A stretch of 64,000 nucleotides of DNA from Cellvibrio zantedeschiae (GTDB lineage Bacteria; Pseudomonadota; Gammaproteobacteria; Pseudomonadales; Cellvibrionaceae): positions 992,001 to 1,056,000 of the forward strand of contig NZ_BMYZ01000001.1 of assembly GCF_014652535.1 (NCBI RefSeq). Reading direction: 5' to 3'. Numbering within the stretch: the stretch's first letter is position 1; each line of letters starts with the position of its first letter. The notes under the pieces were generated by a model that was given only the letters and a program-made list of their open reading frames with translations, was not told the origin of the DNA and searched no databases. Of the stretch, positions 1 to 64,000 are shown piece after piece. A program made the position numbers and the translations under genes.

Positions 1-323
1 TAGTGCGTATGAACCCCGGCGCAGAAGGCGCACGCAATTACACGCAGTGCGATTCTTTATTAATTGGCGATAAATGCGGCGCACATACTTTCCCCTACAT
101 CGAAAGTAAAAACCCAACTGCCGTTATCGAACACGAAGCTACAACTTCAAAAGTGAGCGACGATCAATTATTCCTCTGCCAACAACGCGGATTAGATGCG
201 GAAAAAGCTGTGTCCATGATCGTGAATGGTTTCTGCCGCGAAGTGTTTAAAGAATTGCCAATGGAATTTGCGGTTGAAGCCGGAAAACTGTTGGAAGTGA
301 GTCTTGAGGGCTCGGTAGGTTAA
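1..323 (+). CDS. sufB: SufB, Fe-S scaffold subunit (3' end only)
   Basis: This is the C-terminal ~107 residues of SufB; the rest lies before the window. SufB is the core scaffold of the cytoplasmic SufBCD complex, on which Fe-S clusters are built with sulfur from SufS/SufE. The visible part has the family's conserved C-terminal stretch with [15 protein letters not shown] and [14 protein letters not shown] near its start, then the helical EHEATTSK and QQRGLD segments shared with SufD. The frame is open to the left edge and ends with TAA at 321-323. The GTG at position 3 is internal and not a start. sufC follows only after an unusual 419-base gap. Confidence 0.95.
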
Positions 324-385
324 CGATTTCGTTTAATACACCAACATCTCGTGCGAGCTCCCCGAGCATTGCAGAAAAGTTGGTG

Positions 386-665
386 TAAAACAAACAGGAT
401 GTTTGTTTTAGTGACGATGCGACATGGATGTCGCACCGGAACGACAGCAAGTTTTCGAAACGCGCACGACTGCATGGATGCAGGAGGTAGAGCAACGCAG
501 GAGCAGTTGCCGGGGATCAGGAGTGAGACGAGTCGCCTTTCTTTTGGTTCCTTTTGTTCATGAAAGCCATCCTTGGCTTTCACCCCGCTGGGGCAGCTTC
601 GCTGTGCAAAATTGCTCTCCTGCAATTTTGTGGACAAGCAACGAAAAGTGACTCGCCAGCAGGCG
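386..665. repeat. Hairpin array with GGA loops between sufB and sufC
   Basis: The 419 bases between sufB and sufC carry a chain of short inverted repeats. On the + strand: 386-410 (perfect 11-bp arms around GGA), 418-435 (7-bp arms around TGGA), 470-483 (CTGCA around TGGA) and 492-510 (GCAAC-GC around AGGA). On the - strand the loops read AGGA at 561-582 (9-bp arms) and AGGAGA at 607-630 (9-bp arms). Smaller hairpins lie at 451-461, 583-593 and 595-603. Flanks near 526-559 and 632-656 are imperfect inverted copies of each other (a GAGTCGCCTTTC-like motif against GAAAAGTGACTCGCC). No ORF here looks genuine. The mosaic looks like an intergenic repeat element that has entered the suf operon. The GGA loops resemble CsrA/RsmA binding hairpins, which is inference. 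Confidence 0.8.
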
Positions 666-742
666 AAATGAATTTTGAAGTAAAAGCTGGGCTTTTCTCA
701 GCTTAATGAAACTGATTTGAAAATTATCGGATTAAAAACTTT

Positions 743-1492
743 ATGTTACGCATTACTGATTTGTTCGCCAAAGTGGAAGAAAAAGACATCCTGAAAGGTT
801 TGAATCTCACTATTAATCCCGGTGAAGTTCACGCCATTATGGGCCCCAATGGTGCGGGTAAAAGTACCCTCGGTAATGTACTCTCTGGTCGCGAAGGTTA
901 TGAAGTCACCGGAGGCGCAGTTGAGTTTAACGGTAAAGATTTATTCGAACTAGAAATTGAAGAGCGCGCTCGCGAAGGTTTGTTTTTAGCATTCCAATAT
1001 CCAGTAGAAATTCCCGGCGTAAGTAACATGGAATTCTTAAAAGCCTCGGTTGACGCAAAGCGCAAGCACCAAGGCCAACCAGAATTATCCGCTGTCGAAT
1101 TTATGAAACTCGCACGCGAAACCAGCAAGCGTGTAAGTCTCGATGCTGCCTTTTTAAAGCGCGGTGTAAACGAAGGTTTCTCCGGCGGTGAAAAGAAACG
1201 TAACGAAATTATGCAAATGATGTTGCTTGAGCCAAAACTTTGCATCCTCGACGAAACTGACTCGGGTTTGGATATTGATGCGCTGCAAGTTGTGGCTAAC
1301 GGCGTTAACGAAATGCGCTCACCCGATCGCAGTTTTATTGTAGTAACTCACTATCAACGTCTGCTCGACTACATTGTTCCAGATTACGTTCATGTGCTTG
1401 CTAATGGCCGCATCGTAAAAACCGGCGGCAAAGAGTTGGCCTTAGAGTTGGAAGAAAAAGGTTACGCATGGCTTGAAGAAGAGGCTGTGTAA
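743..1492 (+). CDS. sufC: SufC, ABC-type ATPase of Fe-S assembly
   Basis: Cytoplasmic ATPase that binds SufB and SufD and drives the conformational change needed to assemble Fe-S clusters. It does not act as a transporter. The 249 residues match the usual family length. Walker A GPNGAGKST is at residues 34-42, the ABC signature SGGEKKRNE near 150, and Walker B CILDETDSGLD near 167. The ATG at 743 gives the standard start (MLRITDL); its ribosome site is weak. sufD begins 3 bases after the stop, so the two are surely cotranscribed. The non-coding hairpin array sits directly upstream. Confidence 0.97.
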   Translation: MLRITDLFAKVEEKDILKGLNLTINPGEVHAIMGPNGAGKSTLGNVLSGREGYEVTGGAVEFNGKDLFELEIEERAREGLFLAFQYPVEIPGVSNMEFLKASVDAKRKHQGQPELSAVEFMKLARETSKRVSLDAAFLKRGVNEGFSGGEKKRNEIMQMMLLEPKLCILDETDSGLDIDALQVVANGVNEMRSPDRSFIVVTHYQRLLDYIVPDYVHVLANGRIVKTGGKELALELEEKGYAWLEEEAV

Positions 1493-1495
1493 TTA

Positions 1496-2797
1496 ATGAG
1501 TGATTTTCAACAACAAGCTTTAAAACTCGCCGCGCAGCAACAAAGCCCTACGTGGTTGGGTGATTTGCGTGCGCAAGCTGCCAACGATTGGTTTAACGTC
1601 AAATGGCCAACGCGCAAAACCGAGCACTGGAAATACACATCACTTGCGTCATTGCAAAAAAATATCCCAAATACTTGGGCGACTACATCTGTATCTGCAG
1701 ATCTAGCATTAGAATTTATTGCGGTAGATGCTATTCGCTTGGTATTTGTTAACGGTGTATTTGATCAAGCGAGTTCAACTGCATTGCAGGCTGAGGTTGT
1801 GCGTTTCTCACAAGCAAATGATGCGCAACAAAAATTAATTGTCCTGCATCTTGGTAAGGTTGTTGAAGGTCCGCAGCATTTATTTGCAACCTTGAATAAC
1901 GCCTGGGTGGATGATGGGATTTTAGTACATGTTGCGCGCAACCAAACCATAACCAAGCCAATTTATATCGTTCAAGTTTCCACGCCAGAAGCGCAAGCTG
2001 TATCTGTTAATCAGCGTGTATTGGTTGTGCTGGAAGATTCCGCGCAAGCAGAAGTCATTGAACACTATATTTCTACAAGCGAAGCCCAAAACAGTTTTGT
2101 TAATTCATTGACTGAAATTGTCGTTGGCGATAATGCGCAGCTGCAGCATTACCGTTTAAATCTTGAAGAAGAAAATATCCAACACATTGGCGCAGTACAT
2201 GTGAATTTACTACGCAACGCGCGCTTGCGCGGCTTTACGCTGGCAATGGGCAGTAAGTTGAAGCGCATTGATTACCAAATTAATCATCGCGGGCAGGGTG
2301 CTGAATTAAATCTGCAGGGTGTTTATTTGCCACGAAATAACCAAATGGTGGATTATCACAGTAATGTTCAGCATTGGGTTCCGCACTGTACAACTAGCGA
2401 AGTGTTTCGTGGCATTATCGCCGATTCTGCGCAAGCTGTGTTTAATGGTCGCATTTATATCCACAAAGATGCGCAAAAAACGCTGGCAGAATTGAGCAAC
2501 AAAAATTTGCTCACATCTAACAAAGCTGAAATCAATACCAAGCCTGAATTAGAAATTTATGCGGACGATGTGAAGTGCGCACACGGAGCAACAGTTAGTC
2601 AATTAAATGCAACTGCGCTTTATTATTTGCAAAGCCGTGGTGTATCGCGCACAGAAGCTGAAGTCATGATGAGTTTCGGTTTTATCAACGAGCTTTTGGA
2701 GCAAATTCCAGAAGTCGCGGTGCACGATTATTTGTTTCCACGATTGGCCGCGCTTTTTGGTCGCGATCAAGCGTTATTTACTGTGGCAGATGAGTAA
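1496..2797 (+). CDS. sufD: SufD, Fe-S assembly complex subunit
   Basis: Third subunit of the SufBC2D complex, needed for iron entry to the scaffold in the cytoplasm. The 433-residue protein has the short helical N-terminal region (WFNVKWPTRKTEHWKYTSL, the typical RKTEHWKYT motif), the long parallel beta-helix core and the C-terminal SufBD signature (ADDVKCAHGATVSQLN, near residue 357, including the conserved Cys-Ala-His). It lies 3 bases after sufC, and its stop overlaps the ATG of sufS by one base (TAATG), so translation is probably coupled. Nothing about it is unusual. Confidence 0.96.
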   Translation: MSDFQQQALKLAAQQQSPTWLGDLRAQAANDWFNVKWPTRKTEHWKYTSLASLQKNIPNTWATTSVSADLALEFIAVDAIRLVFVNGVFDQASSTALQAEVVRFSQANDAQQKLIVLHLGKVVEGPQHLFATLNNAWVDDGILVHVARNQTITKPIYIVQVSTPEAQAVSVNQRVLVVLEDSAQAEVIEHYISTSEAQNSFVNSLTEIVVGDNAQLQHYRLNLEEENIQHIGAVHVNLLRNARLRGFTLAMGSKLKRIDYQINHRGQGAELNLQGVYLPRNNQMVDYHSNVQHWVPHCTTSEVFRGIIADSAQAVFNGRIYIHKDAQKTLAELSNKNLLTSNKAEINTKPELEIYADDVKCAHGATVSQLNATALYYLQSRGVSRTEAEVMMSFGFINELLEQIPEVAVHDYLFPRLAALFGRDQALFTVADE

Positions 2798-4020
2798 TGT
2801 CGTCATTTGATGTAGAACGAGTGCGCGCTGACTTTCCTATCCTTCATCAAGAAGTAAATGGGCAGCCGTTGGTGTACTTGGATAACGCTGCAACCACGCA
2901 AAAGCCAAATGCGGTTATTGATGCAATTAGTGATTATTACCGCACTGACAACAGCAATGTGCATCGCGGTGCACATGCGTTAGCAGATCGTGCAACCGTA
3001 AAGTTTGAAGCGGCGCGCACCAAGGTTGCAGAATTTATTAATGCGCCTGAAGCCAAACAAATTATTTGGACGCGGGGCACCACTGAAAGCATTAACTTGG
3101 TGGCGGCGAGCTGGGGCAAAACGAATTTAAAAGCTGGCGACCGAGTTTTGGTGTCGGCTATGGAGCACCACTCCAATATTGTTCCCTGGCAATTAGTTGC
3201 GCAGGCCACTGGTGCAAGTGTTGAAGCCATTCCGGTAGATGCAACCGGCACTATTGATATGGACGCATTTGCCTCCATGTTAAATGCTAATGTAAAAATG
3301 GTTTCCGTTGGTCATGTATCTAATGCGATGGGAACCATAAATCCCATCGAAAAAATGATTGCAGCTGCTCATGCAATCGGCGCAAAAGTGTTGATCGATG
3401 GCGCACAAGCAGTTAGCCATTGGGCGGTTGATGTCCAAAAACTCGATTGCGATTTTTACGTGTTTTCAGCACACAAATTATTTGGCCCAACTGGTTTGGG
3501 TGTGCTCTATGGTAAACGCGAAATTCTAGACGCTATGCCGCCTTATCAAGGTGGCGGCGAGATGATTGAAACCGTGAGTTTTGCCGGCACAACTTTCAAT
3601 CAGTTGCCTTACAAATTTGAAGCGGGCACGCCGGATATCGCAGGTGTTATTGGTTTTGGCGCGGCGATTGATTATTTAAATAATCTGGATCGCGAAGCCG
3701 CATCTGCCCATGAGCAAGCTTTGCTGGCTTATGCAGAAGAAAAAGCGCGTGCGACAGATGACATTGAATTGATTGGCACCTCGGCAAATAAAACCAGCGT
3801 AATGAGTTTTATGTTGCGCGGGGCACATCCTGCCGATGTTGGTGTCTTATTAGATAAACAGGGCGTTGCAGTGCGCACGGGAAATCACTGCGCGCAACCG
3901 ATTATGGATCAGTTCGAAATTCCGGGAACTGTGCGAGCGAGTTTTAGTTTTTATAATACCTTTGCTGAAGTGGATCGCTTATTTGCGGCCATCGAAAAAG
4001 CAAAAATGTTTTTGTTGTAA
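2797..4020 (+). CDS. sufS: SufS, cysteine desulfurase
   Basis: PLP-dependent group II cysteine desulfurase. It converts L-cysteine to L-alanine and leaves a persulfide on its active cysteine for transfer to SufE. The 407 residues carry the PLP lysine in SAHKLFGPTG (K227), the EHHSN motif near 124 and the catalytic cysteine in RTGNHCAQP (C365). The RxGxHCA form identifies the SufS rather than the IscS branch. The start ATG overlaps the sufD stop by one base. It is followed 56 bases later by the A-type carrier gene in the same operon. Confidence 0.97.
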   Translation: MSSFDVERVRADFPILHQEVNGQPLVYLDNAATTQKPNAVIDAISDYYRTDNSNVHRGAHALADRATVKFEAARTKVAEFINAPEAKQIIWTRGTTESINLVAASWGKTNLKAGDRVLVSAMEHHSNIVPWQLVAQATGASVEAIPVDATGTIDMDAFASMLNANVKMVSVGHVSNAMGTINPIEKMIAAAHAIGAKVLIDGAQAVSHWAVDVQKLDCDFYVFSAHKLFGPTGLGVLYGKREILDAMPPYQGGGEMIETVSFAGTTFNQLPYKFEAGTPDIAGVIGFGAAIDYLNNLDREAASAHEQALLAYAEEKARATDDIELIGTSANKTSVMSFMLRGAHPADVGVLLDKQGVAVRTGNHCAQPIMDQFEIPGTVRASFSFYNTFAEVDRLFAAIEKAKMFLL

Positions 4021-4076
4021 TGTCATCGCCAGCGTCTTGCTGGTGAATTGCATATTGGTAAATTAAGAGGTGCATC

Positions 4077-4439
4077 ATGGGCGTAGAAACCTTTAATCCA
4101 CAACAGGAATCAGTTGTGGTGACCGCTGCGGCAGCTGCGCATTTTAAGCGTCAGCTCACGAATCATGTGGATGCAAAAGCAGTGCGCCTAAGTGTTAAGC
4201 AAAGCGGCTGCACAGGTTGGATGTATGTTGTCGATTTGGTGCCAGAAGGCAAAGCCGATGATTTACATTTGGCGCTAGGCGAGGGTGCTGAACTCCTGAT
4301 TGATCCTGCTGCTTTGCCTGTAGTGAGCGGAACAGAAATTGACTACGTCACCGAAGGTGTAAATCGCCAATTGAAATTCAACAATCCGCGTGTAAAAGAT
4401 TATTGCGGTTGTGGTGAAAGCTTTAGCGTCGCCAACTAA
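4077..4439 (+). CDS. sufA: SufA/IscA-type Fe-S carrier protein
   Basis: A-type carrier of the HesB/IscA family, about 120 residues. It accepts Fe-S clusters from SufBCD and passes them to apo-proteins. The three conserved cysteines are present: one in KQSGCTGW near residue 44 and two in the C-terminal DYCGCGESF. A good ribosome site (AAGAGGTG) lies 5 bases before the ATG at 4077. The position between sufS and sufT in the suf operon supports calling it SufA; by sequence alone it could also be named IscA-like. Confidence 0.88.
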   Translation: MGVETFNPQQESVVVTAAAAAHFKRQLTNHVDAKAVRLSVKQSGCTGWMYVVDLVPEGKADDLHLALGEGAELLIDPAALPVVSGTEIDYVTEGVNRQLKFNNPRVKDYCGCGESFSVAN

Positions 4440-4468
4440 GTTTACGATTTAATTATTCTGGATTTGTT

Positions 4469-5005
4469 ATGTCTGAAAGACGCATGGTGGTTGCGCTGGC
4501 CGATTGTCCGGCACGTCGGGTTCCGGACGGTACGCCCATCACCATTCCGCAAGATACCTTCGTGACCATCACCCAGGCCTTGGGCGGCAATTACACGGTG
4601 ACCTACCACGGCCAAATGGTGCGCGTGGATGGCACTGATGCTGACAAACTTGGACTTGAAGCTGATACCTTGAGCTTTCCCGAGCCGACCGATGAGCAGA
4701 TTCATGAGGATCAGGTTTGGCAGGCACTAGGTAGCGTTTTCGATCCTGAAATTCCCGTGGACTTGGTTAATCTTGGTCTGATCTACGGTGTTAAGGTCGA
4801 TCAAGCTGAAAAGCGTGTCGATATCCGTATGACCCTGACTGCGCCCGCTTGCGGAATGGGGCCGGTATTAGTGGGTGATGTGGAATATCGCGTTCGCAAG
4901 GTGCCTAATGTCAAATCGGTTAAGGTGGAGTTGGTGTTCGATCCACCTTGGGCGCGCCATATGATGAGCGAAGAGGCTCAACTCGAAACCGGTATGTTTT
5001 TCTAG
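4469..5005 (+). CDS. sufT: SufT, DUF59/MIP18-family Fe-S maturation factor
   Basis: A 178-residue protein whose second half (from about residue 85) is a MIP18/DUF59 domain: DPEIPVDLVNLGLIYGVKV, then the TAPACGMGPVL motif with the conserved cysteine. SufT proteins help mature Fe-S enzymes, and the longer form with an N-terminal extension is the type found inside suf operons. The N-terminal ~80 residues (MSERRMVVALADCPARRVPDG) are typical of that form. It lies 29 bases after sufA and 66 bases before sufE. Confidence 0.88.
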   Translation: MSERRMVVALADCPARRVPDGTPITIPQDTFVTITQALGGNYTVTYHGQMVRVDGTDADKLGLEADTLSFPEPTDEQIHEDQVWQALGSVFDPEIPVDLVNLGLIYGVKVDQAEKRVDIRMTLTAPACGMGPVLVGDVEYRVRKVPNVKSVKVELVFDPPWARHMMSEEAQLETGMFF

Positions 5006-5071
5006 CAATCAGGCAGGCATAATGCCGCCCGCAACGAAATTCGCCTTGTTTAACCTCGGAAAAAATCCCCA

Positions 5072-5491
5072 ATGACCCAGTTTGGTATAGATGTCAGCGC
5101 CGAAGATATAGTCGATACCCTCGGCTTTTTTGACTCTTGGGAAGATAGATACAAATATATTATCGACTTGGGTAAAGAGTTGCCCCCCATGGATGAGAGC
5201 CTGCGTACCGATGATCACATAGTGCGTGGCTGCCAAAGTCAGGTATGGTTGGTGGATGAAGTTCGCGACAATCGTCTGTTTTTTCAGGCTGACAGCGATG
5301 CTTTTATCGTAAAAGGCTTGCTAGGCGTGGTTCTCGCGGCCTACAACGGTAAGACGGCAGCCGAGATTTTAGCGGTCGATGTAGAGGCTTATTTTGCGAG
5401 CCTCGATCTTATGCAACACCTCAGTTCCACCCGCGGCAACGGCCTCAAAGCAATGGTGAAACGGATTCAAGATACCGCTGCAAGTCTTTAA
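5072..5491 (+). CDS. sufE: SufE, sulfur acceptor for SufS
   Basis: Partner of SufS: it takes the persulfide from SufS on its own cysteine and delivers sulfur to SufB. The 139-residue product has the family fold signature (WEDRYKYIIDLGKELPP near residue 23) and the active cysteine in IVRGCQSQVWL near residue 53. It is the last suf gene. About 44 bases downstream is a strong hairpin (5535-5558) that may end the operon. The 66-base spacing after sufT suggests the same transcript. Confidence 0.95.
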   Translation: MTQFGIDVSAEDIVDTLGFFDSWEDRYKYIIDLGKELPPMDESLRTDDHIVRGCQSQVWLVDEVRDNRLFFQADSDAFIVKGLLGVVLAAYNGKTAAEILAVDVEAYFASLDLMQHLSSTRGNGLKAMVKRIQDTAASL

Positions 5492-5534
5492 TAATCTGTG
5501 ATTTTTTCCCTTTTGGTGCATATAAAATCCGGTC

Positions 5535-5560
5535 AAACCCGCGTATAATCGCGGGTTTTG
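5535..5560 (+). promoter_or_regulatory. Hairpin with TATAAT as its loop, between sufE and ndk
   Basis: A perfect 9-bp inverted repeat (AAACCCGCG at 5535-5543, CGCGGGTTT at 5550-5558) encloses exactly TATAAT at 5544-5549. As RNA this is a GC-rich stem followed by only a short run of U, so it could be a weak terminator for the suf operon. As DNA the loop is a consensus -10 box with a CGCGGG discriminator, so it could start the ndk transcript about 60 bases before that gene. A good -35 hexamer is not visible at 16-18 bp. Confidence 0.6.
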
Positions 5561-5621
5561 TATTTATGGGCTATGGGGCAAATTCTACCCAAGTCGTTTT
5601 GAGTTCATTTTGGAGATCCAC

Positions 5622-6047
5622 ATGGCAGTTGAACAAACTCTTTCCATCATCAAACCAGATGCCGTTAGCAGAAATTTGATTGGCGAAATCGTCAGCCGTT
5701 TTGAGAAAGCGGGTTTAACAATTGCCGCCCAACGCATGGTGCAATTGAGTCGTGCCCAAGCAGAAGGTTTTTACGCAGAACACAAAGGCCGTCCATTTTT
5801 TGATGGTCTGGTTGAATTTATGGTTTCTGGTCCAGTCGTAGTACAAGTTTTGTCGGGCGAAAACGCCATTCTGGCAAACCGCGAATTGATGGGCGCAACT
5901 AACCCAGCCAACGCCGCTCCTGGAACCATTCGCAAAGATTTTGCTGAAGCGGTGGATCGCAATTGCGTTCACGGTTCAGATTCACCTGCATCTGCTGCGC
6001 GTGAAATTGCTTATTTTTTTGCATCTTCTGATGTGATTGTTCGTTAA
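5622..6047 (+). CDS. ndk: Nucleoside diphosphate kinase
   Basis: Transfers the gamma-phosphate of ATP to nucleoside diphosphates through a phosphohistidine, balancing NTP and dNTP pools in the cytoplasm. The 141-residue form starting at ATG 5622 ([15 protein letters not shown]) has the standard family length. The upstream in-frame TTG at 5610 would add four residues and is less likely, because the ribosome site TGGAGA (5610-5615) sits properly before 5622. The active histidine is in NCVHGSDS near residue 117. rlmN follows after 30 bases. Confidence 0.96.
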
Positions 6048-6077
6048 TTATTTTTTAGTTTTTCAGTAGGAATTACC

Positions 6078-7292
6078 ATGGCCGAGCAAATTATCCCAAC
6101 TTCTGACACCGCACAGAATAGCGCTGCTGGTACTGAGGTTGCCGCTCTCGATGTTGCTGTCGCTGGGGGCTCGGCCAAGGTAAATCTATTGGGTTTGTCC
6201 GAAGAAAAATTAATCGCTTTTTTTGCCACTTTGGGCGAGCCAAAATTTCGCGCTGTGCAAGTTCTTAAATGGATTCACCAGTTAGGTGCGGATAATTTTG
6301 AAGACATGAGTAATGTCAGCAAAAGCTTGCGTGCTAAATTAAGTGAATGTGCCGAGATCCGCCCTCCTGAAGTTGTTAAGCAATTAGACTCCGCTGATGG
6401 CACACGCAAATTTTTGATTCGCGTTTCTGGCAACAACGTTGTTGAAACAGTGTTTATTCCGGATGGTGATCGCGGTACTTTGTGTGTGTCATCGCAAGTG
6501 GGTTGCTCATTGGATTGCAGTTTCTGTGCAACAGGAAAGCAAGGCTTTAATCGCGATTTAACTGCAGCCGAAATTATTGGCCAAGTATGGATTGCTGCAA
6601 AATCCTTTGGCCAATTGACCATGAATGGCCCGCGCACTGTTACCAATGTGGTGATGATGGGCATGGGCGAGCCGCTGCTAAATTTTGATAACGTTGTCGA
6701 TTCCATGAACCTTATGATGCACGACAATGCTTATGGTTTATCCAAGCGTCGTGTAACTTTAAGTACATCGGGCGTAGTACCGCAATTAGATCGCTTGAGC
6801 CAATTTACCGATGCGTGTTTGGCGATTTCGTTGCACGCGCCTAACGATGAATTGCGTAACGAGTTGGTGCCTATCAATCGTAAATATCCTATCGCCATGC
6901 TGCTGGATTCAGCGACGCGTTACATTAATGCTATGCCTGATACGCATCGCAAAATCACTATCGAATACACCTTGATTGATCAAGTAAATGATCGCCCGCA
7001 TCACGCGCACGAACTAGCTGTGCTTTTGCGTGATGTTCCCGTGAAAATAAATTTAATTCCGTTTAATCCATTTAATTTGTCCAACTACAAACGTGCTAGC
7101 AATAACGCGATTCGTAAGTTTCAGGATATTTTGATGGAAGCGGGTTACATCACCACAGTGCGCACCACGCGTGGTGATGACATAGATGCGGCTTGCGGTC
7201 AATTGGCCGGTAGTGTGAACGATATTACCAAGCGCAGTGAGCGCCACAAGGCGCGTTTTGAAGAAGCTCAGCCCGTAAAAATTATTGGATAG
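6078..7292 (+). CDS. rlmN: RlmN, dual-specificity 23S rRNA / tRNA C2-adenine methyltransferase
   Basis: Radical SAM enzyme that methylates C2 of A2503 in 23S rRNA and A37 of some tRNAs. The 404-residue protein has the [4Fe-4S] motif [19 protein letters not shown] near residue 141, the GMGEPLLN motif near 195 and the C-terminal conserved cysteine (AACGQL near 374) used in methyl transfer. It has an Ala/Ser-rich N-terminal lead of about 35 residues, a little longer than in enterobacteria. Ribosome site GTAGGAA precedes the ATG. The position between ndk and pilF is the usual gammaproteobacterial order. Confidence 0.96.
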
Positions 7293-7327
7293 TAATGGGT
7301 AAAACTTAATACTTTCGGAGTAACACA

Positions 7328-8119
7328 ATGCAGAATAATAAGTTGTTGTTAGGTTTCAAAAGTGTATTGATTTGCGTATTAATGGGTATATTTCTGTTGG
7401 GCTGTGTGTCCGAGCAAACTGCAGGTAAAGAAAAAAAGGTTCCACAAGATAAAGGCAAGTCGCTTGAATTACATATTCAAATGGCGCTGGGATATGTAGA
7501 AAAGGGCAATCGGGAATCCGCTCGTCATCATTTGAGTAAAGCCTTCGAACTCGACAGCGATTCTGCAGCGGCCACAAACGCTATGGCGATGTTGTATCAG
7601 TTGGAAGGCGAACTTCCGCTCGCTGAAGAGCAATTTAAATTAGCAATTAAGCGCGATAAACATTTAACTGTCGCACACAACAACTACGGTATTTTTCTGT
7701 TTAACCAAAAGCGTTATCAGGAGGCCTTTACACAGTTTGAATTAGCTGCAGCAGATTTGGCTTATCTCAATCGTTCGCAAGCTTTAACAAACGTTGGGCG
7801 TGCAGCATTGAAATTAAATAACAAGGCTCGTGCGCAATCGGCATTTGAGCATGCCTGCATTTTGGATCGTAAAAATGCGGATGCATTTATTGAATTGGCG
7901 GATATTAATTTACAAAATCAGGAATACGCTGATGCCAAAAAAAATCTGGATATGTTCGTTTTTTTGGCCAACCATACAGCGCGCAGTTTAATGCTTGGAA
8001 TCCAGTTGGAAAGAGTCTTTGGCAATAAAGACAAAGAAGCAAGTCTGGCGCTGATTTTGAAAAATAATTTCCCATACTCCAAAGAATATTTGGAGTACAA
8101 ACAAAAGAATTTTAACTGA
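7328..8119 (+). CDS. pilF: PilF/PilW-type pilotin, type IV pilus assembly lipoprotein
   Basis: Outer-membrane lipoprotein with tetratricopeptide repeats that helps the PilQ secretin assemble in type IV pilus biogenesis. The signal peptide ends in the lipobox LLGC (cysteine near residue 26). TPR units run from about residue 48 to 220 (MALGYVEKGNRESARHHL, NAMAMLYQLEGELPLAEEQF, NNYGIFLFNQKRYQEAFTQF, ADINLQNQEYADAKKNL). Length (263) is normal. The location between rlmN and rodZ is conserved in many gammaproteobacteria and supports the call. No other pilus gene is in the window. Confidence 0.9.
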   Translation: MQNNKLLLGFKSVLICVLMGIFLLGCVSEQTAGKEKKVPQDKGKSLELHIQMALGYVEKGNRESARHHLSKAFELDSDSAAATNAMAMLYQLEGELPLAEEQFKLAIKRDKHLTVAHNNYGIFLFNQKRYQEAFTQFELAAADLAYLNRSQALTNVGRAALKLNNKARAQSAFEHACILDRKNADAFIELADINLQNQEYADAKKNLDMFVFLANHTARSLMLGIQLERVFGNKDKEASLALILKNNFPYSKEYLEYKQKNFN

Positions 8120-8129
8120 GGTTCCTCTT

Positions 8130-9068
8130 ATGGTTAGTGAGGGGATCGATGTGGAAGACCCACAGCCAAACAAGGCATTATCTCCTGGTGAGATGTTACT
8201 CCAAGGTCGATTACAGGCAGGGTTGACCCAGGAGCAAGTTGCAAAAGAGTTGTATATGACAGTCTACAAGGTAAAAGCCCTGGAGACTGATGATTACAAG
8301 CGTTTGAATTCGGATACTTTTGCGCGTGGCTACATTCGTGCATACGCAAATTTAGTAAAAGTAGATGTAGTTGCAGTTTTGGCAGCCTACGACAGGTTGT
8401 TGGATGAGCTTAGGCCGCAACCCGTTGTGCAAAAGCAGGTTGCTGCAACAGAAAATACTCATCGCGGTGCCTGGCAGTTTTTGGCTGTGATTGGAGCGTT
8501 TTTTATTGGGCTCTGGTTAATTTCAGTATGGTTTTTTGATAACCATAGTGAAGCGCAGTACGTTATTGCTACTGATAGCTTGTCGTCAGTGGCACCGACG
8601 AAAAAATCGGCAGCTGTTTCATCCTTGATTGCAACTAGTGCTTCCAGTGCATCAAGCTCTGTTGCCGTGAGCAGTGAGGCAAAAACGGCCGCGGGCATTG
8701 TTGCAGAGAGTGCTAGTTCAGTTAAATCTACTACGCAATTGGTTACACAAGCGTCGAGCGTTGCGCAGTCTACGAGCAGTGCTAGCGCTGTACAAAGCAG
8801 TAGTTCTGCCAGCAGCAAAAAGACAAGCTTGGATGAATTAAGTTTTTCTTTTCGCGGTGAGTCCTGGTTGGAAGTAAGTGATTCAAGAGGCGATGTATTG
8901 GCGACAGAATTGGAGCCGACTGGCAGTAAGATTCGATTAATAGGTATGGCACCTTTTGATGTGAAATTAGGTAATGCGCCTGTCGTTGATATACAGCTGA
9001 ATGGTAAAAAAATTGATGTGATTCCCTTGATGGGATCTAACGTATTGATAATGAAGATTGGCAATTAA
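8130..9068 (+). CDS. rodZ: RodZ, cytoskeleton-linked cell-shape protein
   Basis: Bitopic inner-membrane protein that links MreB to the wall-synthesis machinery. Residues ~20-85 form the cytoplasmic HTH domain (RLQAGLTQEQVAKELYMTVYKVKALE), one membrane segment spans ~114-134 (WQFLAVIGAFFIGLWLISVWFF), and residues ~235-312 form the periplasmic DUF4115 domain. The linker at about 148-234 is very rich in Ser, Ala and Val, like the polyserine linkers of Cellvibrio secreted enzymes. A ribosome site GAGG lies 8 bases before the ATG, 10 bases after pilF. Confidence 0.93.
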   Translation: MVSEGIDVEDPQPNKALSPGEMLLQGRLQAGLTQEQVAKELYMTVYKVKALETDDYKRLNSDTFARGYIRAYANLVKVDVVAVLAAYDRLLDELRPQPVVQKQVAATENTHRGAWQFLAVIGAFFIGLWLISVWFFDNHSEAQYVIATDSLSSVAPTKKSAAVSSLIATSASSASSSVAVSSEAKTAAGIVAESASSVKSTTQLVTQASSVAQSTSSASAVQSSSSASSKKTSLDELSFSFRGESWLEVSDSRGDVLATELEPTGSKIRLIGMAPFDVKLGNAPVVDIQLNGKKIDVIPLMGSNVLIMKIGN

Positions 9069-9096
9069 GTTATTGCGATCTTGCTAGGGTAATTTT

Positions 9097-10221
9097 ATGC
9101 ATTGTGAATCACCGATTAAGCGCCGCAAGTCGCGTCAGATTATGGTTGGTAATGTCCCAGTGGGTGGCGATGCTCCGATTTCTGTGCAAAGTATGACTAA
9201 CACGGAAACGACGGATGTAGCTGCTACCGTTGCGCAAATTCAGCGCATCCAATTGGCAGGCGCAGATATTGTTCGCGTATCAGTTCCTTCTATGGATGCA
9301 GCGGAAGCCTTCGGTGAAATTCGCAAACAAGTAAACATTCCGTTGGTTGCAGATATTCATTTCGATTACAAAATTGCATTACGTGTTGCTGATTTAGGTG
9401 TGGATTGTTTGCGTATCAATCCAGGCAATATTGGTCGTGAAGATCGAGTTCGCGCGGTAGTAGATAAAGCGCGTGATTTAAATATTCCAATTCGCATTGG
9501 TGTAAATGCGGGTTCACTCGAAAAAGATTTGCAAAAGAAATACGGTGAGCCGACACCGGATGCCCTGGTTGAATCGGCATTGCGCCATGTTGAAATTCTG
9601 GATGCACTAAATTTCCATAATTTTAAAGTGAGCGTAAAAGCATCAGATGTTTTTATGGCTGTTGCGGCCTACCGTAAATTAGCCACTCAAATTGAGCAAC
9701 CTTTGCATTTGGGTATTACTGAAGCTGGCGTGTTGCGTGCGGGCACGGTTAAATCCGCTGTTGGTTTGGGCGCCTTATTGATGGATGGCATTGGCGATAC
9801 GATTCGTATTTCGCTTGCTGCTGATCCGGTTGAAGAAATTAAGGTGGGCTGGGATTTGTTACGTAGTTTGAAGCTGCGTAGTAAAGGTGTGAATTTTATC
9901 GCTTGCCCGAGTTGCTCGCGTCAAAATTTTGATGTGATCAAAACCATGAATGAACTTGAAGCTCGTGTAGAAGATATAACTACGCCGATTGATGTTGCGG
10001 TTATTGGTTGTATCGTAAATGGCCCAGGTGAAGCGAAAGAGGCTGATTTGGGTTTAACCGGCGGCACACCTAACAATTTGGTTTATGTTGATGGCGAACC
10101 AAACCATAAAATTGGCAATGAAAATTTAGTGGATAATTTAGAAAAACTTATCCGCGCAAAAGTTGCGCAAAAAGCCATTCAAATGGCTGAAGATGAAAAA
10201 AATATTATTGCCCGCGCATAA
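9097..10221 (+). CDS. ispG: IspG (GcpE), 4-hydroxy-3-methylbut-2-enyl diphosphate synthase
   Basis: [4Fe-4S] enzyme of the MEP isoprenoid pathway that converts ME-cPP to HMBPP. The 374 residues begin with a TIM barrel ([25 protein letters not shown]). The cluster-binding cysteines are in [13 protein letters not shown] near residue 270 and [13 protein letters not shown] near 307, with the conserved glutamate in the second motif. It needs Fe-S supply, fitting the nearby suf operon, although that link is only positional. Start at ATG 9097 after TAGGGT. Confidence 0.97.
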
Positions 10222-10251
10222 GCAGGGCAGGATCGACACTGGAATATTATT

Positions 10252-11523
10252 TTGAAAAAGATTCAAGCTATCCGCGGAATGAATGATTTATTGCCTGGCG
10301 ATTCGGCCATTTGGCAATACGTAGAAAACACTATTAAAAGCATTTTGCAGCGCTATGCTTATCAGGAAATCCGTTTTCCCATTATGGAATCTACGGATTT
10401 GTTTAAACGCTCTATTGGTGAAGTCACCGATATTGTTGAAAAAGAAATGTATACCTTTGAAGACCGCAACGGCGATAGTCTTACTTTGCGCCCCGAAGGC
10501 ACTGCTTGTTGTGTTCGCGCCTGCGAAGAGCATGGATTGCTTTATAACCAAACCCAGCGCCTTTGGTACATGGGGCCTATGTTCCGCCACGAGCGTCCAC
10601 AAAAAGGACGTTATCGCCAGTTCCATCAGGTAGGGGTTGAAGCCTTTGGCATGGAAGGGCCAGATATTGACGCAGAAATTTTATTATTAAGTGCTCGTAT
10701 TTTGCGTGAACTTGGCGCGGCAGATTTTGTCACACTGCAGATTAATTCTATCGGTGATGCTGCATCGCGTAATAGTTACAAGGCCGCTCTTGTAGCGCAT
10801 CTTGAAGCGCATAAAGATCAGTTGGATGAAGATAGCCAACGTCGCCTTACCACTAATCCAATGCGTATCCTTGATAGTAAAGAGGCAAGCACCCAGGCGC
10901 TTTTGAATAATGCCCCTGTATTGTGGGATTATTTGGACGAGGCTTCGCGCGCGCATTTTGAGCAGTTAAAAATTTTGCTGGATGCTGCAGGTATTAAATA
11001 CGAAGTTAACCAACGACTCGTGCGTGGTCTGGATTATTATGGCAAAACTGCATTTGAATGGGTTACGGATAAATTAGGCGCACAGAGCACTGTTTGTGGC
11101 GGTGGACGTTACGACGGCTTGGTCGAACAACTGGGAGGACGAGCAACTCCAGCAGTTGGTTTTGGTATGGGCTTGGAGCGTTTGGTGTTACTGCTTCAGG
11201 AAGTTCAGGCAATTCCTGAAGGCATTAATCAAATCGCGGATATTTATTTGGTCGCGGTAGGTGATGTGCAAAAAGAGGCGTTGCATTTAGCGGAGCTCTT
11301 ACGTAATGAAATCCCCAACTTGCGTTTGATTAATAATTGCGGCGGTGGAAATTTTAAAAATCAACTAAAAAAGGCCGATAAAAGCACTGCTAAAGTAGCT
11401 TTGATTTTAGGTGAAGATGAAGTCCAAAAATCAGTGGTTGCCGTAAAGTTCTTGCGCGAAGATCAACCGCAGCAAATTATTGCTTCAAGCGAAATTATTA
11501 AATTTTTAAAAAATCTTGTATAA
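10252..11523 (+). CDS. hisS: Histidyl-tRNA synthetase
   Basis: Class II aminoacyl-tRNA synthetase that charges tRNA(His). The product (423 residues) has motif 1 in its N-terminal region, motif 2 with [17 protein letters not shown] near 112-128, the histidine-specific [15 protein letters not shown] near 258 and motif 3 [13 protein letters not shown] near 305. The C-terminal ~95 residues are the anticodon-binding domain. The start is a TTG at 10252 ([15 protein letters not shown] follows, the expected N-terminus); no upstream ATG fits. It lies in the ispG-hisS-yfgM run. Confidence 0.96.
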
Positions 11524-11558
11524 AATTTTAAATTGATGTGAATTATTAGGAGTTCATT

Positions 11559-12260
11559 GTGAGCGTACATTTAACCGAAGAAGAACAATTAGAAGTATTA
11601 AAGCGCTGGTGGAAAGATTACGGCAAAACAGTGATCACCGGAATTGTAGCGGCTGTTGCACTTTATTTTGCGTGGACAACCTGGCAGGAAAAACAACGCA
11701 ATAAAGCAGAATCTGCATCAGCTCACTATGAAGAATTAATCAAAATTTTAAATGTTGAGCAAGGCAAGACACTTTCTGAGGCCGACAAAGCCAATGCCGA
11801 GCACATTGCCAATGAATTGAAAGAGAAGAATGGTAAGACGTTGTATGCTCAAGGTGCTGCATTTTATCTCGCGAAATCAGCAGTTGACGCAGGTAATTTG
11901 GATAAAGCAGTTACTGAATTGCAATGGATTCTTGCATCCAAGCCTGACATCGCAACTGCGCAATTAGCGCATGCACGTTTGGCTCGCGTTTATGTTGCTA
12001 AGGGCGCTTATCCTGAAGCCTTGGCGCAATTATCTGAAGAGCCGAGCAAAGCATTTGCGTCAGAATATGCTGAAGTGCGTGGCGATATTTTAAAAGCCCA
12101 AGGTAATAAAGATGCTGCCGCAACCGCTTATAAAAAGGCACTGGAAACTACTGATCCTCAGCAGCAAGAGCGCGCTATGGTTCTACAAATGAAAGCTGAT
12201 GAATTGAAATCTGCCGATGTAGCTCCTGCTACGCCAGCCACTCAGGAGAAAGCGCAATGA
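11559..12260 (+). CDS. yfgM: YfgM/AncA, inner-membrane TPR protein
   Basis: Inner-membrane protein with a periplasmic TPR-like domain, thought to work with PpiD at the Sec translocon and to affect the Rcs response. A cytoplasmic N-tail (EEEQLEVLKRWWKDYGK) is followed by one membrane segment at about residues 24-42 and then helical repeats to the end. The start is GTG 11559 with the ribosome site TAGGAGTT. The last four bases overlap the start of bamB (ATGA), so translation is coupled. The hisS-yfgM-bamB-der order is standard. Confidence 0.9.
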   Translation: MSVHLTEEEQLEVLKRWWKDYGKTVITGIVAAVALYFAWTTWQEKQRNKAESASAHYEELIKILNVEQGKTLSEADKANAEHIANELKEKNGKTLYAQGAAFYLAKSAVDAGNLDKAVTELQWILASKPDIATAQLAHARLARVYVAKGAYPEALAQLSEEPSKAFASEYAEVRGDILKAQGNKDAAATAYKKALETTDPQQQERAMVLQMKADELKSADVAPATPATQEKAQ

Positions 12261-13468
12261 GGCACTTGAAATGGGGCTTATTGCTCTGTGCCCTTTTGAT
12301 GTCCAGCTGTTCATGGTTCTCCAAAAAAACTGGCCAAGAGCCAATGGAATTGGAAAGCTTTAAAGAAACCGCCAATCTCAAAGAGGTTTGGAGCACTGGT
12401 GTAGGTGACGGCCAAGGCATTGGCTTAACGCAACTCACTCCTGCAATTGATGCTGATAAAATTTATACCGTTGATCACGAAGGTATAGTGACTGCATTGA
12501 ACCGTCAGAATGGTAAAAAACTTTGGTCAAAAAATGTGAGCAAAGGTTTAACCGGAATCAGCGGTCAAGTTGTGCATTTCTTTAAAGAAAAAGATTTAAA
12601 TAATGACGTAACTGGCGGCATTAGTTACGCAGATGGTTTGCTTTACATTGGTAATTACGCGGGTGAAGTCATTGCACTTTCTGCAACTAATGGTAAAGAA
12701 GTTTGGCGTAAGCAAGTTAAAGGTGAAATTTCATCTGTTCCGCAAAGCAATGGTCAAGTTGTTGCCGTACAAACCATGAACGGAAAATTATTTGTGTTGG
12801 ATGCAAAATCTGGCGCAGATATGTGGTTTTTTGAAAATCCACCACCGCTTTTAACTCTTCGCGGTTCAGCTGCTCCGGTTGTTATGGATACTGCAATTTA
12901 TGCTGGTTTTGCAAACGGCCGTTTGATGGCGTTTAACCCAAGCAACGGTTTGATTTTGTGGGAACAACGTATGGCGCTGCCAAAAGGTCGTTCAGAATTA
13001 GACCGCATGGTAGATATACATGCTAGTCCGTTGTTAAAAGATGGCATTTTGTATGTGGGCACATACCAAGGTCGTATAGCAGCGGTGGCGCGTGGTACTG
13101 GTGGTAATGTGTGGGGAATTGATGGCTCCACCAGCGAAATTCTTGCTGCGTCTGATGACAAATTATTTGTGAGCTTGAGCGATGGTAAAGTCGTGGCATA
13201 CAGCCTGACTTCAGGTGAACAAGTTTGGCAAAACGAAAAATTGTTGCGTCGCCGTTTGAGTGGGCCACAAGTGTTTGGTGATTATGTTGCGGTAGTAGAT
13301 TTTGAAGGCTACATGCACGTTTTAAAACAATCTACAGGTGAATTAGCTGCGCGTGATCGCGTTGATCGCAATGGCGCGCGTGCACCTATGTTGACCGATG
13401 GAAAAACGCTTTATGTTTATGGCAATGGCGGAAGCCTGATGGCGTTTACCGCTAACGCTAAAAAATAA
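12257..13468 (+). CDS. bamB: BamB, outer-membrane assembly lipoprotein
   Basis: Outer-membrane lipoprotein of the BAM complex, an eight-bladed PQQ-type propeller that binds BamA and helps insert beta-barrel proteins. The signal peptide ends in a lipobox (LLMSSC, cysteine near residue 18). Repeated blade motifs are visible, such as TALNRQNGKKLWSKNV, IALSATNGKEVWRKQV, FVLDAKSGADMWFF and VAYSLTSGEQVWQNE. Length (403) is slightly above the E. coli protein. A strong terminator follows at 13493. Confidence 0.95.
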   Translation: MRHLKWGLLLCALLMSSCSWFSKKTGQEPMELESFKETANLKEVWSTGVGDGQGIGLTQLTPAIDADKIYTVDHEGIVTALNRQNGKKLWSKNVSKGLTGISGQVVHFFKEKDLNNDVTGGISYADGLLYIGNYAGEVIALSATNGKEVWRKQVKGEISSVPQSNGQVVAVQTMNGKLFVLDAKSGADMWFFENPPPLLTLRGSAAPVVMDTAIYAGFANGRLMAFNPSNGLILWEQRMALPKGRSELDRMVDIHASPLLKDGILYVGTYQGRIAAVARGTGGNVWGIDGSTSEILAASDDKLFVSLSDGKVVAYSLTSGEQVWQNEKLLRRRLSGPQVFGDYVAVVDFEGYMHVLKQSTGELAARDRVDRNGARAPMLTDGKTLYVYGNGGSLMAFTANAKK

Positions 13469-13492
13469 ACGTTTAAACCGGTTATTGATTCG

Positions 13493-13544
13493 AACCACTT
13501 AAGGCCTAACCAATAGGAAAGGCCTTTAAGTGGTTGATTTTTTT
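13493..13544 (+). terminator. Terminator after bamB
   Basis: AACCACTTAAGGCC (13493-13506) pairs with AAGGCCTTTAAGTGGTT (13519-13535), with one bulged base, and is followed by a T-rich run (GATTTTTTTG). This is a strong intrinsic terminator closing the ndk-bamB run before der. Confidence 0.88.
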
Positions 13545-13631
13545 GTGGCGTGTTGGTTTTCGTCTAAGTTATTTTATATTTAAACGAATTGGTCGCATGC
13601 TTCGCTGATTTAATTAATTGATGTACTCATT

Positions 13632-15026
13632 ATGATTCCTGTAATTGCACTCGTCGGTCGTCCTAACGTCGGAAAATCCACACTCTTCAATCGTCTCACG
13701 CGCAGTCGTGATGCGTTGGTTGCAGATTATCCGGGCTTAACACGTGATCGAAAATACGGCGAGGGTACTTTTGAAGAGCGTCGCTTCATCGTGATTGACA
13801 CAGGTGGTATCAGCGGTGAAGAAGAGGGCATAGACAGCATGATGGCGGGCCAATCTTTGATGGCAATTGAAGAAGCCGACATTGTTTTCTTTATTTTGGA
13901 TAGCCGCACTGGTGTGCATCCAGCGGATCATATGATCGCAAAACATTTGCGTGTTCATAATAAAAAAACTTATCTCGTTGCGAATAAAATTGATGGTATG
14001 GACCCTGATGTTGCGCTCGCACCTTTCTATGAGTTAGGTATGGGCGAAATTTTCGCCACCACCGCCACTCATGGCCGTGGTGTTAAGTCCATGATGGAAG
14101 AGGTTCTCGCGGATATCCCAGAGTTTACCGAGGGCGAAGAAGTAGAAGTTGCCAAAGGAATAAAAATGGCCGTTGTTGGCCGCCCTAATGTTGGAAAATC
14201 AACGCTGGTAAATCGTTTGCTAGGGGAAGAGCGCGTAGTTGTTTATGATCAACCGGGAACCACGCGTGACAGTATTTATATCAACTACGAGCGCTTTGGA
14301 AAAAATTACACCATTATTGATACCGCGGGTGTGCGCCGCCGTAAAAATATTGATTTGATGGTAGAAAAATTTTCTATCGTAAAAACCATGCAAGCTATTA
14401 GCGATGCCAATGTGGTGATATTGGTGATGGACGCTAGTGAAGGTGTTGTTGAGCAAGATTTGCATTTGATGGGTTCCACCATTGAAGCAGGCCGTGCGCT
14501 GGTAATTGCGTTAAATAAGTGGGATGGTCTGGATGATTCCCATAAGCAATATGTTAAAAATGAAATTGAGCGCCGTTTACGTTTTGTGGATTTTGCGACA
14601 ATTCATTTTATTTCCGCATTGCATGGTACTGGTGTAGGTAATCTTTATAAATCGATTGAAGAAGCCTACCAATCTGCAACGGATAAATTTTCTACTAATT
14701 ATTTAACAAGAATTCTTGAAGATGCTGTGCGTGAACATCAACCACCTATGATTCAAGGGCGCCGTATTAAATTGCGTTATGCGCACCCGGGTGGGCACAA
14801 TCCACCGATTGTTGTAATTCATGGTAATCAAACGGGAGATATTCCCAGCCATTACACCAAATACTTGGAAAAAACCTTCAGGCGCGTAATGGATTTGCAC
14901 GGTACCCCCATTCGTATTGAGTACCGCACTAGCGAAAACCCTTTTGCGGAGAAGAAAAAGAAAGTTACGCAGCGTGACTTTATTAAAAAGCGCCGTTTGG
15001 AAAATGCGCATTCGCGTAAAAAGTAA
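13632..15026 (+). CDS. der: Der (EngA), double-GTPase ribosome assembly factor
   Basis: Essential GTPase with two tandem G domains that helps assemble the 50S subunit. Domain 1: [14 protein letters not shown] at residues 8-21, DTGG near 57, and the NKID specificity motif near 118. Domain 2: [14 protein letters not shown] near 183, DTAGVRRR near 231, and NKWD near 296. A KH-like domain fills the C-terminal ~115 residues and ends in a Lys/Arg-rich tail. Length (464) is normal. It has its own upstream region after the bamB terminator. Confidence 0.97.
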
Positions 15027-15033
15027 ATCAACC

Positions 15034-15066
15034 AAAACTCGCAAATCAAATTTGCGAGTTTTATAT
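15034..15066 (+). terminator. Terminator after der
   Basis: AAACTCGCAAAT pairs with ATTTGCGAGTTTT around a 3-base loop (15034-15062), and the descending arm runs into a T-rich stretch. It separates der from the transporter gene. Confidence 0.85.
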
Positions 15067-15095
15067 TTTGCCTGCTCTTTCCCCTCGCTTTTATT

Positions 15096-15989
15096 ATGAG
15101 TAATCTTTTAGTCATTCTGGTTTGTCTAACGATTGGCTTGCTTCTGCAAAAAAATCGCCGCTTACCTGATTCCTTTGCGCTATCCCTGAATACATACGTA
15201 ATCTATGTCGCCTTACCTGCGTTAATCCTGTTTGAAATTCCCCATTTGACTCTGGATTCGCGCGCTCTTCTACCAGTGGCATTTGCATGGCTCATGATGT
15301 TTTCAAGCGCTTTGTTTATTTGGTTTGTCGCCAGAAGGGCAGGTTGGTCACGATCCGTTACCGGAGCGCTGATGCTCACTGTGCCTTTGGGCAATACGGG
15401 GTTTGTGGGAATTCCTCTAGTTGAAGCCCTCTTGGGAAGTGATGCCGTTCCTTACGCTATTCTTTACGATCAGTTTGGTACCTTTGTAGCTCTGAACACC
15501 TTGGGCAGTTTTGTAGCTGCTTATTACAGTGGTGGTGTGGTCTCATGGAAAAAACTCGCTAAAACTATCCTTAGCTTTCCCCCATTTATTGCTTTGGTAG
15601 TGGCCTTTGTTACACTTTTTTTACAATTCCCTGACTGGCTTTCAGGTGTATTACAGAGAATCTCATCTACACTTGTACCTGTTGTAATGGTTGCCGTAGG
15701 AATGCAATGGCGTTTGCGCCTTGAGCGGGACTTAATTGCGCCATTGACTGTGGGTTTGGTGGCGACTTTATTTCTCACTCCGCTATTGGCTTGGATAATT
15801 TTGCATTTAATGGGAATTAATAATCTTGCCGCACAAGTTGTTATTTTGGAGGCGGCTATGCCTGCAATGATTTCAGCAGGTGTGTTGGCGATTAATTACC
15901 AATTGGCACCGCGCCTGGCATCAAGCTTGGTGGGTTACAGTTTATTGCTGTCGCTGGCGACAGTTTGGGCATGGAGGCAGTTTATATAA
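15096..15989 (+). CDS. AEC-family (auxin efflux carrier-like) transporter
   Basis: Predicted inner-membrane transporter of the AEC/PIN-like family, 297 residues with about ten hydrophobic segments (first near 3-16, then 30-50, 60-80 and so on). The motif MLTVPLGNTGFVGIPLVEALLG near residues 93-114 is typical: bacterial AEC proteins share a GNTGFxGxP segment. Members export small carboxylates such as malate, or unknown substrates, so the substrate here is open. The ribosome site is weak. The next gene starts 20 bases downstream and may share the transcript. Confidence 0.82.
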   Translation: MSNLLVILVCLTIGLLLQKNRRLPDSFALSLNTYVIYVALPALILFEIPHLTLDSRALLPVAFAWLMMFSSALFIWFVARRAGWSRSVTGALMLTVPLGNTGFVGIPLVEALLGSDAVPYAILYDQFGTFVALNTLGSFVAAYYSGGVVSWKKLAKTILSFPPFIALVVAFVTLFLQFPDWLSGVLQRISSTLVPVVMVAVGMQWRLRLERDLIAPLTVGLVATLFLTPLLAWIILHLMGINNLAAQVVILEAAMPAMISAGVLAINYQLAPRLASSLVGYSLLLSLATVWAWRQFI

Positions 15990-16009
15990 TCAGTAATTGT
16001 GGGTAATAA

Positions 16010-17359
16010 ATGCTACGACTCATAACTAATAATAAATCACATGCATATGATCCTCTAATTCCCGATGCCTATTTATTACGTTTGGCATCGGTCAGTCAAC
16101 AATGCGGAATTTTTTCTGAAGATGATATCTACAGTGCGCAAAATGTTCTGCTGGCGCCCAAAAATTCGTTAATTACTCCTGAGCTTGCAGCGGTGATTCT
16201 TCCTCACCCTTTGCAAAAGCAGCTGGAACAATCTATTTATCTTGAAGCTGAAATAACGGCCACTCAGTTAGAGCAGAATTTTATTTCTATTTTGCAGCAA
16301 GATGAATTATTAATTGCAGTGAATGAGCATCAGGATATTGTATCGATCATTAAACCTTATTTTATTCATTACGAAAAATTTCCTCTGTTAAAACAAAAAC
16401 TGACAGTGATGGCTTTTGCCATGCCTGAATTGTTTGCACGTACCATTTATTGCACCTGGTTTTCGCTTTTAATTGCAAAAGAGATGCGTTTTAGTGAGCT
16501 GGGCTGCCTGGAAGTATTTTTGGCCGCCTTGAGCCATGATATAGGTATGTTGCATCTGGATATTTTTGTTTTAGATAAAAAAAGTTCCTTGTCACCTGAA
16601 GATTGGCGTCATATTCAAGAGCATGTATACATTGGCGCATCGCTATTACGTCAAATGCCCAATATGCCGCATACGGTTATTGAAGCAGTCTATGAACATC
16701 ATGAACGTTGTGATGGTACGGGGTATCCCACAGAGTCAGTGGAAAGTGAATTAAGTTATGCGGGTAAAATTGTAGGTTTAGCCGATTCAATTATCGCGAT
16801 TTATCACAATCGTTTTAAGAATCAACAACGGTCATGGCGCGATGTCATTCCCGTTATTCAAATGAATGCCCCGGCTTATTTTTTTCGTCACGATGAAATT
16901 CTTGCTGTGATTTGGCGCCGCAGTGAAATGCCTTTTAAAAATGTTGTGCAGGGAGATCGTCTACCAGAATTTCTAACCGAGCTTGTGCGTGAAAGAGAAT
17001 ACTTAAATGCCTGGTTTGAGATATTGAAGGAAAGCCTGGTGTCATTGGGCTTTACACATGGTGATCGCCATCTACACGCGTTACAAAATGTCATGTTGCA
17101 TCTATCAAGCTCCGTAAAAGGCTCTGGTATTTTTGATGCTGATGAAAGCGATTGGTTGCAAAGCTCAGATTTGCAGAGGGATAAGGACGCTTATCGAAAA
17201 ATTGAAAAAGCCCATGTGCAACAGCAAGAAATAATATTTCATTTGCAGCGACTCAATCGCATGATGCAATTGTATATTGATTCGGATGACTTTAAGCCGA
17301 TGAAAATTAAAGAGGTGTTAGCAAATGCGCTCGAGCGAATAGATAAGCTTTCCCGTTAA
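16010..17359 (+). CDS. HD-GYP domain protein, probable c-di-GMP phosphodiesterase
   Basis: A 449-residue cytoplasmic protein without membrane segments. Residues ~160-270 match an HD-GYP domain: LSHDIGMLHLD (the HD pair), EHVYIGASLLR and EHHERCDGTGYP. HD-GYP proteins hydrolyse c-di-GMP to pGpG or GMP. The usual HDIGK motif reads HDIGM here, so the conserved lysine is missing and activity is uncertain. The N-terminal ~150 residues match no domain I know; the C-terminal part is helical, with a likely coiled coil near 400-430. It lies 20 bases after the AEC gene and converges with thiG. Confidence 0.82.
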   Translation: MLRLITNNKSHAYDPLIPDAYLLRLASVSQQCGIFSEDDIYSAQNVLLAPKNSLITPELAAVILPHPLQKQLEQSIYLEAEITATQLEQNFISILQQDELLIAVNEHQDIVSIIKPYFIHYEKFPLLKQKLTVMAFAMPELFARTIYCTWFSLLIAKEMRFSELGCLEVFLAALSHDIGMLHLDIFVLDKKSSLSPEDWRHIQEHVYIGASLLRQMPNMPHTVIEAVYEHHERCDGTGYPTESVESELSYAGKIVGLADSIIAIYHNRFKNQQRSWRDVIPVIQMNAPAYFFRHDEILAVIWRRSEMPFKNVVQGDRLPEFLTELVREREYLNAWFEILKESLVSLGFTHGDRHLHALQNVMLHLSSSVKGSGIFDADESDWLQSSDLQRDKDAYRKIEKAHVQQQEIIFHLQRLNRMMQLYIDSDDFKPMKIKEVLANALERIDKLSR

Positions 17360-17386
17360 GCGCATTTGCTATTTGTTGACGCCATA

Positions 17387-18193
17387 CTACTGGTGCCAAA
17401 AAGGTTGGCCGATAGTAGGTGTGCTTGGGCTAGCGGTTTGGCGCTTTTGCATCAGACCTGCTTGATAGGCTTTTCTTCCAGCATCAATTGCATCTGCAAA
17501 AGCTTCTGCCATGAGTGGCGGATTGTGCGCTTTTGCCACGGCGGTATTTAATAAAATTCCATCGAACCCCATCTCCATAGCTTCAGCAGCTTGCGACGGT
17601 GCTCCTAAACCTGCATCAATAATCATAGGTACATCTTTAATTCTCTCGCGCAAGGTGCGTAGGTTATAGCGGTTTAATAAACCTTGGCCTGTGCCAATAG
17701 GTGCACCCCACGGCATCAACACTTCGCAACCCACATCCAGCAAACGTTTGCAAAGAATTAAATCGTCGGTGCAATAAGGTAAAACTTTGAAGCCTTTTTT
17801 AATTAAAATATCGGATGCTTCTACCAGACCAAAAGGATCAGGTTGCAGGTTGTAGTCATCACCAACTACTTCGAGCTTGATCCAATCCGTATCAAAAATT
17901 TCGCGTGACATTTCTGCCAGGGTTACAGCCTCTTTTACCGACTTACACCCAGCAGTATTTGGTAATAAACGACAACCACTTTCCTGAATAAACTTCCAGA
18001 TGGCATCACCGGAACGATCTTCCGGATTTTGCCGCCGTAAACCCAGTGTTACAATTTCCGCGCGTGATTGAATAATGGAGTCACGCATTAATTGTGGCGA
18101 TGCATAAAGCGCGGTGCCTAATAAAAACCGGCTGGAAAAAGTTTCACCGTAAAGCGTGAAATTTTTTGCAGGTAGTGTGGGTGTGTAAGTCAT
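17387..18193 (-). CDS. thiG: ThiG, thiazole synthase
   Basis: Forms the thiazole ring of thiamine from deoxyxylulose 5-phosphate, dehydroglycine and the ThiS thiocarboxylate, as a TIM-barrel enzyme. The 268-residue product has the N-terminal [12 protein letters not shown] segment, the Schiff-base lysine region ([11 protein letters not shown] near 105), [13 protein letters not shown] and the phosphate-binding [20 protein letters not shown] and [12 protein letters not shown] motifs. It starts 2 bases after the thiS stop. It is the last gene of the riboswitch-controlled thiOSG unit. Confidence 0.96.
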
Positions 18194-18195
18194 GG

Positions 18196-18399
18196 TTAAC
18201 CGCCTCCAACAGGCTTTACTATATCGATTTGATCGCCATCCTTAAGCTCACGTTCTGTGTAGGTTGAACGAGGAACAAACTCACCATTGATTGCAACGGC
18301 AATTTTTACGCCCTCGAATCCCCAGTCTAAGAGCGCATCACTAAGCAAAGTGTTTGTCGCAATTGTTTTAGATTCGTTGTTTAAGCTGATCTTGATCAT
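18196..18399 (-). CDS. thiS: ThiS, sulfur carrier for thiazole synthesis
   Basis: Small ubiquitin-like carrier of 67 residues. Its C-terminal Gly-Gly (KPVGGG at the end) is adenylated and turned into a thiocarboxylate that gives sulfur to ThiG. It lies between thiO and thiG, 11 bases after thiO and 2 bases before thiG, so the three form one unit. No thiF is present in the window, so the activating enzyme must be encoded elsewhere. Confidence 0.93.
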
Positions 18400-18410
18400 T
18401 TGTATTTCTT

Positions 18411-19502
18411 TTAATTTAATAGTTCGGTAAAAACGAGTTCAGGTTTTTTTAGGATATGCGCCAAAATATTCTCTACGACCGCAGGCGCTAATAAATACCC
18501 GTGCCGAAATAATCCGTTCGCGGTAATTAACCCATTTTGAATTTTCACTCGCGGTAAGTTATCCATATAAGCGGGGCGCAAATTGGTATCCATCTCGATA
18601 ATTCGCGCTTCGGCAAATGCAGGCGACAAAGTATAAAGTGCACTGCTTAACTCCAGCGAAGATTGCAAGGTAATTGGTGAACGATCTTCGCTTTCAATTT
18701 GCGTGGCGCCAATCATAAAACGGTGATTTGGTTTAGGTACAATGTAAAGTTGATAGCGCGGATGCATTAAGCGCACAGGGCGACTCAGTTGAATTTCTTT
18801 GGTTTCAACATGCAATGTCTCGCCGCGAACACCGCGCAGTTTAGTGTCTTGTGATTTGGCGCCAAAGCCGCGGCAATCAATTACCAGGTCAAAATTTTCT
18901 TCGCTGTTTTCAGTGATAATTTTATGTGCAGCGACATTCACTTTGGTGAATTCACGCAGATTTACGCCAAGCGCAATAATTTCATGTCCAATAGCGGTGA
19001 GCAGCTCGCGATTATTTATATGGCCTTCTTCAGCGAGAAAAAGTCCCTGCGCAAAGTTGGGATTTAAATCAGGTTCCAATTCCTGAATTTGTTGTTGGTT
19101 AAGACGGTGATAGCTTTTGCACTGCGGAATAACAAATTTCAATTCGCGTTCGAATTGTTCCAGTTCGCTAAGATCTTGCGGGTGCGCAATAACCAAACTG
19201 CCGCGTTGAAAAAATAATGAAGCAGGTGCGTTTAATGTCGCCAGCCATTGCGGCCATTGTGTAAGTGCAAATTGGCCCATGCGATACACGCCTTCATCAG
19301 AAACAACGGCTTCACTTAGGGGGGCAATCATTCCCGCTGCCGTAAATGCGGCGGCACGATCTGTTTGCGGTTGATTGGGTGTAAAACTTCCTGCTTCAAA
19401 TAAAGTGACTTTGCAGCCCGACTGCAAAAGTTGCCACGCGAGCAAACGCCCCAGCAAACCAGCGCCGGGAATTGCAATATGATGTGGACTTGAGTTGGTC
19501 AT
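18411..19502 (-). CDS. thiO: ThiO, glycine oxidase
   Basis: FAD-dependent glycine oxidase that makes the dehydroglycine used by ThiG. The 363 residues start with a dinucleotide-binding motif (IPGAGLLGRLLAWQL, residues ~10-24) and end with the family's C-terminal FAD contact (LITANGLFRHGYLLAPAV near 335). It is the ThiO rather than ThiH route, consistent with aerobic growth. The ATG at 19502 follows a GAGG ribosome site that can be paired by an upstream GCCTC (19506-19528), below a TPP riboswitch. Confidence 0.93.
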   Translation of the reverse strand: MTNSSPHHIAIPGAGLLGRLLAWQLLQSGCKVTLFEAGSFTPNQPQTDRAAAFTAAGMIAPLSEAVVSDEGVYRMGQFALTQWPQWLATLNAPASLFFQRGSLVIAHPQDLSELEQFERELKFVIPQCKSYHRLNQQQIQELEPDLNPNFAQGLFLAEEGHINNRELLTAIGHEIIALGVNLREFTKVNVAAHKIITENSEENFDLVIDCRGFGAKSQDTKLRGVRGETLHVETKEIQLSRPVRLMHPRYQLYIVPKPNHRFMIGATQIESEDRSPITLQSSLELSSALYTLSPAFAEARIIEMDTNLRPAYMDNLPRVKIQNGLITANGLFRHGYLLAPAVVENILAHILKKPELVFTELLN

Positions 19503-19505
19503 TGC

Positions 19506-19528
19506 GCCTCGGGATGTCGCGTTGAGGC
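19506..19528 (-). promoter_or_regulatory. Possible ribosome-site sequestering hairpin before thiO
   Basis: On the minus strand GCCTC (19528-19524) can pair with GAGGC (19510-19506), which contains the thiO ribosome site. A further CCTCG near 19546 could compete for the same bases. This fits a translational expression platform for the TPP riboswitch just upstream. No U-tract terminator is visible. Functional meaning is inference. Confidence 0.5.
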
Positions 19529-19571
19529 AGGGGATTTAGAACGAGGTCGGGGTAGTGCCCATGAATACCTT

Positions 19572-19670
19572 GTTCCCTCCGCAGGTCTCAACCTGATCAG
19601 GTTCTACGGATTGGGCCGAACCCATCTCAGCCTCCGTATGTCCATTTACAAGGACACCGAGGCGCTCCGA
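19572..19670 (-). ncRNA. TPP riboswitch (THI element)
   Basis: The minus strand carries the conserved blocks of the thiamine pyrophosphate aptamer in order: GGAGCGCC near 19668, CTGAGATGGG near 19629, GAACCTGATCAGGTT near 19604-19590, and TGCGGAGGGAAC near 19584-19573. It lies between the xseA stop (19719) and the thiO start (19502) and is expected to lower thiOSG expression when TPP is abundant. The conserved sequence match is strong; the mode of control is probably translational. Confidence 0.95.
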
Positions 19671-19718
19671 CAAGAAAGTCGCCAATATACTGAGCTGGGC
19701 GACCTAAAGCAATCTGTC

Positions 19719-21104
19719 TTACTGGTTAATACTTTCCACCACAGCAACAAACTCGCCTTTGGCGATCTGGGTTTTTACTTTGTCACCCGGCTTGAGTTGC
19801 TGACTGCTTGTAATAGGTGTTTGCGATTCTGCTAGTGTTGTTAACGAATAGCCACGCTCAAGTGTTTTGAGGGGGCTCAACGTATTTAACATTCGCACAG
19901 CTTCATTAAACCCTTGACGCTTTTGAATAAAAATTTGCGATTGGGCTTTAATCAGATTTTGCCTCGCTAGTTGAAACCTATGAGTAAGTTGTAACAAACG
20001 TGTTTGAGGGTGCTGTGCTTTTTGGCGAAGAACTAAGGTGTTGAGTCGGTTTTGCGAATGCGTAAGCGCTTTTTGGATGGCATTTTTCAGACGGATTTCC
20101 AAAGTGTCGCAACGCTGTGCTTGCTGTTCCAGCTTATCTTTCGGGTGGCGCAAACGTGAGCGCAGCCACTGGAGTTTCTGTTGCCAGTGGTTGAGGCTCC
20201 TTTGCATGGCTTCTTCCAGCAGCACTTCAAAACCAATAAATTTATCTAGCCAATCCTCGCCGTCAGGAGTGATTAATTCGGCTGCTGCCGACGGGGTAGG
20301 CGCACGCAAGTCTGCGACAAAATCGGCGATGGTGAAATCTACTTCGTGGCCAACGGCGCTGACAATCGGAAGATCGCTAGCAAAAATCGCACGTGCAACA
20401 ATTTCTTCATTAAATGGCCATAAATCTTCGAGTGAGCCACCACCTCGCCCCAGAATAACCACATCAAACAAGCCTGCGCGATTGGCGAGGCTAATAGCTT
20501 TTACAATTTGTGGCGCAGCTTCTTTGCCTTGCACCGCAACTGGAATTACTGTGACCGGAATGCTCGGAAAGCGTCGCTCAAGCACATTAATAATGTCGCG
20601 AATGGCCGCGCCCGTAGGGGAGGTAATCACCGCAATATGTTTGGGTAATAAAGGTACGTTCTTTTTGTATTGCGGATCAAACAAGCCTTCGTGGGCTAAC
20701 TTTGTTTTAAGTTCATCGAACGCGCGTTGGAGGGCACCCGCGCCGGCTTCTTCCATATGTTCGGCAATAATTTGGTAGTCACCGCGGCCTTCATAGAGGC
20801 TGACGCGTGCGCGCACAAGAACATGTTGGCCTTGTTGCGGGCGGAACTTCACCATCATATTGCGGTTACGGAACATGGCGCAGCGCACTTGGGCATCGCT
20901 ATCTTTTAGCGTGAAATACCAGTGGCCGGATGAGGGCACGGAGACATTGGAAAGTTCTCCTTCGACCCAAAGTAAGGGCAAATGGGTTTCCAACAGCTGC
21001 TTGGCACGGCGGTTGAGCTGGCTGACGCTGATGATTTCGCGCTCAGGCAACCCGACTCGCTCAGGGGGCGAATTAAAGAGGTCTGATGTTGTCATAGTCA
21101 GCAT
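19719..21104 (-). CDS. xseA: Exodeoxyribonuclease VII large subunit
   Basis: Large subunit of ExoVII, a processive single-strand DNA exonuclease used in repair. Residues ~20-115 form the OB-fold (ISVSQLNRRAKQLLE, LWVEGELSNVSVPSSGHWYFTLKD). The catalytic region includes ITSPTGAAIRDIINVLERRFP, GRGGGSLEDLWPFNEE and VSAVGHEVDFTIADFVAD LRAPTPSAAAE in succession, followed by a long coiled coil (~285-400). Length (461) is normal. The start may be ATG 21104 or the in-frame ATG 21095; neither has a clear ribosome site. It diverges from guaB and may read through into the thiO riboswitch. Confidence 0.95.
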   Translation of the reverse strand: MLTMTTSDLFNSPPERVGLPEREIISVSQLNRRAKQLLETHLPLLWVEGELSNVSVPSSGHWYFTLKDSDAQVRCAMFRNRNMMVKFRPQQGQHVLVRARVSLYEGRGDYQIIAEHMEEAGAGALQRAFDELKTKLAHEGLFDPQYKKNVPLLPKHIAVITSPTGAAIRDIINVLERRFPSIPVTVIPVAVQGKEAAPQIVKAISLANRAGLFDVVILGRGGGSLEDLWPFNEEIVARAIFASDLPIVSAVGHEVDFTIADFVADLRAPTPSAAAELITPDGEDWLDKFIGFEVLLEEAMQRSLNHWQQKLQWLRSRLRHPKDKLEQQAQRCDTLEIRLKNAIQKALTHSQNRLNTLVLRQKAQHPQTRLLQLTHRFQLARQNLIKAQSQIFIQKRQGFNEAVRMLNTLSPLKTLERGYSLTTLAESQTPITSSQQLKPGDKVKTQIAKGEFVAVVESINQ

Positions 21105-21176
21105 TTTAGAGGATGCCGGTAAAATCGGATAGCTTGAATTTACCAGGGCGATTACTACTAGCTATTGTGTTTTGGG

Positions 21177-22730
<1,554 letters not shown>

Positions 22731-22753
22731 TTTTCTTCACACACGGTTGAAGT

Positions 22754-22779
22754 AAAAACTCGGGTACGCCCGAGTTTTT
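22754..22779 (+). terminator. Hairpin between guaB and guaA
   Basis: AAAAACTCGGG and CCCGAGTTTTT pair around TACG, directly followed by C and TTT. It looks like an intrinsic terminator or attenuator that would lower guaA relative to guaB; no separate guaA promoter is obvious. Confidence 0.8.
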
Positions 22780-22819
22780 CGTTTAAAGAATTTCATTTTA
22801 TTTATTTTCAGGAATCAGC

Positions 22820-24397
22820 ATGACTCACGACATTCACGCACAGCGAATTCTTATTCTGGATTTCGGTTCGCAATACACTCAATTAATTGCACGTCGTGTG
22901 CGTGAGATTGGTGTTTTCTCTGAAATCCGCGCCTGGGATATGAGCGATGAAGAAATTCGCGCGTACAATCCAAAAGGTATTATTCTCGCTGGTGGCCCTG
23001 AATCTGTTCATGAAGCTAATTCACCGCGAGCGCCGCAAGCTGTGTTTGATTTGGGCGTGCCCGTGTTTGGTATTTGCTACGGCATGCAAACCATGGCTGA
23101 ACAAATGGGCGGCGCGGTTGAAGGTTCAAATATTCGTGAGTTTGGTTACGCGCAAGTTAAAGTCTTAGGTGATAGTGCGATCTTCAAAGATATTAAAGAT
23201 CATGTTGATCACGATGGTAGTGCATTATTGGATGTATGGATGAGTCACGGCGATAAAGTGACCAAAATGCCAGCGGGCTTTGAGATTCTTGCATCTACAC
23301 CATCATGTCCAATTGCAGGTATGTACAACGAAGCTAAAAAATTCTACGGCGTACAATTCCATCCAGAAGTAACTCACACACTCCAAGGCCAGCGCATTTA
23401 CGAACACTTTATTTTAAATATTTGCGGCTGCGAGCCTTTGTGGACGCCGGCAAATATTGTTGAAGATGCTATCAAAAAAGTTCGCGAACAAGTCGGTACA
23501 GACAAAGTATTGCTCGGCCTGTCTGGTGGTGTTGATTCATCCGTAGTTGCTGCGCTTTTGCATAAAGCCATCGGCAAACAACTTACCTGCGTATTTGTTG
23601 ATAACGGATTGTTGCGTAAAAACGAAGGTGATCAAGTGATGGATATGTTCGCCAAAAATATGGGCGTAACGGTTATCCGTGCTGATGCGCAAGATCAATT
23701 CCTAACGAAATTGAAAGGCGAAAACGATCCTGAGAAAAAGCGCAAAATTATTGGTGGCACTTTTATAGATGTGTTCGATGCAGAAGCTACCAAGTTGAAA
23801 GATGTTAAATGGCTCGCGCAAGGCACCATTTATCCAGACGTTATCGAATCTGCTGCCGCGAAAACCGGTAAAGCACACGTAATTAAATCGCATCACAACG
23901 TAGGTGGTTTGCCGGAAGATATGGCATTCAAACTTGTTGAACCGCTGCGTGAATTGTTTAAAGACGAAGTACGTAAAATTGGTTTGGAATTGGGTTTACC
24001 TTACGACATGGTTTACCGTCATCCATTCCCAGGCCCAGGTTTGGGTGTGCGTATTCTCGGCGAAGTGAAAAAAGAATATGCGGATATTCTGCGCGAAGCA
24101 GATGCAATCTTTTTAGAAGAATTACACGCGTCCGGTTGGTACCACAAAACCTCACAAGCCTTCGCGGTTTTCTTGCCAGTTAAATCTGTTGGTGTAGTAG
24201 GTGATGGCCGCCGTTACTCTTGGGTCATTTCATTGCGTGCCGTAGAAACCATCGATTTTATGACTGCACGCTGGGCGCATTTACCTTACGAGTTGTTAGA
24301 GAAAGTGTCTGGCCGAATTATTAACGAAATTTCTGACGTGTCACGCGTTTGTTACGATGTATCGAGCAAACCACCAGCGACGATTGAGTGGGAATAA
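22820..24397 (+). CDS. guaA: GuaA, GMP synthase (glutamine-hydrolysing)
   Basis: Converts XMP to GMP using ATP and glutamine. N-terminal class I amidotransferase domain: [17 protein letters not shown] near residue 14, catalytic cysteine in [16 protein letters not shown] near 86, and His/Glu in QFHPEVTHT near 181. ATP-pyrophosphatase domain: [16 protein letters not shown] near 235. The C-terminal dimerisation domain ends in the invariant PPATIEWE. Length 525 is exactly family-like. Ribosome site CAGGAAT precedes the ATG. Confidence 0.98.
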
Positions 24398-24416
24398 CTT
24401 TCCCTGATTTAATCAA

Positions 24417-24454
24417 ATAAAAAAAGCCGATCAAATGATCGGCTTTTTTTATTT
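24417..24454 (+). terminator. Terminator after guaA
   Basis: AAAAAGCCGATCA and TGATCGGCTTTTTTT form a perfect stem with a 2-base centre and a run of seven T. It ends the guaBA transcript. Confidence 0.93.
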
Positions 24455-24656
24455 GGGTGACCCAATTTTTTTGTATGGTTGATTTTAAACATCAGCTTTC
24501 TTAATAATTTTCACATCGGTTGTCGATATTTTTTACAATACGTATAAAAAATGCGACGGGATTATTGTATCTTATTGATTTTAATAAATATTTTAAGTGG
24601 TACAAATTATGCAATTAGTTGAATTGCTATCCACATTAATCTTTAAGGAAAATTAC

Positions 24657-25286
24657 ATGAAATTATTTAAATTTGCTGCCGGTGTCTTTCTTCTCACTGC
24701 TTGCTTGAGTCAAGCCACACATGCAAGCCTAATTTCTTCCGCTACTTCTACCTTCGGTGGCGCCGCTATCGATTTTGAAGGCCAAGTAGAAGGCACAATT
24801 ATCAGTAATCAATATGCTGGTTCTGGAGTGATCTTCTCTCAGGTAGATAGCGGCACACCTCAGATCGATAACTTGCCTTTTTTATATGGTTACAATGCTA
24901 GTTCGGGTACTGGCGTGTTGACAGGTTCAACCAATGGGGGCGCTCCATACCCTACCGTTGCAGGGCTTGTATTATCGTTAGTTAACTCAGGTTCAGGTAT
25001 TGAATTCTGGCTTGGCGACACTTCTCCTCTTGGTCAATATAGTATCAAGGCTTACAACTCCAGCAATACACTGCTGGAATCTTTTATTGTAAGCTCAGGA
25101 TCATTTGTTGGCTTTACTAACCTGGCCACTTTGAAATGGGTTAGTGTTGATAGCTCAGTATCTAATGACGCTTTTGCCATTGACGATGTTCGCATCAAGT
25201 CTACTGTTAGTGTTGATGAATCTTCTGGTCTTGCGCTAATTGCTTTAGGTCTGTTGGCACTGGGTATGAGACGTTTCCGCAAGTAA
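24657..25286 (+). CDS. Secreted protein with PEP-CTERM-like C-terminal anchor
   Basis: A 209-residue exported protein of unknown function. I start it at ATG 24657 (MKLFKFAAGVFLLTACLSQATHA, a clear signal peptide) with AAGGAA as ribosome site; an upstream in-frame start at 24597 would bury the signal. The middle is a beta-rich domain (FGGAAIDFEGQ, YAGSGVIFSQVD, SGSGIEFWLGD) similar in style to PEP-CTERM surface proteins. The C-terminus has a hydrophobic helix plus a basic tail (ALIALGLLALGMRRFRK), but VDESS stands where VPEPS is expected. Its region is AT-rich. Confidence 0.72.
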   Translation: MKLFKFAAGVFLLTACLSQATHASLISSATSTFGGAAIDFEGQVEGTIISNQYAGSGVIFSQVDSGTPQIDNLPFLYGYNASSGTGVLTGSTNGGAPYPTVAGLVLSLVNSGSGIEFWLGDTSPLGQYSIKAYNSSNTLLESFIVSSGSFVGFTNLATLKWVSVDSSVSNDAFAIDDVRIKSTVSVDESSGLALIALGLLALGMRRFRK

Positions 25287-25309
25287 TATAGTAATTATTA
25301 TTTGTTCGC

Positions 25310-25340
25310 TAAAGCCGGTATAGATTACCGGCTTTTTATT
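25310..25340. terminator. Terminator after the PEP-CTERM-like gene
   Basis: AAGCCGGTA and TACCGGCTT pair around a 5-base loop, with TTTTTATT after it. It serves the + strand gene and may also act for the convergent acetyltransferase gene. Confidence 0.85.
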
Positions 25341-25394
25341 ACCCGCTGTATTTAGGTTTAGTTATTTGTTTCGTAGAAAATTTTTATATAAAAC

Positions 25395-25916
25395 TTAATC
25401 TTCGTTAGGAGTGTCAGGTGTTTCCAGCAAGAGTTGGTAATACCCACAATCCCGCCAATCTCCAAATTTGTAACCCGCTTGTTTGATTGTGCCTGCGTGA
25501 ATGAATCCTAACTTTTCATGCAGGGCAATGCTGCCAGTATTTTCCATATCGATGATGCCTATCAATGTGTGTAAACCTTGAGCTTTTGCGAGGCGAATTA
25601 ATTCGAGCATTAATATCTTGCCCAAACCTTTACCCAAATGTGCTGGGTCTAAATAAACTGAATGTTCAACGCTGTATTTGAAACCTGCGCCAGCGCGAAA
25701 GGCTCCGTAGGTGGCAAATCCCATAAATTGATCTGTGTCATCAGTTATTCCAATTACGGGAAAATCTAAACGGGTTTTTGCATCAAACCAATTTTTTACG
25801 GTTTCTAACGTGCGTGGCTCATAATCGTAAAGCGCAGTGGATGTTGCGATGGAATGGTTGAAAATGGCGAGGATTGCAGATGCGTGAGCGTCATAAGTGC
25901 AGTTAATAAATTTCAT
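25395..25916 (-). CDS. GNAT-family N-acetyltransferase (phosphinothricin acetyltransferase-like)
   Basis: A 173-residue cytoplasmic acetyl-CoA-dependent transferase. It has the PAT/MnaT-type opening (IFNHSIATSTALYDYEPRT), the acetyl-CoA site HLGKGLGKILMLELIRLAKAQ near residue 93 (pattern Q/RxxGxG/A) and the NTGSIALHEKLGFIHAG segment near 127. Relatives acetylate phosphinothricin, methionine sulfoximine or related amino acids; the true substrate is unknown. It lies 14 bases after the EVE-domain gene and is probably cotranscribed. Confidence 0.85.
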   Translation of the reverse strand: MKFINCTYDAHASAILAIFNHSIATSTALYDYEPRTLETVKNWFDAKTRLDFPVIGITDDTDQFMGFATYGAFRAGAGFKYSVEHSVYLDPAHLGKGLGKILMLELIRLAKAQGLHTLIGIIDMENTGSIALHEKLGFIHAGTIKQAGYKFGDWRDCGYYQLLLETPDTPNED

Positions 25917-25930
25917 AAATTATTGTTCCC

Positions 25931-26392
25931 TCAAACCATTTTTAAAATGTAATCCCATTCTGCCTTTGTGACGGGCTGTGTTGATAAACGGCTTTGTTTT
26001 ATCAATACCATGTTTTCCAGTTTTGGTTGGGCTTTAATTTCAGCGAGTGGAATAATACGTGGGAAAGTTTGGGTGACTTGAATATCTACGGATACCCAAC
26101 GCGGATTTTCTTGCGTGGATTTAGGGTCGTAGTAATCGCTTTCTGGATCAAATTGTGTTGGGTCTGGGTAGGCGGTCTTCACCACTTTTGCGGTGCCGAC
26201 TATACCAACATTTTTGCAGCTGCTGTGGTAAATAAAAACTTCATCGTCAATTGCTACTTGGTCACGTAAAAAGTTTCGTGCCTGGTAATTGCGGATGCCG
26301 TCCCAACGACCAATTTTTTTTGGTGCGGCATTGAGATGATCAATTCCGTAAATATGAGGTTCTGCTTTAAATAACCAGTAATGTTTACTCAT
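25931..26392 (-). CDS. EVE-domain protein
   Basis: A 153-residue single-domain EVE protein (PUA-like fold). Diagnostic parts: YWLFKAEPHIYGID at the start, WDGIRNYQARNFLRDQV near 29, DEVFIYHSSCKNVGIVGTAKV near 51 and YPDPTQFDPESDYYDPKS near 75. EVE domains bind modified bases in DNA or RNA; many proteobacteria carry this lone form as a housekeeping gene. No restriction or defence gene stands beside it, so a defence role is not supported here. The FAD monooxygenase gene lies 40 bases upstream. Confidence 0.87.
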   Translation of the reverse strand: MSKHYWLFKAEPHIYGIDHLNAAPKKIGRWDGIRNYQARNFLRDQVAIDDEVFIYHSSCKNVGIVGTAKVVKTAYPDPTQFDPESDYYDPKSTQENPRWVSVDIQVTQTFPRIIPLAEIKAQPKLENMVLIKQSRLSTQPVTKAEWDYILKMV

Positions 26393-26432
26393 AATTGGTC
26401 CTCATGTGGCTCTGCTTTGGAGATTCTTGATC

Positions 26433-27602
26433 TCAATAGGGCAATTTGTAAAGTTGCTGCGATTGCTTATTCGTTAGGTTTGATGGAGTCCAACGCATAC
26501 AGGTATTTCGTATGGCACATGCTACCGGGTTAGACAGATTAGAAATTCTACCTATTTGACGAGACAACTCTACAATTTTTTTTGCTCTTGCAATGCGCAG
26601 GTTTTGGAAGTCGGTGAATGCTTGCTCGAGCGTTTTTGATTCCGTAATTTTTTCTGCCAACACCCATGAGTCTTCTATGGCTTGTGCGCCGCCTTGGCCC
26701 AAATTTGGTGTTGTGGCATGCGCTGCATCGCCAATCAAAACACAAGCGCCTGAATGCCATTGGTTTAAAATATTCAAATCGTAAAGCTTGTCGCAGCGGA
26801 TCGATTGCGGTCTGGTTGTGTGGATTATTTCTTGAACTGGATCTGGAAAATTTTTATAAAGATTAGAAAGTTGTTGTCGGCTGCTGTCGCTGTTGTCTTT
26901 GGTTGCTGTATTGTTTTTTACGCCTTGGTCCGTATCAGTGATGGTCGCGTACCAATAAACCTGTTCGTTGTTGATTGGCACAAAACCAAATCGTTGCCCG
27001 AGCCCCCACACTTCGGTTAGTTGTGTTTGCATTTGGTAGGGAAGTGTTATGGTGGTGATTCCTCGCCAGCAAATCTGTCCCGAATAGTGCAAGGAACTTG
27101 TGGGAAAGAGTGTTCTGCGAGTATTGGAATGAATTCCGTCAGCGGCTATTAAAAAATTTCCGGTTGCGGTTGTTTGGTCTTCAAAACAAAGTTCTACTTT
27201 ATCCGGGTGATTATTTAATGTTCGACAAGTTTTGCTCGTGAAAAGAGTTTCGGGTTCGATAGCATCTAATAGAATTTTTTGAAGTGTTGCACGATGAATG
27301 GCAATAGTTGAATTAGGTATTCCGTTATTGGAAAAATGAGCGGGACTGTGTGTTAGCAAACGTCCTTTAATATCGACGAGCTTCATTGACTCAATAGTTT
27401 TGCCCGCGTTTGTAATTAAATTAGATAGCCCATACCTTTCTAAAATCGCCATAGCATTTGGTGGGATAAGAATGCCAGCCCCAACGGGCTGTATTTCTTT
27501 AGCTGCTTCAAATATTTTTACCGAAATGTTGCGTTGACGCAGCGCAATTGCTGTGCTCAAGCCTGCAATTCCTGCTCCCAGAATAATTCCGTTCATTTCC
27601 AT
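26433..27602 (-). CDS. FAD-dependent aromatic-ring monooxygenase family protein
   Basis: A 389-residue flavoprotein of the UbiH / salicylate-hydroxylase-like class. The N-terminal Rossmann motif is GIILGAGIAGLSTAIAL (residues ~5-20), the DG motif is FLIAADGIHSNTRRTLF near 149, and the second FAD motif is CVLIGDAAHATTPNLGQGG near 285. The substrate is unknown. No degradation-pathway genes are near, so a one-gene detoxifying or ubiquinone-like role is possible. The start may be ATG 27602 or ATG 27596. It lies in a minus-strand run with the EVE and GNAT genes. Confidence 0.82.
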   Translation of the reverse strand: MEMNGIILGAGIAGLSTAIALRQRNISVKIFEAAKEIQPVGAGILIPPNAMAILERYGLSNLITNAGKTIESMKLVDIKGRLLTHSPAHFSNNGIPNSTIAIHRATLQKILLDAIEPETLFTSKTCRTLNNHPDKVELCFEDQTTATGNFLIAADGIHSNTRRTLFPTSSLHYSGQICWRGITTITLPYQMQTQLTEVWGLGQRFGFVPINNEQVYWYATITDTDQGVKNNTATKDNSDSSRQQLSNLYKNFPDPVQEIIHTTRPQSIRCDKLYDLNILNQWHSGACVLIGDAAHATTPNLGQGGAQAIEDSWVLAEKITESKTLEQAFTDFQNLRIARAKKIVELSRQIGRISNLSNPVACAIRNTCMRWTPSNLTNKQSQQLYKLPY

Positions 27603-27656
27603 AGACGCTACCTGATGCTTTACTACCTGTATGCTAATTCCTTTTTATTTAATTGT

Positions 27657-29672
27657 TTATAGCCATGCGCTCAAACGGTCGGCCGTTGCTTGATCAACAA
27701 CTTCAAAAGCTATCTTGCGTTTGGCTACATCAACTTCTTTTACTAACACGTGCACTTTTTCATCTAAACGATAAGTTTTTCCTTCAATGGTCAAGCTTAA
27801 GCGACGAGAATCAAATTGCGCTTTTACTTCACCATCGCGCGGGGCGAGTAGCGCGTAACCTTCAATACCTAAGTCATCCAAACGTACGCCTATGCCATTG
27901 GAATTAACCAACGCGATGGTCCCTGTGTGCAAGGTATCAATATGTTGCAACATAAATTGGCTTTGCAACCACAGCTCTAAATAACGGCACGCTTGGCGGC
28001 TGCTATTAAGTTGCTCTTGCAATTGTGTTGATAGCTCTTGGGTATTAATTTCTATAGCAGGCTCGCCACGTAAAATTCTTTTAATAGCGAGATGATTGTA
28101 AAAATCGTTATAGCGACGAATAGGTGAGGTCACCATCGCATAAGCGTTAAAACCCAAACCGAAATGTGGAATGTGCTCAAAGGATAATGAGCCTGCTTGT
28201 AACATACGTTGCAATAGCGACAAGAGTGGGCCATTTTTTGGATTGTTGTTTGGATTGACGCGCAACTCTTTAATAAGCTTCTGGAACTTGTCGAGTTTGG
28301 TTAACCCGGTTGCGGTTAAACCTGCCTCAATTAGATCGGGGCGATCTTCAGTAATTAAACTAATCGCATCGTTCAAACGCTCGGGACGAAAGCCGACGTG
28401 GGTAGAAAAAATTCCATAACCCGGATTTTTTACAAATAACTCACCGGCACAAATGTTAGTCGCCAGCATGGCTTCTTCAATCATGCGATGGGCAACATTG
28501 CGTTCGCGTTTATCCACGTGATCAATTTTTTTCTGGTCATTAAGAATAAAAAAGTAATCTGCTTTTTCATCCATTACCAACGCGTGTTCCAACCGGTAAT
28601 CGGCGCGTACTTGAGCGAACTCCTGAATAACCGTAAGCATGTTGTTGATGTCATCGCTCACGTTGTAGCCGGCATCCGCAAGCGACTTAACATTGTTTAA
28701 ATGATCGGCCACGGCTTGGTAACTTAATTTATGTTGCGATCGAATTTGTGCTTCCGCAAATTCGTAGTGAGTGATTTCACCATTTTTGGCAATTTGAATT
28801 TTGCAAATAAGTGCAGGGCGCTTTTTTTCTGGCACCAGCGAATAGGTGTCGTGAGACAACTCCGGCGGTAGCATGGTGATGGATTGGCCGAGCAAATAGA
28901 CGGTGCTGGCGCGCTCACGTGCAGCCAATTCCAGCGGGCTACCAATATCAATTTGTTTGCTAGGATCTGCAATGGCGGTAATTAATTCCCAGCCGTTCTC
29001 TGTTGCCTTTATGTAAATCGCATCATCCATATCGCGAGTATTTTCGGCATCTATGGTAACGAAGGGCAAATGGGTTAAATCAAGTTCGCCATTTTCAAAA
29101 ACCAATGGTGACCAATTAATGCTGCTGGCATGATTTTGTGCTGGCACGATCCATTCATTAGGCAGTTGGAATTTCGCTACGGTGTAACGATTTTCTATAC
29201 CGGGTTCATCCGCAGTGCCCAGGCGGCCAATGATTTTTACCTGGGCTTTGCCATCATTAAAAGGGTGACGAGTGATAGTGCAGCGCACCAGATCATCGAC
29301 ATTCAAACCTTTTCGATCTTGCGGCGGTACAAATAGCCAGCGATTGAAATTATTGACATCGGGTTCGACAAAAAAGTTATTGCCTTTGCTGACGTAGCGC
29401 CCCACAAATTCTTTGAAAGGGCTGCTGATCAGCTTTTCCAGTTTCGCTTCCAGCTGATCTTTACTGTTGGTAGTCACCTCAACCTGCACGCGGTCATCAG
29501 GTAAAACGCGCAACATTTGCTCGGGGTCGAGGAACGCTTCACGACCATCATCCAAAATCACAAAGCCGAAACGTTTGGTGGTGCTGCGCACTGAACCTTG
29601 GGCTATATCTTTTTGGGCGACTAAGGTGGTCTTTAATTGAGCTAATTGTTGCAGGGCGGAATTATTGAGCAT
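27657..29672 (-). CDS. rnb: Exoribonuclease II (RNB family)
   Basis: A 671-residue 3'-to-5' processive exoribonuclease of the RNase II/R superfamily. Cold-shock-like RNA-binding parts lie at ~20-200. The RNB catalytic block starts with FVTIDAENTRDMDDAIYI near residue 205, where the metal-binding aspartates lie. An S1 domain closes the protein (LHTGTIALVNSNGIGVRLDDLG near 577). Length and the lack of long basic tails favour RNase II over RNase R. It is separated by 54 bases from the monooxygenase gene. Confidence 0.88.
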   Translation of the reverse strand: MLNNSALQQLAQLKTTLVAQKDIAQGSVRSTTKRFGFVILDDGREAFLDPEQMLRVLPDDRVQVEVTTNSKDQLEAKLEKLISSPFKEFVGRYVSKGNNFFVEPDVNNFNRWLFVPPQDRKGLNVDDLVRCTITRHPFNDGKAQVKIIGRLGTADEPGIENRYTVAKFQLPNEWIVPAQNHASSINWSPLVFENGELDLTHLPFVTIDAENTRDMDDAIYIKATENGWELITAIADPSKQIDIGSPLELAARERASTVYLLGQSITMLPPELSHDTYSLVPEKKRPALICKIQIAKNGEITHYEFAEAQIRSQHKLSYQAVADHLNNVKSLADAGYNVSDDINNMLTVIQEFAQVRADYRLEHALVMDEKADYFFILNDQKKIDHVDKRERNVAHRMIEEAMLATNICAGELFVKNPGYGIFSTHVGFRPERLNDAISLITEDRPDLIEAGLTATGLTKLDKFQKLIKELRVNPNNNPKNGPLLSLLQRMLQAGSLSFEHIPHFGLGFNAYAMVTSPIRRYNDFYNHLAIKRILRGEPAIEINTQELSTQLQEQLNSSRQACRYLELWLQSQFMLQHIDTLHTGTIALVNSNGIGVRLDDLGIEGYALLAPRDGEVKAQFDSRRLSLTIEGKTYRLDEKVHVLVKEVDVAKRKIAFEVVDQATADRLSAWL

Positions 29673-29865
29673 GAGGACAACTTAATAGAGAAAATAATGT
29701 TGGGAATCATAACAGTATTTAAGGGGCGCCAGAACAAGGCTGGCTTGTCGGCCGGTCTTTTAGACTTGGCACGATTTATCTAAATTGGTTGGGCGCTATA
29801 GGCTATGATTGTAGTAATATCTCAGAAGGCTTTGATTAATTGATTGTTTTTACAGGTTTTATTGA

Positions 29866-31581
29866 ATGGAAGTATTAAACCAGCTCATGATGTTTGGCGG
29901 TGCGCTGTTTATTATCAGCATTCTTGCCAGCACGCTTTCACCACGCATGGGTATGCCATTGCTGTTGGTGTTTTTGATCATCGGTATGTTGGCCGGTGAA
30001 GATGGTTTTTTAGGTATTCAATTCCAAAATGTTAAAGCCGCCTATTTTATGGGCACCCTGGCGCTTGCCGTTATTTTGTTTGACGGTGGTCTGCGTACTG
30101 AAATTCATCTCTTCCGGGTCGGTTTGCGGCCGGCACTTTCTCTGGCAACCATAGGTGTTGTTATCACGGTGGGCGTCTGCGGCGCCTTGGCGGCGTGGAT
30201 TCTTGGTCTCTCCTGGGTGCATGGTTTGCTGCTTGGGGCGATTGTTGGTTCCACCGATGCGGCAGCCGTATTTTCAGTACTGACAATGCAGGGGCTTGCG
30301 CTTAAATCCCGCGTGGGTGCGACCCTTGAAATTGAGTCGGGTCTCAATGATCCTATGGCTGTTTTCCTCACCATTATGCTGGTGGAGTTAATGGTCACCA
30401 AACAAGCCAATTTTAGTTGGTTGATGCTGGGTGATTTTGTCTGGGAAATGGGTGCGGGTTCGGTGGTTGGTATTGTCGGTGGCCGAATTTTGGCCTATGC
30501 CGTAGAGCGTTTGCAGCTTAGCCCGGGTCTTTATCCGCTATTAGCGCTTTTTGGTGGCGTGTTTATTTTTGGTTTGGCGGCGGTTATGCACGCCAGCGGC
30601 TTCCTTGCGGTTTACCTCGCAGGCTTGATGGTAGGCAATCGAGTATCGCGTGGGCTCTTTAATATTCAGCGTTTCCATGACGGTATTGCGTGGCTCGCAC
30701 AAATCAGTCTGTTCCTCATGTTGGGCTTATTGGTTTCGCCACATCGCTTAGTGGAATACGCATCCAGCGCGCTTCTGGTTGGTGTATTGCTGATGTTTGT
30801 CGCGCGTCCCTTAGCGGTGTGGTTATGTTTGTTGCCATTTCAATTTTCGTGGCAAGAAAAAACCTTTATCAGTTGGGTAGGGTTGCGCGGCGCGGTTCCA
30901 ATTGTGCTGGCCATGTTCCCGTGGTTGGCTGGCGTGCCCGAGTGGAATTTCTTTTTTAACATCGCGTTCTTTATTGTATTGATATCTCTCCTGGTGCAGG
31001 GCTGGACTGTTGGTCCCATCGCTAAGTGGTTGAAGCTCCATGTCCCCACTGCCAGCTCGCGGGTACAGCGGGTCGAGCTAGGTGTGCCCGGACAAGTCGG
31101 GCATGAATTTGTGGGCTACAAGTTGGCCGATGGCAGCCCGGCATTGCGTCGCACTGTAGGCAATTTGAATTTACCCAATAAGGTTCAGCTTGTTTGTTTA
31201 CTGCGCGAAGGCCAGCCTGTCGCTTTATCGCCAGAGCAGAAATTCCAGGCCGATGACCATATTTTCTTCCTGAGTTTGCCAAGCGAATTGGAATTGCTCG
31301 ATAAAATGTTGGTTGGCATGCAGGAAAATGAGCGCTTGTCAGCTCAGGCGTTCTTTGGTGAGTTTGTGTTGACGTCGCGAGCAAAGCTGTCAGATTTGAG
31401 TATGGTTTACAATTTTCCCGTACCGCCGGAAATGGCCAACTGGAGTATCGCTCGCTATATTCTCAGCAAGTATCGCCAACCGGTGGTGGGCGACCGTGTA
31501 ACGCTCGGTCAGGTGGAGTTTGTGGTGTTGTCCATGCGCAACCAGCGTTTGTTAAAAGTGAGCTTAAAACTGCATAAATAA
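29866..31581 (+). CDS. cvrA: K+/H+ antiporter, NhaP2/CvrA type
   Basis: Inner-membrane cation/proton antiporter of the CPA1 type, 571 residues. The first ~390 residues hold about 12 membrane segments, with conserved charged sites in VILFDGGLRTE near 70 and GAIVGSTDAAAVFSVL near 125, plus LEIESGLNDPMAVFL near 155. The cytoplasmic C-terminal part has a TrkA-C (RCK-C)-like domain near 400-480. This matches CvrA/NhaP2, which regulates cell volume and K+ at low osmolarity. It diverges from rnb. Confidence 0.87.
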   Translation: MEVLNQLMMFGGALFIISILASTLSPRMGMPLLLVFLIIGMLAGEDGFLGIQFQNVKAAYFMGTLALAVILFDGGLRTEIHLFRVGLRPALSLATIGVVITVGVCGALAAWILGLSWVHGLLLGAIVGSTDAAAVFSVLTMQGLALKSRVGATLEIESGLNDPMAVFLTIMLVELMVTKQANFSWLMLGDFVWEMGAGSVVGIVGGRILAYAVERLQLSPGLYPLLALFGGVFIFGLAAVMHASGFLAVYLAGLMVGNRVSRGLFNIQRFHDGIAWLAQISLFLMLGLLVSPHRLVEYASSALLVGVLLMFVARPLAVWLCLLPFQFSWQEKTFISWVGLRGAVPIVLAMFPWLAGVPEWNFFFNIAFFIVLISLLVQGWTVGPIAKWLKLHVPTASSRVQRVELGVPGQVGHEFVGYKLADGSPALRRTVGNLNLPNKVQLVCLLREGQPVALSPEQKFQADDHIFFLSLPSELELLDKMLVGMQENERLSAQAFFGEFVLTSRAKLSDLSMVYNFPVPPEMANWSIARYILSKYRQPVVGDRVTLGQVEFVVLSMRNQRLLKVSLKLHK

Positions 31582-31694
31582 TTTGAGGGATTTGTGGCGG
31601 CGGCAAATGCCTGCATTCATGCAAACTGCGTAATCTGTACTAAGCTTTCAGGGAAGATTTTAATATCCAATAAGAAAGGATGGGAGCGACTCAA

Positions 31695-33338
31695 ATGGCT
31701 TGGTACACAAATCTCTCGTTTAGATGGAAGCTTGGAATTCCACTAACAGTTCTGGTGCTCTTATTTTTGTATGTAGGGCTCTATTCAGTTTACTCCAGCG
31801 GGCTTCTGGCGAAGAACGCAAAAACTATCGCAAAAGTCAGCTTGCCTGAAATTCAATTATTGATTCAGGCTGATCGCGATATGTATCAAGCGCTCACTGC
31901 AGAGCGCGCGCTTTTATCACCAAATTTAACCCAACAACAAATCTCTACGTTCCTTAAAGAGCATGCTGATAATCTCAAGCAGGCGCGTGATCGCACCATC
32001 AAATCTATAGAAACATCTGACACCTCAACGCAGGCAGAAAAAGAGCAATTTTTAAGCTATTTGCAAGCTTGGCAAACTATTTCTGAAGCTATTGTGAAAG
32101 GCTCTAGCGATGCAGATGAGGCAACGCGCGCGAGTTTAATTGCGCGATCCTTGGGCGAAAGTTTTCAAGCGTTTTCAAAAGCGCGCACATTTCTGGATGA
32201 GCTGGAAGAAAAACGTTTAGCGCACGTGGATGAATTTACCGGTGATATCGACGAAACCAGCGACTCCATTGCGCATCAGTTGTTAGTGCTTTTAGTGTTA
32301 GGAACGCTAATAACACTCGCGGCGGCCTTTTTCTTGCCAATGCTGGTTACTGTTCCGCTGCAAAAAATTACCGATCGCATAAAAAATATCGCTGCCGGTG
32401 ATGGCGATTTAACGATTCGTATCCACGTCGACCGCGATGATGAATTGGGTGAGTTGGCGACACACGTAAATCGTTTTATGGATCAACTGCAAAATTTAAT
32501 TCGCGATGTTCGTAGCAATACCAATGAGGTTTCGGCAGCTGCAGAGGGATTGCTGGAAGTATCGAGCAACAGCCAACGTGCAGCTGATAACCAATGCCAT
32601 GCAATCACGATGGTAGTTACAGCTGTTAATGAACTCACCATGGCCATTCAGGAAGTTGCGCGTAATACCAGCAACACTGCCCAAAGTACTAAAGACGCCA
32701 ATCACATTGCCGAGCAGGGGCAAGATCGTATTCGATTGGCGGTCAATCATGTACGAGGTTTGTCGACCCATGTAACCCAAACTGCTGCGGACATGGCCAA
32801 GCTGGAAGACGAAGCTAAAAATGTTACCTCTGTGATTGATGTTATTCGTGGCGTTGCTGAGCAGACTAATCTGTTGGCTTTGAATGCTGCTATTGAGGCA
32901 GCGCGCGCAGGCGAACAGGGGAGAGGGTTCGCGGTGGTGGCAGATGAAGTACGTACACTTGCAAGTCGAACCCAGCAGTCCACCGCAGACATCCAGGGCA
33001 TGCTAAGCCAATTGCAACAAGGTGTTCAAAAAGCGGTTGAAGGGATGAATTCCAGTGCCCTTATGACTAACGAAGCGGTGACTTCTGCGAGTGATGTGGT
33101 GACTTCACTATCGGGTATAGGTTCTGCAGTGCAGGAGATTACCAATATGGCAATCCAGATTGCCACAGCTGTTGAAGAGCAAAGTAGCGTGACTGCCGAG
33201 ATAGACAGGAACCTTGTTGAAATTAACGAGTTGGCCATGACCAACTCTGATGGTGCCGCACGTACCGCAGACGCAAGCCAAAAATTGAGCCAGTTATCTG
33301 CCAGCCTGCGCGATACTCTGCGACGATTCACTGTTTAA
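31695..33338 (+). CDS. Methyl-accepting chemotaxis protein
   Basis: A transmembrane chemoreceptor of about 547 residues. I choose ATG 31695 because GGGAG (31682-31686) is correctly spaced before it, while the ATG at 31680 has its AAGAAAGG directly adjacent. TM1 is ~12-32, a helical periplasmic sensor follows to ~200, TM2 is ~200-222, and a HAMP domain follows ([19 protein letters not shown]). The signalling hairpin has the conserved tip [20 protein letters not shown] and [15 protein letters not shown]. The ligand is unknown. Confidence 0.93.
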
Positions 33339-33345
33339 GTAATAT

Positions 33346-33384
33346 AAAAAAGCCCCTTGGTGCTCGCATCAAGGGGCTTTTTCT
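33346..33384. terminator. Bidirectional terminator between the chemoreceptor and Lrp-type genes
   Basis: AAAAAAGCCCCTTG and CAAGGGGCTTTTT form a stem around TGCTCGCAT, with A and T tracts on both sides, so it can act for both convergent genes. Confidence 0.92.
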
Positions 33385-33406
33385 TTTGGCATGTATTAAG
33401 GATGAA

Positions 33407-33877
33407 TTAAATAGGCAGTTGGGTCGTGTACTTGATCTGCTTGAGCGAGAAAGTTGAATGGATACTTCCCACGTTAGGTAGCTTCAGTAGCGTCTTACGC
33501 AGCAGTTGCTCATATTCTTCCACGCTGTTTATAACTATCTGCAACACATAGTCTTTATCGCCACTCGTCGAATAGCACTCCACAATTTCAGGAATCGACT
33601 GAACCGCAGCTTCGAACGCGCTAAGCGCCTCCTCATCATGATTTTTAGCGGTAACGAAAGCGTGGACTCTGACACCCAAATCAATTTTTTTGGCGTCCAG
33701 CAAGGTTACTTTCCCGCGAATGACACCCTCAGTTTCCAGGCGTTTGAGGCGACGCCAGCAAGGCGTATGGGATAAGCCGATCAGATTGCCCAAATCCGCC
33801 ATAGAGAAATCTGCATTCTCCTGCAAGGCACGCAAAATCTTGCGATCATATTCGTCGAGTTCTACCTTGGAAAACAT
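33407..33877 (-). CDS. Lrp/AsnC-family transcriptional regulator
   Basis: A DNA-binding regulator of about 156 residues. The start ATG 33877 (MFSKVELDEYDRKILRALQ) follows an AAAGGG ribosome site; the frame extends further upstream but not plausibly. The N-terminal HTH (FSMADLGNLIGLSHTPCWRRLKRLE, with the family's typical TPCWRRL) is followed by an alpha/beta ligand-binding RAM domain (VRVHAFVTAKN, EIVECYSTSGDKDYVLQIV). Such proteins often respond to amino acids. The target is not evident from the neighbours. Confidence 0.92.
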   Translation of the reverse strand: MFSKVELDEYDRKILRALQENADFSMADLGNLIGLSHTPCWRRLKRLETEGVIRGKVTLLDAKKIDLGVRVHAFVTAKNHDEEALSAFEAAVQSIPEIVECYSTSGDKDYVLQIVINSVEEYEQLLRKTLLKLPNVGSIHSTFSLKQIKYTTQLPI

Positions 33878-34857
<980 letters not shown>

Positions 34858-35068
34858 AGGAACCACTGAAAAATTACCTTGCTTGTCCTGGCTGCGTTAA
34901 ATTCAGATAAAAATGCTCATAAATTGCAGGAGCAATAATTTACACAGTGAAACTGCCCAAATGGCGAACCACATGGATGTTGTGAGTGTTTTACTGCGTG
35001 TAAACTGCGCTTGTTTATCCGAATTTGCCTTGCCAGTTCTACGCCGCAAACATTTTTCAGTAGTTCCT
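34858..35068. mobile_element. MITE-like palindromic element A (adk downstream)
   Basis: A 211-base element with terminal inverted repeats: AAGGAACCACTGAAAAAT at 34857-34874 matches the reverse complement of 35052-35069 in 17 of 18 bases. Inner segments also pair imperfectly (CTGGCTGCG...AAATTCAGATAAA against 35010-35034, and TTTACACAGTGAAAC against 34989-35004). It contains two further GGA hairpins, ATTGC-AGGA-GCAAT (34923-34936) and one with the core ACATGGATGT (34971-34980). TAA flanks both ends (34855-34857, 35069-35071), a possible 3-base target duplication. It lies between adk and its terminator, has no ORF, and is related to element B at 59504. Confidence 0.78.
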
Positions 35069-35093
35069 TAAAGTTTACGAACATGTAAAAATG

Positions 35094-35120
35094 AATAGGC
35101 TCCCAGTGAGCCTATTTTTT
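35094..35120 (+). terminator. Probable adk terminator
   Basis: AATAGGCTC and GAGCCTATT pair around CCAGT, followed by a run of T to 35120. It lies just after palindromic element A and 32 bases before tsaB, so it most likely ends adk transcription. Confidence 0.88.
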
Positions 35121-35151
35121 TATCGCGATTTTTTGAAAGAACTGATTATTC

Positions 35152-35859
35152 ATGACTAAGATTTTAGCGCTCGATGCTTCTACCGACGCTTGCTCCGTTG
35201 CCTTGTCTCTCAACGGTGAGACGACTCATATTTTTGAACTTGCTGCAAAAAGCCACACCCAGCGTTTGCTCCCCATGGTGGATGAAATTTTACGCGCCGC
35301 TAATTGCACGCTACACGATTTGGACGCAATTGCATTTGGTCGCGGCCCTGGTTCATTTACAGGTTTGCGTATTTGCATAGGTATTGTTCAAGGCTTGGCT
35401 TTCGGTGCCAATTTACCCGTAATTCCTGTTTCAACATTGCAAGCCATGGCGCAAGGTTTTGTTGCACAAAATCAAAACGCAGATTTGCCGTTACTGGTTG
35501 CTTTGGATGCACGCATGGATGAAATTTATTGGGGTTTATTTAGCGCTGATAACATTCCGAATTTATTAGGTACAGAGCATGTGATGAAGCCAGCTAAAGT
35601 TGGCGAGCAACATCTTATTGCAAATCTGGAAAAACAATTTATTGCTATAGGCCCTGGCTGGCATTACGCCGATTTACAAAATATTGTTCCTGAGGTCCTT
35701 ATTCAGGATGTACATCCTGATGCGCGTTTCATGCTTCCTATCGCGTTGGATGCTTTTGATAAAGGTGAAACCCAGTCTATTTTTGATGCGCAGCCAGTTT
35801 ATTTGCGCGATTCAGTTTCCTGGCAAAAACGCCAACGTATTCGTACTCAATCCCTTTGA
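35152..35859 (+). CDS. tsaB: TsaB, tRNA t6A biosynthesis protein
   Basis: Partner of TsaD and TsaE in the threonylcarbamoylation of A37 in ANN-decoding tRNAs; it belongs to the ASKHA fold and is itself inactive as a catalyst. The 235-residue protein opens with ILALDASTDACSVAL and has the AFGRGPGSFTGLRIC motif near residue 61. Family length is normal. The M18 aminopeptidase gene starts 26 bases downstream and probably shares the transcript. Confidence 0.94.
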   Translation: MTKILALDASTDACSVALSLNGETTHIFELAAKSHTQRLLPMVDEILRAANCTLHDLDAIAFGRGPGSFTGLRICIGIVQGLAFGANLPVIPVSTLQAMAQGFVAQNQNADLPLLVALDARMDEIYWGLFSADNIPNLLGTEHVMKPAKVGEQHLIANLEKQFIAIGPGWHYADLQNIVPEVLIQDVHPDARFMLPIALDAFDKGETQSIFDAQPVYLRDSVSWQKRQRIRTQSL

Positions 35860-35885
35860 ATTGCAAAAATTGCAGGTAAAAGCAC

Positions 35886-37211
35886 ATGTCCCAATTATTG
35901 GCGCAAGCAGAATTCAATCAGCAATTATTAAATTTTCTCCAGGCTTCCCCCACACCTTTTCATGCAACGCAAACAATTGCTGAATATTTATCAGCCGCAG
36001 GTTTTGTGGAATTGGATGAAGCTGCTGCGTGGGATTTGGAAACAGGCAAACGCTATTTTATTAAACGTAATGATTCATCCATTATTGCGTTTGTATACGG
36101 TAAGAAAGAGCTGCTCGATACTGGTATTCGCATGTTGGGTGCACACACAGATAGCCCCTGTTTAAAAGTAAAACCACAACCGGAATTAAATCGAAAAGGC
36201 TATATGCAACTCGGTGTGGAAGTTTACGGTGGCGCTTTATTAGCCCCCTGGTTTGATCGCGATTTATCGCTTGCCGGGCGTGTGACTTATAAAACTACAG
36301 ATAACAAAATTGCCAGCGCATTAATCGATTTTAAATTGCCGGTCGTCATTGTCCCCAGCTTGGCGATTCATTTGGATCGTGAAGTTAACAATAGCCGCAG
36401 CATTAACGCGCAGCGGGACATAGTGCCAGTATTGTTGCAGTTTGCGCAGGAACAAACCTTATCGCCAAATTTTAAATCTATTTTACTAGCACAATTAAAA
36501 CAGCAATCTCCGCACATTACCGCATCGCAAATTCTCGATTTTGAAATCAGCTTGTACGATACCCAGGCTCCGGCTTTGGTGGGCTTGCAACAGGATTTTA
36601 TTGCGAGCGCGCGGCTCGATAATTTGTTGAGTTGTTTTGTAGGCTTGCAAGCAATTTTGCAGGCGAATGATGATGTATCCAGTTTATTAATTTGCACGGA
36701 TCACGAAGAAGTTGGCAGCACGTCTTGTTGCGGCGCGAAGGGCCCTATGTTGCAACAATTTTTAGAGCGTTTGATTCCTGATACCGAAACCCGTATTCGC
36801 GTAATTGAACATTCGTTAATGATATCTGCCGACAATGCTCACGGCGTACACCCGAATTTTATGGATCGTCACGACGAAAACCATGGTCCGTTATTAAACC
36901 GTGGGCCGGTAATCAAAATTAACGCCAATCAACGCTATGCAACTACCAGTGAAACGAGTGGATTCTTTCATTGGTTGTGCGAGCAGCAACAAGTCCCTGT
37001 ACAGGTTTTTGTTGCGCGAACCGACATGGGTTGCGGCAGTACTATAGGTCCAATTGTCTCCTCTGAAGTTGGTGTAAAAACGATTGATGTGGGCGTTCCT
37101 ACATTTGCTATGCATTCCATTCGCGAATTGGCGGGTGTGGCTGACGCTCATTACCTCTACCAAGCTGCTACCGCTTTTTACCAATATCCCGAAGCGATTC
37201 GCTTTGTTTAA
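35886..37211 (+). CDS. apeB: M18-family aminopeptidase
   Basis: Cytoplasmic dinuclear zinc aminopeptidase (aspartyl aminopeptidase family), 441 residues. Metal and active-site motifs: [13 protein letters not shown] near residue 80, [11 protein letters not shown] near 239, [11 protein letters not shown] near 262, [14 protein letters not shown] near 315 and the C-terminal [12 protein letters not shown] with the last zinc histidine. Start ATG 35886 follows AGGTAAAA. These enzymes remove acidic or neutral N-terminal residues from peptides; the exact preference cannot be read from sequence. Confidence 0.93.
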
Positions 37212-37275
37212 GTGATATTTGCGACAGGCCCTCGAGTTACTGTGCTGGGTCTTAGTCCAATTGTTTGCATTATCC

Positions 37276-37302
37276 AAGCCCTGAACTTTGCTTTGGGGCT
37301 TT
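37276..37302 (+). terminator. Weak terminator after the aminopeptidase gene
   Basis: AAGCCC and GGGGCTT pair around a longer loop and are followed by TTTTG. The stem is short, so confidence is limited. Confidence 0.5.
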
Positions 37303-37449
37303 TGTCCGAATTGAGTGTGACTTAGCGCTAAGACTGGGTAAGTCGCCACACTGTTTCCAATGATAGCTGGCTATAATTTGCGCATTGAATACAGGGCCTA
37401 TGCATGACGCAGCGAACACGGCCTTTATCTCCTATTGATAGGCGTCACT

Positions 37450-38487
37450 ATGAATCTTTCACACGAACTCCTGGCGAGATTTTCGCCCTTTAATACCCTT
37501 GCCTACGAATACTTATCCAAAGTTATTGAGAAGGCGACTATCAAGGAATATACGAAAGGGACAATTATTTTTAAGCGCGGGCGCGATTTAAGCGAGTCAC
37601 TTTATTTGGTGGATGGCAATATTGATTTAATTGATTCGCAGTTTGCCGTTACCTCAATTACCAGTGAAGATGAATCCCATAAGGTTCGCCTCAATAGTAC
37701 GTCCCCAACCAAAGTATCTGCTGTCGCTAAATCTGATGTGGTCATTTTATCCGTTGAGAGTGATTTCTCTGATCTGGTTTTGGCGTGGAGTGAAAGTGGA
37801 AGTGAGCACGCAGATGAACAAGTAGGAGATGAATCTGAATTTGAATCGGCGGAGGAAGGCGATTGGATGTCGAGTCTTTTGCAGTCGCCATTCTTTAATA
37901 AAATTCCACCCGGCAATATCCGCCAATTATTCTTGCGTTTTAAAACACAAAAGGTTGCCGCCGATGAAGCCATTATTAAAGAGGGCGAGCGCGGCGAATT
38001 TTTTTATGTATTAGAAGCTGGCAGTGCAAAAGTGGTTGATAAACAGGGCCATATTTTGGCGGCCTTACGCCCTGGTGATTATTTTGGTGAAGAAGCATTG
38101 GTTGGCGATACAACGCGTAATGCAACAGTGCAGATGCTCACACCGGGTAAGTTGATGTGTCTTGAGAAAAGCGATTTTCTAACCTTGTTGCAAGAGCCGG
38201 TACGTCGTTTTATTACTTACGATGAGCTCATCGCGGATACGCAAAATCGGTATCAAATAATAGATGTGCGCTTGCCATTAGAACGGCGTTTTCAATCAGT
38301 GCCACAGAGCCGCAATATTCCGCTCAGCCAATTGCGTAAAAACCTCCCCAGTCTGGATGCGTCACAAGTCTATGTTGTGACCGACGATGCTGGCCGCCGC
38401 GCCGATGTTGCTGCTCAGCTATTAAATCAAGCTGGCTACGAAACCCTCATTTTGCAAGAGGCGAGCCTGCATCAGGCTGCTAATTGA
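37450..38487 (+). CDS. Double cyclic-nucleotide-binding protein with rhodanese-like tail
   Basis: About 345 residues, cytoplasmic, no membrane segment and no HTH. Residues ~1-100 form a degenerate CNB domain; an acidic linker rich in Glu/Asp/Ser follows (~115-140). Residues ~145-245 form a second CNB with a good phosphate-binding cassette (DYFGEEALVGDTTRNATV, with the Glu and Arg that contact cyclic nucleotide). Residues ~255-345 are rhodanese-like (DVRLPLERRF, then VTDDAGRRADVAAQLL), but the catalytic cysteine position of CxxGxR is Asp. It is probably a sensor or adaptor, not an enzyme. ATG 37450 is preferred over the upstream TTG 37435. Confidence 0.82.
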   Translation: MNLSHELLARFSPFNTLAYEYLSKVIEKATIKEYTKGTIIFKRGRDLSESLYLVDGNIDLIDSQFAVTSITSEDESHKVRLNSTSPTKVSAVAKSDVVILSVESDFSDLVLAWSESGSEHADEQVGDESEFESAEEGDWMSSLLQSPFFNKIPPGNIRQLFLRFKTQKVAADEAIIKEGERGEFFYVLEAGSAKVVDKQGHILAALRPGDYFGEEALVGDTTRNATVQMLTPGKLMCLEKSDFLTLLQEPVRRFITYDELIADTQNRYQIIDVRLPLERRFQSVPQSRNIPLSQLRKNLPSLDASQVYVVTDDAGRRADVAAQLLNQAGYETLILQEASLHQAAN

Positions 38488-38534
38488 TTCTCCAGCCAAT
38501 TCATTTTTTCCAGCTAACAACAGGCGCTTATCTG

Positions 38535-38546
38535 TATAATGGCGCC
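38535..38546 (+). promoter_or_regulatory. trpS -10 box with GC-rich discriminator
   Basis: TATAAT (38535-38540) is followed immediately by GGCGCC. AGGCGC at 38522-38527 and GCGCCT at 38542-38547 form an inverted repeat around the box. The -35 region is poor. The layout resembles the boxes before ttcA, miaB and suhB in this window. Confidence 0.55.
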
Positions 38547-38593
38547 TTTCGTTTTGAATCAATCCATTCCTATTAAAATGTAGAAGTACAAAC

Positions 38594-39601
38594 ATGAGCA
38601 AGCAACGTGTTCTCACCGGCATTACTACGACCGGAACGCCGCATTTAGGTAACTATGTAGGTGCCATTCGCCCAGCAATTAACGCAAGTGAAAGTGCAGA
38701 TGTGCAATCTTTTTATTTTCTTGCCGATTTTCATGCGCTGATTAAATGCCATGATCCTGCATTGGTTCACCAATCTACACGTGAAATTGCCGCTACCTGG
38801 TTAGCCTTGGGTTTGAATACGGACAACGCAATTTTTTATCGCCAATCAGATGTGCCGGAAATTCCCGAACTCTGTTGGATGCTCACCTGCATGGCGGCCA
38901 AAGGTTTGATGAACCGCGCCCATGCTTATAAAGCATCTGTTGATGCAAACCTGGCTGCAGGCGATGACGCGGACTTTGGCATTACTATGGGTTTGTATTC
39001 CTACCCCATTTTAATGGCCGCTGACATTTTAATGTTCAACGCCAACAAAGTACCCGTAGGTAAAGACCAAATCCAACATATAGAAATGGCTCGCGATATA
39101 GCGGCACGTTTCAATCACCATTACGGCGAGCACTTTGTGTTACCTGAAGCCGTGGTGGATGACAATGTTGCGGTCTTGCAAGGTTTGGATGGCCGCAAGA
39201 TGAGTAAAAGTTACGGCAACACAATTCCGTTGTTTTTACCTGAAAAACAATTGAAAAAATCCATCAATAAAATTGTGACGAATTTGTTAGAGCCCGGCCA
39301 ACCAAAAGATGCTGACACTTCAACCGTGTTTCAAATTTGGCAAGCCTTTGCAACCCCGCAACAAACTGCAGATATGCGTCAAGCATTTGCGGAAGGTATT
39401 GCCTGGGGTGAGGCCAAAAAACAATTGTTTGAATTGATTAATGCGCAGGTTGGTGAAGCTCGCGAAAAGTATGAAGCGCTGCTTGCTAACCCGGCACACA
39501 TCGAAGAAATTTTACAGGCAGGTGCAGAGAAAGCGCGCGCACATAGCAAGCCCTTTTTAGAAAAGGTGCGTGCTGCGGTAGGCATTAAAAAAATCCAGTA
39601 A
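38594..39601 (+). CDS. trpS: Tryptophanyl-tRNA synthetase
   Basis: Class I synthetase that charges tRNA(Trp). The 335-residue protein has the HIGH-like motif [10 protein letters not shown] near residue 16 and the KMSKS loop [10 protein letters not shown] near 200, with the tryptophan-pocket segment [20 protein letters not shown] near 137. Length is as expected. ATG 38594 gives the normal N-terminus ([10 protein letters not shown]). It ends at a bidirectional terminator shared with bioA. Confidence 0.97.
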
Positions 39602-39614
39602 ATATTCATCCAAT

Positions 39615-39656
39615 AAAAAAGCCCGTTGCTTGGTAAAGGCGACGGGCTTTTTTTAT
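39615..39656. terminator. Bidirectional terminator between trpS and bioA
   Basis: AAAAAAGCCCGT and ACGGGCTTTTTTT pair around a 15-base loop. A and T tracts flank both sides, serving the convergent trpS and bioA genes. Confidence 0.92.
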
Positions 39657-39700
39657 TTATTGCTAAACAGTTTTATACGAAATTTTTGGAAACTCAAAAA

Positions 39701-40987
39701 TTAAGCCATCGGAGCAAGAACGGTTTTTATACCACTTGTTAATTGCCGTAATTCTTGTTCATTGATAATAAACGGCGGCATTAAATACACCAGCTTTCCA
39801 AATGGCCGCACCCAAATTCCCAGCTCAACAAATTTAGGTTGTAATTCAGCTACATTAGCAGCCTCTTTTAATTCGACTACACCAATTGCACCTAAAACGC
39901 GTACGTCTGCCACCGCCGCGAGCGTGCGGCAGTCTTCCAGCTCTTGTTTTAATTGGGTTTCGATGCGAGCAACTTTTTTCTGCCAATCAGTTTTTATTAA
40001 CAAATCAATACTGGCATTTGCAGCAGCGCATGCCAGCGGGTTTGCCATAAAGGTTGGGCCGTGCATAAAGACGCTGCTTTTTCCGTTTGAAATGCCATCG
40101 CTCACTTTGTCGTTGCAGAGCGTGGCGGCGAGAGTGATATAACCACCGGTTAGTGCTTTTCCAATACACATAATATCCGGGCTGATATTGGCGAATTCGC
40201 AGGCAAATAATTTTCCGGTACGGCCGAAGCCGGTTGCGATTTCGTCAGCAATTAGTAACACGTCTAGTTGATTACATAGCTCGCGCACACGCTGTAAAAA
40301 AACGGGCGAGTAAAAATGCATTCCACCTGCACCCTGTACAATCGGCTCCAGAATAACCGCTGCAATTTTTTGGCGATTGCGCTGCAATAATTGTGAGAAA
40401 TTAGCGAAGCTGCGCTCATCAAACTTTTCGTCAAATTTGCAGCTAGGTGCTTCTGCAAATAAATGATGCGTCAGGCTTTGGTGAAATAAATGGTGCATTC
40501 CAGAGTGAGGATCGCATACCGACATGGCTCCAAAAGTGTCGCCGTGGTAACCCTGTTTAAGCGCTAAAAAAGTGGTGCGCTGTGCTTGTCCCTGGGAATA
40601 CCAATATTGAATCGCCATTTTCATGGCGACTTCAACCGCAACTGAACCCGAGTCAGAAAAGAAAACTTTATTGAGCCCGGTTGGTGTAATTTCCACCAGT
40701 GTTTTGGCAAGCTTTGCGGCTGGCTCGTGAGTGAAGCCTGCAAACATCACGTGGGCAACCTGATGCAGTTGATCGGTAATTGCTTTATTTATTGCGGGGT
40801 GGTTGTAGCCGTGTAAAACGCTCCACCAGGACGACATACCATCGATTAATTTTTTTCCATCTGCGAGTTCAATATGAACACCTTGCGCACGGCGCACGGG
40901 GAAAACAGGGGATGGATTGGTGAAAGATGTATAGGGATGCCAAAGATATTCGCGGTCAAATTCGGTTAACTGTGTAGTAGATAGCAT
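39701..40987 (-). CDS. bioA: BioA, DAPA aminotransferase
   Basis: PLP enzyme of biotin synthesis that converts KAPA to DAPA with SAM as amino donor. About 428 residues from ATG 40987; the frame extends to a TTG at 41002, but the ATG gives the common start. Features: YLWHPYTSF near residue 15, GMSSWWSVLHGYNHPAIN near 53, KQGYHGDTFGAMSVCDP near 144, LIADEIATGFGRTGKLF near 240 and the PLP lysine in MCIGKALTGG near 275. No other bio gene is adjacent; bioBFHCD must be elsewhere. Confidence 0.94.
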   Translation of the reverse strand: MLSTTQLTEFDREYLWHPYTSFTNPSPVFPVRRAQGVHIELADGKKLIDGMSSWWSVLHGYNHPAINKAITDQLHQVAHVMFAGFTHEPAAKLAKTLVEITPTGLNKVFFSDSGSVAVEVAMKMAIQYWYSQGQAQRTTFLALKQGYHGDTFGAMSVCDPHSGMHHLFHQSLTHHLFAEAPSCKFDEKFDERSFANFSQLLQRNRQKIAAVILEPIVQGAGGMHFYSPVFLQRVRELCNQLDVLLIADEIATGFGRTGKLFACEFANISPDIMCIGKALTGGYITLAATLCNDKVSDGISNGKSSVFMHGPTFMANPLACAAANASIDLLIKTDWQKKVARIETQLKQELEDCRTLAAVADVRVLGAIGVVELKEAANVAELQPKFVELGIWVRPFGKLVYLMPPFIINEQELRQLTSGIKTVLAPMA

Positions 40988-41111
40988 AGCGTACTCGTTC
41001 AAGAATCGGCTGGTATGCGAAAACGCAAACCCTGTTGTTATTATAGATTTAAGCGAGCGACTAGGTTATGAATTATTGGAATCTGGTGCCAGAAAAAATG
41101 TTTTTTTGAAG

Positions 41112-41157
41112 TTTCATGAGTAACGCCAACGTTTGTCGTTGGCGCTACTCACTGAAA
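41112..41157. repeat. Long palindrome after the PAS chemoreceptor gene
   Basis: GAGTAACGCCAACG (41118-41131) matches the reverse complement of 41137-41150 in 13 of 14 bases, with TTTGT as loop; TTTCA and TGAAA extend the arms. No T run follows on the minus strand, so it is not a standard terminator. It may act as a Rho-independent-like block or an mRNA 3' end stabiliser. Confidence 0.65.
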
Positions 41158-42729
41158 TTAATTGAAGCGGGTAATTAAATCCTTTTGTTTTTGTGACAGC
41201 TCAGCCATTTCGTGATTGAGGCGATCTGCTTCATTGATTTGCGCTTGGGACTGGTCGGAAATGTGTGAGATTTTATTGGTGTTTTGTTCAATCTCGCGAG
41301 CCATGGCAGATTGCTCTTCTGCTGCCGTGGCAATTTGGTGCGACATCAGATCAATCGAGTTAACTGAGCTTGCAATAGCGCTGAGTGCGTTACGAACGTT
41401 GCCCATTTCATCCACGCTGCGGTCTGCAAGCGCCCGGCAATTATCCATGTTGGTGCTGGCATCGGCGGTTGCTTTACCAAGGTTCCCAATAATTTCCTGA
41501 ATATGGCCAGTTGATTCTTGTGTGCGTTGCGCCAAGTGGCGAACTTCATCCGCCACTACCGCGAAACCGCGCCCTTGTTCGCCTGCGCGTGCGGCTTCAA
41601 TGGCGGCGTTAAGTGCGAGTAGGTTAGTTTGCTCGGCGATGCTGCGAATTACATCCACAACACTCGCAATTTTACTGCTGTCCTCACTTAGCTTGCCCAA
41701 CACTTGGCCAAGGTCGGCCACTGTGCCAGAGAGGTTAGAAATAGCGTTGTTGGCAACTGAAATTACCTGTTTACCTTGTTCAACCTCGGTAATTGCCATG
41801 CTGGTCGCAGAAGAGGTTTTGGTTGCGCCAAGGGCAACTTCTTGTACTGCAATAGACATTTGTTGCATGGCATTCGCGACACTGGCAGTTTCTTGCTGTT
41901 GCGCTGCTATTCCCTTGTAAGTTTTTTGCGCTTGCTCATGTGCAGCTTTGGATTTTAAAAACATCTCGTAGGCTGACTCTCCGAAGCGACCCAGAGCCGT
42001 ACGTAAACGTGCTTTACTTGCAATTTGTGCCAGCAAAATTTCGCCCTGGATATCGCAGCGTCCGGTATAAATGTAAGCCGCTGTCGGATCGTTAATCACT
42101 TTGTGCGCTTCGTCCAAGGCATGGGACAAGCTGCTTAAATGCACCTGGTGTGCGCTAAAACCAATAGCTACTGAAGCCAAAGCCAGCCCGAGAATAAATC
42201 CAAGCGAAGGTGAGCTGGCTACAAAAGTAATCAGCGTCATCACAACAAAACTGATGAGTGCAACAATAAGCGCGTTGCCCCACTGGCTCCACACTTTTTC
42301 CCACAAAGGATAAATGGGCTGGCCTTGTTGGATGCGCGCATAGACGAGTTCTGCGCGCCGAATACGTTCCTGATCCGCTCTTATACGAACAGATTCGTAA
42401 CCCACTGCTTGCCCGTGGTCGTGAACAGGCGTGACATAGGCATCCACCCAATAGTGATCGCCATTTTTGCAGCGATTTTTGACGATCCCCATCCAGGGCT
42501 TATCGGCTTTTAGTGTCTGCCAAAAGCCAGCAAAAACGGGGGCAGGCATATGGGGGTTGCGTAAAATATTGTGGGGTTGGCCGAGTAGCTCGTCGCGAGT
42601 GTAGCCAGAGACTTTGCAAAAAGTGTCGTTGCAAAAAAGAATTGTGCCTTTCAAATCCGACGAAGAAACGATTTCCTCGTTGTGGGCAATGTTTACTTCG
42701 CGTCCGGTAACAGCGCCGTTGTTCCTCAT
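41158..42729 (-). CDS. PAS-domain chemoreceptor, Aer-like
   Basis: A 523-residue chemoreceptor with a cytoplasmic N-terminal PAS domain (~15-125: [51 protein letters not shown]), two closely spaced membrane segments (~160-200) and a signalling domain with [20 protein letters not shown] and [15 protein letters not shown]. The layout is that of Aer, which senses redox state through FAD bound to PAS. FAD binding is inferred from the family. It is transcribed in the same direction as the upstream PilZ gene, 118 bases away. Confidence 0.9.
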
Positions 42730-42847
42730 GGTTATTTTCCTACTTAGTAACGGTTATGCAGTTTGATCCTGAGCTTCATAGGGGTAAGACATAAGCTCAA
42801 TATGTTAGAGATTAGTCCAAAATATTTGTCTTGCAGTAGGTGTTGGT

Positions 42848-43678
42848 TTAAGCGCTGCGTAGCTCCGGCATCTCATCCGCGTGCTGCAGGTAAATCAGAT
42901 TGTTAATAAATTGCTGGAGTTGTTGCGCGCGCTCGTGCGCCAAATCCACAAATTCAAGGCTGATTTGGGTATGGCGATGGGGGGAGCGCAATAGGCGGAA
43001 GCTGCGAACACGGGCGCTGCAGCGAATGGTCAGCTCATCGCTCAGGGTTAGTTCGCACAAGGGGAGTAAAGCACCGTGGCGAAGTTGTCCAAGAAGATTG
43101 CCGGGGATGCTGGCGCGCAGGCCTCCACTGGAAACATCCAAAACGCTGCCGTAGCTTATGTCTTGCCCGATAGGCCGAACTTTTACGCTCAAGCTTGGTT
43201 TATTACTGACGTTGGCACGATCAAGTTGGCGGCGGGGCACATAGCATGGCTGCTCGGGCAACATGATGGCTAAACCCGTAGCACCGTAACTGCTACCCCA
43301 AGCCAGGATTGGGGAGCTAAAACTTAATTGTTCGCCATTGCGGTGGTGACGGAGGGTAATACGATCACCTACTTCCAACACATGTTGGCTGGGAAAAAGA
43401 TCATCTAACCACAAGAGACCGCGTTGGATATCGATTGCCAACACCAGAGTCTGGTAGGCCAGTGAGCTGCCTTCCACTTTCACTTCGATAATCTGGCGTT
43501 GGTTGAGCAGCTGCCACAGTGGCAAATATTGGTCTGGAACCAACTCTCTATTGGCTTTGGGAATATGCATTACCTTGGCCATGACACCGGCAGTAGTGGA
43601 GTTTGGAGCGATCACCGCAGGTTTTGTCTCCGCGGTTTTACCCGCCAATCTCTGCCACATAGAACGCAAACTTGCCAT
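42848..43678 (-). CDS. PilZ-domain protein, YcgR-like
   Basis: A 276-residue cytoplasmic protein with two domains. The N-terminal ~50-150 is a YcgR-N-like beta domain (LLNQRQIIEVKVEGSSLAYQ, GDRITLRHH). The C-terminal PilZ domain has the c-di-GMP motif RRQLDR near 154 (RxxxR) and DVSSGGLRAS near 183 (DxSxxG). Binding of c-di-GMP is therefore likely. YcgR-like proteins slow flagella or regulate surface behaviour. The neighbouring chemoreceptor makes a motility role plausible but not proven. Confidence 0.88.
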   Translation of the reverse strand: MASLRSMWQRLAGKTAETKPAVIAPNSTTAGVMAKVMHIPKANRELVPDQYLPLWQLLNQRQIIEVKVEGSSLAYQTLVLAIDIQRGLLWLDDLFPSQHVLEVGDRITLRHHRNGEQLSFSSPILAWGSSYGATGLAIMLPEQPCYVPRRQLDRANVSNKPSLSVKVRPIGQDISYGSVLDVSSGGLRASIPGNLLGQLRHGALLPLCELTLSDELTIRCSARVRSFRLLRSPHRHTQISLEFVDLAHERAQQLQQFINNLIYLQHADEMPELRSA

Positions 43679-44018
43679 ACATTTACCCTGCTAAAAATTC
43701 AAACTGCAAACCAATGCGCTTGCCTCTAATTAGCTAAGAGCAAAGCCTATGCCATGGGCAAGGTGGGCGAAATAAGGACAAAAAGCTTGGCCGATGGATG
43801 CTTTTTAGACAAGTTAAGTGCCGTTTGTAAACCTGGGTGGCAAAGCTTTTCCGCTCCCTGAAAATATCAGCGCAGCTATGGCCGTTTGTTTGCCGTTAGG
43901 TTCTGCCGCTGGTGTTACTTTGCTCGTCAATTCTGCTGGTGCCCAATGCGCAAAATCCGTACAATGCGCGCCTTTTCGGTGAATGCTGAAGCCCCTGTTT
44001 TTGTCAGAGTCCAAACCT
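43679..44018. other. Intergenic region between the PilZ gene and ttcA
   Basis: About 340 bases between divergent genes. It holds a terminator-like hairpin (43780-43806, AAAAAGC and GCTTTTT) and a ttcA promoter candidate (43960-43972). Short ORFs here have no family features. No repeat copy is recognised. Confidence 0.6.
43960..43972 (+). promoter_or_regulatory. ttcA -10 box with GC-rich discriminator
   Basis: TACAAT (43960-43965) is followed by GCGCGCC. A weak TGGTGC stands 17 bases upstream as -35. The same TANNNT-GCGCGCC arrangement precedes miaB and suhB. Confidence 0.5.
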
Positions 44019-44921
44019 ATGAAAGAGCTACACGAACGCCAGGATCGTCTGGAATTCAACAAGTTGCAAAAGCGCCTGCGCCGCTTGGTAGGCACTGCGA
44101 TTGTTGATTACAACATGATTGAAGATGGCGATAAGGTTATGGTTTGCCTTTCGGGTGGAAAAGACTCTTACACCATGTTGGATATTCTGTTGAGCTTGCA
44201 GAAAACCGCGCCCATCAGTTTTGAAATTGTTGCGGTCAATATGGATCAAAAACAACCTGGTTTTCCCGAACATGTATTGCCGGAATACCTGACTGCACTG
44301 GGCGTCCCCTTTCATATTATTGAAAAGGATACTTACAGTATCGTTAAAGAAATTATCCCCGAAGGCAAAACCACTTGCGGACTTTGTTCGCGTTTGCGTC
44401 GCGGTACTCTTTACAGTTTTGCCGACGAGATAGGGGCGACCAAAATTGCGTTGGGCCATCATCGCGACGACATTATCGAAACCCTATTCTTAAATATGTT
44501 TTACGGCGGCAAGCTCAAGGCAATGCCCCCGAAACTTTTGGCCGACAACAAACGCAACATTTTAATTCGGCCTTTGGCTTATTGCAGCGAAGCAGACATC
44601 ATTGAGTTTGCTGAGTTGAAAGGCTTCCCGATTATTCCTTGTAATCTTTGCGGCTCTCAGGAGAATTTGCAGCGTCAGGTTATCAAAGACATGCTGCACA
44701 CTTGGGAGAAGCAATATCCAGGTCGTACTGAAACTTTGTTTTCCGCAATTAAAAATGTAACGCCTTCGCAATTGGCTGATACCGCATTATTTAATTTCAC
44801 TGATTTACGGGCGGATAAAAATTCACCTGTAGAAACAGAGTCTGATTCATGCGCAACTGTTGAAACTTTTACACCTAATAAGGGTATAGTTCAGTTTTTA
44901 GATGCGAGCGATATTCTCTAG
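44019..44921 (+). CDS. ttcA: TtcA, tRNA 2-thiocytidine(32) synthetase
   Basis: ATP- and [4Fe-4S]-dependent tRNA thiolase that makes s2C32. About 300 residues from ATG 44019; an alternative ATG at 43983 would add 12 residues, and neither has a strong ribosome site. The PP-loop is [12 protein letters not shown] near 46, the cluster cysteines are in [12 protein letters not shown] near 116 and PCNLCGSQ near 206, and [16 protein letters not shown] near 146 is typical. It depends on Fe-S supply from the suf system. Confidence 0.95.
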
Positions 44922-45252
44922 ATCATCCCTTCGTTTATCTGATAAATAGTGGGTAATAAGCCTTTATGACTTGTTACCTGATACCACTTCAATAGCCACT
45001 AAAAGAAACATAAGTTGATTGTTTTTTGCTCATGTTTTAAAGGGTACGCATTTTTTTATATCAAAATGCATCAAGGCCAGAAATAGATTTTAACTGTCAT
45101 AAATTCCACGTAGACTGCCTCCCGCACAGCCAAGAGGCTGTGTTAGCTAAAGCTCCTTGTCGCCACATAGTCTTGTGGAAATTTAAAAGCCAATGGAATT
45201 TTAGTGGATAAAGGTTGTCTGAATTGAACGACATAACAAGAAGGAATGCCTG
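44922..45252. other. Long non-coding stretch before the orphan gene at 45253
   Basis: 331 bases without a credible ORF. It contains several stems: GGTAATAAG / CTTGTTACC (44952-44978, one G-U pair), ACAGCC-AAGA-GGCTGT (45126-45143) and CCACA / TGTGG (45160-45176 area). The middle is AT-rich. It could be a structured 5' leader or a small RNA gene, but no known family is recognised. Confidence 0.5.
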
Positions 45253-45639
45253 ATGACATTACCCAGTTCTTTTACCCAATATTCATTAGCGAACCGTTTA
45301 GGTCAAGCTCTGGAGCTTGCCGTTTGCCACACACAGGCATTTGGTCGTGAATATGTTTTTGTTGCTCCGCTCGCCCAACATGCGTCCAGTCTTGTAGCAA
45401 AAAATGCAGAACATTTTGCCTTTCAATTGCGAGAGCGTTTTAATTTAGATGCGCGTCGTTTTGAAATGGTGGAATTGCGTGGTGATCCTATGAATCCGCA
45501 ATTTTGGCGCTGGCGGTTTGAGTGGGTTGGTAACTCACCTTTATCACCAAAATGTGAATTGATAAGTTCGCACAGCCAACACAATCAAATGTTGACCTTA
45601 TTGAATATTCACGGTGGCTTACAAGTGGCTACTGCGTAA
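45253..45639 (+). CDS. Hypothetical protein, 128 residues
   Basis: I do not recognise the family. The protein is soluble, with no signal peptide or membrane segment. It has an alpha/beta pattern: a helix (QYSLANRLGQALELAVCHTQ), then GREYVFVAPL and an aromatic-rich central strand pair (PMNPQFWRWRFEWVG). Codon use is like that of its neighbours. AAGAAGGAATG offers a ribosome site before ATG 45253. The long structured leader in front is its most notable feature. Confidence 0.7.
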   Translation: MTLPSSFTQYSLANRLGQALELAVCHTQAFGREYVFVAPLAQHASSLVAKNAEHFAFQLRERFNLDARRFEMVELRGDPMNPQFWRWRFEWVGNSPLSPKCELISSHSQHNQMLTLLNIHGGLQVATA

Positions 45640-45671
45640 TACAGTCGCAGAAGAATTCAAAAATCCAGACA

Positions 45672-47192
45672 CTAGTCTGGATTTTTTTTGCCAAAAATTT
45701 GTAGCAGCATTAATGCAAAAAAACTCAACACAACGACAGGTAAACTACCGAAGCGCATAAATGGTGTTGAGCCGTCTACTGCATAAATTTCGCTGCTTAA
45801 GGTAGTTTGTTCAAAGGCTTTGGTTTGCGCAGTGATATTACCTTTGCGATCAAAAATAGCGCTGGGGCCGTTGTTAGTGCTGTAGGCATAATAGTGTTGC
45901 GTTTCAAGCGCGCGCATTTGTGCCATTTGCATAAATTGGTGGCGGCCTAATGAATCGCCGAACCAACCCAAGTTGCTTACAGAAATCAGCAGTTGGGAAT
46001 CTACAGCATTTTTTGCAATCAAATCAGGGAAAGCGACTTCATAACAGACTGACGGTGAAATCATTAAGTCGTCTACTTTTAACCCGTGTTGCTCTTCTGG
46101 CCCAAGGCTGATAACTGATGTAGGTAAATTAAAAAATTCGATAAGGTTGCGTAAAGCTTCAATGGGTACATATTCACCGAAAGGCACCAAGCGGCGTTTG
46201 TGATGAATGCCGATAGCTTTACCAAAAGTTGCGACAGAGTTGTAGTAAATATCCTTTTCTTGATCATCAAAAATAATTCCGGTAATCAAACCCGATTCGC
46301 TGTCAGATGCCTTTCGGTTAACTTCATTTAAAAAGGGTAGGGCATCGCTGTAAACACGAGTGATTGCCGCTTCCGGCCAAATAATAATTTTACGGCCCCA
46401 CAAGGGTTCAGTTTTTTCGCGCAAAACATCCAAAGTGATATCGCGGAAATCAGTTTGCCATTTATCTTCCTGATCAATATTGGGTTGCACAATGGCAACG
46501 CTGGTTGGCTTGCTGGATACTTGAGTCCACTCAGCGTTTTGTAAGGCAAAACCTGCGCCCCAAATTCCAATAACTGCAACACCGCCCAAAACCAGGCTAA
46601 GAGATTTTTTTGGTTGGTAAATAAGCTGCGCGATAAATGCGGCAGTAAAAGCGCTGAGTAAACTTAACCCCATCACCCCAACAACAGGAGCCCAACCTGA
46701 AAGCCAATTAGTCAAATCACCGTAGCCGATAAACAACCAGGGAAAGCCTGTAAGCAACCAGGTGCGCAACCATTCACTGATTAACCAGCATGCGGGAAAA
46801 GCAATAAATAAACTTAAGGGATGACGGCTTAGCCAGCGACCAAATGCGTAGAACGGCAAGCTAAAAAATGCTGCCATAAAAAATACAAAAATAATCACGA
46901 GAAACGCGGCGAGTGGAGCAGGTGCGCCACCAAAACCGTTGATGCTGACATAAATCCACGAGACACCCACGGCATACATGCCCACACCAAACCACCAAGA
47001 GCGCCACCAAACGGTTTTTAATGATTGGTTGTTGATGAGCAACGCGAAAATGCTGAGTGCAAGAATGCCGAGTGGCCAGATATTGAAAGGTGCAAAACTG
47101 AATGGAACTAAACAGCCTGCTAGAAAAGCGATTAGAAATTGAATTCGGTTTGGTAATTCGAGAAGTCGTTGGATGAAGTTGGATGGGGTCAT
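45672..47192 (-). CDS. lnt: Lnt, apolipoprotein N-acyltransferase
   Basis: Inner-membrane enzyme that adds the third acyl chain to lipoproteins. About 506 residues from ATG 47192 (MTPSNFIQRLL); the frame runs to ATG 47222, but those ten residues come from a REP-like repeat. Six to seven membrane segments occupy ~15-215. The nitrilase-like domain has the catalytic Glu in IIWPEAAITR, Lys in KRRLVPFGEYVP and Cys in SPSVCYEVAFPD. Lnt also serves BamB and PilF elsewhere in the window. It is in the lnt-corC-ybeY-phoH-miaB cluster. Confidence 0.94.
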   Translation of the reverse strand: MTPSNFIQRLLELPNRIQFLIAFLAGCLVPFSFAPFNIWPLGILALSIFALLINNQSLKTVWWRSWWFGVGMYAVGVSWIYVSINGFGGAPAPLAAFLVIIFVFFMAAFFSLPFYAFGRWLSRHPLSLFIAFPACWLISEWLRTWLLTGFPWLFIGYGDLTNWLSGWAPVVGVMGLSLLSAFTAAFIAQLIYQPKKSLSLVLGGVAVIGIWGAGFALQNAEWTQVSSKPTSVAIVQPNIDQEDKWQTDFRDITLDVLREKTEPLWGRKIIIWPEAAITRVYSDALPFLNEVNRKASDSESGLITGIIFDDQEKDIYYNSVATFGKAIGIHHKRRLVPFGEYVPIEALRNLIEFFNLPTSVISLGPEEQHGLKVDDLMISPSVCYEVAFPDLIAKNAVDSQLLISVSNLGWFGDSLGRHQFMQMAQMRALETQHYYAYSTNNGPSAIFDRKGNITAQTKAFEQTTLSSEIYAVDGSTPFMRFGSLPVVVLSFFALMLLQIFGKKNPD

Positions 47193-47213
47193 GTAGAAAA
47201 TAAATCCTGGTGT

Positions 47214-47296
47214 TGCCGTCATGCCCGCAGGGCATCCAGTGACTTTGTTTTTTTGGAATATCAGTCGCTGGATCCCCTATGGGGATGACGACTCCC
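47214..47296. repeat. REP-like inverted pair between corC and lnt
   Basis: Two related copies in opposite orientation: 47214-47244 (GTCATGCCC-GCA-GGGCATCCAGTGACT) and 47262-47296 (its inverted counterpart with CGCTGGATCCCC and GGGGATGACGACTCCC). Each can form its own small hairpin, and the pair forms a larger one. A third copy is at 57796. This matches the style of REP/BIME elements in many gammaproteobacteria. Confidence 0.75.
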
Positions 47297-47398
47297 TAAT
47301 TTAATTGGTTTATTGTTTTGTATTTTCCGGTTATCTCAAACTGCAGTAAAAACTTTATTAATGTTTTTGATTTGCTACAAGTTCAAGATAATTGGAGT

Positions 47399-48241
47399 TT
47401 ATAAAACCGTCAAACGCAATAAATGGATTTGGCGGTTATCGGAATAGAGCACGCGGAATTGGAAATTTTCAATCACGGCGACTTCATTGCGCTTTGGGAT
47501 ATGCCCAAATTCTTGCATTAAAATTCCGCCAATGGTATCGAAATCTTCGTTGCTCAATTCGGCTTTGAAATGCTCATTAAATTCTTCGATAGGAGTGAGC
47601 GCTTTGATAATGAAATCACTGTCGCTCATACGTTTAATGTAATTATCGTTTTCTTCTTCGTCAGTTTCGTCTTCAATTTCGCCAACGATTTCTTCCAGAA
47701 TATCTTCAATAGTTAGCAAGCCAGAAATACCGCCGTATTCGTCCATCACCAGCGCCATGTGGTAGCGGTTTTCGCGGAACTCACGCAACAACACATTTAC
47801 GCGTTTACTTTCCGGCACAATATTGGCGGTGCGCAAAATACTTTCGAGATTAAAATTTTCTGTTCCATTTAAGGCGAGGGGCAACAAATCTTTGGCGAGC
47901 AAAATGCCTTTAATATCATCCAGCGTTTCGCCAATCACAGGAAAGCGCGAGTGGCCCGATTCAATCACTTGCGGTAGAAAATCCTGTGGGGAATCATCAA
48001 GGCGAATGGCAGTAATTTGCGAGCGGGGCACCATGATTTCGCGCGCTTGCAGCGAGGAAACATCCAGCGCACCTTCGATGATGCTAAGTGCATCCTGGTC
48101 GAGCAGTTTGTTATCAGCCGCATCTTTAATGATTTCTAAAAGCTCGTCGCGCGAGCGCGGTTCATCACTGAATGCGTGCAGCAATTTATCCAGCCAGGAT
48201 TTTTCATGTTTTTCTGTGTGGCTGCTGTAGTCTTCCGACAT
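47399..48241 (-). CDS. corC: CorC/YbeX, CBS-domain protein
   Basis: About 280 residues, cytoplasmic. Two CBS domains lie at ~60-180 (DVSSLQAREIMVPRSQITAIRL; HMALVMDEYGGISGLLTIEDILEEI), followed by a CorC-HlyC domain to the end (DFDTIGGILMQEFGHIPKRNEV). CorC has been linked to Mg/Co efflux and, more recently, to ribosome or membrane homeostasis with Lnt and YbeY. Start ATG 48241 (MSEDYSSH) follows AGGTAG; the frame extends to 48280 but not convincingly. It lies 63 bases after ybeY. Confidence 0.92.
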   Translation of the reverse strand: MSEDYSSHTEKHEKSWLDKLLHAFSDEPRSRDELLEIIKDAADNKLLDQDALSIIEGALDVSSLQAREIMVPRSQITAIRLDDSPQDFLPQVIESGHSRFPVIGETLDDIKGILLAKDLLPLALNGTENFNLESILRTANIVPESKRVNVLLREFRENRYHMALVMDEYGGISGLLTIEDILEEIVGEIEDETDEEENDNYIKRMSDSDFIIKALTPIEEFNEHFKAELSNEDFDTIGGILMQEFGHIPKRNEVAVIENFQFRVLYSDNRQIHLLRLTVL

Positions 48242-48304
48242 TTTGGTTCTACCTGATTTAAAAATGTGTTCGTGGAGCAATGATCACTTATTAGAAAATA
48301 AAGC

Positions 48305-48772
48305 TTAACTTTCGATTGTTTCAGTATAAGGCGCGGGAAATTTCAATTGGGTAATCAAACGTGTTTCCAGCGCTTCCATTACATCCGCTTCATCGTCTTC
48401 AATATGGTCGTAACCGAGCAAATGCAAGGTGCCGTGCACCAGCATGTGCGCCCAATGTGCGTCCAGGGTTTTGCCTTGCTCTTGCGCTTCGCGTTCAACC
48501 ACGGGTGCGCACACCACCAAATCACCCAGCAAGGGTACGCCCACTTCGTCGGGAATATCAGCAGGAAACGAAAGCACATTGGTAGGTTTGTCTTTTTCGC
48601 GGTATTGAAAATTAAGTTCCTGGCTTTCTTGTTCGTCCACAATATAAACGCTTACTTCGGCTTCATTGAGTTCGTCGCTTTGCAAAGCGGCACTGATCCA
48701 AAGTTCAATTTTTTCAATGCTGGGAATTTTTGTGCTGGAGCTATTCACTTCAACATCAATTCGGTACGACAT
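48305..48772 (-). CDS. ybeY: YbeY, endoribonuclease of rRNA maturation
   Basis: Zinc-dependent RNase involved in 16S rRNA 3' end processing and 70S quality control. The 155-residue protein has the metal motif [11 protein letters not shown] near residue 115 (HxxxHxxGxDH) and the family segment [18 protein letters not shown] near 54. It starts 3 bases after the phoH stop, the usual tight pairing. Confidence 0.95.
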
Positions 48773-48774
48773 GA

Positions 48775-49884
48775 TTAGCTCGCCTGATTATTATTTGGAT
48801 TGGATTTTTCGAAGGCTTCATATGCTTCAACAATGCGCTGCACAATAGGGTGGCGCACCACATCTTTGGATGTGAAATGGGTAAAGCTGATGCCGGGAAT
48901 ATTATCCAAAACTTCAATAGCATGACGCAGGCCAGATGCTTGTCCGCGCGGTAAATCGATTTGGGTTGGGTCGCCAGTAATAATCGCTGTAGTACCAAAA
49001 CCGATGCGCGTTAAAAACATTTTCATTTGTTCGCGCGTAGTGTTCTGGCTTTCATCCAAAATCACAAAAGAATTATTGAGTGTGCGGCCACGCATAAACG
49101 CGAGTGGAGCAACTTCAATAACGCCGCGCTCCATTAATTTTCCAACCGTATCAAAGCCCAACATTTCGAATAGAGCGTCGTATAAGGGGCGTAAATAAGG
49201 GTCGACTTTCTGCGCGAGATCACCCGGCAAAAAACCTAACTTTTCACCGGCTTCTACTGCCGGGCGCACCAGCAAAATGCGTTCGATTTGGTCTTTCAAC
49301 AGTGCTTCAACCGCACAGGCAACCGCGAGGTAAGTTTTGCCAGTACCGGCCGGGCCAATACCGAAATTAATATCGTTACTTTGCACTGCGCGCACATAAT
49401 TCAGCTGATTGCCGCCACGCGGTTTAATCGTACATTTTTTAGTGCGGATCAGGGTTACGCCGTTAGATTCAGTTGCATCAAGCTCAAGTTCACGAGCGTT
49501 TTCAAACGGGGTGTTCAATTTTTCCATAAGGGCTTCAATACCGGAGGTTTGCAGGGCGAGATGAATTTCGTCGGGCGTTAATTCTGTAGATGCCGTTTCG
49601 GCATAGAGATGGCGTAAAAGTTCAGCCGCTGTGCTGGCAGGCGTGGAGGCGCCGAGCAGGACAAATTCGTTGCCGCGGTTACGGATTTCAATTCCAAAGT
49701 GCTTTTCAATCTGGTGCAGGTGTTGACCAAGAAGGCCACAGAGATTGGCAAGGCGACGGCTGTCATTAGGTTCCAGCGTTAACTGGACGGGTTTGGCAGT
49801 AGTCTCGTTAGGGCTACCCTGTCCAGAGCTGCTTATGGGGCTGTTCAAAGTGTTCGATAAACTCGTGTGGCTGGGATAAACCAA
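48775..49884 (-). CDS. ybeZ: PhoH-like protein YbeZ
   Basis: P-loop ATPase of the PhoH family, partner of YbeY in RNA metabolism. Walker [13 protein letters not shown] lies near residue 156, Walker B is VILDESQN near 252, and [18 protein letters not shown] near 180 is characteristic. A KH-like part is near 45-90 ([20 protein letters not shown]). The frame starts at TTG 49884; there is no ATG before the conserved region, so the true start is a non-ATG codon and uncertain. The first ~35 residues are Ser/Thr-rich and not conserved. Confidence 0.93.
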
Positions 49885-49980
49885 GACTAAACCATAACGC
49901 CGAGCGGATAAAGCAAAAAAATGGTAATGCGAGCGTGAATGGCAGCTAAACAGGCGCTTGGCTGCCGACTTTTCATTTAT

Positions 49981-51357
49981 TTACTTAATCCAGTCCTCAT
50001 CCAACTCAGAGGCAATCAATACCCCGCGCAGGGAGTTAGTCAGCGCTTCTTCAATCACTATATCGGCAAACTTACCAATCAGGTCAGTGTTGTCGGCACG
50101 GAAGTTAACGACGCGATTATTTTCGGTACGCCCTGAAAGTTGGCCAGGATCTTTCTTCGAGTAGCCAGTTACCAGAATACGCTCGGTATTACCTACCATG
50201 CGGCGGCTAATAGCCATGGCCTGCTGAATCAAGCGATCTTGCAGGATCTTTAAACGCATTTTCTTGGTTTCTTCATCAGTGTCGTCGGGTAAATCCGCCG
50301 CTGGCGTGCCTGGGCGTGGGCTGTAGACGAAACTGTAGGATGTATCGAAATCCATCTCCTGGATCAACTTCATAGTTGCTTCAAAATCAGCCTCTGTTTC
50401 ACCAGGGAAGCCGATGATAAAGTCAGATGAGAAGCTGATGTTAGGACGGTTTTTCTTGATTTTGCGCAGCTTGGATTTGTATTCCAAGACTGTGTGGCCG
50501 CGTTTCATGGCCATCAAAATACGGTCAGATCCGCTTTGAACCGGCAGGTGAAGATGGCTTACAAGTTCGGGCACGTCGTTGTAAACATCAATCAAGGCAT
50601 CAGTAAACTCAACAGGATGCGAGGTAGTGAAGCGGATGCGGTCGATACCATCAATAGCGGCTACGCAGGTGATCAGTTCCGCCAAATCCATTACCGTACC
50701 ATCGCCATTATCACCGCGGAAGGCGTTTACGTTTTGGCCGAGCAGATTAACTTCGCGTACGCCTTGTTTGGCAAGGTGGGCGATTTCAGTGAGTACGTCA
50801 GCAACGGGGCGGCTAACTTCTTCGCCGCGTGTATAAGGCACAACGCAGAAAGTACAGTATTTGGAGCAGCCTTCCATAATCGACACGAAAGCGCTTACGC
50901 CATCTGCGTCAGGCTGCGGTAAGCGATCAAATTTTTCCACCTCAGGAAAGCTGATATCCACCACGACCGCACCGTTAGCACGTTTGGTTTCCATCATCTC
51001 TGGCAGGCGGTGCAAGGTTTGCGGGCCGAAAATTAAATCCACGTGCGGGGCGCGCTTGGCAATAGCTTCGCCTTCCTGACTTGCCACGCAGCCGCCAACG
51101 CCAATGACCAGTTCCGGATTTTTCTTCTTGAGCGTTTTCCAGCGGCCAAGCTCGTGGAACAAGCGCTCTTGCGCCTTTTCACGAATAGAACAGGTGTTGA
51201 TCAGGATTACGTCTGCATCTTCCGGATCTTCGGTGGCCACCATGTTGTGGGATTCGCCCAGCAAATCACGCATGCGCGACGAATCGTACTCGTTCATCTG
51301 GCAACCGTGAGTTTTGATATAAAGCTTTTTGGTGGGTTTTTCGATGGTGGTGGACAT
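49981..51357 (-). CDS. miaB: MiaB, tRNA methylthiotransferase
   Basis: Radical SAM enzyme with two [4Fe-4S] clusters that forms ms2i6A37 in tRNA. N-terminal cluster cysteines: [12 protein letters not shown] near residue 19, [12 protein letters not shown] near 55 and GGCVASQEG near 89. The radical SAM motif is [17 protein letters not shown] near 163, and a TRAM domain lies at the end ([10 protein letters not shown]). Length (458) is normal. It is the first gene of the ybeZ-ybeY-corC-lnt direction, with its own promoter candidate 40 bases upstream. Confidence 0.97.
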
Positions 51358-51391
51358 GAAACGCGCCTGCTTAAAAACTATACAAAAAAGA

Positions 51392-51404
51392 GGCGCGCAT
51401 TATA
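51392..51404 (-). promoter_or_regulatory. miaB -10 box with GC-rich discriminator
   Basis: On the minus strand TATAAT (51404-51399) is followed directly by GCGCGCC (51398-51392), about 35 bases before the miaB start. The -35 is weak. The discriminator is identical to those before ttcA and suhB. Confidence 0.6.
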
Positions 51405-51442
51405 GGGCACTTGGCTCGGGAAGCCTATAGATTCAACTCGCT

Positions 51443-53161
51443 TTAATGATGTTCCACTTTGCCCATACGGGCCAGAACGTGGTTTGCCATTCCTTCTGCA
51501 AGTTGCTTTTCGCTGAGGAAGATTTTACCTATTTGCTCCTTCTCCCAGAGTTTCGCCTCTTCCTCGTTATGGGTGCGAATAATGGTTTCGATGTTGGGAT
51601 TAAGTTTGCGCGCAATTTCAATCATATTGCGCACGTGAAATGTATTTGACGTTGCCGCAACTAACAAGCTCGCGTGGGTGATGTGAGCCTGGATAAGCAC
51701 ATCGGCATCGGCGGCATCACCACAAACGGCAGGAATATTTTCGGCACGCAATCTTTCGACAATCTCCCGATTGGTCTCGACAACCACGAATGGAATCTTG
51801 CTCTCGGTGAGGGTTTGGGCAATTCGCTTGCCGACTCGTCCGTAACCGACCAGGACCACCTGACCTGAAAGATAGGATTCATGGGTGGTGTCGGGTAATA
51901 CCGCTAGTGGATCGGTGCGTGAGGCGAGTGTGCGAGCGAGTTCGGAATGTTTGCCAATCCATTTTTGCAGGGGGTTGATGGCACCGAAAAGTAGCGAGTT
52001 GAGTGCAATCGACGCCAGGGCTCCCGCCAAAATCAAGTTTTGGGTTTTGGTGTCCATCAAGCCCAAATCAATGCTCAGTCCCGCGAGAATAAAGGAGAAC
52101 TCACCAATTTGGGCAAGGCTGGCCCCCACCACCAGAGCGGTATTCAAGGGGTAGCGGAAGGCTAATACCAGGGCAACTGCTACGAGGGTTTTGCCGAACA
52201 TGATGATGCCGATAACCGCTAGTACCTTGAGCGGCTCCTCCACCAGAATATGCGGATCGAACAGCATGCCAACGGATACGAAAAACAATACGGCAAAGGC
52301 ATCGCGCAGGGGTAGGGAATCCTCGGCCGCTCGGTGGCTAAACTCGGATTCGCGCAACATCATGCCTGCGAAAAACGCACCCAGGGCGAAGGAAACGTCA
52401 AACAACATAGCCGAACCATAGGCAACGCCTACTGCGGTAGCTATAACGCACAGACTGAAGAGTTCGCGCGAACCTGTACCAGCCACTGCCCATAGTAATT
52501 TGGGTAGCAGCCGCTTGCCGACGATTAACATAAAGGCGATGAATGCTGCGACCTTACCGAAAGTAATCGCGAGGGTTACACCTAAACTGTGTTCGCTGGT
52601 GTGATGTAGGTCTGCGGCGCTCTGTCCCCCTAAAAGCCCGGCTAGAGGAGGCAAAAGTACTAGTACCAACACCATAACCAGATCTTCAACTACCAGCCAA
52701 CCCACGGCGATACGCCCGTTAATGCTGTCCAGAACACCGCGCGCTTCCAGGGCTTTCAGGAGCACCACGGTGCTGGCGACCGAAAGTGCCAGGCCGAAGA
52801 CCAGCGCTTCGCCAAAGGTTAAATCCCAGAAAATACCGGCAACAGCACCCATGAGGGTGGCTAACAAAATTTGTGCGAGTGCGCCAGGAATGGCGATGCG
52901 TTTTACAGACAGGAGATCGGCAACAGAAAAGTGAAGCCCCACGCCAAACATTAACAACATGACGCCAATTTCGGCTAACTGACTGGCGAGCCCGACATCC
53001 GCCACAAAACCGGGCGTCGTGGGAGCGGCGATTATGCCTGCGACTAAATAGCCCACCAAGGGGGGCATACGCAGGCGGGCTGCAAGAAAACCCAGGATCA
53101 TGGCCAAGCCCAGACCCGCGGCTATGGTAGTAATCAGACTGATGTTGTGCGGCATTTTCAA
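51443..53161 (-). CDS. Kef-type monovalent cation/proton antiporter with TrkA-N domain
   Basis: A CPA2-family inner-membrane protein of 572 residues. About 12 membrane segments cover ~5-385 (LGFLAARLRMPPLVGYLVAG, LALSVASTVVLLKALEARG, LLFGAIN). The cytosolic TrkA-N/RCK domain begins with QVVLVGYGRVGKRIAQTL near 428 (NAD-binding GxGxxG). It is close to KefB/KefC/YbaL proteins, which exchange K+ or Na+ for H+; YbaL-like is the best guess from domain order. No ancillary KefF/G subunit is adjacent. Confidence 0.87.
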   Translation of the reverse strand: MKMPHNISLITTIAAGLGLAMILGFLAARLRMPPLVGYLVAGIIAAPTTPGFVADVGLASQLAEIGVMLLMFGVGLHFSVADLLSVKRIAIPGALAQILLATLMGAVAGIFWDLTFGEALVFGLALSVASTVVLLKALEARGVLDSINGRIAVGWLVVEDLVMVLVLVLLPPLAGLLGGQSAADLHHTSEHSLGVTLAITFGKVAAFIAFMLIVGKRLLPKLLWAVAGTGSRELFSLCVIATAVGVAYGSAMLFDVSFALGAFFAGMMLRESEFSHRAAEDSLPLRDAFAVLFFVSVGMLFDPHILVEEPLKVLAVIGIIMFGKTLVAVALVLAFRYPLNTALVVGASLAQIGEFSFILAGLSIDLGLMDTKTQNLILAGALASIALNSLLFGAINPLQKWIGKHSELARTLASRTDPLAVLPDTTHESYLSGQVVLVGYGRVGKRIAQTLTESKIPFVVVETNREIVERLRAENIPAVCGDAADADVLIQAHITHASLLVAATSNTFHVRNMIEIARKLNPNIETIIRTHNEEEAKLWEKEQIGKIFLSEKQLAEGMANHVLARMGKVEHH

Positions 53162-53281
53162 CCCATTCTGTTCGCTGTAGTCAGCGCACTATAGGGGGCA
53201 AAAATGACGGGACGCAATCTTTTATATCACTAAAAACATTTTTTAACTTTTTATCGCCTGCTAAAAACTGGAACGATGCAG

Positions 53282-54145
53282 TCAGGTTTCGGCAGAAAAT
53301 TGCAGTTCTTTTGCCAGTTCGACCAGAAGATTCTGTCCGGTAAAGGGGCAAGTAAATTCCAACCGATAAGCCAATAATTGCAAACCGCATTTTGCTTTGG
53401 TGCCGTACAATTTATCGCCGATGATCGGGTGACCTATATTGGCCAAGTGGCGGCGGATTTGATGTTTGCGACCGGTTTCAATATGCACATCTAGCAATGT
53501 GCCCTTAGCGGTTAGGCCGATTTTTTTGATGTGGGTAATGGCGGATTTGCCGTCTAATTCATAGGTGAGTGTCATGCCTTGCGCAGGTAGTTCGCAGTCA
53601 TCCACCACCCAGGCTTGATAATATTTCTTGATGTCGCGGCCCTGAAAAAGCACCGATAATTTTCCAGCGCTTTGACTGTCGTGAGCGATAATCATAAGAC
53701 CGGCTGCATCTGCATCCAAACGATGCACTAAAAAACAATCGCGTTTGCTTTTGCCGATTTGATAATCGCCATTCACTTCAACCCAACGTAAAATGCTACA
53801 GTGATCGCCCCATTGGGACCCTTGTGCAAGCATACCTGCAGGTTTGTACCAGATGCTGTAATGTTTGGCATCGTGAATTAACGTGGCGTTTTCAGGTTTG
53901 CGCGCAAGCACTTGTTCGTCATAAAAGAATTGAATGACTGAACCTTTAAGCAACACTTTAGTGGCGCGGCGCAACCGCAAGGTTTTGCCTTTTAGCGTCC
54001 ACCAAACTGCGCCTTTATTCATTGCATCTTTAATGCGTTGCTTGGAAAGGCCAGTTCCCTCCGCTAATAAATCCAACGCAGTTTGCTCGGGTTTGGTTAC
54101 GGTGAATTCGTATTTTTGCGGTATTTCGAAGGCGCTGTCGGTCAT
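53282..54145 (-). CDS. RluA-family RNA pseudouridine synthase
   Basis: A 287-residue pseudouridine synthase. The first ~75 residues are S4-like (LSKQRIKDAMNKGAVWW). The catalytic HRLDADAAGLMIIAH is near residue 142, with the active aspartate in RLD, and the family signature ETGRKHQIRRHLANIGHPI is near 230, followed by GDKLYG. Members modify uridines of 23S rRNA or tRNA; the exact site cannot be told. It diverges from yaeQ. Confidence 0.9.
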   Translation of the reverse strand: MTDSAFEIPQKYEFTVTKPEQTALDLLAEGTGLSKQRIKDAMNKGAVWWTLKGKTLRLRRATKVLLKGSVIQFFYDEQVLARKPENATLIHDAKHYSIWYKPAGMLAQGSQWGDHCSILRWVEVNGDYQIGKSKRDCFLVHRLDADAAGLMIIAHDSQSAGKLSVLFQGRDIKKYYQAWVVDDCELPAQGMTLTYELDGKSAITHIKKIGLTAKGTLLDVHIETGRKHQIRRHLANIGHPIIGDKLYGTKAKCGLQLLAYRLEFTCPFTGQNLLVELAKELQFSAET

Positions 54146-54186
54146 TGAAAATATCAGTCAGTAATTAACATCAAGTGAGAAAAATT

Positions 54187-54726
54187 GTGGCAGAAAAGCC
54201 AACCATTCATAAGTTAAACCTTACCTTGTCCAATATGGATAGCAATGTCTATGGTGATTACAATCTAACCATCGCATTGCATCCGTCAGAAACCATTGAA
54301 CGTATGATGGTGCGTATTCTAGCCTTTTGTTATCGCGCTGCGGAAAATTTAACCTTTACTCGCGGTTTGTCCGCAACGGAAGAGCCTGAATTGTGGCTAA
54401 AACACGACAACGGCACCATTTTAGAGTGGATAGAAGTTGGGCAGCCAGCACCAGATCGGCTTAAAAAAGGCTGCAGCCAATCAGTTGCTGTTAAAGTTTT
54501 TAGTTATGGACGTGGCCTTGAAGTGTGGTGGAAAACTAACGCAGCGGCGATTAAGTCTTTACCCAAAGTTACCATTAATTATTTTGATGCCGACGAACTA
54601 CAAGCTCTATGTGCGCTCGCCGATAAAACCATGAGTTTGACGGTGACGATTACAGAAAATATCGCTTACGTTGCTAATGCCACCGATAATGTTGCCGTGA
54701 CCTTGCATGAGATGGATGCACTCTAA
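54187..54726 (+). CDS. yaeQ: YaeQ-family protein
   Basis: A ~179-residue protein of the YaeQ family, which has a PD-(D/E)XK nuclease-like fold but no proven activity. I favour GTG 54187 (AEKPTIHKLNLTLSNMD aligns with the usual N-terminus) over GTG 54175. Conserved parts: HPSETIERMMVRILAFCYRA near residue 37, EEPELWLKHDNGTILEWIEVG near 65 and KVFSYGRGLEVWW near 103. The stop overlaps the cnoX start by one base (TAATG), so the two are translationally coupled. Confidence 0.87.
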   Translation: MAEKPTIHKLNLTLSNMDSNVYGDYNLTIALHPSETIERMMVRILAFCYRAAENLTFTRGLSATEEPELWLKHDNGTILEWIEVGQPAPDRLKKGCSQSVAVKVFSYGRGLEVWWKTNAAAIKSLPKVTINYFDADELQALCALADKTMSLTVTITENIAYVANATDNVAVTLHEMDAL

Positions 54727-55574
54727 TGAACGTTGTTGAAATTAATTTGGAAAATGCCCAACAGTATTTGATTGAAGAATCATTTGCTCGTCCTGTGTTA
54801 ATTGATTTTTGGGCAGATTGGTGCGCACCTTGTAAAAGTTTAATGCCGATTTTGGAAAAGCTCGCTAATGAATATGCGGGTGCGTTTTTATTGGCAAAGG
54901 TAAATGCTGATGAAATGAATATGATTTCATCGCAATTTGGTGTGCGCAGTTTGCCAACGGTTATGTTGATGAAAGATGGCCAGCCCATTGATGGTTTTGC
55001 CGGCGCATTGCCCGAAAAGCAGGTGCGTGAGTTGCTTGAAAAACATTTGCCAAAGCCTTGGGAAAAGTTTGTCAATGAGGCGCAGGCGTTCATCATGAGC
55101 GGAGATTTTAATTCGGCTTTGCCGCTATTGCGCCAAGCATACGAAGACTCTCAACAAGACGCTGCGATAGCTTGTCTGCTAGCGCAATGCCATTTGGAAT
55201 TAAACCGTCTTGACAATGCAGAAGCGATTTTGGCTTCAGTAAAAATGGCGGATCAGGATGCACATTACGAACAATTAAAAGCGCAAATAGAATTAAAAAA
55301 GCAAGCTGCTAAAACACCTGAGCTGGTGGCGCTTGAGGCCGCTCATGCGAATGAGCCAAACAACTTACAGATTGCTTATGAATTAGCCATTCAATATCAC
55401 GCTGAAGCAACACATCGCCCGGCGCTGGAGTTATTGATAGAAATCCTGCGCAAAGAGCGGAATTTTGGCGAAGGTGCTGCGAAAAAGACATTTATGGATA
55501 TATTGGCGGCTTTAGGCAAGGGCGATCCGCTCGCCATTGAGTTTCAACGCAAATTATTTACGTTGCTTTACTAG
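54726..55574 (+). CDS. cnoX: CnoX (YbbN), thioredoxin-TPR chaperedoxin
   Basis: Thioredoxin domain (~1-108) fused to TPR repeats (~115-282). In E. coli CnoX is a holdase that protects proteins from bleach oxidation and delivers them to GroEL. Here the active site reads WADWCAPCKSL (CxxC), unlike E. coli CnoX, which lacks the first cysteine; disulfide reductase activity is therefore likely to remain. Helical repeats include ACLLAQCHLELNRLDNAEAIL. The start overlaps yaeQ by one base. Confidence 0.92.
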   Translation: MNVVEINLENAQQYLIEESFARPVLIDFWADWCAPCKSLMPILEKLANEYAGAFLLAKVNADEMNMISSQFGVRSLPTVMLMKDGQPIDGFAGALPEKQVRELLEKHLPKPWEKFVNEAQAFIMSGDFNSALPLLRQAYEDSQQDAAIACLLAQCHLELNRLDNAEAILASVKMADQDAHYEQLKAQIELKKQAAKTPELVALEAAHANEPNNLQIAYELAIQYHAEATHRPALELLIEILRKERNFGEGAAKKTFMDILAALGKGDPLAIEFQRKLFTLLY

Positions 55575-55718
55575 TTTTCGCAGGGCGATAAATAGTTAAG
55601 TGTATTAAACCTCGGTAAACTACCACTTTGTTGGATGCGCGATTGGTTTGGACCTATTCCGCTCCATTAGGGCCTGGATAAACTGCTTCCAGAGTCTCAT
55701 TAGTTTTTTGAGGGTTAA

Positions 55719-56675
55719 ATGAAGTTATTCTGCCAATTAATTGTGCTTTTGGCCTTAGGTTGCCTGCTGTCAGCATGCGACTCTCGCAAAAGTGCAGTTA
55801 ACTCCAGCGAGTTGCCCGCATTTGTTGCACAAAAAGGTAACGTATATACCATTACTCAGGGGCAAACTCGTCTTGATATCAACGCCGGCATTGGGGGACG
55901 AATCAGTTCCTTAAAAGTGGACGGTGTAGAGATGCTGCTAACTGCAGATAAAGCGGGCAACACCATTTGGGGCAGCACTTTTTGGTCTAGTCCACAAAGT
56001 GAATGGAGTTGGCCACCTATAGATGTGCTCGATGCCGCTCCTTATAGTCTCAGCGTAGTTGATGATCGCATTGTATTTACCAGCAAAACAGATCCTGGCA
56101 CGGGATACCAGTTTATTAAAAGCTACGGCATAAACGCTGAAAAAAAATGCATCAGTATTATCTATTCCATTTATAACAAATCCAATGTTGAAAAAAATGT
56201 GGCGGGTTGGGAAGTTACTCGTTTTCGTCCCACAGGCATGACTTTCTTTCCGCAAGGTAACACTGAAAGTAATAGTGGAATTTTTTATCCCCTGGTGGTT
56301 GAACATATGGGAGATATAACCTGGGCAAATTATCGCCCTGAACATATTTTGCAAAATCATCACAAACTGATGACAGATGGCAAAGAAGGTTGGGTTGCTT
56401 ATGCCAATGCAGGAAAAATTTTAGTTAAAGAATTTGCCGATGTTCCGGTTGAATTAATTGTGGCTGGTGAAGGCGAGATAGAATTGTTCGCCAACGTTGA
56501 AAAAACCTTTTGGGAAGTAGACCAGCAAGGTGTGATGACTAAATTAGCGCCCGGCGAACATTTGGATTGGGAAGTAAGATGGCATACACGCAGCTTGCCC
56601 GCATCTGTACCCGCAACATTAGGTAGCGAAGAATTGGTTAATTTTGTGCGTGGAGTTTTAAACGGCACGCATTAA
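55719..56675 (+). CDS. DUF4380-like lipoprotein
   Basis: A 318-residue lipoprotein: signal peptide with lipobox LLSAC (cysteine near residue 20), then a beta-rich domain of the galactose-mutarotase superfold (INAGIGGRISSLKVDGVEML, TFWSSPQSEWSWPP, GWEVTRFRPTGMTFFPQG). This matches the DUF4380 group as I know it, often found near carbohydrate genes; no catalytic role is established. ATG 55719 has GAGG upstream. Its neighbours are not carbohydrate genes. Confidence 0.72.
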   Translation: MKLFCQLIVLLALGCLLSACDSRKSAVNSSELPAFVAQKGNVYTITQGQTRLDINAGIGGRISSLKVDGVEMLLTADKAGNTIWGSTFWSSPQSEWSWPPIDVLDAAPYSLSVVDDRIVFTSKTDPGTGYQFIKSYGINAEKKCISIIYSIYNKSNVEKNVAGWEVTRFRPTGMTFFPQGNTESNSGIFYPLVVEHMGDITWANYRPEHILQNHHKLMTDGKEGWVAYANAGKILVKEFADVPVELIVAGEGEIELFANVEKTFWEVDQQGVMTKLAPGEHLDWEVRWHTRSLPASVPATLGSEELVNFVRGVLNGTH

Positions 56676-56706
56676 GCAAATAAAATCTAATCGATAGTAA
56701 TAAAAC

Positions 56707-56737
56707 AAAAAAGCCGTACTCAAGTACGGCTTTTTTG
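56707..56737. terminator. Bidirectional terminator between the lipoprotein and GTPase genes
   Basis: AAAAAAGCCGTACT and AGTACGGCTTTTTT form a near-perfect stem around CA, with A/T tracts on both sides, suiting the two convergent genes. Confidence 0.92.
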
Positions 56738-56795
56738 TTTGTAAATCTTCATTTGCATCTTCGAAATTTCTTGAATAGAAAATGAAGAGGTAGAG

Positions 56796-57734
56796 CTAGC
56801 GACGATTCTTGCGCGTTTTTAAGCGTCGAATGCGATCAGCTTCTTCTTTTTCTTTGGCCTTAATTTCGTCTGCAATTTTTGCGTCAATGACTTCTTGTGT
56901 TGTTATCTCCGGTGTTTCGAAGGTGATTCTACCCAACAAGCCGGTGCGTATTTCATTGATTAAGAGTGAAGATACTTTTTGGATATCCACACCGCCACCT
57001 TTACTGGTGCAGCCACGTTTAACACCAATGGCTTCGAGCAATTCAATATCGCTTTCCGGCAGCGATTCTAATTTGTAGCGCTCTTTTAATGATTCGGGGT
57101 AGGCCTTTAATAGATATTCGGCTGCGTAGAGTGCAATATCGGCATAATCAAAAACTGTATCTTTAATCGCTCCAGTAATTGCTAAACGATAGCCGCAGGA
57201 GGGCGGTGTTAATTTCGGCCACAAAAATCCGGGCGTATCGGTTAGCAAAAATCCATTGTCCAATTTAATTTTTTGTTGCGATTTGGTGATGCCCGCCTCA
57301 TTGCCGGTTTTTGCTACCACGCGACCAACCAGTGTATTGATCAGCGTGGATTTACCCACATTGGGAATTCCCATAATCATGGCGCGGGCAGGGTGGATAG
57401 AAGCATTTTTTTCTGGTGCGAGCGATTCGCACATTTGCAGCAGTTGACGAATTTGCTCGGGGTTTTGCTGGCTTACGGGCAGGGCTTTTACGCCCTGGGT
57501 TTTCTCTAATTCCGCAATCCACAGTTCGGTAATTGCAGGGTCGGCCAAATCAGCTTTGTTTAATAATTTAATGCACGGCGTTGTGCCGCGCAAAGCAGGC
57601 ACCAAAGGGTTTTCGCTGGAAAAGGGCACGCGTGCATCCAGCATTTCGATAATGACATCCACATGGGGCATAACTTCCGCAATTTCTTTGCGGGCTTTGT
57701 GCATGTGGCCTGGGAACCAATTGATGACTGACAT
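56796..57734 (-). CDS. YlqF/RbgA-type ribosome-assembly GTPase
   Basis: A circularly permuted GTPase of 312 residues: the specificity motif LLNKADLAD (near 58) precedes the P-loop [14 protein letters not shown] (near 126), and DTPGFLWP (near 173) follows. This order and the N-terminal NWFPGHMHKARKEI segment identify the YlqF/RbgA family, which promotes late 50S assembly in Bacillus. The C-terminal tail is basic (RIRRLKTRKNRR), suited to rRNA contact. In gammaproteobacteria the function is less studied. Confidence 0.9.
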   Translation of the reverse strand: MSVINWFPGHMHKARKEIAEVMPHVDVIIEMLDARVPFSSENPLVPALRGTTPCIKLLNKADLADPAITELWIAELEKTQGVKALPVSQQNPEQIRQLLQMCESLAPEKNASIHPARAMIMGIPNVGKSTLINTLVGRVVAKTGNEAGITKSQQKIKLDNGFLLTDTPGFLWPKLTPPSCGYRLAITGAIKDTVFDYADIALYAAEYLLKAYPESLKERYKLESLPESDIELLEAIGVKRGCTSKGGGVDIQKVSSLLINEIRTGLLGRITFETPEITTQEVIDAKIADEIKAKEKEEADRIRRLKTRKNRR

Positions 57735-57795
57735 AAATTCTCTGTGATAAATGTTTGTTGCTGCAGTAATTACTAAAATAACTTTCGAAGTTCAT

Positions 57796-57829
57796 CGTCA
57801 TCCCCGCTACGCGAGGATGACGACTCCCA
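57796..57829. repeat. REP-like hairpin, third copy
   Basis: CGTCATCC (57796-57803) and GGATGACG (57815-57822) pair, with an inner CGC/GCG pair, followed by ACTCCC as in the copy ending at 47296. It lies between the GTPase gene and the orphan gene at 57864. Confidence 0.75.
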
Positions 57830-57863
57830 TTTTTAATGCGGTGCAGTATGTTTAAGTAATAAA

Positions 57864-58187
57864 TTAAATCTGACTAACTTTTTCCGCTGGATCAAAGTGA
57901 TGCAAAATCAAATAACCTTGTGGCAGTGTTTCATCTTCATAAGCGGCAATGGAAATGGGTGAAATTGTTTTTGCATATTCAACGTGCGAATAAAGTGCTG
58001 CTTGTAAATCCTGCCAGAGCTTTTTTGGGAATTCGGTAAAAAAAGTGTAGGTTAGGTAAGTTTTGCCTTTCTCGCTAAACTCATCGATTTCAGGTGCGCG
58101 GCCTACCGCGCGCACCTGCGTTAAAAACGCGGTGCGATCAAAATCGGCTAAAAATTCTGGCTGGATTTGGATGCTGATGGATTGCAT
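57864..58187 (-). CDS. Hypothetical protein, 107 residues
   Basis: I do not recognise the family. From ATG 58187 (MQSISIQIQPEFLADFD) the product is small, soluble and alpha/beta, with no signal peptide. It has a helix FLTQVRAVGR, then strands around TYLTYTFFTEFP and a C-terminal GYLILHHFDP. The ferredoxin-like spacing of helices and strands suggests a small ligand-binding or dimeric fold; this is a guess. The frame continues to 58199, but ATG 58187 is the better start. Confidence 0.65.
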   Translation of the reverse strand: MQSISIQIQPEFLADFDRTAFLTQVRAVGRAPEIDEFSEKGKTYLTYTFFTEFPKKLWQDLQAALYSHVEYAKTISPISIAAYEDETLPQGYLILHHFDPAEKVSQI

Positions 58188-58322
58188 GATAAGACTCAAG
58201 CTAATCGCTCCGGGAGTGTTGGGAAAAGTAAAACCCGCCCGAGTCGATGTTGGAAAAAATAAATTTCGGCTATTCTAGCGCAACTCCTTTAGTTCTACTC
58301 GTTTCATTTCCTGGTTGATCCC

Positions 58323-59516
58323 GTGTCTCCACTATTTCGCCCCCTTGCGCTTGGTATCTACACCTTATTCCTGCTCGCCGGTGTTGTCTGCGCCCTAGTC
58401 TTGCCGACGCTCAGCTTGTTTCTGGCTAAAGAAATTGGCGTTCGTCCGTTTCTGGTAGGTGTGCCTTTTGCGGGTATTGCATTGACCAGTATGTTGTACA
58501 ACCAGGTGATTGGTGGATGGTCGGATAAGTTATCTGATCGCCGCCCGCTTATTGCTGGTTTCTGTTTGGTTGGGGCAGTGGTGTGTGCTTTGCTCGCTTA
58601 TTCGCGCAATTACTGGATTGTGGCGAGTGTGGTGATTCTGCTATTGAGCTTGGCGCTGGTGTCTTTCTCCCAAATGCTGGCTTACAGCCTGGATTACGCC
58701 GAGCGCAATGTTCCGGCTGAACGCGTTCCCCTGTTTAACGCCATAGTGCGTGCACAAATTGCTATTGCCTGGGTTGCCGGGCCGCCAGCAGGCTTCTTGC
58801 TGGCAAGCTATTTCGGCTTTACCACCATGTACCTGATTGCGGCGGGGATGTTTGTCTTTATCGGGGTGATGACCTTAAGGCTCTTGCCACATTTGGATTC
58901 CCATCCCCATCACCTGGACCATATTGAGAAGGCAGATGTCTTGCCCCTGACTACAGGGCAAAAGCGCGCTTTGCTTCTAAGCGTTATCGGCTTTTCGCTC
59001 ATGTGGGGCGCCAATAATGCTTATCTCATCAGCTTGCCGCTGCATTTGAAGGACGGTTTGGGAATAGGTACTGAATATGTCGGTTGGATCATGGGCACCT
59101 GCGCGGGGCTGGAGATTCCGTTCATGTTGTTAGCCGGGCATTATGCGGCGCGTGTGAATATCATGAACCTGGTGAAGCTAGCAGGCTTGGCGGCCTTGGT
59201 TCTTTACATGGGCGTATATTTCGCCAGCGCGCTTTGGCAATTCTTCGCGTTGCAGATATTTAACGCCATGTTTATAGGTATTTTGGCTGGCTTAGGGGTA
59301 TCAGTGATTCAGGATTTGATGCCGGGGCGTTCGGGTGCAGCATCGGCGCTCTATACCAATACCTCGCATATGGGTAATCTAATCAGCAGTTTGTTGGTGG
59401 CCGTGGTGGCGGATGTTTATGGCTATCACCAAGTGTTTGTGGTGAATTTGTTGATCATCGCGCTGGCAATTTTGGCGTTTGGGCGAGTCCGAGTAAAAAA
59501 CGAAGGGAAGCTTTAA
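58323..59516 (+). CDS. MFS transporter, SetA-like sugar efflux family
   Basis: A 397-residue inner-membrane exporter with about 12 membrane segments. Motifs include the loop-2 YNQVIGGWSDKLSDRRPLI near 59 (GxxSDxxxxRR) and VAGPPAGFLLASYFGF near 156. The overall pattern is that of the SET family, which exports sugars or glycosides; the substrate is not certain. The start is GTG 58323. The last codons and stop (GKL-stop, 59505-59516) coincide with the terminal repeat of palindromic element B, so the native C-terminus may have been altered. Confidence 0.84.
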   Translation: MSPLFRPLALGIYTLFLLAGVVCALVLPTLSLFLAKEIGVRPFLVGVPFAGIALTSMLYNQVIGGWSDKLSDRRPLIAGFCLVGAVVCALLAYSRNYWIVASVVILLLSLALVSFSQMLAYSLDYAERNVPAERVPLFNAIVRAQIAIAWVAGPPAGFLLASYFGFTTMYLIAAGMFVFIGVMTLRLLPHLDSHPHHLDHIEKADVLPLTTGQKRALLLSVIGFSLMWGANNAYLISLPLHLKDGLGIGTEYVGWIMGTCAGLEIPFMLLAGHYAARVNIMNLVKLAGLAALVLYMGVYFASALWQFFALQIFNAMFIGILAGLGVSVIQDLMPGRSGAASALYTNTSHMGNLISSLLVAVVADVYGYHQVFVVNLLIIALAILAFGRVRVKNEGKL

Positions 59517-59645
59517 AAATGTTTGCGAGGCAGACAGCGCAAGGAAAAAACACACGAAAGAGCGGAGTTTATATTCAATAAATGAGCATTTTGAGTGTGA
59601 TTTTGACGCCGTGCAGTCAACGCAGGTAATTTTTAGAGGTTCCCT
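59504..59645. mobile_element. MITE-like palindromic element B (MFS/suhB)
   Basis: About 142 bases with terminal inverted repeats: GGGAAGCTTTAAAAAT (59505-59520) matches the reverse complement of 59629-59644 (GGGAACCTCTAAAAAT) in 14 of 16 bases. Inner sequence in reverse complement matches element A at 34858 (AAAAATTACCT, AAAATGCTCAT and the AAAAATGTTTGCG end). It carries no ORF. The left end overlaps the MFS stop codon; the right end lies just before the suhB promoter. Confidence 0.75.
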
Positions 59646-59667
59646 AGAGCAAAGCGGGGTGAGGTGT

Positions 59668-59680
59668 TATACTGCGCGCC
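59668..59680 (+). promoter_or_regulatory. suhB -10 box with GC-rich discriminator
   Basis: TATACT (59668-59673) is followed by GCGCGCC, about 80 bases before suhB. The -35 is poor and would lie at the edge of palindromic element B. The discriminator equals those of ttcA and miaB. Confidence 0.5.
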
Positions 59681-59757
59681 CTCGGCGAGAGGCGCTCTTC
59701 AATGTGCAGCCTGCGGCCACGCTCTTTCACAATCCACTCCCTCTTATCTGGTGCTCT

Positions 59758-60561
59758 ATGGAACCCATGTTAACTATTGCCTTGCGCGCAGGCCGCAAAG
59801 CAGCTGAATTGATTGAACGTGCATTCGAACGTGTTGATTTAATCCCGGTTGAAGCAAAGAGCCGCAACGACTACGTGACCGAAGTCGACAAGGCCGCTGA
59901 AAAAGAAATTATTTATCATCTCCGTAAGGCCTACCCAGACCACAGTTTCCGTGGCGAAGAGGGTGGATTCCAGGAAGGCAAAAACTCCGATTACGAGTGG
60001 ATTATTGATCCGCTTGATGGCACAACCAACTTCATCCACGGTTTGCCGCATTTCTCTATTTCCATCGCATGCAAATACAAAGGACAGCTTGAGCACGCCG
60101 TTGTTATTGATCCTATCAAGCGCGAAGAATTTACCGCGAGCCGTGGCCGTGGCGCCATGTTGAATGATCGCCGTATTCGCGTTTCTCCAAGACGTGGTTT
60201 TGAAGGCGCATTGATTGGCACCGGCATTCCGTTCAGCGGTTATGCCTTGGAACACATTGGCCCTTATTTGGAAACTGTAAAAGAAATTGCTGGTGAAACT
60301 TCTGGTATTCGCCGTTGCGGTTCTGCTGCATTGGATTTAGCTTATGTGGCTGCTGGCCGCTTTGATGCCTTCTGGGAAATGAATTTAAACCAGTGGGATA
60401 TTGCAGCAGGTATTTTGTTGGTGACTGAAGCTGGCGGTTTGGTGAGTGATTTTAATGGCGGTGCAGATTATTTAGAGTCTGGCCATATTGTTTGCGGTTC
60501 ACCGAAAGTGTTTAAACCTGTATTGCAGATTGTTCAGAAAAACTTGGGTTATTTGAAATAA
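59758..60561 (+). CDS. suhB: SuhB, inositol monophosphatase family / rRNA antitermination factor
   Basis: A 267-residue protein with the same length as E. coli SuhB, which dephosphorylates inositol phosphates and, as part of the rRNA antitermination complex with NusA, supports rRNA synthesis. I start at ATG 59758 (MEPMLTIALRAGRKAAELIE); the upstream frame overlaps non-coding element B. Metal sites: GEEGG near 67, DPLDGTTNFIHGLPHF near 84 and the C-terminal NQWDIAAGILLVTEAGG near 212. Confidence 0.95.
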   Translation: MEPMLTIALRAGRKAAELIERAFERVDLIPVEAKSRNDYVTEVDKAAEKEIIYHLRKAYPDHSFRGEEGGFQEGKNSDYEWIIDPLDGTTNFIHGLPHFSISIACKYKGQLEHAVVIDPIKREEFTASRGRGAMLNDRRIRVSPRRGFEGALIGTGIPFSGYALEHIGPYLETVKEIAGETSGIRRCGSAALDLAYVAAGRFDAFWEMNLNQWDIAAGILLVTEAGGLVSDFNGGADYLESGHIVCGSPKVFKPVLQIVQKNLGYLK

Positions 60562-60581
60562 GTTTTTTCAAATAGCTACAC

Positions 60582-60614
60582 AAAAAAAACGAGGCACAAA
60601 GCCTCGTTTTTTTT
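60582..60614. terminator. Bidirectional terminator between suhB and the sensor kinase gene
   Basis: AAAAAAAACGAGGC and GCCTCGTTTTTTTT pair around ACAAA, with A/T tracts on both sides, serving the convergent genes. Confidence 0.93.
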
Positions 60615-60632
60615 GATTCATATTTGTAATTA

Positions 60633-62639
60633 TCACCCCAAAAAAATCCTGTTCAAAGTCTCAATCAACCGATTCATATCAACCGGTTTGGTGAGATATT
60701 CAAAAAATCCTGATTTAATTCCGCGTTCAATATCATAGGGCATGGCGTTTGCCGATAAGCCCACCACTGGAATATGTTTTGTCATAGAATCATTTTTTAA
60801 AACGGTTAGCGCTTCAAAACCATCCATTCCCGGTAAATTAATATCAAGAATAATTAAATCAGGCTGACTGCTGCGAGCTTTGTAAATCCCGATAAACGGT
60901 TCTTCTGCTACATCCAAACTTAAACAGCTATGGCGCTCAAAAAATTGTTGCATCAAACGTATGTTGGTAGGGTTGTCTTCAATATACAAAACATGTTTGT
61001 GGTTTGCGAATGCAAGTTGCGTTGGTGCGTAATCTACAGATTTAATAATTTCAGTTTGTTGTTGGTTCCATTCGCTGGCGAGCGGTAAATCAATCCAGAA
61101 TTCGGTGCCTACACCTTCGCTGCTTTGAAAGTCCAGGCGGCCGTTCATCATCTCTACCAATTGCTTGGTGATTACCAAACCTACGCCTGAACCTTCAATT
61201 TTGCTGAATTCTGCATTGAGACGATTGAATGGTTGGAAAACCTCTGCCTGGCGATTCGCGGGTATGCCTTTACCGTTGTCGCGTACGCACAACCGCAAGG
61301 TTTTGCTGTCGAGCAGCTGCAATTTGACTTCAACTTCTCCACCCATGTTGTTGTACTTAATGGCATTGCTAAGTAGGTTGATCAGCGCTTGTTTGTAGCG
61401 TACGTTATCGGCAACAACGTAATGGCCATCGAAACTCTGGGTGGTGGAATAAAGGCGTATTCCGCGAGCATCTGCTTGCGGTTGCACTAATGTGAAAGCT
61501 TCGTTGATGATGCGCGAAACTAGCACGGGTTCGAGCGATACGGTCATTTTTCCCGATTCAATTTTTGCGAGATCGAGTACGTCATTAATCAACTGCAACA
61601 AGTGATCGCCCGCTTTGCGAATTTCGCGCATGTTGGTCATTTGTTGTTGGGTTAAATTTAAATCGTATTCAAATAATTGCGCGTAACCCAAAATTGCATT
61701 CAAGGGTGTGCGTAACTCGTGACTCATGCTTGAAAGAAATTCTGATTTAGCCTGATTCGCTTTTTCTGCAGCGACTTTTGCTTGAATAACTTTTTCTTCT
61801 GCGAGTTTAATTTGTGTCATGTCCATATTGGCGCCGGACATGCGAACAGGTTTGCCCTCTGCATTAAAACTTGCGCGACCTCGTCCGCGTACCCAATGCA
61901 GTGCTTTGTCTTTACCGATTAAACGGTACTCAAGATCAAACGGACCTTTGCCTGCCAAATGATCTGCAAGCGCTTGGTCGAACTTGGCCAGGTCTTGTGG
62001 GTGAATATGTTTACGCCATACCACTATTTTATCTTCGCCCTGGGTAATTTCATCGTCATTGGCATCAAAGCCAATTAATTCCCAACAGCGACTGGAAAAG
62101 TGGAAGCCGCCTTTTTGGGCGTACCATTCCCAAATTCCGTCGTTGGATGATTGGATGATGCGCTCCTGGCGTGCTTCAGATTCGCGCAAGGCCTCTTCTG
62201 CCTGTTTCAATGCAGTTACGTCAAAACTTACGCCCGACATAATGATGACGCGGCCTTGTTCATCGCGAATAGAATCCGCGCGAACCTGTGTCCAAATATA
62301 TTCGCCGTTTTTCATGCGCACGCGATAAAAACTGCTGAAAGGTTTCCCTGTGCGAAAATGTTCGTGCATGCTATCCGTGCTGGCTTGGTGATCATCGGGA
62401 TGGATGTACATCCAAATATTGTTGGCATTATTGATGTGCACCTCGTCCTCAGGTGTATAGCCCATACGCTCCCAAAAACCACCAGACCAATCGATACGTT
62501 GGGTTACCAAATTCCACTCCCAGAATCCATATCCACTTCCACTGAAAATACGTTGGAAGCGTGCAACCGTTTCTCGCAGTACGTGAATATCAGTGCAGTC
62601 TGATAGATCAGCGCGAATTTGGATGTCGGGGTTATTCAT
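60633..62639 (-). CDS. Hybrid PAS sensor histidine kinase with receiver domain
   Basis: A 668-residue cytoplasmic kinase without membrane segments. PAS/PAC 1 (~25-150) and PAS/PAC 2 (~155-285) are followed by a HisKA domain with the phosphorylated histidine in SSMSHELRTPLNAILGYAQL near 309, a HATPase domain (VRDNGKGIPANRQAEVF near 454; GSGVGLVITKQLVE), and a receiver domain (~545-665) with the acceptor aspartate in LIILDINLPGMDGFE. No partner regulator is adjacent; it is an orphan hybrid kinase. Confidence 0.93.
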   Translation of the reverse strand: MNNPDIQIRADLSDCTDIHVLRETVARFQRIFSGSGYGFWEWNLVTQRIDWSGGFWERMGYTPEDEVHINNANNIWMYIHPDDHQASTDSMHEHFRTGKPFSSFYRVRMKNGEYIWTQVRADSIRDEQGRVIIMSGVSFDVTALKQAEEALRESEARQERIIQSSNDGIWEWYAQKGGFHFSSRCWELIGFDANDDEITQGEDKIVVWRKHIHPQDLAKFDQALADHLAGKGPFDLEYRLIGKDKALHWVRGRGRASFNAEGKPVRMSGANMDMTQIKLAEEKVIQAKVAAEKANQAKSEFLSSMSHELRTPLNAILGYAQLFEYDLNLTQQQMTNMREIRKAGDHLLQLINDVLDLAKIESGKMTVSLEPVLVSRIINEAFTLVQPQADARGIRLYSTTQSFDGHYVVADNVRYKQALINLLSNAIKYNNMGGEVEVKLQLLDSKTLRLCVRDNGKGIPANRQAEVFQPFNRLNAEFSKIEGSGVGLVITKQLVEMMNGRLDFQSSEGVGTEFWIDLPLASEWNQQQTEIIKSVDYAPTQLAFANHKHVLYIEDNPTNIRLMQQFFERHSCLSLDVAEEPFIGIYKARSSQPDLIILDINLPGMDGFEALTVLKNDSMTKHIPVVGLSANAMPYDIERGIKSGFFEYLTKPVDMNRLIETLNRIFLG

Positions 62640-62764
62640 AGATTTTCACAGGTTGAGAGTGGATTCTGATGTTATGGTTTGGTTTTATGTGCAAGGAAGA
62701 TAAACCAGCCGCATGACAATTGCAAAATTAAACCGGCGCTAACTAAAACTACTTCCCCTAAAAC

Positions 62765-62793
62765 AAAAAAACAGCGCAAGGCGCTGTTTTTTT
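62765..62793 (-). terminator. Terminator after secF
   Basis: AAAAAAACAGCGC and GCGCTGTTTTTTT pair around AAG. On the minus strand it lies 23 bases after the secF stop; it is symmetric enough to act on either strand. Confidence 0.9.
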
Positions 62794-62815
62794 ATGACGA
62801 GAAACTTGGCAATTA

Positions 62816-63985
62816 TTACGGAGCCATATCTGCTTCGCTGCCGTCACCTTCTTTGGCGCGGGGCATTAAGTCTTCTTTGCCAATACCCAGTGCTACCGTA
62901 GCGTTTGCGGCAATGTAGATAGAAGAGTAGGTGCCGAATACTACGCCGATCATCATGGCCTTGGAGAAACCTACCAGAATTTCGCCACCGAAGAAGAACA
63001 ATACGGTCATCACCAGGAACACGGTGACGTGCGTCATAATCGAACGACCCAAGGTTTGGGTCATGGATATGTTCACGATTTCAATTGGATCTATTTTGCG
63101 CAGCTTACGGAAATTTTCGCGGATACGGTCAAAGATAACGATGGTGTCGTTAATGGAGTAACCAATCAGCGCAATAATTGCTGCGAGTACAGTTAAATCA
63201 AAATCCCATTGGAAGAAGGAGAAGCAACCCAAGGTCACTAGTGTTACGTGAACCAATGAAACAATCGCGCCTACTGAAAACTTCCATTGGAACTGAATGG
63301 CAACGTATAAAAATACCAACGCGAATGCGCAAATAATACCGAGGCCACCATTATTCATTAACTCCTCACCAACCTGTGAACCTACGGTTTCACTGCTCAG
63401 GATTTTAATTTTTGAATCTGTAGCTTCTTCAATCTTAGCTTTCAAATAATTGCTGTAAACCGCACTAAGAGGGTTGGCGACAATAACAGAAACACTGTTA
63501 TCTTTTTCGGTGTTGTAAATCACTTTGCCGAAACGTTCAGGGGTGAAAATGTTAGATGCTGACAATTGTGCTTCGGTTGCATTCACAACCACGATTGTCT
63601 CTGCATAACCTTCAACATCGCGCGGCGGGTTACCCACATTTTTAATTTCTGCACCGTTACCGAGTTTGGTAATTTCAGTAGCAATGAGATCGCGACCTTT
63701 AGTTTTTAATTCATCTTTGGTGCGAACCATAATGTCGTTGCTTTCGCCGAACACAATTGCAACCGGGCTACGCAGATGTTCTTCTTCCAACACTTTGTGG
63801 ATTTTTGGAATATCTGCAGGTTTATTCAGCAATAACTCAAGCTGCGATCCACCGGTAAAGTCCAAACCAAAATTAAAGCCGTGGAAGCCAATGGAGAATA
63901 CGGCAATCAGGGTGAGGATAATAGAGAAACCAGAAGTATATTTCCGGATTCCCATAAAGTTAATTGTTTTTAATTCGTAAGCCAT
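62816..63985 (-). CDS. secF: SecF, protein translocase accessory subunit
   Basis: RND-type inner-membrane subunit that with SecD uses the proton gradient to pull proteins across after SecYEG. The 389 residues have TM1 at ~18-36, the FGLDFTGGSQLEL motif at ~39-51, a large periplasmic domain and five more membrane segments, including ALIGYSINDTIVIFDRIREN near 288. It is ~65 residues longer than E. coli SecF because of extra sequence in the periplasmic domain (~115-175). The GGGGAG ribosome site is at the window edge; secD should be just beyond. Confidence 0.95.
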   Translation of the reverse strand: MAYELKTINFMGIRKYTSGFSIILTLIAVFSIGFHGFNFGLDFTGGSQLELLLNKPADIPKIHKVLEEEHLRSPVAIVFGESNDIMVRTKDELKTKGRDLIATEITKLGNGAEIKNVGNPPRDVEGYAETIVVVNATEAQLSASNIFTPERFGKVIYNTEKDNSVSVIVANPLSAVYSNYLKAKIEEATDSKIKILSSETVGSQVGEELMNNGGLGIICAFALVFLYVAIQFQWKFSVGAIVSLVHVTLVTLGCFSFFQWDFDLTVLAAIIALIGYSINDTIVIFDRIRENFRKLRKIDPIEIVNISMTQTLGRSIMTHVTVFLVMTVLFFFGGEILVGFSKAMMIGVVFGTYSSIYIAANATVALGIGKEDLMPRAKEGDGSEADMAP

Positions 63986-64000
63986 TATTGTGCGCTCCCC

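Follow-up and report, generated by a model that had tools for sequence, protein, structure and literature searches.

The array of GGA-loop hairpins between sufB and sufC of Cellvibrio zantedeschiae is, in our reading, one copy of a non-coding, non-autonomous, two-domain interspersed element of Gammaproteobacteria and not a dedicated regulator of sufCDSE, an interpretation to which we assign a probability of about 0.7. In the window (the whole stretch of 64,000 nucleotides that was analysed, which opens inside sufB), sufB stops at 323 and the start of sufC lies at 743, and comparison with the rest of the genome confirms, at the level of sequence, that the segment 336-668 between them belongs to a dispersed mosaic repeat, of which it is one copy. 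Alignment of the copies shows a structured nucleic acid with two domains, a 5' fold of the TwoAYGGAY type and an H-type pseudoknot at the 3' end, and comparison of corresponding loci shows that the sites of the element differ between related species. From copy number and these site differences, we infer mobility; the element is probably a selfish repeat of the structured-RNA type that can bind CsrA when transcribed. That TwoAYGGAY is a predicted CsrA binder is already stated in the literature (PMC4333381, in the part available to us); the 3' domain and its recurrence in other genera are new here.

Architecture of the suf copy and its dispersed relatives

On the plus strand, the element extends from about 336, an approximate edge because the 5' end is deduced from a ...CACC... 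stretch common upstream of many copies, to about 668, where it closes with the GGCGAAA end common to the copies. The 5' domain, module AB (344-470), is delimited by profile matches and by the RF01731 match at 387-443, and consists of two hairpins with GGA loops inside an outer stem, which is the defining arrangement of TwoAYGGAY. The outer stems P1 (366-463) pair 366-370 with 459-463 and 374-385 with 445-456; within them lie hairpin A (387-409; loop AGGAX, GGA at 397-399) and hairpin B (411-442; loop ANGGAX, GGA at 426-428). The nested insert that follows, module CD (464-513, plus strand), contains hairpin C (470-483, GGA at 476-478) and the imperfect hairpin D (492-510, GGA at 500-502). The 3' domain opens with S1, the 5' strand of the pseudoknot (TCGCC, 533-537), the pyrimidine linker TTTCTTTTG (538-546), which tests of register and by permutation in other copies predict to be the third strand of a triple helix, and the 5' arm of the pseudoknot hairpin S2 (547-555), with S1 and the arm placed by pair counts in a 41-row alignment. 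Module EF (558-628, minus strand), nested and in this copy reversed, comes next, with hairpin F at 561-582, hairpin E at 607-630 and small hairpins between them. The loop strand GGACA (632-636) and the 3' arm of S2 (639-652), assigned from sequence and the same alignment, lead to a small terminal hairpin, TCGCC-AGCA-GGCGA, with the AAA end (653-668), which is found in other copies too and is terminator-like by pattern only. The suf copy must be considered rearranged, with a broken pseudoknot, because S1, TCGC(C), needs a loop of the GGCGA type and mismatches the GACA of the loop actually present, GGACA, and because EF is reversed.

The sequence-only reading had described six GGA-loop hairpins with mostly perfect arms of 5-11 bp. 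Five of these stand, as perfect stems with loops of 3-6 nt (386-410, 418-435 and 470-483 on the plus strand, 561-582 and 607-630 on the minus strand); the sixth, at 492-510, is present and imperfect (2+5 bp with a bulge). On no single strand do all six hairpins show GGA, and the two minus-strand ones form a separate module, EF.

That reading had proposed searching the genome for further copies and folding them; a DNA search with 330-680 returned 74 matches in the genome of C. zantedeschiae. On stretches fetched from this genome, nhmmer profiles yielded 35 matches for AB, 16 for CD, 23 for EF (several of them standing alone) and 25 for the 3' domain (TL), distributed over 42 clusters of varied order and orientation. 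RF01731 matches 29 places of the same genome, of which 12 pass the cut-off of 43 bits; the suf copy scores 42.4 bits, and the match at C1:2131855 (43.5 bits) belongs to a repeat copy that is 83% identical to the suf copy over 319 query bases.

Modules AB, CD and EF each bear one pair of GGA hairpins. The loops of the two smaller modules are strongly conserved: loop C reads ANGGAT in 14 and loop D GCAGGA in 15 of the 16 CD matches, and GGA in hairpin E and CANGGAYG in hairpin F are each retained in 21 of 23 EF matches. CD and EF occur both alone and nested; in copies C1:865738 and C3:38784, the 3' hairpin has one or the other in its apical loop, and the shorter copy that a relative (G005) carries at the same suf site is without CD and without EF. 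A second EF module of the window, a solitary repeat of two GGA hairpins, was matched by nhmmer at 34921-34988 on the minus strand.

Copies often form inverted, BIME-like pairs a few hundred bases apart (C1:548446-548906, 777004-777450 and 865441-866131, C2:705186-705768, and also in G324, G418 and G214). Many copies in the C. zantedeschiae genome have TGGCACC 5-15 nt upstream and others GCTTTT repeats, possibly the true left end of the element or a preferred target.

Covariation in the two domains

The alignment of 29 AB copies contains 34 consensus pairs, with 98.1% of cells paired and two-sided change in 20 of the 34, a degree of covariation equalled by none of 500 shuffles; slid registers drop to 35-48%. 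Among the individual helices, the outer stems (helices 1 and 2) show two-sided change in 12 of 15 pairs, and the cells of hairpins A (helix 3) and B (helix 4) are paired at 100% and 98.6%, respectively; an extra outer stem surrounds AB in 16 whole elements. Identity reaches 98.3% in the GGA columns, compared with 84.4% in the remaining unpaired columns and 85.9% in the paired ones. Given these near-invariant columns, the two-sided changes and the extent of pairing, stem sequence varies and pairing and loop are kept, just as had been proposed from the hairpins of the suf gap alone: GGA is present in loop B of 29/29 copies and in loop A of 26/29, and the stems vary by paired substitution. We conclude from this alignment that the structure of AB is under selection. 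Paired changes are seen also at sites common to relatives; we do not use these as proof of selection by the host because gene conversion between copies yields the same picture.

The converse pattern, a kept stem with a lost GGA, which had been named as evidence against a conserved loop, is mostly unseen, the exceptions being CGA and AGA loops. Among the 29 copies, loop A is CGA in two and AGA in one, and CGA replaces GGA in the second hairpin of four loci from other genera (L120, L123, L124 and L125). The CGA substitutions in both sets argue against strict dependence on CsrA. ACGAC replaces AGGAX in one hairpin of each of these four loci, and likewise of C. zantedeschiae copies in L008 and L066, with the stem kept.

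As to the strand on which the structure acts, the 34 pairs that are predicted on both strands contain 16 G.U cells against 3 A.C cells; four extra pairs of the minus-strand fold, which hold 36 A.C cells, are evidence of the opposite sign. Mean fold energy does not distinguish the strands (-47.0 vs -46.3, with the plus strand lower in 15 of 29 copies) and was dropped as strand evidence.

Downstream of AB, the order is S1 (e.g. TGTC, TCGC or TGCC), the linker TTTCTTTT and a hairpin of 14 bp, the loop of which opens with the complement of S1 (GACA, GCGA or GGCA). In 41 sequences (16 of the 25 TL matches of the C. zantedeschiae genome, nine with inserts being excluded, 16 loci of the same genus and nine from other genera), 93.9% of cells pair in the pseudoknot, and two-sided change is seen in 14 of its 18 pairs, all four of S1 among them; 36 of 500 shuffles attained the observed value for one of the five measures of the shuffle test, pair types. 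In parallel orientation, the linker is in register with the purine arm: 204 of 232 positions form T.A or C.G, compared with a mean of 183 and a maximum of 197 over 5000 partner permutations, with 130 for the next best parallel register and with 183 for the best antiparallel one.

The same pattern recurs in 34 rows from other genera (27 of them distinct, since a few places are represented twice) that were obtained from 60 loci. Here, the linker C and the arm G shift together (positions 3, 4, 5 and 6), the triple fits sum to 173 against a permuted maximum of 168 (2000 permutations), and S1 of at least 4 bp is found in 24 of the 27 distinct rows against a permuted maximum of 17, two of these S1 matches (L084 and L217) standing off the expected place. 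Both pseudoknot sets were chosen from loci with a recognised 3' hairpin. In 26 of the 60 loci, the 3' domain is interrupted or none is recognisable, so the domain is not universal in TwoAYGGAY. With this reservation, the 3' end of the family bears the signature of a covarying H-type pseudoknot with a predicted major-groove triple helix, which is broken in the suf copy.

H-type pseudoknots with a major-groove triple helix, as in telomerase RNA, are well known. The element resembles them in that stem 1 joins a hairpin loop to upstream sequence and in that a T/C linker and the purine strand of stem 2 run in parallel; it differs in being a bacterial repeat with a pseudoknot predicted from covariation alone, and no functional link is implied. 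An Rfam scan of 20 loci matched only TwoAYGGAY at the element, leaving the 3' domain unmatched; two other weak matches lay elsewhere or far under the cut-off. In searches of an open-licence library, we found no account of the repeat, its 3' domain or its nested modules. Six loci (L085, L087, L126, L130, L131 and L135) contain another sort of TwoAYGGAY, with a long near-perfect outer stem and no recognised 3' pseudoknot, which may be a separate element or an sRNA.

Distribution, turnover and relation to known families

RF01731 was detected in 13 of 57 relatives and, in a survey of the class that scored seven candidates per genome, in 24 of 369 genomes and 22 of 272 genera, often in multiple copies. 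With a tuned model, R1, five of 21 genomes of the genus yielded 33, 15, 13, 12 and 1 copies, and none were found in the rest. Occupancy of individual sites is equally patchy. The sufB-sufC gap contains the element in two of 26 relatives' loci and lacks it in 24; in the relative with a SufC that is 100% identical (G017), the gap is short and looks like a deletion remnant, and in relatives this gap also hosts other repeats. At eight other sites, AB was found in four of 29 corresponding places among the matches listed, the flank comparison covering 8 of 10 sites and 30 of 45 matches. At one corresponding site, AB is inverted and its stems are entirely different; the GGA loops are unchanged. Target-site duplications cannot be read because the corresponding sites are too diverged or are filled by other repeats.

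Certain intergenic places seem to gather unrelated repeats: at element sites L182, L188, L193 and L206, relatives often have either a different long inverted repeat, TAGCCCGTATGGAG...CATACGGGCTAC, or a repeat of the form CCCCGC..GCGAGGATGACG. An origin from phages was rejected, phage records containing no match to the element; among plasmids, seven records matched, with the CD module alone. CD-like stretches of 37 bases lie under annotated pglX in plasmids NZ_CP093250.1 and NZ_CP133280.1 (Moellerella and Salmonella), and large replicons of Pseudoalteromonas have 47 bases of CD in unannotated places.

The closest known relative is TwoAYGGAY itself (RF01731, clan CL00106), with its two hairpins with A-Y-GGA-Y loops in an outer stem, to which copies from other genera score up to 65.5 bits. 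The Rfam matches end before the pseudoknot/triplex domain of the element, and dispersal, insertion polymorphism and nested CD and EF are not mentioned in the available portions of the TwoAYGGAY papers, one of which lists Gammaproteobacteria among its taxa and describes it as 'not cis-regulatory' (PMC2864571). The element is like REP, BIME and MITE sequences in being short, non-coding, intergenic and multi-copy, often in inverted pairs and near gene ends; it is unlike them in its conserved, covarying two-domain fold with GGA loops, and neither a matching transposase nor a clear target duplication was found. Intrastrand triplex DNA repeats (TM-ECO, ITxF; PMC4666352) are similarly multi-copy and intergenic, with a hairpin plus third strand and no strand bias, whereas those that the accessible text details are purine motifs rich in G/C and lack a pseudoknot and GGA hairpins.

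If the present interpretation is true, gammaproteobacterial TwoAYGGAY would, in many of its copies, be one end of a larger dispersed structured element, as opposed to a cis-regulatory RNA that stands by itself (RF01731 is of the Rfam type Cis-reg). The element would then be a natural source of CsrA sites strewn over mRNAs and intergenic regions, a pseudoknot with a predicted triple helix that is rare in bacteria and spans several genera, and a simple test case for repeats that rewire or buffer a global RNA-binding regulator.

Mobility, CsrA and the suf genes

The scenario that we favor can be outlined as follows. The 5' domain presents two GGA loops about 29 nt apart, the 3' domain is a pseudoknot of the H type for which a pyrimidine-purine triple helix is predicted, and CD and EF are small repeats of GGA-hairpin pairs nested inside the element. 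The whole would spread, or would have spread, selfishly, moved in trans by an enzyme; upon transcription of the GGA strand, which here would occur within the suf mRNA, the AB hairpins could hold a CsrA dimer, and the pseudoknot of intact copies may shield the 3' end of the RNA. A search for Y1 transposases revealed no mobilising enzyme, and inspection of the whole-element alignment by eye found no matching termini. Mobilisation of the RAYT/REP kind was rejected, the sole Y1_Tnp gene having, by eye, a different flanking palindrome. That gene, which is RAYT-like and lies at L119 (C4:101399-101692), comes with its own palindrome, GTACGATTAGCG..., which is unrelated to the element.

Could the hairpins be signals at the level of DNA, that is, single-stranded DNA folded for a transposase or recombinase, such that the GGA loops and the pseudoknot serve mobility and not CsrA? 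Insertion polymorphism, modular rearrangement with reversed modules included, and the fact that single-strand folds and triple helices form in DNA too (as in the triplex repeats described in the available part of PMC4666352) all fit this possibility, which we nevertheless judge unlikely: no candidate enzyme emerged from the Y1 transposase search, and in three unrelated modules the loops fit the CsrA optimum beyond GGA, as ANGGAX on a stem.

The sequence-only reading had proposed CsrA-like sites, and this proposal is supported. The genome encodes two CsrA genes, and the loops take the form of an ANGGAX hexaloop or AGGAX on a stem, of which, in the accessible part of PMC4005645, the former is the high-affinity CsrA form and the latter, without the N, occurs in RsmZ. 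The GGA pairs 397/426 of AB, 29 nt apart, and 476/500 of CD lie within the 10-63 nt that a CsrA dimer bridges according to the portion of PMC7652899 that we could consult. Binding of CsrA to these predicted sites is therefore likely. Co-occurrence adds weak evidence: CsrA is present in 24 of the 24 RF01731-positive genomes against 313 of 369 overall, that is, in 85% of the sample. One might tentatively imagine mobile elements that live by RNA, with a CsrA-docking domain, a triple-helix pseudoknot against 3' exonucleases and unrelated repeats of CsrA-site pairs riding inside; CsrA would be exploited, e.g. for RNA stability or the timing of mobilisation, so that host physiology would gate the spread.

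An alternative in which the host benefits is a CsrA sponge, whereby transcripts of the many copies titrate CsrA like CsrB or RsmZ and are kept for that reason. GGA-loop pairs in all three modules, their high-affinity form and the spacing in AB speak for it, as do the earlier proposal of TwoAYGGAY as a CsrA-binding or CsrA-sequestering RNA (PMC4333381, again in its available part) and the lack of over-cut-off matches to RsmY and RsmZ in the C. zantedeschiae genome (none at all for RsmZ; the single RsmY match, 25.4 bits against a cut-off of 57, falls at the end of a gene, with a T-run and a hairpin rich in GC, and was not accepted). The element shares with RsmZ, RsmY and CsrB the several GGA hairpins, including the ANGGAX hexaloop and the AGGAX form; it differs from them in its dispersal in many copies, its occurrence in either orientation and its pseudoknot domain. 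Moreover, no sigma-70-like promoter was found in 250-760 of the suf copy (two terminator-like sites were, against 0.8 in shuffles), copies are equally sense and antisense, so that about half of them are read on the wrong strand, and copy number within the genus ranges from 33 to none found. A titrating role is possible; as the main explanation of the element, we consider it doubtful.

The 42 clusters lie between codirectional genes in 30 cases, convergent genes in 11 and divergent genes in one, a placement expected for repeats kept out of promoters, and AB beside codirectional genes is oriented 13:13 sense to antisense (a hand count on longest-ORF gene calls in the C. zantedeschiae genome that excludes nine of the 35 AB matches, eight convergent and one unclear); in relatives, with some sites shared, the ratio leans to sense, 10:5. 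In copy number and placement, the suggestion that this might be a selfish intergenic repeat was right.

The accompanying suggestion that the element ties sufCDSE to CsrA fared poorly. Under such cis control, CsrA bound between sufB and sufC would alter the translation of sufC, its decay or Rho-dependent polarity. AB and CD do have their GGA strand in the suf mRNA and G005 has its shorter copy at the same place, but 24 of the 26 relatives' loci are devoid of the element and G017 has an apparent remnant only, orientation across copies is unbiased, the GGA sites are far upstream of sufC (CD ends at 513), the same intergenic place holds other repeats in relatives, and the pseudoknot of the suf copy is broken and its EF reversed. 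Presence/absence and orientation rule out cis regulation of suf as the main reading, and we regard it as improbable in any form. Control of suf by the element is not supported, an insertion is more likely than a switch for the suf genes, and nothing suggests selection for CsrA binding on the suf mRNA; CsrA may still bind this mRNA because the AB hairpins of the copy are intact and on the mRNA strand.

The notion of chance or artefact, with random GGA falling within random palindromes, could appeal to the shortness of the word GGA and the commonness of palindromic repeats, and is refuted to the point of being negligible by the five GGA hairpins in 386-640, where 2000 dinucleotide shuffles gave 0.097 on average and two at most, by the lack of any window with five hairpins among 1250 sliding windows of 255 nt across the 64 kb, and by covariation in three independent parts. 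The five sliding windows with three or four hairpins all lie on the array itself. Elsewhere in the window, 19557-19679 on the minus strand encodes a TPP riboswitch (69.7 bits, cut-off 54.3).
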